Both the position numbers and the translations under genes were made by a program. 40,696 nucleotides of DNA, taken from positions 1 to 40,696 of the forward strand of contig CAIJXH010000004.1 in the NCBI GenBank assembly GCA_903824595.1, written 5' to 3'. The notes below the pieces were generated by a model that did not search any database, was not told where the DNA came from, and saw only the letters and a list, made by a program, of their open reading frames with translations. This document shows, one piece after another, positions 1-40,696 of the stretch (position 1 is the stretch's first letter; every line of letters begins with the position of its first letter). The DNA comes from an uncultured bacterium (GTDB lineage: Bacteria > Patescibacteriota > Minisyncoccia > Phycocordibacterales > UBA2100).

Positions 1-1110
1 ATCCGAAAGAGAAATTTCATCTTTTGTTTTTTGAGAAAAAATCTCACTCGATTGGATTTCGGATGATTGGTCTTTTCTGTTTTCTTCAATCATCCAGTTC
101 ACCCAATCGAGTGGCAAAGAAACTTTTTTGATTTCCTCTTTAATTTGAGAAGTGATGATTTCTTCACGAACATATTTTTGTTCACAAGGATTTTTCCGTT
201 TTGTGCATCGCAAATAGTTATGACCTTTTTGTGTTTCGGTAGTGATAAAACAACCACATTCTCCGCAACGGAAAAATCCTCTATATAGATATTCTTTCAA
301 ACCTTTTCCTTTTGGTTTAGATTTTCGGCTCATCACTTCTTGAACGGAATCAAAAAGTTTCTTTGTGATAATCGGTTCATGCTTGCCTTCGTATATTTCA
401 CCACCATATCTCATTAAGCCAGTGAATATTGGATTTTTTAATATCTGTTGATAATTTGACACGGCAAGCTGCTTTCCATTTTTTCGACACAATCCAAGTT
501 CGTTAAATTTATCTCGTAACTCTCTCAAAGTGAAATTACCAGTTGAATATGCCTCAAATGTCTTTTTGATAAGTGGAGCAATTACTTTGTCAGGTTCAAT
601 ACCTTTGCCTTTCACATTTACATATCCGAGCGGAGACATTTGAGGCCATATTCCTTCTTTCACTTTGTTACGATGTCCGCGTTTAATATTCTCACTTAGG
701 TTGTCCACATAATACTTGGATTGTGAAAATGCAATGGAAAGCATGAACTTACCTTGTGGAGTTGTATCACACCAGAAAGTTGGAAATTTTAGCTCGGCAA
801 GTTTTTCCGTATCGAGCAAGTAGATAATTTTTCCACCATCAACACTATTTCTCGCCAATCTGTCGGGATGCCATGCCAAAATCCCATTTGCCTCACCTTG
901 CTCGATACGGAGAAGCATTTCATTAAATACTGGCCGACCTGGTGCTTTAGCAGTTTGTTTCTCTACAAAAATATCTACCACTTCAATTTGTTCTTTAACC
1001 GCTAACTCTTTGAGTTCGGCCAGTTGGTCTGAAATGCTTCTCACTTGCCGATCCTCTGTATCGGTACTTTTGCGAGTGTATATGAAAAACTTTCTGGTGT
1101 GATTATTCAT
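1..1110 (-). CDS. Large serine recombinase (resolvase/invertase + recombinase + zinc-ribbon domains), 3' end beyond window
   Basis: Own translation of minus strand from ATG at 1110: MNNHTRKFFIYTRKSTDTEDRQVRSISDQLAELKELA...NGILAWHPDRLARNSVDGG...FRCGECGCFITTETQKGHNYLRCTKRKNPCEQ; open to window edge, so absent from the ORF track. Confidence 0.95.
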   Translation of the reverse strand, partial: MNNHTRKFFIYTRKSTDTEDRQVRSISDQLAELKELAVKEQIEVVDIFVEKQTAKAPGRPVFNEMLLRIEQGEANGILAWHPDRLARNSVDGGKIIYLLDTEKLAELKFPTFWCDTTPQGKFMLSIAFSQSKYYVDNLSENIKRGHRNKVKEGIWPQMSPLGYVNVKGKGIEPDKVIAPLIKKTFEAYSTGNFTLRELRDKFNELGLCRKNGKQLAVSNYQQILKNPIFTGLMRYGGEIYEGKHEPIITKKLFDSVQEVMSRKSKPKGKGLKEYLYRGFFRCGECGCFITTETQKGHNYLRCTKRKNPCEQKYVREEIITSQIKEEIKKVSLPLDWVNWMIEENRKDQSSEIQSSEIFSQKTKDEISLSD

Positions 1111-1751
1111 AGAATTGTATTGGCAAACGAGTGAGCCACGCGGAGCGTGGAAAAACCTTTTGAATTCGGGAATTTTTGGCGGGAATGTGTTTGTGTCGGC
1201 GCTTCGCGCCGACCCCATTTCGGCTTCTGATTCCGATTTCCAATTTTGGCGGTGTGTATTGGACGAAGTTCGAATGTATTTCGGACAAAATCCGCAGGAT
1301 TCTGACGACTAATCGCACGCGCGGAGCGCGTAGTGGCTCTAAACCTCTCCGTACGCCCCGATTGCGTGGGGAAGCGATACAATGCGCCTCGGACACGCTC
1401 GCGGACTCGCGTGTGCAAAAACCAAAAAATTTCCTTTATTGGATGCAGTTCAGGCAACGCTCGTGCATACTTCGCATACAATTGTTTTGCAATGTTGCCC
1501 GAATCCACTCGGCTCCAGATGAATGCCGTGCTCGTGTGCTCCTTGGAAGTATAGAGCTCGGTATTTTCTATCTGTTGACTAAGAAATTCATAAAATAAAT
1601 CCCGGATTGTTTCCGAGTTTACAGGTGATTCATTATTTTTGAAATGCTTCTCAAATAATTTTATAGCCTCTTCTGCGGCATGAAAGCGGACCAGATTCCG
1701 AATCGTTTTCTCCTTCTGAATAGATCCATTTTGAATACCCTCAAAGCTCAT
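1107..1751 (-). CDS. Hypothetical protein; N-terminal ~110 aa looks coding, C-terminal part runs through a hairpin-rich region and may not be real protein
   Basis: ORF MSFEGIQNGSIQKEKTIRNLV...; TGG-TATAGT box 6 nt upstream of ATG; stop overlaps the recombinase ATG (ATGA). Confidence 0.5.
   Translation of the reverse strand: MSFEGIQNGSIQKEKTIRNLVRFHAAEEAIKLFEKHFKNNESPVNSETIRDLFYEFLSQQIENTELYTSKEHTSTAFIWSRVDSGNIAKQLYAKYARALPELHPIKEIFWFLHTRVRERVRGALYRFPTQSGRTERFRATTRSARAISRQNPADFVRNTFELRPIHTAKIGNRNQKPKWGRREAPTQTHSRQKFPNSKGFSTLRVAHSFANTIL
1136..1414. repeat. Cluster of short perfect palindromes/hairpins
   Basis: CCACGC-GGA-GCGTGG (1136-1150), GTCGGCGC-TTC-GCGCCGAC (1195-1213), AATCC-GCA-GGATT (1289-1301), ACGCGC-GGA-GCGCGT (1317-1331), CCCC-N8-GGGG (~1356-1371), ACACGC-N10-GCGTGT (1393-1414). 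Confidence 0.75.
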
Positions 1752-1810
1752 GACCGTACTATACCACTCTTCTTCTATTTCTCTACGTTGCTACATGCAA
1801 AAGTGAGGAC

Positions 1811-2620
1811 CTAGAGTCGAAACGACACGCGGTGGTATTCTTGTGCCGCTCGTTGCGCAATCAATTTCATAAACGACACAGATTCTATCGGGTATTTCCC
1901 TTTTGCCGTCTCGTCGGAAAGCATGACTGCATCAGTCCCGCACATCACTGCAAACACAACATCAGTCACCTCAGCACGCGTTGGAACAGAGTGTTCCACC
2001 ATCGAAAAAAGCATTTGTGTCGCCGTAATGACCGGCTTCTGTGCACTATTGGCACATCCGATAATACGTTTTTCGATGTACGGTATTTCTTCAATAGGTT
2101 CAGCGAGTCCAAGATCACCTCGCGCCACCATCACCGCATCCGACACAGCGACAATAGCTTCGATATCATGTACTGCTTGCGCGCGTTCGATCTTTGCAAT
2201 AACGGGCAATGATGCGTCTCGATCTGCAAGGTGCGACTTGAGCGCGAGCACATCGGACGCAGTTCCCACGTACGATTGCGCGATATACTCCACGCCTTGC
2301 TCGATCGCAAAATCAAGATCACTCAAATCTTTCGCGGTGAGAATTTCTTTGTCTTTATCAAACTGATGTCCATCATCAGTGGTCTCACGTGGACCAGAGA
2401 GATCGATAATGATCGGAATGCGCACATTGCGCGCGGCTGCAATAGAGCGAATGAGAGCAATATATTCTGCATGTTGTTCATGCGTACCATGCGACATATT
2501 ACATCGCATGATGTTCATTCCACTACTCACCATACCATCAAGCACGGCGCGACTACCGCTAACTGGTCCAACGGTACCGATAATTTGAATAGTGGAGTTG
2601 CTCATATCAGAAAAAGGCAC
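1811..2620 (-). CDS. Pyruvate kinase-like protein, barrel domain only (B and C domains missing)
   Basis: IIGTVGPVSGSR..MRCNMSHGTHEQH, AKIERAQAV, VMVARGDLGLAEP, MLSDETAKGKYPIE motifs; only 269 aa. Confidence 0.85.
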   Translation of the reverse strand: MPFSDMSNSTIQIIGTVGPVSGSRAVLDGMVSSGMNIMRCNMSHGTHEQHAEYIALIRSIAAARNVRIPIIIDLSGPRETTDDGHQFDKDKEILTAKDLSDLDFAIEQGVEYIAQSYVGTASDVLALKSHLADRDASLPVIAKIERAQAVHDIEAIVAVSDAVMVARGDLGLAEPIEEIPYIEKRIIGCANSAQKPVITATQMLFSMVEHSVPTRAEVTDVVFAVMCGTDAVMLSDETAKGKYPIESVSFMKLIAQRAAQEYHRVSFRL

Positions 2621-2632
2621 GTGTTGCTTCTA

Positions 2633-3619
2633 TCATAGCATCACCCTATGAATTGGAGTTCCTTCAATGAATCGTTTGATGGTATCACACGTCACGGCAA
2701 GTATTTCACCGTATGATTCTTTCGAGAAAAAAGCTACGTGAGGAGTCGCAATTACATTGGGCATGTGGATGAGTACATGATCGCGAATGATTGTATGCGG
2801 GTCGCGCACCGACGTTCCACTCACCACCATCTCGAGCTCTCGATCAAGATCGCGTTCGCCTTCAAGCACGTCGAGCCCTGCTCCCGCAACGACACCCTGC
2901 GTGAGTGCCGCGAGAAGCGCCTGCGTATCAATCAGCTCCCCGCGCGCCGTGTTGATAATATAAACTCCGCGCTTCATTTTTGCGAGCGTACCAGCATTGA
3001 TCAGATGATGATTTTCTTTCGTGTACGGCGCATGAAGCGAGATAACATCGGAACAGGCAAGCAGTTCATCAAACGAAACATATCGTGCATGCTCACCTTC
3101 GATACTGTGCGTTGGAAATGGATCGTACATCAAGACACGCATGCCAAACCCTTGCGCGATCGCGACTGTATTTTTACCGATAGCTCCCGTACCCACCACA
3201 CCAATAATCTTGCCGAATAGATCAAAACCTTGCAAGGTTGCCATGGTGAAATCGGCATCCTGCACTTGCTGATGTGCCGTGACCACTTTGCGCGAGAGCG
3301 CAAGCAATAGCGCAAACGCAAACTCCGCCACCGTGTGTGATCCATATTTCGGAACATTACACACCGCGATTCCACGCTCCTTTGCATATGCCACATCAAT
3401 ATGATCAAAGCCTGTGGAGCGAGTTGCGATCATCTTGAGGTTGGGCAACGCATCCATTTCCGATTTCCGAAATTCCTGTCGCACAAAAATACTCACGATC
3501 TCCGCATCGGAGTGTTGAGAAAAATCAGCTACCGAGTCTACATACGCCACCACACCAGGAAACGCGACATCAAACGCCACGCGCGCCGCCGCATCAGCTC
3601 CCATGACAATAATCCGCAT
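2633..3619 (-). CDS. D-isomer-specific 2-hydroxyacid dehydrogenase (D-lactate dehydrogenase-like)
   Basis: GVVGTGAIGKNTVAIAQGFGMRVLMYDPFP and INTARGELIDTQALL motifs, 328 aa. Confidence 0.92.
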   Translation of the reverse strand: MRIIVMGADAAARVAFDVAFPGVVAYVDSVADFSQHSDAEIVSIFVRQEFRKSEMDALPNLKMIATRSTGFDHIDVAYAKERGIAVCNVPKYGSHTVAEFAFALLLALSRKVVTAHQQVQDADFTMATLQGFDLFGKIIGVVGTGAIGKNTVAIAQGFGMRVLMYDPFPTHSIEGEHARYVSFDELLACSDVISLHAPYTKENHHLINAGTLAKMKRGVYIINTARGELIDTQALLAALTQGVVAGAGLDVLEGERDLDRELEMVVSGTSVRDPHTIIRDHVLIHMPNVIATPHVAFFSKESYGEILAVTCDTIKRFIEGTPIHRVML

Positions 3620-3671
3620 TCCGCACAGTATAGCAGGTTGATGGAAATACGAGAGGTGGTACTATGTACAT

Positions 3672-3917
3672 ATGAATCCTATTGCCCTCGATGGAATGAA
3701 TATAACAGGCGTCGCGCCAGGCGGCCTCCTTGTGTTATTATTTTGGAGCCTTTTTTGGAAGGGATTTGCCCTGTGGCACGCTGCAAAACGCGACGAAAAG
3801 TGGTGGTTCATCGCGTTTCTGCTTCTCAACACCGTAGGTATTCTCGAAATTGTCTATCTCTTCTTCATTGCCAAAGTTCCCGCGTTCCGCAGCAAATGTG
3901 GTCTAAAAGCTGAATAG
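3672..3917 (+). CDS. Small membrane protein, DUF5652-like
   Basis: FWSLFWKGFALWHAAKRDEKWWFIAFLLLNTVGILEIVYLFFI pattern. Confidence 0.75.
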   Translation: MNPIALDGMNITGVAPGGLLVLLFWSLFWKGFALWHAAKRDEKWWFIAFLLLNTVGILEIVYLFFIAKVPAFRSKCGLKAE

Positions 3918-3955
3918 ATCAAAAAAATTCTTTGCTAAACATACTCCCCTATCCG

Positions 3956-4111
3956 CTATTCCCATGCGCGTTCTTCTGTATCGAGGTCGTCACCAAAGTC
4001 ATCTTCGTCATCATCCGTGTCAACATCTCCCAAAATCTCTTCTACCGAGTCGTCTGACAGACCTTTATCTTCATGCTCTTCTTCTTCATTCTTACGAGAA
4101 TCACGTATCAT
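3956..4111 (-). CDS. Small highly acidic protein (51 aa)
   Basis: Own translation: MIRDSRKNEEEEHEDKGLSDDSVEEILGDVDTDDDEDDFGDDLDTEERAWE*; below ORF-track length cutoff. Confidence 0.7.
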   Translation of the reverse strand: MIRDSRKNEEEEHEDKGLSDDSVEEILGDVDTDDDEDDFGDDLDTEERAWE

Positions 4112-4198
4112 ATGCTATATAAATAAGACTACTAAAACCAAACACGCCTATAGTACTAATGGAATCGGCGAACGCAAGACCCCTCCTCCTATACACCT

Positions 4199-4338
4199 GT
4201 GAATAACTCTGTACGTATCCCATCACGACACGATTCTCCGAGGTCGGGATTTTTCTGCTGAAAAATCCCTCTGTTTCGCGCCGTCGCGCTGCAAAGACCT
4301 CGTCGAACATGTCGTGAGGGGATACGCGTGAATAACTC
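4199..4338. repeat. Palindromic element flanked by 11-bp direct repeats (MITE-like or structured element)
   Basis: GTGAATAACTC at 4199-4209 and 4328-4338; inverted repeat CGTATCCCATCACGACA (4214-4230)/TGTCGTGAGGGGATACG (4310-4326), one mismatch; CGAGGTC (4239-4245)/GACCTCG (4296-4302); hairpin GGGATTTTTC-TGCT-GAAAAATCCC (4246-4269). Confidence 0.7.
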
Positions 4339-4357
4339 AATCAGTTATAATCCAGAC

Positions 4358-6517
4358 ATGGTGCCCAGTGATACAATCGCGCAACACTTTCGTCTCGCAA
4401 TGCCCGTTGCTGCCGCGTTGAGAAAAATCGGCATCACAACCATACACGACCTTTTGTACCATTTCCCCGCACGATATGATCAAGGAGGAACAGAGTCGAG
4501 TATTGCAGGACTATCCATAGGGCAAGCAACCATATTCGGCACTATTCATGCGCTCGAGACCAAAAAATCGTGGAAACGAAAAATTCCGGTAGGTGAAGCA
4601 AAACTCCGTGACGCAAGCGGTTCAATAAAAATCATGTGGTTTCATCAACCGTATGTGGTGAAAAAATTTTCTGAAGGAATGTTTGTAAAAGCTTCAGGGA
4701 TGGTGAGCGGAAAAGACGGCTCTCTCTATCTAGCCAACCCACACATCGAACCAGCGGATCCGATCGAGACAGGAATCTTCGCTGCCACACCAGAAAACAC
4801 CGATGCACCAATTTTTCCGGTATATCCAGAGTCACGCGGCGTGTCGTCGTTATGGTTTCGCCATGCACTCAAGCGCGTACTCAATGCAGGAGCACACGGT
4901 ATAGAAGATCCGATCCCATCGGCAATACGAGAAAAGTATCGCCTGCCCTCACTCGACACTGCGCTCGTATGGATCCACGCGCCAGAAAGACTCTCACACG
5001 CGGAAGCTGCGCGAAAACGTTTCGCATTTGAAGAGATGTTCGTCCTTCAAATACAGAAAGCACTCGACCGTCTCGAAAACGACACGCGTACCGCATTTCC
5101 AGTCAATGAAGGCGAGAAATTCGCGCGCACCTTTCTCAAATCCCTCCCTTTTCGCAGTACTCATGCGCAGCAGCGCGCAATTCACGATATTCTGCGTGAT
5201 TTCAAAAAACAACATCCCATGGCGCGACTCCTAGAAGGTGACGTGGGTAGCGGCAAAACGGCAGTCGCAGCTGCCACCGCCTACGCGATTGTGAATAGCC
5301 GTCCGCCCGAGCGTACCAGCGGCACTCTCCAGATTGCCTACATGGCACCCACAGAAATACTCGCGCAGCAACATTTTCAGTCATTCATCGAATACTTCAA
5401 AAATCTACCCATCAACATTGCGCTTATGACAGGCAGCGGGTGCAAAAAGTTCCCTTCCAAAGCACACCGCCACAAAGCGACCTCCATCTCTCGCGCACAA
5501 CTTTTGAAATGGATCGCAAACGGAGAAATCGCCATGCTTGTAGGCACACACGCCCTCATTCAAAAATCCGTTGTTTTCCAACACCTCGCCTACTGCATCG
5601 TCGACGAACAACATCGCTTCGGCACACGTCAGCGCGCCGCTCTCCTACAGAAACCATCCCCCATGCACGCAAAGCCAGTACCACATTTCCTCTCCATGAC
5701 CGCAACACCCATCCCTCGCACTCTTGCACTTACCATGTACGGCGATCTCGATCTCTCCATTCTCGATGAACTGCCGCCCGGACGCACCACCATTACTACA
5801 GAAATCGTACGTTCCTCTCATCGCACACAGGCATACGAACGCATGCGCAGCGAACTCAAAAAAGGGAGACAGGCATACGTCGTTTGTCCGCGCATCGAAG
5901 AACCTGATCCGCAAAAAGAACATGCCGTACAAGCAAAATCCGCAAAAGCCGAGGCAGCGCGACTCCAAAAAGATATTTTCCCAGAATACGAAATCGGACT
6001 TCTCCACGGTGCAATGAAACCAGCCGAGAAAGATGCGGTGATGGCACGTTTTGCATGCGGCAAAACTCACGTTCTCGTCGCCACTTCAGTCGTCGAAGTA
6101 GGCATCAACGTCCCCAATGCCACCGTCATTCTCATTGAGGGCGCGGAGCGATTCGGACTTGCCCAACTACACCAGCTCCGCGGACGCGTCCAACGCTCAT
6201 CACATCCGCCCATGTGTTTTCTCGTATCAGATACAGCATCGCACACTTCCACCACGCGTCTCCGCGCACTCGCTCATTCTTCCGACGGATTCAAGCTCGC
6301 TGAAATTGATCTAAAAACACGCGGTGCGGGCGACCTGTGGGGCAAGAAACAGTGGGGAATTTCTGACATCGGCATGGACGCACTGCAAAATATCCGCCTC
6401 ATTCGTGCTGCTCGCGAAGAGGCGACGCGTGTCGTACAGAGTGACCCGCACCTTACAAACCACAGAGCTCTACGCGCGCGCATTTCCTCTCTCGCGGAGA
6501 AACTTCACGAGGAGTAA
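4358..6517 (+). CDS. recG: ATP-dependent DNA helicase RecG
   Basis: LLEGDVGSGKTAVAAATAYA, VDEQHRFGTRQR, FLSMTATPIPRTLALTMYGDLDLS, QLHQLRGRVQRSS; ORF track begins at GTG 4328 but ATG 4358 lies 6 nt after TATAAT. Confidence 0.95.
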   Translation: MVPSDTIAQHFRLAMPVAAALRKIGITTIHDLLYHFPARYDQGGTESSIAGLSIGQATIFGTIHALETKKSWKRKIPVGEAKLRDASGSIKIMWFHQPYVVKKFSEGMFVKASGMVSGKDGSLYLANPHIEPADPIETGIFAATPENTDAPIFPVYPESRGVSSLWFRHALKRVLNAGAHGIEDPIPSAIREKYRLPSLDTALVWIHAPERLSHAEAARKRFAFEEMFVLQIQKALDRLENDTRTAFPVNEGEKFARTFLKSLPFRSTHAQQRAIHDILRDFKKQHPMARLLEGDVGSGKTAVAAATAYAIVNSRPPERTSGTLQIAYMAPTEILAQQHFQSFIEYFKNLPINIALMTGSGCKKFPSKAHRHKATSISRAQLLKWIANGEIAMLVGTHALIQKSVVFQHLAYCIVDEQHRFGTRQRAALLQKPSPMHAKPVPHFLSMTATPIPRTLALTMYGDLDLSILDELPPGRTTITTEIVRSSHRTQAYERMRSELKKGRQAYVVCPRIEEPDPQKEHAVQAKSAKAEAARLQKDIFPEYEIGLLHGAMKPAEKDAVMARFACGKTHVLVATSVVEVGINVPNATVILIEGAERFGLAQLHQLRGRVQRSSHPPMCFLVSDTASHTSTTRLRALAHSSDGFKLAEIDLKTRGAGDLWGKKQWGISDIGMDALQNIRLIRAAREEATRVVQSDPHLTNHRALRARISSLAEKLHEE

Positions 6518-6547
6518 CAGCTCCTTTGGGTATAAGAGTCACACACC

Positions 6548-7927
6548 CTAGTTCGTAATCGTCACCGACAGCGTGTCGACACGCGATCCGCGCGTAAGCC
6601 GTATCGTATACGATCCAACCGCTTGATATCTGTGATCGAGCGACAGCGTAGAATTCGAACCCGTACATGCGGGAGTCGCACCTGCCACTTGACCATCACC
6701 CCACTCGAGAGAATACGTCTGACAATTTCCAGTATCAAAATGTGCTTGCACTTGCAATGGATCTCCTCCCACATTTGGCGCAAGCGACATACTGCCCAAA
6801 CCAGACCCATCAGAAGATCCGCCGGCGGCAGAGATAGATACTGACGCAATGGTGACAGGAATAATCGTACCGTTCGATTGCTGGATGAATATAACCAGCT
6901 GTGCCGTATATCCACCGGGAGACATGTATGTGTGGCTCACCGATTGCAAACTTCCCGTACAACTCGAGCTTGAAACACCTGAGCTTCCCAATTCTTGCCC
7001 ATCGCCAAACACAACATTGTACGCAACTCCAGCTCCGCATGAAATATAGAATGTCGTCGTGAGAGGCGCAGGTCCGCTTGTCACAAACGCTGATATAGTT
7101 CCTCGCGCAATCGCTGGATTACCCACACCCACACCGCCAGACACAGGTGCTGCCGGACCAGTTACGGTAACGGTCGCCGTCGTCGTGTGTTCGCCTGAAG
7201 AAAGAGTGACTTTGTATGTTCCGCCATATTGATATGTATGACCAAGCGTCTGATTGATCGGGTAGCACGATCCAGAAGGAACCGTGAGCAAGGAAGGCTG
7301 CGACCCGTCACCATAATCAAGACTGTACGTTGCGCCACTACACGAATTGGTCGTATTCACTGTCGCTTGTATAGCCACCGCAAGAGGCGCATTGCCCGTA
7401 ATCGGCGTCACCTGAATAAACCCTCCGACCGGCGACGGCCCTATTGATGCTTGAGTACCGCCAGAACCATTGAGTGTTGCGCATGCCAAAGACATCGCTG
7501 CCGCGGTACGCGGACCAACCACACCAAAACCCGTCGTACCTGGCGTACCAGAAGAAACAATGTTGTTTTTCACCTGCCACCGTTGCACCGCTGCTTCGGT
7601 ACGCGCTCCAAAATACCCAGATACCGTCCCTTCAGGATATACCGAGCTGTCGGTCGCAAGAAACCTCTGAAGTCGCGATACATCATCACCTGTCGAACCA
7701 AATTTGAGAGACACCCCGAGGAGTGGACACGCACTCGAGACAGATTGTCCAGAACCAGAAGATGACAGAGGCGCCGTCGAGCCACCCGTACCAATCTGTT
7801 GCTGCAATTGGGTAACACGCGCCAAAAGATCCCGCACCTGTTGCTGGAGATCTTGCACGGATTGCGCGTGCGTTGCATACGGGAGAACCAACGTCATCAC
7901 CACGAACAACCATGTCGATATACGCAT
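6548..7927 (-). CDS. Secreted protein with peptidoglycan-binding domain and PKD-like domains
   Basis: Signal-peptide-like MRISTWLFVVMTLVLPYATHAQS, coiled coil, FGSTGDDVSRLQRFL..GYFGARTEAAVQRWQ (PG_binding_1-like), repeated YSLDYGDGS..HTYQYGGTYKVTL-type PKD motifs. Confidence 0.85.
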   Translation of the reverse strand: MRISTWLFVVMTLVLPYATHAQSVQDLQQQVRDLLARVTQLQQQIGTGGSTAPLSSSGSGQSVSSACPLLGVSLKFGSTGDDVSRLQRFLATDSSVYPEGTVSGYFGARTEAAVQRWQVKNNIVSSGTPGTTGFGVVGPRTAAAMSLACATLNGSGGTQASIGPSPVGGFIQVTPITGNAPLAVAIQATVNTTNSCSGATYSLDYGDGSQPSLLTVPSGSCYPINQTLGHTYQYGGTYKVTLSSGEHTTTATVTVTGPAAPVSGGVGVGNPAIARGTISAFVTSGPAPLTTTFYISCGAGVAYNVVFGDGQELGSSGVSSSSCTGSLQSVSHTYMSPGGYTAQLVIFIQQSNGTIIPVTIASVSISAAGGSSDGSGLGSMSLAPNVGGDPLQVQAHFDTGNCQTYSLEWGDGQVAGATPACTGSNSTLSLDHRYQAVGSYTIRLTRGSRVDTLSVTITN

Positions 7928-7980
7928 ACCGCCATTGTCGCATGCCATATATCAAACGCAACGACAAATCCACATATGAG

Positions 7981-8054
7981 TCCGCCCGCTTGGACTCGAA
8001 CCAAGGACCCTGGAGGTATAAGCTCCATGCTCTAACCAACTGAGCTACGGGCGG
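7981..8054 (-). tRNA. tRNA-Ile(UAU)
   Basis: Minus strand CCGCCCG TA GCTC AGTTGGTTA GAGC A TGGAG CTTATAC CTCCA GGGTC CTTGG TTCGAGT CCAAG CGGGCGG A; full cloverleaf, anticodon TAT, no encoded CCA. Confidence 0.93.
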
Positions 8055-8120
8055 ATACAGAGATTATAGACCCACATCATCAATTTTGCGACACTCCCGC
8101 GCCACGAGCTGCGAAATATC

Positions 8121-9329
8121 TCACGTATTCCCTGTTGCGCATGCCCCCACGGCGCACGCAACCGCACGGACAACGCGTGTATCGAACATATCGGGAACTA
8201 TTTTGTCGGCGGTTGGTTTCTTGATCAATCCTGCAATCGCGCGCGCAACCGCAAGCTTCATATCGGGCGTAATGATCCGAACACCATAATCGAGCGCGCC
8301 ACGAAAAATTCCTGGGAACGCAAGAGAGTTATTGATTTGATTTGGGAAATCCGATCTGCCTGTTCCCACCACCATGGCACCGCCTTTTTGCGCTTCATCG
8401 GGCATGATTTCTGGAATGGGATTTGCCATCGCAAACACGATGGCGCGCTCTGCCATACACGCGATATCTTCACACGTCGCAAGTCCAGGACCAGACACAC
8501 CAATCAACACATCGGCACCGCGCAACGCTTCACGCAATCCGCCCGTGATTCCTTCGGGATTTGTAAACGTTGCAAGATCACGTTTATGGTGTTCGGGGCG
8601 TGACACATCGATGCACCCGCGGCTATCAAGTACGATAATCCTCTGCGCACCAGCGGCATGCAATAATTTCGCTATTGCTGTTCCCGCCGCACCTGCGCCC
8701 GAGATAACAACACGCACCGAGTCCATACGCTTATTCACCACCGTGAGTGCGTTGATGAGTCCAGCCAATACGACGATCGCCGTACCATGCTGATCATCGT
8801 GCATAACGGGAATATCGAGCATATCTATAACGCGTCGCTCAACCTCGAAACACACAGGTGCCGCGATATCCTCAAGATTGATCCCTCCAAACGCAGGAGC
8901 AATTGCGCAAATGGTTTCCACAAGAAAATCGACTCGCTCTTGTTGGCGCGCAGCACGGATCCTTTGCGGCACATCAATAACGATGGGCATCGCATCCACT
9001 CCTGCAAACGTTTTGAACAACGCAGCCTTTCCCTCCATTACAGGAAGCGCCCCAAGGGGACCGATGTTACCAAGCCCTAAGACCGCCGACCCGTCAGAGA
9101 TAACAGCCACCATCTTTCCTTTGATCGTATACTCGCGAGCCTTATTCGGATCACCAGCAATCATCGTAGATACCGCAGCAACACCCGGCGTATAGATACG
9201 CGAAAGATCTTTCTTGCTTCTCACGCGCATCGCCGACACCATCCGCACCTTTCCGCCAAGCTTTTTATGGAGCGCGATAGCTTGTTGCGACATGTCGCCA
9301 CTTTGCACCTTCTTTTTTTTCTTTTGCAT
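8121..9329 (-). CDS. NAD(P)-dependent malic enzyme
   Basis: SRIYTPGVAAVSTMIAGDPNKAREYTIKGKMVAVISDGSAVLGLGNIGPLGALPVMEGKAALFK, MHDDQHGTAIV. Confidence 0.95.
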   Translation of the reverse strand: MQKKKKKVQSGDMSQQAIALHKKLGGKVRMVSAMRVRSKKDLSRIYTPGVAAVSTMIAGDPNKAREYTIKGKMVAVISDGSAVLGLGNIGPLGALPVMEGKAALFKTFAGVDAMPIVIDVPQRIRAARQQERVDFLVETICAIAPAFGGINLEDIAAPVCFEVERRVIDMLDIPVMHDDQHGTAIVVLAGLINALTVVNKRMDSVRVVISGAGAAGTAIAKLLHAAGAQRIIVLDSRGCIDVSRPEHHKRDLATFTNPEGITGGLREALRGADVLIGVSGPGLATCEDIACMAERAIVFAMANPIPEIMPDEAQKGGAMVVGTGRSDFPNQINNSLAFPGIFRGALDYGVRIITPDMKLAVARAIAGLIKKPTADKIVPDMFDTRVVRAVACAVGACATGNT

Positions 9330-9341
9330 CGCGCTACTATA

Positions 9342-10265
9342 TCACTTTCCGCGACTTTTCACTCCTCGCGCGATCGTCTTGAGAATCGCCATGCGTACCA
9401 TAAGTCCGTATCCCACTTGGCGAAAATAAACTGCATGCGGAGAATCATCGACGTCGGGAGAAATTTCGCCAATCCGCGGAAGCGGATGAATGATGATTGC
9501 ACCTTTTTTCATAGAATCAGCAACGGCGCGCGTAATGATGTAGCGTCCTTTCTGTTTTTCGTACTCGACTTCGTTCTTGATCCACTCTTTTGCGATGCGC
9601 GTCTGATAGAGCACGTCAGCCTCCTTTACCACGTGATGCATGGATTCTACTTCTTCCCACGCCACGCCCTTACGCGTGAGATACTCTTTTACATCATCGT
9701 CCATGCGAAGTTCGGGCGACGACACAAAGGTGATGCGAATCTTTTTGTATTTACCGAGCAGATATGAGAGCGAGCGTGTCGAGCGATAGTATTTGAGATT
9801 GCCGATAAACGCGACATGAATGTTGTCTTGTCGTTTGAGCTCACGCTGAATGGTGTACAGATCGAGAAGCGCTTGCGTGGGATGTTGTCCGAGATTGCCA
9901 TCGCCCGCGTTGATAATCGGCACGGGCGACAGTGCTGCCGCACGATCGGCAGCGCCTGTTTCCATGTGTCGCATGACGATCATATCGGCATACTGCCCTA
10001 TTACTTTGATAGAATCTTCGAGCGTCTCACCTTTCGATTGCGAAGAAGACTCACGTCCGTTTTCCATCGTAATGACATGACCGCCAAGCCGATACATCGC
10101 CGACTCAAACGAAAGCCGCGTACGCGTGGAAGGTTCATAAAAAAGAGAGGCAAGTACCTTGCCTTTGAGTGATTGATCGCGCTTACCTTCAAGTGCGGTT
10201 GCGAGCGCGAAAAGCTTTTGAATGGATTCTCTGGTACATTGCTGCGTCTCGATTAGATGCTGCAT
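9342..10265 (-). CDS. pyrB: Aspartate carbamoyltransferase
   Basis: LASLFYEPSTRTRLSFESAMYRLGG, IINAGDGNLGQHPTQALLDLYTI, HPLPRIGEI; start set at ATG 10265 (MQHLIETQQ), 8 nt after TATACT. Confidence 0.95.
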   Translation of the reverse strand: MQHLIETQQCTRESIQKLFALATALEGKRDQSLKGKVLASLFYEPSTRTRLSFESAMYRLGGHVITMENGRESSSQSKGETLEDSIKVIGQYADMIVMRHMETGAADRAAALSPVPIINAGDGNLGQHPTQALLDLYTIQRELKRQDNIHVAFIGNLKYYRSTRSLSYLLGKYKKIRITFVSSPELRMDDDVKEYLTRKGVAWEEVESMHHVVKEADVLYQTRIAKEWIKNEVEYEKQKGRYIITRAVADSMKKGAIIIHPLPRIGEISPDVDDSPHAVYFRQVGYGLMVRMAILKTIARGVKSRGK

Positions 10266-10311
10266 CAGCGCGCAGTATATCACTGCTAGTTTTCTTGTAT
10301 ACTGAAACCGC

Positions 10312-11394
10312 ATGCGCACCACCACCCTCACCATACGACGCCCGTTTGATGCACACGTCCATCTACGCACGGGATCAACACTTCGTGCGGTAACACCTTG
10401 TACAACCGCCCGATTCGGACGGGCGGTCATCATGCCAAATACCGAACCGCCTATCGAGACCGTCGCACAAGCTGCTCTATACAAAAAAGAAATTCTGTCC
10501 GCCGTACCGAGCGGACAATCGTTTGATCCGCTCATGACGCTCTACCTCACAAAAAATCTCACACCCGCCGACATAGAGAAAGGTGCGACACATGACGTGT
10601 GCAAAATTTATGGCGTCAAATCATATCCTTTCGGAGCGACGACAAATTCGCAATACGGATTCCGTTCCATTCTCGAGGCAAAAGACATCGTACGCACACT
10701 CGAAGAAACAGGTATCCCACTGCTTCTTCACGGAGAAGTACACGTGAACGAACAAGGAGAAGCAGAAGATCCGTACGATGGAGAACGACTTTTTATCGCC
10801 GACACACTTCCGCGCCTCCTTGAATCTTACCCGAAACTGAAAATTTCGCTCGAACACATTACCACCATCGAAGCGATCGAGTTCATGGAAAAAAACGGCG
10901 AATCGGGAAAACTTGTCGCCACGGTAACACCACATCATCTGCTCTACGACCGTCGCCACGCATTCTCGGGCGGCTATCGCGCGCTGTTACACTGCAAACC
11001 GCTCGTGAAGCGCCACGAAGATCGCGAGCGTCTCCGCGACATGATGAAAAAAGGATTTCCGTTCGTATACGCAGGAACTGATTCCGCACCTCATCCAGAA
11101 TCAAAAAAATTCTCTTCGTGCTGCGCATTCGGCGTATTCAACGCCCCCGCAGCCGTGGAACTCTACGCGCACGTGTTCGACGACATCGGCGCACTCAACA
11201 AGCTTGAAGATTTTCTCTCGGTCAATGGTCCGCGTTTTTTCGGTTTAGCTCCCGACATCGACACCATCAAGCTTGAGAAAAAAGATTGGCACATCACCGA
11301 GCCGATCGTCACCGACGAAGGAACCAGAATCTTTCCCATCTACCACGCTATCCACGGCTTGGGTAATGAGGTAATGCGATGGAAAATCGCATAG
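10312..11394 (+). CDS. pyrC: Dihydroorotase
   Basis: IRRPFDAHVHLRTG, MPNTEPPIET, YGVKSYPFGATTNSQYGF, LLLHGEV, YAGTDSAPHP. Confidence 0.95.
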   Translation: MRTTTLTIRRPFDAHVHLRTGSTLRAVTPCTTARFGRAVIMPNTEPPIETVAQAALYKKEILSAVPSGQSFDPLMTLYLTKNLTPADIEKGATHDVCKIYGVKSYPFGATTNSQYGFRSILEAKDIVRTLEETGIPLLLHGEVHVNEQGEAEDPYDGERLFIADTLPRLLESYPKLKISLEHITTIEAIEFMEKNGESGKLVATVTPHHLLYDRRHAFSGGYRALLHCKPLVKRHEDRERLRDMMKKGFPFVYAGTDSAPHPESKKFSSCCAFGVFNAPAAVELYAHVFDDIGALNKLEDFLSVNGPRFFGLAPDIDTIKLEKKDWHITEPIVTDEGTRIFPIYHAIHGLGNEVMRWKIA

Positions 11395-11404
11395 CACGCA
11401 AACC

Positions 11405-13357
11405 CTACACCAACGGCGCGTGTTCAATATCTTCTTTTTTCTTGGGCGTAATGCCATGCGCGATAAGGATTTTTTCAAAATCGTCGCGCTCAATGGTTTC
11501 TACCTCCACGAGCTTTTCGGCAATCGCACACATCGCATCATGATGTTTCGTAATAACTTTTTCGGCTTTCTTGTACGAACCGTCGATGATGCGCTTCACC
11601 TCGGCGTCGATTTGTGCAGCAAGCTCCTGTGACTGTTCACCTCCCTCTATACCCGTACCAAAAAGCGTCCGCCCACCAGCGCTCTCAAGAGCGATCGGCC
11701 CCACTTTATCGGACATGCCATATCGCGTCACCATGTCGCGCGCAAGCGCCGAAAGCACCTGCAAATCATTCGATGCTCCCGTCGTCACATCTTCGAAAAT
11801 CATTTTTTCGGCAATGTATCCACCGAGCGACACCGCAATGTCATCAAGAAACTCTTTCTTTGACTGCATCTTGCGATCCTCAAGAGGGAGCTTGAGCGTA
11901 TAGCCAGCAGCGCGTCCACGACTGATAATTGAAACCTTGTGCACAGGATCAGCATAAGGCAACACCGATGACACGATTGCATGACCTGCTTCGTGGTATG
12001 CCGTAATTTCTTTCTCTTTTTTGTTGAGCACATGACTCCGTCGCTCGGGACCAAGCATAACTTTCTCGATGCTTCGTATGAGATCATATTGAGTGACTTC
12101 GCGACGATTTTCTCGTGCCGCGAGAATCGCCGCTTCGTTCATGAGATTGGCAAGATCAGCTCCTGAAAACCCTGGCGTGCGTTCGGCAATAACCGAAAAC
12201 GCAACATCAGGACCCATTGGCTTCGCGCGTGAGTGCGTGCGCAATATGTCCTCTCGATCTTTCCTGTCGGGAAGATCGATAGTGACTCGGCGATCAAACC
12301 GCCCGGGACGAAGAAGCGCGGGATCCAACACGTCTGGTCGATTAGTAGCCGCCATTACAATAACTTTTTCGTTGGGCTCAAATCCGTCCATCTCTACAAG
12401 CACTTGATTTAGCGTCTGCTCACGCTCGTCGTTGCCGCCACCAATACCACTACCGCGCACGCGACCCACCGCATCAATTTCATCAATAAAAACGATTGCC
12501 GGGGCCGCTTTTTTTGCCGTATCAAAAAGATCGCGCACTCGAGATGCGCCAACTCCCACAAACATTTCCACAAATTCCGATCCAGAAATAGAGAAAAACG
12601 GCACTCCCGCTTCACCCGCCACCGCCCGAGCGAGCAGTGTTTTGCCCGTGCCAGGCGCACCCATAAGCACGACACCTTTTGGAATTCGAGCACCAATCTG
12701 GATGAATTTTTTTGGATTTTTCAAGAAGTCCACAATCTCTGTCAATTCTTCTTTTGCTTCGCGAGCTCCAGCCACATCGGCAAACGTAACCTTCTGCCCT
12801 TGATCTTCAGGGGACGTGAGTCGCGCCAAGCTTCTCCCAAACGTAAACGCCTGCATTCCCCCAGAACGCACCTGTCGCGAAAGATACCACACGATACCAA
12901 ACAGGAGCGCTATGGGAAGTATGAGCGGCATTAGCGTAAGAAACCAAAAGCGCGCGCCACTCTCATCTTTGACCTCAATGTTCACCGCATCCAGCTTGTC
13001 TTGCGCCAATCCGTAATTCGCCAGTGTTTGAGTGAACGACGCCTCATTTTCTTTGCGCGACTTCCTCTGCACTTCTTTTTCACCGCCGACACTTTTGTAC
13101 GTTGCGGTTATTTGATCTCCCTCGACAACAATCGCGGCAATCTTCCCCGCGCCAACATCATTCGCAATTTGTGAGAGCGGAACCGTATCAATACTTGTAA
13201 GAAAGAACTTCTTGATCGAGGAATATCCTGTCGAAAGGAGCAAGAACACCACAAACGCTATTACAAACTGCGCCGCAAGCGACGGGTTTCCCTTTGGAAC
13301 CCTTGGCGGAACATCGGATCGACGAGGCATTTTTTTTGGATCAGAATTATTCAACAT
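11405..13357 (-). CDS. ftsH: ATP-dependent zinc metalloprotease FtsH
   Basis: [62 protein letters not shown] zinc motif; start ATG 13357. Confidence 0.97.
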
Positions 13358-13426
13358 ACACTGAGACATTATACACATCTCTACAGACAAAAGAAAAACG
13401 ATCGCTGTTGATGCTATAGTAGCGGC

Positions 13427-13867
13427 ATGTCACTTTTGCATAATACTCGCGCAACGTTTGACTACACGATCCTCGAAGAAATGGAGGTAGGTATTGAATT
13501 ATTGGGCACCGAGGTACATTCTATTCGCACCGATAACGGATCACTCAAGGGCGCTCGTGTCATAGTTCGTGGCGGTGAAGCGTATCTTATTGGCGCACAC
13601 ATTCCCCCATGGCAGTCAGCTAATACAAGTGCTTCATATGATCCAGAACGGCCTCGTCGTCTGTTGTTGGAAAAACGCCACATAGCACGTCTTGCATCTG
13701 CAGAGTCCGAAAAAGGCTTGACAATTATCCCAATTCAAATGTACAATAAACACCGGTATCTGAAGCTTCGTATTGCAATCGTACGCGGAAAGAAAAAGGA
13801 AGACAAACGCCATTCCATCCGTGAACGAGAGGAGAAACGCCGCATTGATCGCACCTTGAAACAATAA
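13427..13867 (+). CDS. smpB: SsrA-binding protein SmpB
   Basis: EVGIELLGTEVHSIRTDNGSLKGARVIVRGGEAYLIGAHIPPW, YLKLRIAIVRGKKKEDKRHSIREREEKR. Confidence 0.96.
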   Translation: MSLLHNTRATFDYTILEEMEVGIELLGTEVHSIRTDNGSLKGARVIVRGGEAYLIGAHIPPWQSANTSASYDPERPRRLLLEKRHIARLASAESEKGLTIIPIQMYNKHRYLKLRIAIVRGKKKEDKRHSIREREEKRRIDRTLKQ

Positions 13868-13953
13868 ATAGGATTTAGGATTGTGGTCCAGCCTGTCCCC
13901 GAATGTCTTTGAACCAAGAACCAAGGACGGTCCTTGGTATTCGAAATCATTTG

Positions 13954-14353
13954 GGGGGTGACTGGCTTCGACAGTGAAATCAGCGCATGCGAATGCGCGG
14001 CAGGAGCGGATGACTCCTTTCAACGTCCAAACTTCAAGTGCGAACAAAGTAGCACGGGCAGTCCTTTCGCCTATCCAGATGAAGGACTTGCAGCTCGCTT
14101 ACGCTCTCGTAGCCTAAGCGCCGTCCGATGATCCGAAACTTGATCAAGATCACTCGGGCGTAAAAATCTCAAGTGCAAGCATGTAGTGTCCCACACATGC
14201 CCCAAGGGACGGGACTAGAACGATGGTGATTCTGTTCGTCTCATACACCATTACTTGAATACGTCTTCAATGACGACCAAGACGATCCACGCCGCGTCGA
14301 TGTTCGTTTGTGTTTTTCGCTGGACCGGGGTTCGATTCCCCGCACCTCCACCA
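13954..14353 (+). ncRNA. ssrA: tmRNA
   Basis: 5' GGGGGTGACTGGCTTCGACAG and 3' CGGGGTTCGATTCCCCGCACCTCCACCA acceptor/T-arm pairing; tag reading frame GCG AAC AAA ... GCC TAA at 14040-14117; next to smpB. Confidence 0.96.
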
Positions 14354-14418
14354 ATCGAAACTTCCACAAAAATCGCCTGTGACACGCTCGTCGATATGAC
14401 GACGCGCAAAACAACACA

Positions 14419-15111
14419 TCATTTCGAGGTGTTGTTGCGTATTACGAGATTGTCATCGCTATGCTCTTGTCGAAGGTGCGTGCAGATCGTCTCGGCAACA
14501 AACGCGGGCGAAAGATAGTACGCAAAGTCGTCTGGTTTCTGTTCATCAAACAATGCTGTGTGCATCCGATCAGGAAACACACTCATCACACGCACACCCG
14601 AGCCAGCACATTCCGCACGCAATGATTCGGTAAACCCTCGCACCGCCCACTTACTCGCACAATACGCGGATGAAGTCGGCCTGCCTGAAAGCGCGCTTGT
14701 GGAAGCAATATTGATGATCGTACCGCCCCCTTTTTTCCTCATGATCGCAAGCGCCTCTTTTGATCCAGCGATCGTACCCAACACATTTACCGCAAACATC
14801 TCGCGCACACGCAACATATCAAGACCTTCTACAGGACAATGAGGCATCCATACAGCAGCATTGTTGATCCACACATCAACATGCCCGAGCGAAGACGCGT
14901 ACTGCGCAAGCGCGCGCACATCAGCTTCGTGAGCAACGTCCGCAACCCATGCGTAAGCACCCACTTCTTTCGCCATTGCTTCCAGTTCAACCCTGTTGGA
15001 TTCTGGCGCACACACAACCACCGCACACTCTTGTGCAACAAACAAACGTGCGAGCTCCTTTCCAAGTCCGCGACTCCCTCCCGTTATCACGACGACATTG
15101 GTGGCAGACAT
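14419..15111 (-). CDS. Short-chain dehydrogenase/reductase (SDR)
   Basis: VVITGGSRGLGKELARLF, INNAAVW, YCASKWAVRGFTESLRAE. Confidence 0.93.
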   Translation of the reverse strand: MSATNVVVITGGSRGLGKELARLFVAQECAVVVCAPESNRVELEAMAKEVGAYAWVADVAHEADVRALAQYASSLGHVDVWINNAAVWMPHCPVEGLDMLRVREMFAVNVLGTIAGSKEALAIMRKKGGGTIINIASTSALSGRPTSSAYCASKWAVRGFTESLRAECAGSGVRVMSVFPDRMHTALFDEQKPDDFAYYLSPAFVAETICTHLRQEHSDDNLVIRNNTSK

Positions 15112-15114
15112 ACT

Positions 15115-15540
15115 CTACATCATCATGCGATACACATTTGTCTCCTTTTTTTCAAAACCAAGCTTCTGGTACAGTTCGTTTGCCGCAACACGCGAAGGCT
15201 TGCTTGTAAGGCTCACAGAAACTGCGTGACGAGCTCGAGCACGCTCAATGAGTTTCTGTATGAGCACGCTTCCCAAACCGCGACCGCGACACTGTTCATC
15301 CACCACCACGTCTTCTATGTGAGAAAATATTCCTGCGAGAGTTCGCACCACAACAATGGTCGCCATTCCCACGATGTTCCCCGCATCTCGCACCACCCAC
15401 ACTTCAGTTCCTGTGTGAGAAATGGATTTTTTCATAGACACGGCGGACACACGAATCGTGCGAGATAGTTGCGCATACAAAGAAACAATCGCGCGCATGT
15501 CATGCGAATCAATCACTCGCAAACGCGAAAGTTTTCCCAT
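15115..15540 (-). CDS. GNAT-family N-acetyltransferase
   Basis: IEDVVVDEQCRGRGLGSVLIQKLIERAR..ELYQKLGFEKKETNVYRM. Confidence 0.9.
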   Translation of the reverse strand: MGKLSRLRVIDSHDMRAIVSLYAQLSRTIRVSAVSMKKSISHTGTEVWVVRDAGNIVGMATIVVVRTLAGIFSHIEDVVVDEQCRGRGLGSVLIQKLIERARARHAVSVSLTSKPSRVAANELYQKLGFEKKETNVYRMMM

Positions 15541-15586
15541 GAGTGATATAGTACCTCCAATCAAGGCGCGCTACAATAAAACCATC

Positions 15587-16189
15587 ATGAAACAAGCGCG
15601 CGACAATGCGACAATGATCATCAGCATAAGTGTTGCGTGCATGATGCTTGTGTATGCATTCCACGCATCAAAAAACATGACGCGTACGCAAGAAGTGACC
15701 TCATCTGCGATTGCAGTCGAGCTGGCACCACCACCTCACGTTACATCGCTTGGATGGTATCCTGTGGTACGCGTGCTGGATGGTGATACTATTATCATAG
15801 AGAAAGATGGTCGTGACGTGCATGTGCGACTCATCGGTTTGGACACCCCAGAGACAGTCGACCCGCGCACGCCAATCCAGTGTTTTGGCAAAGAGGCATC
15901 GGATGAGGCACGACGTGTTCTTGATGGAGTATCAGTACGCATTGAGACAGACTCCTCGCAAGATACATACGATCAGTACGGTCGACTTCTCGCCTACGTA
16001 TACGCACCATCATCTACGCATCCCGATGGATTTCTGTTCAATCAATTTATGATCGCCGAAGGATACGGTCACGAATATACGTATCGCACGCCTTACCTAT
16101 ACCAGACATTATTCAAGGCCGCAGAACAAGCTGCGCATGCCGCAGGAAAAGGATTGTGGGCCGCTTCTGCATGCGTAGACACGCCATGA
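15587..16189 (+). CDS. Thermonuclease (SNase) domain protein, membrane-anchored or secreted
   Basis: VVRVLDGDTIIIEKDGRDVHVRLIGLDTPETVDP, GKEASDEARRVL, YDQYGRLLAYVY; N-terminal hydrophobic segment. Confidence 0.92.
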   Translation: MKQARDNATMIISISVACMMLVYAFHASKNMTRTQEVTSSAIAVELAPPPHVTSLGWYPVVRVLDGDTIIIEKDGRDVHVRLIGLDTPETVDPRTPIQCFGKEASDEARRVLDGVSVRIETDSSQDTYDQYGRLLAYVYAPSSTHPDGFLFNQFMIAEGYGHEYTYRTPYLYQTLFKAAEQAAHAAGKGLWAASACVDTP

Positions 16190-16203
16190 CGTATACTAGA
16201 ATT

Positions 16204-17622
16204 ATGATGTTGCACAAACAAACCGCACTCGCGATTGTGAGCATGCTGATTCCTCTCACTCCTGCATACGGGCTCGTCACCGCGGTATCAAACGGCGCCC
16301 CCACGTTTTCCAATCTTACAAGCCTTACCAATCCCACACAATGTAATTCTCTGTTCGGACTTCCAACCGACACGATACAAATGCCCGCAGATAGAGCGGT
16401 CATGAACACTAATGCCTGCGCCGCATACCAGTATCTCATAACAAAATATCCGACTCCGGGAGATTGTGCTCGTATCGGTTTACGTAACCCACGCATACAA
16501 GGCATTACCAGCCTCAATACCGATTTTGCGATTCGCCTCGCCCAATTGATGTCCGCCGCAGAATTCGCAGGATATCCTCTCCGCATCACATCCGCATATA
16601 GGACAGCAGGTCCAAAAGGAGGACAGGCGTGTGCAAATCCATCGGCACCTAATTCAAAACACACGAAAGGACTCGCCGTCGATCTTGCATTCCCGGGAGG
16701 CGGCACCAACTACGATTGCTCATCTGACGGATATCGGTGGGTCTATGCGAATGCGCCGCGCTATTCCCTCGCACTCTATAGTCAAAATCACACAAGATAC
16801 CTCAAGGGAGAATGTAATCATATTGAATATACAGGCATAACCGCATCGGCAACAGGACCAGGCGCAGCCGACACATCAGCACCTGACGAAGAGGATACCG
16901 ATACTTCAGAACCGCCAAACTCCAAAGAACAGCGCGTCATTCTCATTTCAGCTCCCGACACCAATCAGCAAAGCAACAGCTCGCTGTTTAGTGTCCTCAA
17001 ATCACTCTTTTCTGGATCGCAACAAAATTCATCTCGACAGAATCAAAACCAGACTATTCCAACTATTCAGCCGTCCGCATCATCGCCGCAACAACAATCA
17101 ATCAGCTCCCCTGCTCAAACAATCACACAACCCACTACACAACAAACCACAAATCAAACACCACGCGACGAGCAGTCAATCAATCAAACCAGCACATCGA
17201 CACATACCTCCGCGTCTTCCACGATAGCCGATCTCATACGCGCGCTCGCCGAACCAACAAGCACAACCCCGACCAGCTCAACACCAACGGTCGTACACCA
17301 ATTCATACCCGCGACCATCATCACGCTGTATCCGCATCAAACACCCACGTCAACAGACCAACGCAACGCACCACCCACACCGAGATCTTTCACCTCTCCC
17401 GACCTCGGTGACATAACGCCAGTCACCTATACGCCTGGTCAAATTCCCCTGTTTCAAACGGCGCTTCTCAATCTAAAAGACAGGCTGCTTGGCATTCTCG
17501 ATCGACTCAATCCATTTGCATCAACCACATCTGGAGATGCGTCGCAAGATACAGCCACATCGTCCAACTCAATCACGATCTATGATGCATCCTCTACAGC
17601 TTCCGATGCTGGCTCGGAATAG
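16204..17622 (+). CDS. VanY-like D-alanyl-D-alanine carboxypeptidase domain protein with long T/S/Q/N-rich tail
   Basis: RITSAYRT..SKHTKGLAVDLAFPGGG..CNHIEYTG (M15 zinc-ligand pattern); C-terminal low complexity. Confidence 0.8.
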   Translation: MMLHKQTALAIVSMLIPLTPAYGLVTAVSNGAPTFSNLTSLTNPTQCNSLFGLPTDTIQMPADRAVMNTNACAAYQYLITKYPTPGDCARIGLRNPRIQGITSLNTDFAIRLAQLMSAAEFAGYPLRITSAYRTAGPKGGQACANPSAPNSKHTKGLAVDLAFPGGGTNYDCSSDGYRWVYANAPRYSLALYSQNHTRYLKGECNHIEYTGITASATGPGAADTSAPDEEDTDTSEPPNSKEQRVILISAPDTNQQSNSSLFSVLKSLFSGSQQNSSRQNQNQTIPTIQPSASSPQQQSISSPAQTITQPTTQQTTNQTPRDEQSINQTSTSTHTSASSTIADLIRALAEPTSTTPTSSTPTVVHQFIPATIITLYPHQTPTSTDQRNAPPTPRSFTSPDLGDITPVTYTPGQIPLFQTALLNLKDRLLGILDRLNPFASTTSGDASQDTATSSNSITIYDASSTASDAGSE

Positions 17623-17669
17623 CCGCGATGTGGAGCTGAAGAATGATATGTGATATAGTCAATTTACAA

Positions 17670-18287
17670 ATGGGATTCACGAAATACACATCGCAAGCAG
17701 AGAAAGAGCGTATCAGAATGAATGAGGGTATCCATGCGCGCGAGGTGCGCGTCATTGGTCCAGAGGGACAAAATTTTGGCGTCATGGCAACGCGCGACGC
17801 ATGTGTGAAAGCTCAAGAATACGGACTCGATCTTATCGAAATATCCCCCAACGCCAATCCTCCCGTTGCCAAGATCACCGATTACGGCAAGTTCAAATAT
17901 GAACAAAAGAAAAAAGAAAAGGAGGTGAAGGCCAAATCGCACGTAACCGAGACAAAAGTAACCCAGGTCAAGATTGGCACTTCCGAACGCGACATGCATA
18001 TCAAGGCTTCAAAAGCCGCGTCATGGCTGCGTGAAGGACATCGCGTCAAGGTCGATCTGTTCCTTTGGGGGCGCTACAAATACATGGAGTTTGAGTTCCT
18101 GAAAGAACGACTCGAGCGCTTTCTTGCGCTCATACCCGAGAGCTATAAAGTAGCCGAATCCATTCAGAAGGGTCCGAAAGGTCTCGCCGTGTCTATTGAG
18201 CGCGATCCGTCGAAAAAACCCCCAAAACCGATCACCCAGACATCCCTACCCACCGACGAAACGCTCGGGGTTGCGAAAACTGCTTGA
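17670..18287 (+). CDS. infC: Translation initiation factor IF-3
   Basis: RMNEGIHAREVRVIGPEGQNFGVM, DLIEISPNANPPVAKITDYGKFKYEQKKK; start codon uncertain. Confidence 0.95.
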   Translation: MGFTKYTSQAEKERIRMNEGIHAREVRVIGPEGQNFGVMATRDACVKAQEYGLDLIEISPNANPPVAKITDYGKFKYEQKKKEKEVKAKSHVTETKVTQVKIGTSERDMHIKASKAASWLREGHRVKVDLFLWGRYKYMEFEFLKERLERFLALIPESYKVAESIQKGPKGLAVSIERDPSKKPPKPITQTSLPTDETLGVAKTA

Positions 18288-18313
18288 ATCTGGCAGAATA
18301 GCCCGACGCTCGT

Positions 18314-18493
18314 ATGAAAACAAACAAATCGTATTCCAAGCGCCTGCGCGTCACTCGTCGTGGCAAGATTGTCGCGCGAGTTCCAGGTCACAATCATTTC
18401 AATGCAAAAGAGTCTGGCTCTGGTCGCATGCGCCGCCGCCGCCAGAGTTCTATTCACATGAACGCTTCCGACCGAAGCCGTTTCCTCGCATAA
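18314..18493 (+). CDS. rpmI: 50S ribosomal protein L35 (bL35)
   Basis: Own translation: MKTNKSYSKRLRVTRRGKIVARVPGHNHFNAKESGSGRMRRRRQSSIHMNASDRSRFLA*; between infC and rplT; below ORF-track cutoff. Confidence 0.92.
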   Translation: MKTNKSYSKRLRVTRRGKIVARVPGHNHFNAKESGSGRMRRRRQSSIHMNASDRSRFLA

Positions 18494-18497
18494 TTCT

Positions 18498-18842
18498 ATG
18501 GCACGCGTCAAACGAGGAACAACAAAGCTGAAGCGTCGCAAGAATGTCTTGGCACAAACAAAGGGATATCGCTTCAATCGCGCCAACAAAGAACGCACCG
18601 CAAAAGAAGCGATATTTCATGCGGGCGCACATGCGTTCCGTCATCGTCGGGCGAAAAAGCGTGATTTCCGCACCCTCTGGGCACTCCGGATCAATGCAGC
18701 TGCTCGTCCTCTTGGCTTTTCATACTCCAAACTCATCGGGTCACTCAAAAAAGCCAGCATCGCGCTCGACCGCAAATCCCTCGCCGCCCTTGCCAAGGAT
18801 CACCCCGAAACATTTGAGCGCTTGCTCAAGCAGCTCGCCTAA
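18498..18842 (+). CDS. rplT: 50S ribosomal protein L20 (bL20)
   Basis: MARVKRGTTKLKRRKNVLAQTKGYRFNRANKERTAKEA.. Confidence 0.96.
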   Translation: MARVKRGTTKLKRRKNVLAQTKGYRFNRANKERTAKEAIFHAGAHAFRHRRAKKRDFRTLWALRINAAARPLGFSYSKLIGSLKKASIALDRKSLAALAKDHPETFERLLKQLA

Positions 18843-18911
18843 ACCCTCGCGCGAAAACCCCTCGCCCGCAGATTGGTACATTGAGCGATGCTTTCCTGAC
18901 CGAAATCAGTA

Positions 18912-19598
18912 TTACAAAATATACTCCGCTCCTTTACCGCTAGGATCCCACTCGTGGTTGTTGTATATCAACATCGTTTCTTCGCGAATTTTGTGTGCCA
19001 TCTCGATCAGACGCTCTACAAGAGCTTTCGGGTCTGAATCAAAAATAATCCGATCGTTCGTCCGATGTGCAGAATCAATCACGCGTCGCAAAATCTCATC
19101 CGTCTCCCACGAGCCTTCAAGTATTCCGATGGGGATATGTCCCTCAAATGCAACAGAAAATTCATTGAGCGTACCCACTCTTCCACACCCAATAACGATT
19201 GCATCAGAAGCACGCACCAAAAGTAAGTCTCGCCCCGTGTATCCAAATCCCGTATAAATAACCACATCCATGTACTCGAGCGGCAGTTTGTATACTTCCA
19301 CATGTTCGCGCTCACTGGAAGCAGGCGAAATCCCTATGGAAAATCCCGACTCATCTTTCGCCCCCATCGCCGCATAAAATGGGAACCCTGTCGTCGCCCC
19401 CGTTGTGATAATCGCACCTTGTTGCGCGATCTCACGACCAACCTCTTTTGCCTTCTCGAATGCATCAAGCCCGCAATGTCCCGTGTCAGCAGCACCAGAA
19501 ACACATATTTTTACGACACCGTATCCACTTCGAAATCTGGTTAGGTGCTTTGGCGGAACCGTATGAGCAGGATGTATTGTTCGTCGCGACAATGACAT
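18912..19598 (-). CDS. LOG/TIGR00725-like Rossmann-fold protein
   Basis: VKICVSGAAD..GREIAQQGAIITTGATTGFPFYAAMGAK..ASDAIVIGCGRVGTLNEFSVAFEG; start set at ATG 19598 after TGG-TATACT; the track's longer ORF runs through a terminator. Confidence 0.8.
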   Translation of the reverse strand: MSLSRRTIHPAHTVPPKHLTRFRSGYGVVKICVSGAADTGHCGLDAFEKAKEVGREIAQQGAIITTGATTGFPFYAAMGAKDESGFSIGISPASSEREHVEVYKLPLEYMDVVIYTGFGYTGRDLLLVRASDAIVIGCGRVGTLNEFSVAFEGHIPIGILEGSWETDEILRRVIDSAHRTNDRIIFDSDPKALVERLIEMAHKIREETMLIYNNHEWDPSGKGAEYIL

Positions 19599-19642
19599 AT
19601 GAAGAAGTATACCATCTATTTGGACCACCATTTCCATAATAG

Positions 19643-19680
19643 GCGCCGAAAAAACCGCCCTCGGGCGGTTTTTTCGGCGC
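19643..19680. terminator. Strong bidirectional intrinsic terminator
   Basis: GCGCCGAAAAAACCGCCC (19643-19660) TC GGGCGGTTTTTTCGGCGC (19663-19680), perfect inverted repeat with T-run on both strands. Confidence 0.93.
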
Positions 19681-19797
19681 GGCTGGTACGGCAGGCCTGG
19701 ACTGGAAAACCAGGTGGGTTGCCGCAGTGTCAGCACCACGGTGCCGCACGATATGAGCATCCCTATAATCTACCAAGCAGGTTTTAGTACCGGCCGC
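19679..19797 (-). ncRNA. Candidate structured small RNA, unassigned, ~119 nt plus terminator
   Basis: Minus-strand terminal helix GCGGCCGGTAC (19797-19787)/GTACCAGCCGC (19689-19679) with one mismatch; extended -10 TGCTATACT at 19813-19805 places +1 at the helix base; terminator directly after. Confidence 0.6.
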
Positions 19798-19804
19798 TAC
19801 AGAA

Positions 19805-19813
19805 AGTATAGCA
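19805..19813 (-). promoter_or_regulatory. Extended -10 promoter (TGCTATACT) for the candidate small RNA
   Basis: Minus strand GGTGCTATACTTTCTGTA|GCGGCCGG. Confidence 0.55.
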
Positions 19814-19842
19814 CCACAGAAATAAATGCAAACTCTCCCGCA

Positions 19843-20445
19843 TTACTCCAAAATTCCGTCGAGGTTTACGTCGTAGAGAATACCCTCCTGCACTGTCTTG
19901 TAGGAAATCTTTTCTTTTTCGGAGAACCAGAGTGGAATCTCGCGATTGGCTTCGGCGACGTTTTCGGAGCAGTGGATAAGGTTGCGCACCGCACGATCGT
20001 CGATCGCCGCAATCGCGTACGAATCGAGCGTGAGATCGCCGCGGATAGTGCCCACATCAGACGTAGTCGGCTCCGTCGTACCTACGAGCTTGACCACGAC
20101 CGCCGCCGCCTGATTACCCTCAAGCACCATCATCACCACAGGACCAGCAGTCATGAATTTCACGAGCGCGCGGATGATGTCTTTGCCGTACTCGATCGCC
20201 TGTTTGTCGGCGCTCATGCCGGCAGCTTTGCGATCTTCTATAATGCGTGCGCCTTTCTTTTCAAACCACGCATCGTCTTTGTTGTAATGTTTCCAGAGCA
20301 CCGCCTCCTCCGCCATGCCAAATTTCATCGCGACAATTTTGAGCCCTGCGCGTTCAAACCTTTTGATAATTTCCCCCACCAACCCGCGCTGAATACCGTC
20401 GGGCTTGATAATGACGAGCGTACGCTCTTGTTTAGGATGTTGCAT
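19843..20445 (-). CDS. ndk: Nucleoside diphosphate kinase (longer than the usual ~140-150 aa)
   Basis: RTLVIIKPDGIQRGLVGEIIKRFERAGLKIVAMK, GTIRGD, NLIHCSENVAEANREI. Confidence 0.94.
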   Translation of the reverse strand: MQHPKQERTLVIIKPDGIQRGLVGEIIKRFERAGLKIVAMKFGMAEEAVLWKHYNKDDAWFEKKGARIIEDRKAAGMSADKQAIEYGKDIIRALVKFMTAGPVVMMVLEGNQAAAVVVKLVGTTEPTTSDVGTIRGDLTLDSYAIAAIDDRAVRNLIHCSENVAEANREIPLWFSEKEKISYKTVQEGILYDVNLDGILE

Positions 20446-20457
20446 GGCAGTAGGATA

Positions 20458-23235
20458 TCACATCACATCCGACGAGCCAAACTTCGCCCGCATTTCTGCC
20501 TCCACCTCTTCCCTGTCTCTACCGTATGTGCGATACGAAAGTTCCTTGAGTGCCGCAACTTGTTCAAGATTGAACGGTGGCAAATTGACGGTCTGGATGG
20601 AGAATGGGCGCGCGGGAACGCCGTTTACAAGAAGCGATAGCACGGCGTGACGATTCGGGAGATTTTCAAGATCTGACGCACTAAACGTTGGCTCGAATTG
20701 CTTCGCAAGAAATTCCGCGTCGGTCGTACCCACACGAAACGCCGCCTTTGTGCCCACGTTACCAACCACCGCGTCACGGATTTTCTCGTCGAGCTGGGCG
20801 ATGAACTGATGCGCGATCGTGAGAGAGAGTTTGTATTTACGAGCTTCGGAGAGAATGGTGCTGATCGATGGCGTGGCAAAGTTTTGAAACTCGTCGATGT
20901 AGAGATAGAAGGTCGGCAGCTCCGCGCGCGTGTCTACGCGCGAGAACGCCGCCTGCAAGAATTTGGACACGAGAATAAGACCGAGCAGCGACGTGTTGCG
21001 GTCGCCAAGCTTGCCTTTTGAAAGATTCGCCAGAAAAATCTTTTTGTCGTCCATGATGCGACGGAAGTCAAAGGCGGATTTCTCCTGCGAGACGACTGGA
21101 CGCATGATGTCGTTGGTGAGAAAGACATCGAATTTGGATGTGATGTATGGCGCGACGTTCTCCAGCGACGGATCACCCTGCGCTTGCTCGGCGATCTTGC
21201 GCCAAAATTGTACGATGATGGGATTTTTGCAGCGCGAGAGTTTCAGATTACGGAACGCGGGATCGGCGAAGACGCGAGGAATCTCGACAAACGTCGAGCC
21301 AGATTCAGGATCTTCCACCACGAGCTGCACGGCGTTGCGATAATATTGCTCGAACATCGGTCCGAATGCTTCTGGTACATCAGCGTAGAGCTTGCGGAAA
21401 ATACCATACACCTCATCCACGACAAACGTCTTCATTTCTGGTTTTGCTGGATCATACTCGAGCATGTTGAGGCCCATCGGACGCGCGGTGTATGCGGGAT
21501 CGAAATAGATGACATCGTTCATGCGCTCCGGCGGAATAGCGGCAAGAATGTCTTCGATGTCGGTGCCGTGCGGGTCGATGTAGGCGACACCATCACCGTT
21601 CTTTATATCTTGAATGATGAGATTTTTTAGAAGACCTGTTTTCCCCGTGCCCGTCTGTCCAATCACATACGCGTGACGCAAGCGATCGGCTGGACTGAAA
21701 TACACTGATCGCTCCTCAGCTCCGTAACGATTGACGCCAATCGTGATTCCCTCGCCCGGTATATCAATCGGCGCAGGAGCTTGCTTGGTAAATGACCGCC
21801 TAAGCTCACGCGACGTCGTTACGCGTTCAGCAGTGAAATGATACATGGAGGTTATCTCTGCAAGAGAAAGTGGTATTGCATACGAATGATCGAATAACCG
21901 AAATGTGAAATCACGTATAAACGCATTTCTGTTCCACGAAGATATGTGCTTGAACAAGAGCCGATTGCCGCGAGGATCATCGAACTGACTAAATGGCGCC
22001 GTCAGATTTTCAAGAATATCGTCTGCTCGCGCTTGCGTGGGAGCTGACGCAACGAGACGAATGATTGCGGGCGCAACGCGACTCTTTATTTTCCGACCGA
22101 TCTCTTCGGTAACCACCTGATCTGATTGTTTGCGAAACGCACGCTCCTTCTCTTCTTTCAACTGATCTTCACTCTTGAAAAAAGTATGTGCAAGATCATA
22201 CAGTACTTCTCCAAACACACTTTCAGGCACTCCGAGCGCATGATGGAGAGATTTACCCGCTTCAAGACGACGCAACATTTTCTTGTAGTGCCTGTTGTAC
22301 CGATCTCCCTCGTTCCCCACAATAATCTGCAGCGCCGCACCTTCTCCATGCTTGGCGATTTTTGCAAACGACGCCAACAGCACATTCATCGGATCGTGTT
22401 CGAATTGATCGGGAGTCTTGAGCGGATACGCAGGCGTCTCCGAAAGACTTCCGTATGCCGCAGCACACACCCCCTCATAACTAAATACATTGTAATCGCC
22501 ACGACTCTCTGATATGCGGGCATTTGGGAATACCGACGAAATGAGACGTTCGGTGAGATCTTTTTTACGATGCGGCACTCCAAGATACAAAGATGCGGAT
22601 TCCGTGCCTTCTGGCACTGCTATCTCGAGAGAAAATCCCTCATCAGCTCCCACGAGCGACATGAGACCCGCATATAATTGCTCCGATGATGAGAGAATGT
22701 CCTGTAAACGTTGTTGGCGACGATCTTCTTTGTTTCCGTCACTATGCGCTTGAGGATCTATCTCAAGAAGCACGGCATCAAGAGCGCGCCGCACGACCGC
22801 AGGTGATGCTGTTCCCTTTTCTGGCAAACCTTCGGCAATGTACCGTACAAGCACGCGATGGAAGTCGTCTTGCAAATGAGGATTGTGCATGCGCGCGCAT
22901 ACACTGAGTGCGTTTCTTATTCCTCGTTCCGCGACTATACGCAACAACTCATCCATTTGAGTATCATGGGCTTCTGGCTCGAGTTTTAGCGTATGACGAA
23001 TCAAATCGTGTTCGGGCAACACAAACGTTTCGTGCAAAATTTTCGCCTGCGGCTCTTCTGCATAACGATCAATCTCTCGTCGCGCAATTCGATCTGACTC
23101 AAAACGATTACCCTGCACTTCGAGACGAGCCTCTTTTTCGCGCACTCGTTCGCGCAAGTATACCAACTCCTCTTCTGGTGATTTGAATGCCCCAAGAGCA
23201 GTGTTCCGTTGCATCTCGATTCCATTCAGAGACAT
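20458..23235 (-). CDS. TraD/VirD4-like type IV secretion coupling ATPase (HerA/FtsK superfamily)
   Basis: YVIGQTGTGKTGLLKNLIIQDIKNGDGVAYIDPHG, FYLYIDEFQNFATPSISTILSEARKYKLSLTIAHQ. Confidence 0.9.
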   Translation of the reverse strand: MSLNGIEMQRNTALGAFKSPEEELVYLRERVREKEARLEVQGNRFESDRIARREIDRYAEEPQAKILHETFVLPEHDLIRHTLKLEPEAHDTQMDELLRIVAERGIRNALSVCARMHNPHLQDDFHRVLVRYIAEGLPEKGTASPAVVRRALDAVLLEIDPQAHSDGNKEDRRQQRLQDILSSSEQLYAGLMSLVGADEGFSLEIAVPEGTESASLYLGVPHRKKDLTERLISSVFPNARISESRGDYNVFSYEGVCAAAYGSLSETPAYPLKTPDQFEHDPMNVLLASFAKIAKHGEGAALQIIVGNEGDRYNRHYKKMLRRLEAGKSLHHALGVPESVFGEVLYDLAHTFFKSEDQLKEEKERAFRKQSDQVVTEEIGRKIKSRVAPAIIRLVASAPTQARADDILENLTAPFSQFDDPRGNRLLFKHISSWNRNAFIRDFTFRLFDHSYAIPLSLAEITSMYHFTAERVTTSRELRRSFTKQAPAPIDIPGEGITIGVNRYGAEERSVYFSPADRLRHAYVIGQTGTGKTGLLKNLIIQDIKNGDGVAYIDPHGTDIEDILAAIPPERMNDVIYFDPAYTARPMGLNMLEYDPAKPEMKTFVVDEVYGIFRKLYADVPEAFGPMFEQYYRNAVQLVVEDPESGSTFVEIPRVFADPAFRNLKLSRCKNPIIVQFWRKIAEQAQGDPSLENVAPYITSKFDVFLTNDIMRPVVSQEKSAFDFRRIMDDKKIFLANLSKGKLGDRNTSLLGLILVSKFLQAAFSRVDTRAELPTFYLYIDEFQNFATPSISTILSEARKYKLSLTIAHQFIAQLDEKIRDAVVGNVGTKAAFRVGTTDAEFLAKQFEPTFSASDLENLPNRHAVLSLLVNGVPARPFSIQTVNLPPFNLEQVAALKELSYRTYGRDREEVEAEMRAKFGSSDVM

Positions 23236-23298
23236 ACAAGGAGAATTATAGCATCGCGCATACGAACACCACCCCTTGTCAGATCAATCCGCACAAAA

Positions 23299-23330
23299 AG
23301 AACCCGATGTCGCAAGACATCGGGTTCTTC
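23299..23330. terminator. Intrinsic terminator hairpin
   Basis: AAGAACCCGATGTC-GCAA-GACATCGGGTTCTT, perfect 14-bp stem. Confidence 0.85.
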
Positions 23331-23364
23331 GAAATGAGCATCTATTCTAAAACGAGCAACGTGC

Positions 23365-23622
23365 TTATTTATCCGTGAATACGGATATCTTCACTCTCTT
23401 ACAAATAATGTACATGATGATCCCGAGTACTATCACCCCAGAAATAAAAAATCCGATCGATATTTGAAACGCATATCGCGCCGCAAGCGCGATTACGCAA
23501 ACCAACATCGTGGGGAGAACGACATGACCATATTGCTCCATGCTCTTACTCCTAAGTCTCGAGAGAAGCACATCGCTTCTCATACCGAGCGAGATACTAT
23601 CCGTTTTCGCCATCACTGTCAA
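23365..23622 (-). CDS. Small two-TM hypothetical membrane protein
   Basis: VVLPTMLVCVIALAARYAFQISIGFFISGVIVLGIIMYIICK; start uncertain (ATG 23541 possible). Confidence 0.55.
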   Translation of the reverse strand: MTVMAKTDSISLGMRSDVLLSRLRSKSMEQYGHVVLPTMLVCVIALAARYAFQISIGFFISGVIVLGIIMYIICKRVKISVFTDK

Positions 23623-24385
23623 TCGTCAGAATCTCTGGACCTTTTTTGGTGATAAGGATGGTGTGTTCAAAATGCGCGGTATGTGAACGATCTCTCGTGC
23701 GATAGCCGTGTCCATCTTCCGCAACACAAAGCCCCCCATCTCCAAGCGCCATCATTGGCTCGATCGCAATAACCAAACCTTCCACAAGCGCCTCACCACT
23801 TCCTTGCGCGCCAAAATTGGGAACATACGGCAGCTCATGAACCTTCACGCCTACGCCATGCCCAGAAAGAGTGCGCGGAAACCCAAATCCATAGTGTTCA
23901 GCAACATGCTCCACCGCATGACCAATATCACCGATGGTATTACCCATGCGCGCGGCATCAATTCCTGCCGCAAGAGCCTCTTGAGTCCCTCGCACCAAAA
24001 TAACATCACTTTCTGCGCGCGGTTCCCCCGCTATAACCGTAACAGCATGATCGGTGAAATAACCGCCATGCTTGATTCCAAAATCGAGCTTTACTATATC
24101 GCCGTTCTGAATGACAACACCATTGGTTGCGGCAGGAGAATGTACAATCACCTCGTTCACCGACAGGCAAAGTCCTGACGGATACGGCTTATCACGATGA
24201 TGCGCTTTATATTGATAGAATGCCAACGCATCGCCGTCAGCGCTCACCAGAGCGCGCGCCTTCATCTCGAGATCGTACGCCGATATGCCAGGCGCAACCA
24301 TCTCGCTCAAGATGCGCACGTGACGCGCCAGACGTTTCCCCCCTTCTCGCAATGCGTCAATTTGTGCCTTCGTTGTTGCAATCAT
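23597..24385 (-). CDS. map: Methionine aminopeptidase type I
   Basis: CLSVNEVIVHSP, GDIVKLDFGIKHGGYFTDHAVT, SGHGVGVKVHELPYVPN, IEPMMALG. Confidence 0.95.
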   Translation of the reverse strand: MIATTKAQIDALREGGKRLARHVRILSEMVAPGISAYDLEMKARALVSADGDALAFYQYKAHHRDKPYPSGLCLSVNEVIVHSPAATNGVVIQNGDIVKLDFGIKHGGYFTDHAVTVIAGEPRAESDVILVRGTQEALAAGIDAARMGNTIGDIGHAVEHVAEHYGFGFPRTLSGHGVGVKVHELPYVPNFGAQGSGEALVEGLVIAIEPMMALGDGGLCVAEDGHGYRTRDRSHTAHFEHTILITKKGPEILTIDSDGENG

Positions 24386-24969
24386 GTAAGCGAGAGCGCC
24401 GCGAGAATACTGCGATGAATCGTATGCGCGTCTGGTTCACCATCAATTTCATGAATCACGCGCCCGCGACTCTTCAGTAATTCAAGCTGCGGCAACACGT
24501 CTGTTTTAGTCCACGCAAGACGCCGACGAATCGCCGCTTCCGTATCGTCATGACGTCCACGAGAAAGCAGTCTGGCAACAGCCGAGTCGTCCGAAATGGT
24601 CAGATTGATTATCTGAAGATCACTGCATTTTAGGAACCGCAACGCATCATCAAAAGCTCGCGTCTGATCGGCACCTCGCGCGATACCATCGCCAATGATG
24701 TGTTCTTGTCCGGTGAAATGCTCAAACAACAGTTTGGTTTGCAAATAGGTAGGTACGAAATCTGCAATGCGGAGACCCGCGTTGATAACTTCGCCCGTAA
24801 GATTGCCCGCGTATGATCCCATATCACGAAGATTGCGCAATTCCTGTCCCATATCGATGCGGATAACTCTCCGATCGGATTTTTTGGCAAGATAATCGGC
24901 AAGCATCTGCACTTGCGTCCCTTTACCTGCACCCTGAGAACCGAAAAACAGGATCGTGAGTGGTTGCAT
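24382..24969 (-). CDS. adk: Adenylate kinase
   Basis: ILFFGSQGAGKGTQVQMLADYL, IIGDGIARGADQTRAFDDAL; ATGA overlap with map. Confidence 0.9.
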   Translation of the reverse strand: MQPLTILFFGSQGAGKGTQVQMLADYLAKKSDRRVIRIDMGQELRNLRDMGSYAGNLTGEVINAGLRIADFVPTYLQTKLLFEHFTGQEHIIGDGIARGADQTRAFDDALRFLKCSDLQIINLTISDDSAVARLLSRGRHDDTEAAIRRRLAWTKTDVLPQLELLKSRGRVIHEIDGEPDAHTIHRSILAALSLT

Positions 24970-24972
24970 ACG

Positions 24973-25563
24973 TCATGTAAGAGTATAGCCCTCTTTGTTC
25001 AAGATTTCCACTATGGCATCCACGGCTTCATCGAGCTTGCCGTCAACATTGACAACAACATAATCGTACAGCGATTGCTCTTCGGACATTTCACGTTCTG
25101 CGTTTTCTCTCCTATGCGCGATTTCCTCTTCGCTCATTTCAGGTGAACGCGCGCGAATGCGACGCATAAGCACATCAACCGATTCAGGCGCGATAAATAT
25201 GGTAGTTGCGTTGAAATGTTCTTTGTAATAGGTCGTCCCCACGATATCAGGGTTCACAATAACGACACGCCCTTCCGCGATCTTCTTTTGAAGATCGGGA
25301 CCGTATGATCCATAGTACGTATCGCGATTTTCAATGTACGTATATTCGAGAATACGACCCGCTTCTTTCTCTCTAAGAAAATCTTCCTTCGAGAAAAAGT
25401 AATAATCGACACCTCCATGCTCGTCCTCGCGGGGAGCTCGCGTGGTCGCCGTTATGAGTCGACACACACGATCAGGAAAACGCCCAATGATCGCTTTAGT
25501 GATCGTTGTCTCTCCGCTTCCCGTTGGTCCTGCAATCACCACAACGTTGCGCGGCATACCCAT
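24973..25563 (-). CDS. gmk: Guanylate kinase with atypical P-loop (GPTGSGETT)
   Basis: TATTRAPREDEHGGVDYYFFSKEDFLREKEAGRILEYTYIENRDTYYGS. Confidence 0.92.
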   Translation of the reverse strand: MGMPRNVVVIAGPTGSGETTITKAIIGRFPDRVCRLITATTRAPREDEHGGVDYYFFSKEDFLREKEAGRILEYTYIENRDTYYGSYGPDLQKKIAEGRVVIVNPDIVGTTYYKEHFNATTIFIAPESVDVLMRRIRARSPEMSEEEIAHRRENAEREMSEEQSLYDYVVVNVDGKLDEAVDAIVEILNKEGYTLT

Positions 25564-25564
25564 G

Positions 25565-26851
25565 TTAGTACTCGCGAATCGACGTCTGCGCGTCGATCTT
25601 CTTCACCAAATCGAGCACAACCGACACAACAATCAGGAGTGCCGTACCGCCAATAGTGAGAGACGTGATGCCTGTGAGACCACGAAGAATGAGGGGAAGG
25701 ATCGCCAACACACCCAAAAACAAAGCTCCAACGAGCGTGATGCGCGTTATGATATTTGCGAGATATTCTGACGTTGTTGCACCGGGGCGAACCCCAGGAA
25801 CAAACGCGCCGTTCTTCTGTAGATTTTTTGCTATTTGATGCGGCTCAAACGTAATTGCCGTGTAGAAATAGGTAAACAAAAACACAAGGAAGAAGTAAAG
25901 CGCGCCATAGATCCATTGATTCGCAAGAGCTGCGACAACCGCGGAACCAACCGATGACACGATCAGTATTCCGCTCTTTGCAAGAAAACTACCGATCATC
26001 TGCGGAAACAGTAAGATAGACAACGCAAACACAATAGGCATGACTCCTGCTTGATTTACACGAATTGGCAGATACGTAGACACGCCACCCATGACTTTCA
26101 TGCCACGCACGCGACGCGCATAGGTAACGGGAATAGGACGCTCGGCTTCCGTTATGAATACCACACCGCCGACTATCGCCGCGGCCGCAATGATAAATCC
26201 GACGTACGCAGGAATTTGCGACACATCAAAACCAAATACGACATGCGACAACGCGCTCGGAATCCGAGCGACAATGCCAGAAAATATAATGAGCGATATA
26301 CCGTTGCCAATCCCAAACTCGGTGATCAGCTCTCCAATCCACATGAGAAGCAACGCGCCAGCTGCAATAACACACACATTCGCGACGGTATGCACCATAT
26401 CAAGCGACGAAACCACCCCACTTCCACGCAACAATATCAGAAATCCAAATGCTTGGATGAACGCGAGCGGAAGCGTGAGGTAGCGAGAATATTGCATAAA
26501 GCGCATACGTCCCGCATCCCCTTCTTCTTGATACATAGTCTTGAGCGCGGGCGAGAGCACGGTCGCAAGCTGCATGACAATCGATCCCGTAATGAAAGGC
26601 GATACACCAATCATCATAATGGACAGCGTGGAGAAACCACCGCCCGAGAAAATATTGAGAAGACCGAGGAACTGATTGTTGTTGAGATAATTTTGAAGCG
26701 CGACAGGATCAATACCGGGAATCGGAATTGCCGCCAACAAACGAAAGACGATAAGAGCACCGAGCACAAACAATACACGCGAGCGCAACACCTCGTCTTC
26801 TACAACCAGTTTCAATTTTCGAATAAAAGTTTCTCCCATAAAATTAGACAA
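25565..26851 (-). CDS. secY: Preprotein translocase subunit SecY
   Basis: IPIPGIDPVALQNYL..GGGFSTLSIMMIGVSPFITGSIVMQL, multi-TM, follows rplO. Confidence 0.97.
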   Translation of the reverse strand: MSNFMGETFIRKLKLVVEDEVLRSRVLFVLGALIVFRLLAAIPIPGIDPVALQNYLNNNQFLGLLNIFSGGGFSTLSIMMIGVSPFITGSIVMQLATVLSPALKTMYQEEGDAGRMRFMQYSRYLTLPLAFIQAFGFLILLRGSGVVSSLDMVHTVANVCVIAAGALLLMWIGELITEFGIGNGISLIIFSGIVARIPSALSHVVFGFDVSQIPAYVGFIIAAAAIVGGVVFITEAERPIPVTYARRVRGMKVMGGVSTYLPIRVNQAGVMPIVFALSILLFPQMIGSFLAKSGILIVSSVGSAVVAALANQWIYGALYFFLVFLFTYFYTAITFEPHQIAKNLQKNGAFVPGVRPGATTSEYLANIITRITLVGALFLGVLAILPLILRGLTGITSLTIGGTALLIVVSVVLDLVKKIDAQTSIREY

Positions 26852-27296
26852 CAGCGCCGCCTGCTTTTTCTATCAATGAGCGAGCTGATGCCGACACTCC
26901 GCACCCAGATACCGTAAACTTTTTTGAAAGATCCGCACCGTCTGTGGGAGCAACTATTTTGATCGGTATTGATTTCCGCGCATGTGCCATACCCTTTTCG
27001 GCAAGCGTTTTTGGAGAAACCTCGGATCCCGTCTCAAATGCGGCCGCAATTCGCTCGAGCGATATCACTATCGCGTCAGGCCGTGACCCAACAACAGAAC
27101 GACCGCGATTCTTGCCATACCCGCGGCGCTTGGGGAGCTTCTTTATGATATCGCGCCATTCTGGTCGCTTTTTGCGACCAGCGCGCGCATTCTGACCTTT
27201 CGTACCACGCCCAGCTGTTTTGCCGCGCTTACCACCACGACCAATACGGACTTTTGCGCGAGCGACTATACGTTTTATTTGATTGAGAGTTGCCAT
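26844..27296 (-). CDS. rplO: 50S ribosomal protein L15 (uL15)
   Basis: RIGRGGKRGKTAGRGTKGQNARAG. Confidence 0.95.
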   Translation of the reverse strand: MATLNQIKRIVARAKVRIGRGGKRGKTAGRGTKGQNARAGRKKRPEWRDIIKKLPKRRGYGKNRGRSVVGSRPDAIVISLERIAAAFETGSEVSPKTLAEKGMAHARKSIPIKIVAPTDGADLSKKFTVSGCGVSASARSLIEKAGGAVV

Positions 27297-27309
27297 ACGT
27301 AATTGCTGT

Positions 27310-27876
27310 TTATGTTATCGAGACAAGTTCGAGCGCCTTGAGTGCCGCACGCGCGTTATTGATAGGATTTTTGCTTCGGGAAAGCAATTTTGCGGTTACA
27401 TCCGTCACGCCCCCTAGCTCAAGAATAGTACGTACCGAAGATCCTGCAATAAGCCCGCGACCAGAACTCGGCCGTATTTCGACTCGCGACGCGCAAAACT
27501 TTGCACTCACGTCACGACGTATGCTTTTCGTCTTGGTAAGGTTGATGGTGATCATGCGACGTTTCGCTTCGCGCGTTGCTTTGTCGATCGCAAGCGCGGT
27601 ATCAGCAGCCTTCCCCACTCCAAGACCAACCCTTCCTTTCTTGTCACCAAGCACCAGAGCGACACTAAAATTGAAACGACGGCCTCCTGCCATAACACGC
27701 GCCACGCGACGAATACCGATCATTTTCTGGGAAAATTCTGAACGTCGCTCATCAGATGATCGATTAGGACGTCCGCCACGCCTATCTCCACCGCGACGAT
27801 CGCGATCACCATGTCCGCGAGCAACAGCTGCAGCCTCGGGCTTTTTCTGTACTTCTTGAGTAGTGTGTTCAGTCAT
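27310..27876 (-). CDS. rpsE: 30S ribosomal protein S5 (uS5)
   Basis: VMAGGRRFNFSVALVLGDKKGRVGLGVGKA, RPSSGRGLIAGSSVRTILELGGV. Confidence 0.96.
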   Translation of the reverse strand: MTEHTTQEVQKKPEAAAVARGHGDRDRRGGDRRGGRPNRSSDERRSEFSQKMIGIRRVARVMAGGRRFNFSVALVLGDKKGRVGLGVGKAADTALAIDKATREAKRRMITINLTKTKSIRRDVSAKFCASRVEIRPSSGRGLIAGSSVRTILELGGVTDVTAKLLSRSKNPINNARAALKALELVSIT

Positions 27877-27885
27877 ACAAAATAG

Positions 27886-28233
27886 TTAGAATTCTAATCC
27901 TCCAGCGCGCGCAGCGTCGGCAAACGCAGCAATCGTACCCACATACTGAAAGCCGCCTCGATCAAACACGACCTGCTTCACGCCACTTTCAATCGCCATG
28001 CGTGCCAGAGTTTTGGCGGCAGCTTCGGCTCGCTCACGGGGAGTCTTTGCTTTCTCAGTGTGCGAAGATACGGCGACGATTGTTTTGCCCGATGCATCAT
28101 CAATGATTTGTGCGACGAGACGCGTGTTCGACTTGAAAACTGAAAGTCGCGGCCGCTCTTTCGTTCCCGATACTTTCGCGCGCACCCGACGGTGACGACG
28201 ATCTCTTTTTTCTGTTGTGGTCATTGTTTGCAT
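27886..28233 (-). CDS. rplR: 50S ribosomal protein L18 (uL18)
   Basis: RRHRRVRAKVSGTKERPRLSVFKSNTRLVAQIIDD, VVFDRGGFQYVGTIAAFADAARAGGLEF. Confidence 0.96.
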   Translation of the reverse strand: MQTMTTTEKRDRRHRRVRAKVSGTKERPRLSVFKSNTRLVAQIIDDASGKTIVAVSSHTEKAKTPRERAEAAAKTLARMAIESGVKQVVFDRGGFQYVGTIAAFADAARAGGLEF

Positions 28234-28247
28234 ATAGTGTAGTTAGA

Positions 28248-28793
28248 TTATGCCGATGCAGCCGCAGCCTTTTTACCCTGCTTCTCGCGCACCACTTCAC
28301 CTTCATACCGAATACCCTTACCCTTATACGGCTCTGGCTTCTTCAAATCGCGCACGCTTGCGGCAAATTGCCCGACCGCATCTTTATCAGCACCAGACAC
28401 GGATATCACATTTTTTTCGATTGCCACCGTAATATTCGACGGAATTGCAACAACCACGGGATGCGAGAACCCTAGCATGAGTTTGATATTCTTACCTGCA
28501 ATCTCGGCTCGATATCCAATACCTTCGATCTGAAGTTTTTTCACAAATGGCGTTGCGACACCCGCAACCATATTGCGAATATGTGCTGCGTAGGTGCCCC
28601 AAAGAGCGCGCGAAAGACGCGACTGGTGTTTTGGCGACACCGACACCGCCGACGCGGTAACATCGATCGTTACTGCAGGATGAACAGGCCTCGAAAGCGT
28701 CCCGCCTTTGCCCTTGACAACCACTGCCCCATCTTTGAGCACCACCTCGATACCGGCGGGAATTATTATGGGAAGTTTACCTGTGCGTGACAT
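28248..28793 (-). CDS. rplF: 50S ribosomal protein L6 (uL6)
   Basis: MSRTGKLPIIIPAGIEV..EPYKGKGIRYEGEVVREKQGKK. Confidence 0.96.
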   Translation of the reverse strand: MSRTGKLPIIIPAGIEVVLKDGAVVVKGKGGTLSRPVHPAVTIDVTASAVSVSPKHQSRLSRALWGTYAAHIRNMVAGVATPFVKKLQIEGIGYRAEIAGKNIKLMLGFSHPVVVAIPSNITVAIEKNVISVSGADKDAVGQFAASVRDLKKPEPYKGKGIRYEGEVVREKQGKKAAAASA

Positions 28794-28805
28794 ACAATAA
28801 AAAGA

Positions 28806-29201
28806 TTACCAAATTTCAAACAACGCTTCACCGCCCACGTTCTGCGTGCGCGCCTCTTTGTCTGTGAGTATTCCGGCGGGAGTGGAGAGAATGAGCGCTC
28901 CTCTACCATATCGGACAGGGACAATCTCATTCACGCTGCGATACATGCGACGACCTGGCTTTGAAACACGCTTCACTCCTTCGATGCGAGAGGTGCCCGT
29001 TTTCTTTTGTGCCAACGTTATCTCGATTGTCTTTTTTACTTTCTTGCCCTTTTTATCAACAGACGCCACAAAACCTGCCTGCAAAAGCTTTTCCGCTATC
29101 GCTAGTTTCAGGTTTGAAAACGGCACCACAACAGAAGACTTCCCAGCTGCTCCTGCATTGGTAAGACGCACTATGAAGTCACCAATTGGGTCATTTACCA
29201 T
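28806..29201 (-). CDS. rpsH: 30S ribosomal protein S8 (uS8)
   Basis: MVNDPIGDFIVRLTNAGAAGK..RGALILSTPAGILTDKEARTQNVGGEALFEIW; start set at ATG 29201. Confidence 0.95.
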   Translation of the reverse strand: MVNDPIGDFIVRLTNAGAAGKSSVVVPFSNLKLAIAEKLLQAGFVASVDKKGKKVKKTIEITLAQKKTGTSRIEGVKRVSKPGRRMYRSVNEIVPVRYGRGALILSTPAGILTDKEARTQNVGGEALFEIW

Positions 29202-29205
29202 AGAA

Positions 29206-29391
29206 TTACCAAGAAGATTTCTTAATGCCCGGAATATTTCCTTCAAGCGCTTCTTCACGGAAACAAATGCGACAGAGGTTGAAATCACGCATAAAACCAC
29301 GCGGGCGACCACACTTGAAACAACGACGTACCGTGCGGCTCGAGAATTTTGGCGTACGATTCGCCTTCACGATCATTGATTTTTTTGCCAT
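29206..29391 (-). CDS. rpsN: 30S ribosomal protein S14, zinc-binding type
   Basis: [37 protein letters not shown], CxxC..CxxC. Confidence 0.95.
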
Positions 29392-29525
29392 GAAATATGC
29401 CCAGAGAGGAGACTTTGGAACCCTGCATCGCCTTACGGCCGATTACGAAGCTCCATCGCGTGACCCCGTTCTCGCCGATATCCTTGCGGATCGACAAAAT
29501 ACGAAGCCCCCTACGAGGCTCGAGC

Positions 29526-29554
29526 ACTATATGCGAAGTAGATGTAGAAGTCAA
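29526..29554 (-). promoter_or_regulatory. Sigma70-type promoter for the rpsN...map operon
   Basis: Minus strand TTGACT (29554-29549), 17-bp spacer, TATAGT (29531-29526); about 130 nt upstream of rpsN ATG and inside the intergenic region after recO. Confidence 0.8.
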
Positions 29555-29561
29555 CAAAACA

Positions 29562-30134
29562 TCACAACTGCGTCTCCGACAGCGCGCGATTGATGGAGGA
29601 AAGAAGCTTGTCTTGGATTGCACTCGCTTCAGTGAGATGTTCCATCGTATAGGCGGTGTGCGTGAAGATCGCGGTTTCGAGCGCTTCGGTAGAAATGTAC
29701 CCGAGCGCATACAACACGCGCGCCACACACACCAATTCCACCGTCGGAGCCATTCCAACATCTCCATGCGTCAAAAATTCGCGCGCATGCACGAGCGTGT
29801 CGAAAAGAAAATCGTTGCGCTCCTCCCCCACCACGAGCCGCATGACGAGCCCCGCGACGCGCGCGAACACCGCTGCGCCTTTGCGTGCCCCGTCGATACT
29901 ATCGATTGCCGCAGCTCCCGCCGCCCGCCACCCTCGCTTGCCACACACGAGCGACACGCGCACGCGAGCATAATGCTGGAGCGCGTAGCGCATCTTCGAT
30001 TTCTCGCTCCTCACCGCCGAAGCTCGCGCTCGCACCAGTCCAAAGTCACGCGTAAAAAGCGCGTACACGCGATCACTCTCGCCATATTCGCGACTTCCCA
30101 ACACAAGCGCTTCGGTGTGATATTTTTGGTACAT
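29562..30134 (-). CDS. recO: DNA repair protein RecO
   Basis: YHTEALVLGSREYGESDRVYALFTRDFGLVRARASAVRSEKSKMRYALQHYARVRVSLV. Confidence 0.88.
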   Translation of the reverse strand: MYQKYHTEALVLGSREYGESDRVYALFTRDFGLVRARASAVRSEKSKMRYALQHYARVRVSLVCGKRGWRAAGAAAIDSIDGARKGAAVFARVAGLVMRLVVGEERNDFLFDTLVHAREFLTHGDVGMAPTVELVCVARVLYALGYISTEALETAIFTHTAYTMEHLTEASAIQDKLLSSINRALSETQL

Positions 30135-30137
30135 ACA

Positions 30138-30593
30138 CTATGCTAGTGGTGTGATATCCGCCATGTATCCTACGGTCTTCGTAACAGCAAAGGTTTTTTG
30201 CCATACATGCAATAGTTTCCGAATTTTTATCTCGCCGGCGGAGAGTATTGGCGATAGTTCCGGGGGTACCTCTCCCTCTTCCCAATATGCAATTATGTTC
30301 CCGTGAATATCTTCTGTAACGTACATTCGATAATCAACCAACGACGGCAGGTCTGTTATTAGATATTTTTTCTCAAGGAAAACAGATTTGACTTCATACA
30401 CACACTGATCTTTTGAAGTCGGTTTATACATACTTTGCTCAGAAGAAAGAAAAATTGGGCGTTTTTTCCCATACACGGTATCTGCCCATACCCCGGCATC
30501 AGTAAACCCCCTCCTCACAAATGGAGAGGGCGACAACGCCTCAAGACCCCTCGGACCAACGTGATAGAGAATTTTCGGAAGTGCATCTATCAT
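30138..30593 (-). CDS. Hypothetical protein (weak ADP-ribosyltransferase-like pattern)
   Basis: MIDALPKILYHVGPRGLEALSPSPFVRRGF..RPIFLSSEQSMY..; intact ORF just downstream of 30616-31377. Confidence 0.65.
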   Translation of the reverse strand: MIDALPKILYHVGPRGLEALSPSPFVRRGFTDAGVWADTVYGKKRPIFLSSEQSMYKPTSKDQCVYEVKSVFLEKKYLITDLPSLVDYRMYVTEDIHGNIIAYWEEGEVPPELSPILSAGEIKIRKLLHVWQKTFAVTKTVGYMADITPLA

Positions 30594-30615
30594 GGTTATA
30601 TTACAAAGCGTCACA

Positions 30616-31377
30616 CTAATTCACCTCCGCTCCAAAAAATCTTGTTGTTGCAGTTTCGGCACACACAAGAGGTACTTCAAATGTACCAAAATGGGTTTTT
30701 ACATTTCTCTTGAAACCCGTGTTCGCAACCAACATTTCGTCCGGTCTTTGTTCATCATGAAGGGCACAATCGTAATGATAGATATCTCGAAGTTTATCAG
30801 AAGCAAGATTATATGGGCGAGGATCAAGAAATATATTTATATGAAACGGTTCCGGCGTAACTGGCAAGTACCACTTTCCCCAGTATGGCAGTATTGCTTT
30901 TGTAGGCAATTCGAGAGTGGTCGCCTTCATGTGTTGCGAAAACATCGTCCTGAAGGACGCTACTCGTTCATCAACCTTATCAGCTAAATGTAGTAAATCA
31001 TCTGCTGGTTTCTCAAATGTAAAACTGTCGACAATATCAATGAAAAAGAAAGCTGTGTGCCTGACGAAATTCAAATACTGCGCTTGAGGCCAAATATTAC
31101 CGCCCAGCAAGAGTTGCACCGCCGTACTGGGAAATGGCAACTGTTCAACTTCTTGTTTTCCAAGGTTGTGCACAAGATTGCGAATACGTACCGCTGGATT
31201 ATATCGCCAATCATCGATGAAAGAGAGATAGCCGGATGCCTCTCTAATACAATCCTCCTGCAACAAAAAAGTGCACCCTTGAGCATGTCTTTGCCGAAGA
31301 AGCTCAACCACTGATGTTGTGTATGGGGTGGTCCAAATGAGTGGCAAATAGGAAGATGTTTCAAGATACACTCTCAT
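30616..31377 (-). CDS. Hypothetical protein, possibly PIN-like N-terminus
   Basis: MRVYLETSSYLPLIWTTPYTTSVVELLRQRHAQGCTFLLQEDCIREASGYL. Confidence 0.65.
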   Translation of the reverse strand: MRVYLETSSYLPLIWTTPYTTSVVELLRQRHAQGCTFLLQEDCIREASGYLSFIDDWRYNPAVRIRNLVHNLGKQEVEQLPFPSTAVQLLLGGNIWPQAQYLNFVRHTAFFFIDIVDSFTFEKPADDLLHLADKVDERVASFRTMFSQHMKATTLELPTKAILPYWGKWYLPVTPEPFHINIFLDPRPYNLASDKLRDIYHYDCALHDEQRPDEMLVANTGFKRNVKTHFGTFEVPLVCAETATTRFFGAEVN

Positions 31378-31392
31378 ACCATGCGATGTTAG

Positions 31393-31667
31393 CACAAAAC
31401 CAACCCTTCCGGATTTTTTATGTTTCCGCAAAAAAATCGAGTACCAGATCGCCCGGTTTCGATGATGCGCGAACGATGCGCCGAATAATACCCATCGGTT
31501 TTTGTGTTGGATATCCGGTCTCCGTTTTCGTCGCGTTCCGTCTTAAGATGCTTCCGAGATTGTACTTTCCCGGTGTTGAAGGGCGGATCAATGTAAATCA
31601 AACGCACAGAGCCACTCGGTATCCGCTTCAACACTTCGAGATTCTCCCCAAAAATTACATGGCGCAT
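31393..31667 (-). pseudogene. Remnant of a DNA methyltransferase, internally deleted and frameshifted
   Basis: MRHVIFGENLEVLKRIPSGSVRLIYIDPPFNTGKVQSRKHLKTERDENGDR (DPPF motif); in another frame IIRRIVRASSKPGDLVLDFFAET* ending at 31418, i.e. C-terminal motif fused after loss of the middle. Confidence 0.8.
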
Positions 31668-31704
31668 GTATGAAAGTATACCATCGCGACTACATTCGTT
31701 TTGT

Positions 31705-32736
31705 TCAAAACTCCGCGAACAGTTTTCTGTTCTTCACATCAATGCGGACTCTTTTGCCGTAGGGCATGGGTATCTGCGGGTCGGTATGCCCGAAGTTCAT
31801 ATTTTGGACGATTGGCGCGGTCGCGTTGTAACGTCTGATGATAGTGCGTATTACATCGCGCTGATTCTTCCGATACTCAGCTTTTTGGGTAGCGTCTTGC
31901 TGGTGATTAAATTCCCATGCCTTCGGTCGTCCTACAAGAAATCCTTTTACTCTCGCCAACATCCCCCGCTCACCGAGCGCGCGATACACGCGAGAAACGT
32001 AATCGCTTGAAGGAATTTCTTCAGAAGTTTCTGTCATGAGAATTATGTTGTCAAAATCTTCGAGTGTCGGCATCGAGATACTGTGTCGCAAGAGCTCGTC
32101 GATTGATTCGAGACAGCCACCCCATGTAATGCCTTCAGTATTGTGCGCACCATCCCATATCCAACCCTCGCTTGGTTCGTAGATTCGTCGTTGATTCAGT
32201 GTTATCGGATCATCCCAATTCAATCCGATGTCGTTGTAGGTTTCGCTCGACACAAGCTCACTCTCACCTTCTTCAAACAATGCCTTCTTAAGATACAGAA
32301 TCGTGTAATCATCCATCGCTCCTTGCATTGCAAACTGCGTCAAGATCGCACCGCCATAATATGAAGGAATACCCTGTAGCCACAGGAAATTTGCGAAATG
32401 CGTATTATCGCTAAACCCGAAAAATGGTTTTGGGTTGCTGGTAAAGGGTTCGGTAGGAAGATGTTTTATGTAGGTGATCTGATCGTCGCCACCGAGCGAG
32501 GCAAACACACCTTTGATGGAAGTGTCTTCAAATGCCGCGATCAAATCGCGCGAGCGATCTTCTCTGGACGCACCGATTTGCTTCGTGGTTGGAAATTCGA
32601 CTGGAACAAGCCCAAATAGTTCGCGCAATCGCGTAAGACCAAGATCATACATGCGCGGCCATTTGCCAGGCGCAGCGAAGGAGGGCGAGAGAATTGCCAC
32701 CTTATCGCCGGGGTGAAGTTTTTGTAGATGTTGCAT
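31705..32736 (-). CDS. LD-carboxypeptidase, peptidase S66 family (MccF-like)
   Basis: LHPGDKVAILSPSFAAPGKWPRMYDLGLTRLRELFGL, GVFASLGGDDQITYIKHL, FFGFSDNTHFANFLWLQGIPSYYGG. Confidence 0.92.
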   Translation of the reverse strand: MQHLQKLHPGDKVAILSPSFAAPGKWPRMYDLGLTRLRELFGLVPVEFPTTKQIGASREDRSRDLIAAFEDTSIKGVFASLGGDDQITYIKHLPTEPFTSNPKPFFGFSDNTHFANFLWLQGIPSYYGGAILTQFAMQGAMDDYTILYLKKALFEEGESELVSSETYNDIGLNWDDPITLNQRRIYEPSEGWIWDGAHNTEGITWGGCLESIDELLRHSISMPTLEDFDNIILMTETSEEIPSSDYVSRVYRALGERGMLARVKGFLVGRPKAWEFNHQQDATQKAEYRKNQRDVIRTIIRRYNATAPIVQNMNFGHTDPQIPMPYGKRVRIDVKNRKLFAEF

Positions 32737-32759
32737 GGTAGCTATATGCTTCTAGATGA

Positions 32760-33095
32760 TCATATTCGGTGTTTATTCGCCTCGTTCGCAGAGATGATTG
32801 CCTTTGCCACAGCATCGACATACAATCGAATCGCCGGGCGGTTTTCTTTTTTGTATTGAATTTTTGTGCCGATGACTCTCTTGCAGTCGGGGCAGGACGC
32901 TTCCTTGCCGACCTGTATGTGTGATGTGTGCAATCGGTCGATGTACATGCGGCGCAAATGCCCGGGACCGTCCTTCTGATATATTCCGAGAAACGCACCA
33001 CATCCTTCGCAGGTTATTTTTAGAAACCGTGAATGTCCACCGCGCACATCGCGGTACTGATCTTTTTTGAATGCAAAAGTGTTGTTTGATTTCAT
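32760..33095 (-). CDS. Zinc-ribbon hypothetical protein
   Basis: MKSNNTFAFKKDQYRDVRGGHSRFLKITCEGCGAFLGIYQKDGPGHLRRMYIDRL..ASCPDCKRVIGTKIQY. Confidence 0.75.
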   Translation of the reverse strand: MKSNNTFAFKKDQYRDVRGGHSRFLKITCEGCGAFLGIYQKDGPGHLRRMYIDRLHTSHIQVGKEASCPDCKRVIGTKIQYKKENRPAIRLYVDAVAKAIISANEANKHRI

Positions 33096-33125
33096 AATGA
33101 ATACAGGCATTGTAATACAAAAATG

Positions 33126-33163
33126 GACCCGGTGGCATGCGTTGCGGCATGCCACTCTGGGTC
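33126..33163 (-). terminator. Hairpin, terminator-like on minus strand
   Basis: GACCC-G-GTGGCATGC-GTTGCG-GCATGCCAC-TCT-GGGTC, followed on minus strand by CATTTTTG. Confidence 0.55.
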
Positions 33164-33265
33164 ATGAGTACTGTTCAACAAAGATGCGTCTTATACACGT
33201 CGAGGACATTTCGTGCCATTATCGGCAGACAACCCGCTTCCGAAATTTTCTATCTCTCAAAGAGA

Positions 33266-33299
33266 AACGCCGCGTAAGCAGGTGGCTTGCCGCGGCGTT
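33266..33299 (-). terminator. Hairpin downstream of the 263-aa ORF
   Basis: AACGCCGCG...CGCGGCGTT 9-bp stem, followed on minus strand by TCTCTTT. Confidence 0.5.
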
Positions 33300-33320
33300 A
33301 GGTTGCTTCAAACCAAATAC

Positions 33321-34112
33321 CTAGGGGTGATGCATCTGCATCGAGATAGGATTATTGATAGGAAGTGGATTTCGCAATGCGCGGAGTATGTCAACAGGTA
33401 TATCGATAACATGCAAATATTCTTTTTCACCAAGCAGCATGGCCGCACCATTCACCACACGAACAAAATTGATGGCTTGCAGCAGATGAAGTCGGCATCG
33501 ACTATCCAATTGAAATTTATCAGGATTCTCCACATAATTTTTCATCTCGCGCAGTAGTGGTCGGATCGCAATGGGAAGCGCATCGGCAAGCACGTAATTC
33601 CACTGTCCCGACATGTGTGAGAACACAATATTATCTTTTCCTATCAAATCCAGTATCTGACCCTCATCACAGGCGAAAGCAATTGTTTTACGTAAAAAAT
33701 CTTTCAGTGTGTCGGCTAGCTGCGCATCTTCGATGCTCGCCTGCATCAAGCGGGTCAATCCTCTGCTTGGTGATATGTCCAGCAGTAAGATTTCCTCTTT
33801 AGTTGAATGTTGCTGAGAATCGGGGTTTAGTAGTACCTGTGTCAGAGCGAGATACTTGTGTTCTTCCATGGATGTATATTCAAGAAATCCGCCAAAACAA
33901 AAAGAAATCCTCTGAGAATCTTGCATTTCCTTGCATAACTCCTGTACGGCAACCGTCGTCCACATTTGCTGCATATCTGGAACTTGGTACTGCTTGGCTA
34001 AATCCCCATCATTTCGATGATAATCACACAGCAACTCCATCATGAGTGCGCGTGTAACTGGTACTTGCATCAGGTATCGTCGCTCCGATCTCTTGATGCG
34101 ATCAATCGTCAT
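33321..34112 (-). CDS. Hypothetical protein (263 aa)
   Basis: Long intact ORF MTIDRIKRSERRYLMQVPVTRALMMELLCDYHRN...; no family recognised. Confidence 0.7.
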   Translation of the reverse strand: MTIDRIKRSERRYLMQVPVTRALMMELLCDYHRNDGDLAKQYQVPDMQQMWTTVAVQELCKEMQDSQRISFCFGGFLEYTSMEEHKYLALTQVLLNPDSQQHSTKEEILLLDISPSRGLTRLMQASIEDAQLADTLKDFLRKTIAFACDEGQILDLIGKDNIVFSHMSGQWNYVLADALPIAIRPLLREMKNYVENPDKFQLDSRCRLHLLQAINFVRVVNGAAMLLGEKEYLHVIDIPVDILRALRNPLPINNPISMQMHHP

Positions 34113-34118
34113 GACGTC

Positions 34119-34736
34119 CTATCGCTTCTGTGCAATGAGCCCAACAAACATGTTGGTAAGTGGGGTGCCGTCTTCGCGTTTTTTTCGCAAACCCGTTTCT
34201 TTCTCAAACAGGACATGAACGTCCCAGTCCGCGTACAAATCTTTGAGGACATCCTGGTTGGCAATAAGGAAGCGGTCGGAATCGCTCTGATTCTCTTTCG
34301 ACAAATCTCCCTGCGTAGTGAAGGTGGTGATCACGTTGAAGCCGCCTTGGCGCGTATGCGCCTGCATTGAGCGCACGCATTCGATTGCCTTGTCTGTCGT
34401 AAGAAAATGGAGTACAAACGTGCACAGCGTCACGTCGTATGACGTATTAAAAACGCGACTGGAAATATCCGCAACCTCGGTCGTTATCGGCAAATTCTCG
34501 GCTTCGGCTCGCTCTTTGAGCATACTCATCGCGATGGGCGACGCATCAATTGCATGGACAGCGAATCCATGTTGAGCCAAAAAAATACTGTTTCCACCAC
34601 CCCCCGCACCAAGATCAAGAACGCTTCCCGAAGAAATATATTGCGTCAGTCGTTCGACTATTTTGTGCACTTTGCCGAATGCGTTTTTATCGGCGAGATA
34701 TAGTTTGTCATACGTATTAGTTTGACTCACATCCAT
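34119..34736 (-). CDS. SAM-dependent methyltransferase (class I, TehB-like)
   Basis: SGSVLDLGAGGGGNSIFLAQHGFAVHAIDASPIAMSMLKERAEAENLPITTEVADI. Confidence 0.88.
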   Translation of the reverse strand: MDVSQTNTYDKLYLADKNAFGKVHKIVERLTQYISSGSVLDLGAGGGGNSIFLAQHGFAVHAIDASPIAMSMLKERAEAENLPITTEVADISSRVFNTSYDVTLCTFVLHFLTTDKAIECVRSMQAHTRQGGFNVITTFTTQGDLSKENQSDSDRFLIANQDVLKDLYADWDVHVLFEKETGLRKKREDGTPLTNMFVGLIAQKR

Positions 34737-34752
34737 ACAGTTTTGATTATTT

Positions 34753-37575
34753 TCATAGGTCAAGCAGTTTTTCAAAACGGATTTCCGTATTCGTCTCTTT
34801 TTCAAGCTGTGTTTTGTGTTTTTCAATAAACGCCGCATTCTCCGCACTGCGTGCTACCGAATAAGTGCCCTGCTCCCCCGGCTTGAGCCCGCTCGTTTTT
34901 CGGAATCCTTGGATCTCGCGGATGATATCGCGAAGCATGCCTTCTTCGCGGAGCTCGTCGGTAAGCGTCGTGTCGAGCGCGACGTCATTGGCAACATTCG
35001 CATTCACCACCACTTCCTTCACATTCACCTCGTCGCGGATCACTTCCAGCAATTCCGGCGCAAGCGGATTCTTCACTTCGAGTTTTGAAAGCGGCTGGCG
35101 CACGCGGATTTTCGCCGCATCGCGCGCTTCGAGCGCGAGCGAAACGATGCGCCGCGCCTCTGCCATATCGGCAAGAATTTTCTCATCCACACTTCCCGCT
35201 TCCGGCCAGCCTGCGAGATGCACGCTTTTGCCCTCGCCACCCACCCCCTGCCACACACTCTCGGCAAGAAACGGCATTACTGGCGCAATGAGTCTGGAAA
35301 TGGTGAGTAATACCTCTCTCTGCGTCGCAAGCGCACTTTGCTTATCGAACGAATCTTCTTTCACTCGCTCGCGCGAACGACGCACATACCACTGCGAGTA
35401 ATCTTCCACAAACTCGCGTACCTGCCGCGTGGCGCGCGGCAAGTCGTATGCTTCAAATGCGTTTGTCACTTCGCGCACCAGTTCCGCGAGTCGCGCGAGA
35501 ATCCACCGATCCAACACATGCACACTGTCTGACGCTTTCGTAAGCCCGTCGTATTCTGTTTTGTACAAATCATAAAATTTGTAGCAATTCCAAAGCATGC
35601 CCACGATGCGATTGTGCGCGTCGCGTACGTCCTCGTCACGGAAACGCACATCTTCTGCCTGCATCACCGTACTCGACATGAGATAGAAGCGAAGCGCATC
35701 GGAGCCATACCGATCAATCAGTTCGATAGGATCGGTGTAATTGCGTTTTGACTTTGATATTTTCTCGCCGTCAGATGCAAGTATCGTGCCAGTGGAGACA
35801 ACATTGCGAAACGCGAGCCGATCGAAAAGTAATACACCCATCGCATGCATGTAGTAGAACCACGTGCGCGTCTGCGCGATGTATTCCGCGATAAAATCAC
35901 CGGGCGCACGCTTTTCAAATTCGCCCTTGTTCTCAAACGGATAGTGATATTCGGCAAACGGCATTGAACCCGACTCCACCCAGCAATCCACCACCTCCGC
36001 GACACGCTTTTTCACGCCACCACACTCGCACGCAAACGTAAACTCATCCACATAGGGTCGGTGCAAATCAATGTCTGTCGACACGGGTTCTTGCGCCTTC
36101 TCTTTGAGCTCTGCGATACTTCCCACCACGTCAATCTTGCCGCATGATACGCATTTCCAGATCGGCAGCGGTGATGCCCAGAAACGATTGCGCGAGATGG
36201 TCCAATCGGGCGCATTCTCGACGATGTGCTGGAAACGGCCGTGTTTCAGGTGCTCCGGCACCCAATTCACTTTTTCGTTTTCCGAAAGCAGTTTCGCTTT
36301 CACTTTTTGGATGTTGAGAAACCACGACGAGACGGCGTTATAGATGAGCGGCGTGCCGCATCGGTAGCAATGCGGATACGAGTGCGTGTGATTCTTGCGC
36401 TCAAACATCAGTCCACGCTTTTCAAGATCGACCTTGATTTCCTTCTCCGCTTGTTTGATGTACTTTCCGCGCAACGCCTCTGGCGCTTTGTCGTTGTATG
36501 TGCCATCGGCATTGAGAAGTTGCACCATTGGCAATCCTTCTTTCTGCCCCAATGCAAAGTCGTCTTCACCGTACATCACGGCAGTGTGCACGATGCCCGT
36601 ACCCTCTTCCGTAGAAACAAAATTGGCGGCGTAAACTTTATATGACGTATCGGATTTGAGTGCGGGAACATCGAACAGCGGTTCGTATTCAATTCCCGCT
36701 TCCGCCATCTGCTTCCCTGTAATTGCCCAATCAAAAGATCCAAGGTCATTCTGATCTTTCAGCGCAGTTGCTTCTTGTACACCTCGTCGAACGGATATCA
36801 GTTTTGCGCCATTCTTTTCTTCAAAGCTATAGCGAACACCCCCACCAACAGCCAACCCCACATTCCCCGGCAACGTCCACGGCGTCGTGGTCCATGCGAG
36901 CAAATATACATCGCCACTCAATCCTATTTTTTCAGGGTTTTTTATTTTGAACTTCACCGTCACCGCTTCCTCCGTAATATCTTTGTAGGTGTTGTCCATC
37001 GCGATCTCCGCTTTTGCGAGCGGGGTCTCGCAATGCGTGCAGTACATGAGCACTTTATTGCCTTCGTAGAGCAGATTTTTGTCCCACAATTGTTTCAACG
37101 CCCACCACACCGATTCGATGTACGTATTGTCCATCGTCTTGTACGAATTCTTGAAATCCACCCACCGCCCCACACGCTCCACGTATTTCTCCCAGTCGTG
37201 AACGAATTGCAAAACCATTGCGCGGGCTTTTTCATTGAACACTTTGACGCCAATCTTTTCGATATCTTTCTTCGTCTTCAATCCCAATTCCTTTTCCACC
37301 AGCGATTCAATCGGCAAGCCGTGACAATCCCATCCCCATCTGCGACGCACGCGATAGCCGCGCATCGTCTGATAGCGCGGAATGACGTCTTTGATGATGG
37401 ATGAGAGAAGCGAGCCGTGGTGCGGCAAGCCCGTGGCAAAGGGCGGACCGTCGTAGAAGACATACTCGCCCTTCGGCGCGTCTTTGGCGAGCGACTTCTC
37501 GAATATCTTTTTCTCATTCCAAAAAGCAAGAATGTGCTCTTCTCTTTTTGCCGTTTCACTCTTTTGCTCCGACAT
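34753..37575 (-). CDS. ileS: Isoleucyl-tRNA synthetase
   Basis: FYDGPPFATGLPHHGSLLSSIIKDVIPRYQTMRGYRVRRRWGWDCHGLPIE, TTPWTLPGNVGLAV, SDGEKISKSKRNYTDP; start set at ATG 37575. Confidence 0.95.
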   Translation of the reverse strand: MSEQKSETAKREEHILAFWNEKKIFEKSLAKDAPKGEYVFYDGPPFATGLPHHGSLLSSIIKDVIPRYQTMRGYRVRRRWGWDCHGLPIESLVEKELGLKTKKDIEKIGVKVFNEKARAMVLQFVHDWEKYVERVGRWVDFKNSYKTMDNTYIESVWWALKQLWDKNLLYEGNKVLMYCTHCETPLAKAEIAMDNTYKDITEEAVTVKFKIKNPEKIGLSGDVYLLAWTTTPWTLPGNVGLAVGGGVRYSFEEKNGAKLISVRRGVQEATALKDQNDLGSFDWAITGKQMAEAGIEYEPLFDVPALKSDTSYKVYAANFVSTEEGTGIVHTAVMYGEDDFALGQKEGLPMVQLLNADGTYNDKAPEALRGKYIKQAEKEIKVDLEKRGLMFERKNHTHSYPHCYRCGTPLIYNAVSSWFLNIQKVKAKLLSENEKVNWVPEHLKHGRFQHIVENAPDWTISRNRFWASPLPIWKCVSCGKIDVVGSIAELKEKAQEPVSTDIDLHRPYVDEFTFACECGGVKKRVAEVVDCWVESGSMPFAEYHYPFENKGEFEKRAPGDFIAEYIAQTRTWFYYMHAMGVLLFDRLAFRNVVSTGTILASDGEKISKSKRNYTDPIELIDRYGSDALRFYLMSSTVMQAEDVRFRDEDVRDAHNRIVGMLWNCYKFYDLYKTEYDGLTKASDSVHVLDRWILARLAELVREVTNAFEAYDLPRATRQVREFVEDYSQWYVRRSRERVKEDSFDKQSALATQREVLLTISRLIAPVMPFLAESVWQGVGGEGKSVHLAGWPEAGSVDEKILADMAEARRIVSLALEARDAAKIRVRQPLSKLEVKNPLAPELLEVIRDEVNVKEVVVNANVANDVALDTTLTDELREEGMLRDIIREIQGFRKTSGLKPGEQGTYSVARSAENAAFIEKHKTQLEKETNTEIRFEKLLDL

Positions 37576-37679
37576 GCGGAAAACTATACCACTTGCCGCG
37601 CGAAAAAACGAAATTCGCGCCAGATACATCCAACAAATGCCTCATGAGAAATTGGTTTTCTTCCGTTTAGCAAGGAGTG

Positions 37680-37712
37680 CAAAATCCTAGAGGTGTCGCC
37701 TCTAGGATTTTG
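37680..37712. terminator. Intrinsic terminator hairpin between argS and ileS
   Basis: CAAAATCCTAGAGG-TGTCG-CCTCTAGGATTTTG. Confidence 0.8.
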
Positions 37713-37719
37713 GTTTTCT

Positions 37720-39372
37720 TCACATCTTCTTCGGCGCGGGAATGCCGAGAATCCAGAGACCCTTCTGAAGCGTGCGCTGCATCGCTTCGACAAGCGCCAC
37801 TTTGCCGGGAGCACTGGATGAGCCGTCGAGAATATGTACCTGCGCGTACCAGCTGTTGAAACCACTTGCAAGCTGGAGCAAGTAATTGGTGAGCACATGC
37901 GGCTCATACTCGCTCGCCGCATACTCGACGACTTCGGGAAAACGATGCAAGAGTCGCGAGAGATCGTTGGGCGCAAGCGTTGCGCTCGACACAGCCACAC
38001 CCTGCTCGTGCGCCTTGTCGACAATCGCCGACGCGCGAGCATGCGCGTACTGCAAATACGGACCTGAATCACCTTCGAGCGAAAGCGCACGCTCGCGGTC
38101 GAAGACGATATTTCTTCCTGTTCCCGTTTTCAGAATTTCATATTTGAGTGCAGCCACCGCTATTTCCTCGGACAACACCGAACTATCGTCAGCCCTGCTC
38201 TCCGCTGCGCGTTCACGTGCTTTTGCTTCAAGATCAAGAAAAAGCGATTCGCCCGTGAGAACATTGCCAAGACGAGACGACATCTTGCCTGTTGTGAGCG
38301 TGAGAAAACCCGTAGCAACATGACGCATCGTTTTGCCTTCGGTCTCGGGAAACACAGTACTAATCGCCTCGTACAGGACTTTGAAATATTCTTTTTGTTC
38401 GACACCCGTGACGACAACATACCGATGCCACGCAGGGTACCTCTTCTGCTTGAGCACGAAGTTGCCTAAATCTTTCGCCTCGTACGTCGGAAGACCGTGC
38501 GAATTGAGGAACACTCGCGTATGCGAGCCATGGAAGACATGTGCGCCTTCTGATATGGGGAACATGTTTGGATACCGCTCCACAATCTCCTTACCAACAG
38601 GGGCTGCCTCGCTCTCAAAGATTTCTGCATCAAACGTTGTGCCGAGCTTGCGACACAGCTCATCAAGGTGACGGCGTGACGTTTCGATACCACGCTCGCG
38701 AAGCGCATTCAAGACAGGATCGGCTCTCTCATAGAGCTTTTTGTTGATCGTCTCAATCTCCTGTTTTGCAGACGGATTGTTCTCGTATGCTTCATTCCCT
38801 GCTCGATACGCAGTGCCAAGCGCGGCAATATCATTCGGATCACCAGATGTTTTCTGAAGCCCCCACACACCTTTTGCCACCGTGAGACCGATATCGGAAG
38901 GGTAGTTGATACGCATCACATGTGCGCCGCAAAACTGCAAAAGCCGTGAGATTGATTCGCCAATGACGTTACCGACGAGATTACCAATATGGAGTGGCTT
39001 GAAGAGGTTTGGACTTGTGTATTCGATAAGCACCTGTTCTCCTGCCAGATCCGCGTTGCTCCCCCACATATCTTCCGTACGTGCTGCTTCCACCACGCGC
39101 ACCAGCTCGCTCGTATCAAGAAAGAAATTGATGAAACCAGTTCTCGCGACTTCGATCTTTGCAATACCATCCATCGTGCCAAGCTCCGCGACAATTCTCT
39201 CGGCAAGCACGCGCGGCTGCATCTTCATGTCCTTTGCATACTTGAGTGCGACACTCGTCGAGTAGTCGCCGTTCTGCAATTCAGAAGGATGTTCGAGTTG
39301 TATATCCGACACACCAGAAACACCCGCTTCCGCGAGTGCTTCTGTTATTCTCTTTTTCAATAGGTCCCGCAT
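37720..39372 (-). CDS. argS: Arginyl-tRNA synthetase
   Basis: VLIEYTSPNLFKPLHIGNLVGNVIGESISRLLQFCGAHVMRINYPSDIG, GKMSSRLGNVLTGE. Confidence 0.95.
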   Translation of the reverse strand: MRDLLKKRITEALAEAGVSGVSDIQLEHPSELQNGDYSTSVALKYAKDMKMQPRVLAERIVAELGTMDGIAKIEVARTGFINFFLDTSELVRVVEAARTEDMWGSNADLAGEQVLIEYTSPNLFKPLHIGNLVGNVIGESISRLLQFCGAHVMRINYPSDIGLTVAKGVWGLQKTSGDPNDIAALGTAYRAGNEAYENNPSAKQEIETINKKLYERADPVLNALRERGIETSRRHLDELCRKLGTTFDAEIFESEAAPVGKEIVERYPNMFPISEGAHVFHGSHTRVFLNSHGLPTYEAKDLGNFVLKQKRYPAWHRYVVVTGVEQKEYFKVLYEAISTVFPETEGKTMRHVATGFLTLTTGKMSSRLGNVLTGESLFLDLEAKARERAAESRADDSSVLSEEIAVAALKYEILKTGTGRNIVFDRERALSLEGDSGPYLQYAHARASAIVDKAHEQGVAVSSATLAPNDLSRLLHRFPEVVEYAASEYEPHVLTNYLLQLASGFNSWYAQVHILDGSSSAPGKVALVEAMQRTLQKGLWILGIPAPKKM

Positions 39373-39398
39373 ACCTGCATTGTAGCAGTCGCGGAGCG

Positions 39399-39821
39399 TT
39401 AGATCTCGGAATCGATTCCCATCGATCGAGCCGTGCCCGCAATGAGACGCTTCGCTTGCTCGAGGCTATTTGCGTTCAAATCCTCCATCTTCTCCGTAGC
39501 AATCTCCTCAAGCTGCTGCTTGGAGAGCTTGCCCACCTTGGTCTGCGCCTTTTGCGAACCCTTCTCCATACCGAGCTTTTTCAGAATGAGACGTGAGGCT
39601 GGCGGCTTCTTGACGATGAAGGTAAAGCTGCGATCCTTGTAGACGGTAAGCAAGACTGGCACGATATTGCCCGCCATCGGACGCGTCTGGTCGTTGAACT
39701 GCTTGACGAACTCGCCAATGTTGACACCCGCAGGACCAAGCGCAGTACCCACCGGCGGCGCAGGAGTCGCCGCTCCCGCCGCGATCTGCAATTTGATGAT
39801 CTTTGTGATTTCCTTTGCCAT
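39399..39821 (-). CDS. rplK: 50S ribosomal protein L11 (uL11)
   Basis: [38 protein letters not shown]. Confidence 0.97.
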
Positions 39822-39861
39822 GTCGCGGCACTATATACGCATTCTTCGTTTGATTCAAGTG

Positions 39862-39966
39862 TTATGAATCAAGCAACGGCGTTTCATCGTCAAACGGCGG
39901 TAGATATTCAATGCCCTTCTGTTTCAAATATTCATGGAATTTCGCCTCTAATTCGGGAATATACAC
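39862..39966 (-). CDS. Candidate 34-aa small protein (GTG start)
   Basis: Minus strand AGGAGG-N8-GTG; M(V)YIPELEAKFHEYLKQKGIEYLPPFDDETPLLDS*; fills the nusG-rplK gap. Confidence 0.4.
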   Translation of the reverse strand: MYIPELEAKFHEYLKQKGIEYLPPFDDETPLLDS

Positions 39967-40032
39967 ATGTTCAACCTCCTATACATAGGTCGGTTTCAAT
40001 CAATAGATTCTACTCGCGCATTCAGACGGAAA

Positions 40033-40578
40033 TCAAACCCGCTGCACTTGATCTGCCTCCAGTTCGACAGGTGTTTCGCGACCAAACATAGGAACAAGAA
40101 CTTTGACCTTGCCATTTTCCTCGTCAATCTCACCAACCTTCCCTTCAAGATCCTTGAACGGGCCATCAATAATAACGACCGCATCTCCCTCGGAAAGATC
40201 GATCGCATGACGCACGACATCACCAGAAACACGCTTGAGTATTTTCTCAACCTCTTCAGGCAGAAGCGGCACCGCCTGATTGGCAGTACCCACAAAACCA
40301 GTAACCTGCGGCGTATTGCGCACCACGCTCCATGCATCATCACTCGCGATCATGTCAACCAATACGTATCCAGGGAATGTTTTCTCGCGCATTTCTGTTT
40401 TGCGTCCATTTTTTATTTTTATCTTTGTCTCCGTCGGGACGACCACGTTGAAGATATGTTCTTTCATTCCGAACGACTCTATGCGCTGTCTAAGGTTGCG
40501 CGCCACCGCATCTTCGTATCCAGAATAGGTGTGGATTGCATACCACTGTCGTTCACCGCCGTATGTTTGTTTTGCCAT
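40033..40578 (-). CDS. nusG: Transcription termination/antitermination protein NusG
   Basis: QWYAIHTYSGYEDAVARNLRQRIESFGM, FPGYVLVDMIASDDAWSVVRNTPQVTGFVGT. Confidence 0.96.
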   Translation of the reverse strand: MAKQTYGGERQWYAIHTYSGYEDAVARNLRQRIESFGMKEHIFNVVVPTETKIKIKNGRKTEMREKTFPGYVLVDMIASDDAWSVVRNTPQVTGFVGTANQAVPLLPEEVEKILKRVSGDVVRHAIDLSEGDAVVIIDGPFKDLEGKVGEIDEENGKVKVLVPMFGRETPVELEADQVQRV

Positions 40579-40587
40579 AGTTTCTAA

Positions 40588-40696
40588 TTAGTTAGCCGTT
40601 GACGTGCTGATAATGGTGTTTGATGACGACGCGCTGATCGGCGTCACGGTAATTCCAGAAGAAGATTGCGGGGCATAGCGCAACCCGCGAGCAAGT
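40588..40696 (-). CDS. Partial ORF, C-terminus of unknown protein
   Basis: Minus-strand frame ..LARGLRYAPQSSSGITVTPISASSSNTIISTSTAN*; open to window edge. Confidence 0.35.
   Translation of the reverse strand, partial: LARGLRYAPQSSSGITVTPISASSSNTIISTSTAN

Follow-up and report, generated by a model that had tools for sequence, protein, structure and literature searches.

Organization of the locus

We analyzed a stretch of 40,696 nucleotides from an uncultured bacterium of the Patescibacteria, referred to below as the window. On its minus strand, a gene for a small structured RNA is located between ndk and a gene of the SLOG/LOG family; all features of the RNA gene described here are on that strand. 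In the direction of transcription, an extended -10 element (TGCTATACT, positions 19805-19813) is followed by a self-closing RNA of 119 nt (19797-19679) and then by a terminator. The original prediction, made from the DNA letters alone, had placed the -10 element at the same positions (19813-19805). Its consensus in the genus is GTGnTATACT, and its distance to the RNA is constant across the 29 closest loci. A consensus scan also returned a weak -35-like hexamer (TTTGCA, 19827-19832) with a 16-nt spacer to the -10 element; this hexamer is not significant alone and is absent from the genus consensus. Taken by itself, the promoter scan was at chance level (2 found, 1.9 expected from shuffles). The base directly 5' of the closing helix is an A in 28 of the 29 closest loci, so the transcript likely starts at A19798. 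With this predicted start, the gene that we annotate as a compact 6S RNA spans 19679-19798. The annotation is based on the genus alignment, on two covariance models (R1 and R2), and on coincident matches to the Rfam 6S model (RF00013) at homologous loci.

The intrinsic terminator hairpin (19645-19678) has 15 bp in the minimum free energy (MFE) structure, and its T-run falls inside the 3' arm. The predicted hairpin is thus present, though shorter than the 18 bp first assigned to it, a count that had taken in bases shared with the closing stem. Homologues have terminators directly downstream in the same place, unrelated in sequence. A conserved RNA followed by exchangeable terminators points to a stand-alone RNA gene, and the housekeeping-type structured RNA gene that had been proposed is borne out by its own promoter and terminator, its conservation, and its covariation. 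The open reading frames that cross the RNA had been judged spurious; the homologues indeed differ in length by non-multiples of three, with the pairing kept.

The ndk gene (19843-20445, minus strand; Pfam PF00334) is directly upstream. Its protein has about 200 amino acids, compared with the 135 positions of the Pfam NDK domain, which is matched in two stretches. The alignment with homologues from throughout the class extends over about 190-200 amino acids, and an insertion appears to be conserved. A tmRNA gene (13954-14353, plus strand; predicted tag ANKVARAVLSPIQMKDLQLAYALVA) is located about 5 kb from the RNA gene. The window also encodes a tRNA-Ile with anticodon TAT (7980-8054, minus strand), which is unusual in bacteria, where AUA is mostly read by a lysidine-modified CAU tRNA.

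Predicted fold and covariation

The ends of the RNA form closing stem P1, in which GCGGCCGGTAC (19787-19797) pairs with GTACCAGCCGC (19679-19689), with one C/A mismatch. This is the 11-nt pairing seen originally; it is recovered in the MFE and RNAalifold structures, and all 10 pairs covary. The base of the apical stem is formed by GGGaUGC (19757-19763) and GCAaCCC (19716-19722), which belong to the two halves of the core motif, GGGAnnC and GnnaCCCACCUGG, respectively, and are supported by RNAalifold, the Rfam alignment, and covariation. The apical hairpin (19726-19750) varies in sequence and length, with its pairing kept (helix 4 in the covariation analysis). The MFE structure contains both interior helices of the original prediction, GGGaTGC/GCAaCCC and GCAC-CGTG-GTGC. 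The rod of closing stem, central bubble, and apical stem that is expected of a 6S RNA is found by RNAalifold and in the pair counts.

Two helices compete within the central bubble. In one, GCUUGG of the 5' bubble (19773-19778) pairs with CCAGGC (19695-19700) as a P2-like helix; in the other, CCUGG (19710-19714) pairs with 19700-19696 as a 3'-bubble hairpin, which is recovered by RNAalifold and by covariation (helix 5). The segment 19700-19696 serves both, and the two helices are mutually exclusive. The two conformers of the window RNA fold at -47.2 and -47.5 kcal/mol, within 0.3 kcal/mol of each other, and the hairpin remains when the 5' bubble is masked during folding. Among 44 sequences from outside the genus, the 5' and 3' bubble strands of the same RNA pair at -10.9 kcal/mol versus -8.0 kcal/mol when strands are swapped between RNAs (standard deviation of the mean, 0.33; best of 60 shuffles, -8.9 kcal/mol), where the segments taken from some sequences contain a small number of closing-stem bases. 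An exchangeable P2 helix between the bubble strands, as in 6S RNAs, is therefore present, and the helices that had been drawn as alternatives include this real competing pair, as judged from the conformer energies and from native versus swapped strands. The unpaired part of the 5' central bubble (19764-19772) is the predicted region of pRNA initiation, by analogy with the 6S RNAs in PMC8876501.

Single-sequence statistics were modest: the core has a z of -2.1, with 6 of 200 shuffles folding as well, and z reaches -4.8 once the terminator is included. In an alignment of 73 sequences, standard pairs make up 95.5% of the pair cells, double-sided changes number 577, compared with 146 ± 13 after shuffling, and the covariation score reaches 0.77 versus 0.22 for shuffles and at most 0.14 with the partners slid; these values are inflated because this alignment had been fitted to the structure. 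Covariation is present in every helix. In the unfitted MAFFT alignment of the genus, RNAalifold already finds double changes in 10 of 29 pairs. The prediction was to be dropped if neither conservation nor covariation could be found; the RNA is conserved, and its fold covaries.

Distribution and linkage to ndk

A DNA search matched the RNA region in 34 of 70 genomes from the same family, nearly all from the same genus, and it is this conservation that establishes the gene as real. Most of the relatives that carry names are Candidatus Kaiserbacteria, and one bears the label Paceibacterota. The 29 aligned loci have in common GCGGCYGGTAC-TTAAACCTGCTTGGT...GGGANNC...GNNACCCACCTGG...CCAGGC...GTACC-GCCGC, and the length of the core ranges from 116 to 154 nt across the genus.

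We built covariance model R1 from the 29 genus loci and model R2 from the same set plus distant members. R1 matched 87 of 384 class genomes at E <= 0.1, with one match each. The window copy scores 109 bits with these models. At E <= 0.01, R2 recovered the RNA in 162 of the 384 class genomes (42%) and in 118 of 333 genomes from the phylum, nearly always as a single match. The filters were strict, so these counts are probably lower bounds; in class genomes that R2 does not match, the RNA has either been lost in some lineages or is still being missed. A free-standing gene with usually one copy per genome is again what is expected of a 6S RNA. At some loci R1 also matched the opposite strand; we did not take these matches for genes, since they mirror the closing stem. 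Searching viral contigs with ndk yielded nothing.

In 58 of 73 loci, the RNA is preceded on its own strand by an ndk homologue, usually about 30-450 nt away. The distance is 49 nt in the window and 304 nt at L065, a 6S locus above the Rfam cut-off. No upstream ndk was found in 15 of the 73 loci (one of these, with ndk on the opposite strand, was tallied separately), and only 18 of the 73 have a LOG gene downstream; the RNA persists in both situations. Both the position relative to ndk and the RNA structure fit common descent of the loci.

Assignment to the 6S RNA family

We interpret the gene as a compact, divergent 6S RNA of Patescibacteria, with its own sigma-70-type promoter behind ndk and an intrinsic terminator, and give this reading a probability of about 0.9. 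The assignment rests on the homologues, since the window copy scores 10 bits with RF00013 (cut-off 46.4) and L012, a locus from the same genus, has no 6S match. At the Rfam gathering threshold, the window yielded only tRNA and tmRNA, with nothing at the RNA locus. Low-threshold matches in the window (RNAI, STnc370, AS-pc01, and similar) were rejected, since they mainly match the terminator hairpin. A search of the window's own family with RF00013 gave no match on the locus, a result that resembled a refutation of 6S until the distant homologues were scanned.

In permissive scans of these distant homologues against all of Rfam, 6S was the sole sensible family at the locus. The scores were 33.1 (L040), 32.7 (L056), 28.8 (L053), and 28.7 bits (L041); L039, which comes from a different genus within the family of the window, has 17.9 bits, and loci outside the class reach 35.5 (L102), 33.3 (L104), 30.8 (L103), and 23.3 bits (L100). 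An independent search of the class with RF00013 returned 13 matches at E <= 1, and ten of these coincide in place and strand with R1 or R2 matches (genomes G230, G265, G107, G169, G227, G381, G421, G249, G146, and G207). The G230 copy scores 51.3 bits over all 187 positions, which makes G230 the only one of the 384 class genomes with a match above the Rfam cut-off; the other homologues at coincident loci score 23-40 bits. The RNA of G421 was matched by RF00013, missed by R1, and recovered by R2, although G421 had not been included in R2.

The printed RF00013 alignments have a common core, GGGAGcC...GGcaCCCACCUGGA, also given as GGGAGcC...GGcaCCCACCUGG. The core of the Rfam consensus is GGGagcc...ggcaCCCACCUgg, and the window form of this motif is GGGATGC...GCAACCCACCTGG. 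The anatomy of the window RNA is also 6S-like, with a closing stem, a central bubble, competing bubble helices, and GGGAnnC...GnnaCCCACCUGG. In the reverse comparison, R2 placed its best match within 3 kb on the E. coli 6S locus, with a score of 9.2 bits that is not significant. The 119-nt core is shorter than the 160-200 nt typical of 6S RNAs; 6S-1 constructs remain functional in vitro after truncation (PMC8876501), and such a length is therefore a typical property and not a definition of 6S. The original prediction had called the RNA unassigned. That label does not hold, because homologues match RF00013 at the same loci and share the 6S core motif and the ndk neighbour. The comparison with all of Rfam that had been proposed gave a confident match to a known class through homologues only, while the window copy stayed below the cut-off.

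Proposed mode of action

By mimicking an open promoter, 6S RNA keeps bacterial RNA polymerase parked. The polymerase initiates within the 5' bubble of known 6S RNAs, and the resulting pRNA opens helix P2; the freed strands refold, and the RNA leaves the enzyme (PMC8876501). From this analogy we infer polymerase binding, pRNA synthesis, release, and physiology for the compact RNA as well. With its closing and apical stems around the central bubble, the RNA is shaped like an open promoter. It would occupy the active site of the RNA polymerase holoenzyme with the housekeeping sigma factor, restraining polymerase under nutrient shortage. Once NTPs are available again, the polymerase may start on the 5' bubble strand (approximately 19772-19764) and copy the 5' strand of P2 as a short pRNA. 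This pRNA would break P2, leaving 19700-19695 free to form the 3'-bubble hairpin, and the RNA would be released.

Alternative explanations

There is a small probability that the RNA belongs to a distinct minimal subclass of polymerase-binding RNAs in Patescibacteria, in which only the central bubble with short arms is retained and either the target (core or altered holoenzyme) or the release differs from that of canonical 6S.

Considerably less probable is an Ms1-like RNA, which would have a 6S-like shape, bind core RNA polymerase without sigma, and store the enzyme. Ms1 is structurally related to 6S RNA and replaces it in Actinobacteria (PMC9130861), and which form of the polymerase is bound cannot be read from a fold alone. 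However, scans of the homologues against all of Rfam match RF00013 and no other polymerase-binding family, and the competing P2 and 3'-bubble helices, as used in pRNA-driven release, are present.

We regard as very improbable a new housekeeping RNA of Patescibacteria that is unrelated to 6S and arrived at bubble and stems by convergence. The failure of RF00013 on members of the same genus and the weak reverse test with E. coli would fit such an RNA; this reading is largely refuted by the 10 of 13 RF00013 matches that coincide with R1/R2 loci. The sequence motif in the core that is common with 6S and the ndk neighbour of the copy above the Rfam cut-off also speak against it.

There is hardly any probability left for the missing SRP RNA of the lineage. 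The length is similar, the gene is single copy, and SRP RNA was not recognised elsewhere: the small SRP model RF00169 matched none of 68 family genomes and none of 40 phylum genomes carrying the compact 6S RNA, and the large SRP model RF01854 gave no match in the window's own genome, while the same searches matched 12-13 of 14 control genomes. SRP RNA in the surveyed Patescibacteria is either strongly divergent or lost. Against this identity, the RNA matched no SRP family up to E = 10 in the window or up to E = 1 in the homologues, which match 6S instead. What is conserved in SRP RNA is the terminal hairpin, which in the compact RNA is the most variable part. The absence of SRP, 5S, and tRNA signatures had been stated correctly.

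An untranslated leader or tail that regulates the downstream LOG-family gene or ndk in cis would account for an RNA near to and between two same-strand genes, but is hardly credible for one that has its own promoter and terminator and persists at loci without LOG or upstream ndk. RNase P RNA was rejected because it is found on contig C7, as was tmRNA, whose gene is elsewhere in the window.

Comparison with known polymerase-binding RNAs

The compact 6S RNA resembles 6S RNA/SsrS (RF00013) in its closing stem, central bubble, apical stem, and core motif, in the competition between P2 and the 3'-bubble hairpin, in its single copy with promoter and terminator, and in the scores of its homologues (up to 51.3 bits). 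It differs in its short apical arm, in a core of 119 nt compared with about 200 nt, and in genus members that escape detection by RF00013. Its gene is linked to ndk, whereas E. coli 6S is found in the fau/ygfA neighbourhood.

Among the known systems, Aquifex aeolicus also has a short 6S RNA in a small-genome bacterium (PMC9130861, PMC8876501). Aquifex belongs to another phylum, and its 6S RNA, at about 160 nt, is longer than the core described here; it has been called one of the shortest (PMC9130861), which makes a 119-nt core unusually small. Truncated B. subtilis 6S-1 constructs, with a central bubble and two short arms, can still go through the 6S cycle in vitro, at an affinity reduced about 10-fold (PMC8876501). 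These are laboratory constructs, whereas the window RNA is a natural form with a similarly reduced layout, near the smallest known to work in vitro. Ms1 of Actinobacteria shares the 6S-like shape, and its weak sequence conservation means that synteny is needed for its detection (PMC9130861); unlike the compact RNA, it comes from another lineage, binds core polymerase, and measures about 230 nt in Streptomyces coelicolor.

Among the open-access papers searched, none reported 6S RNA for the candidate phyla radiation, Saccharibacteria, or Parcubacteria; the sole paper found for 6S RNA and Patescibacteria uses "6S RNA" for an SRP RNA. We regard the RNA as a new lineage within a known family, compact and so far overlooked, which Rfam misses in nearly every Patescibacteria genome.

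Bacteria widely use 6S RNA as a global brake on transcription. Its recovery from at least 162 of 384 class genomes indicates that bacteria whose genomes measure about 1 Mb or less also have this regulator. A new covariance model would fill the annotation gap across a very large phylum, and structural work could draw on the compact form as a naturally occurring minimal 6S RNA. In some close relatives (L025, L027, L029, and L030) the RNA measures 142-154 nt and its apical arm is enlarged, so the length of the apical part is evolving within one genus.
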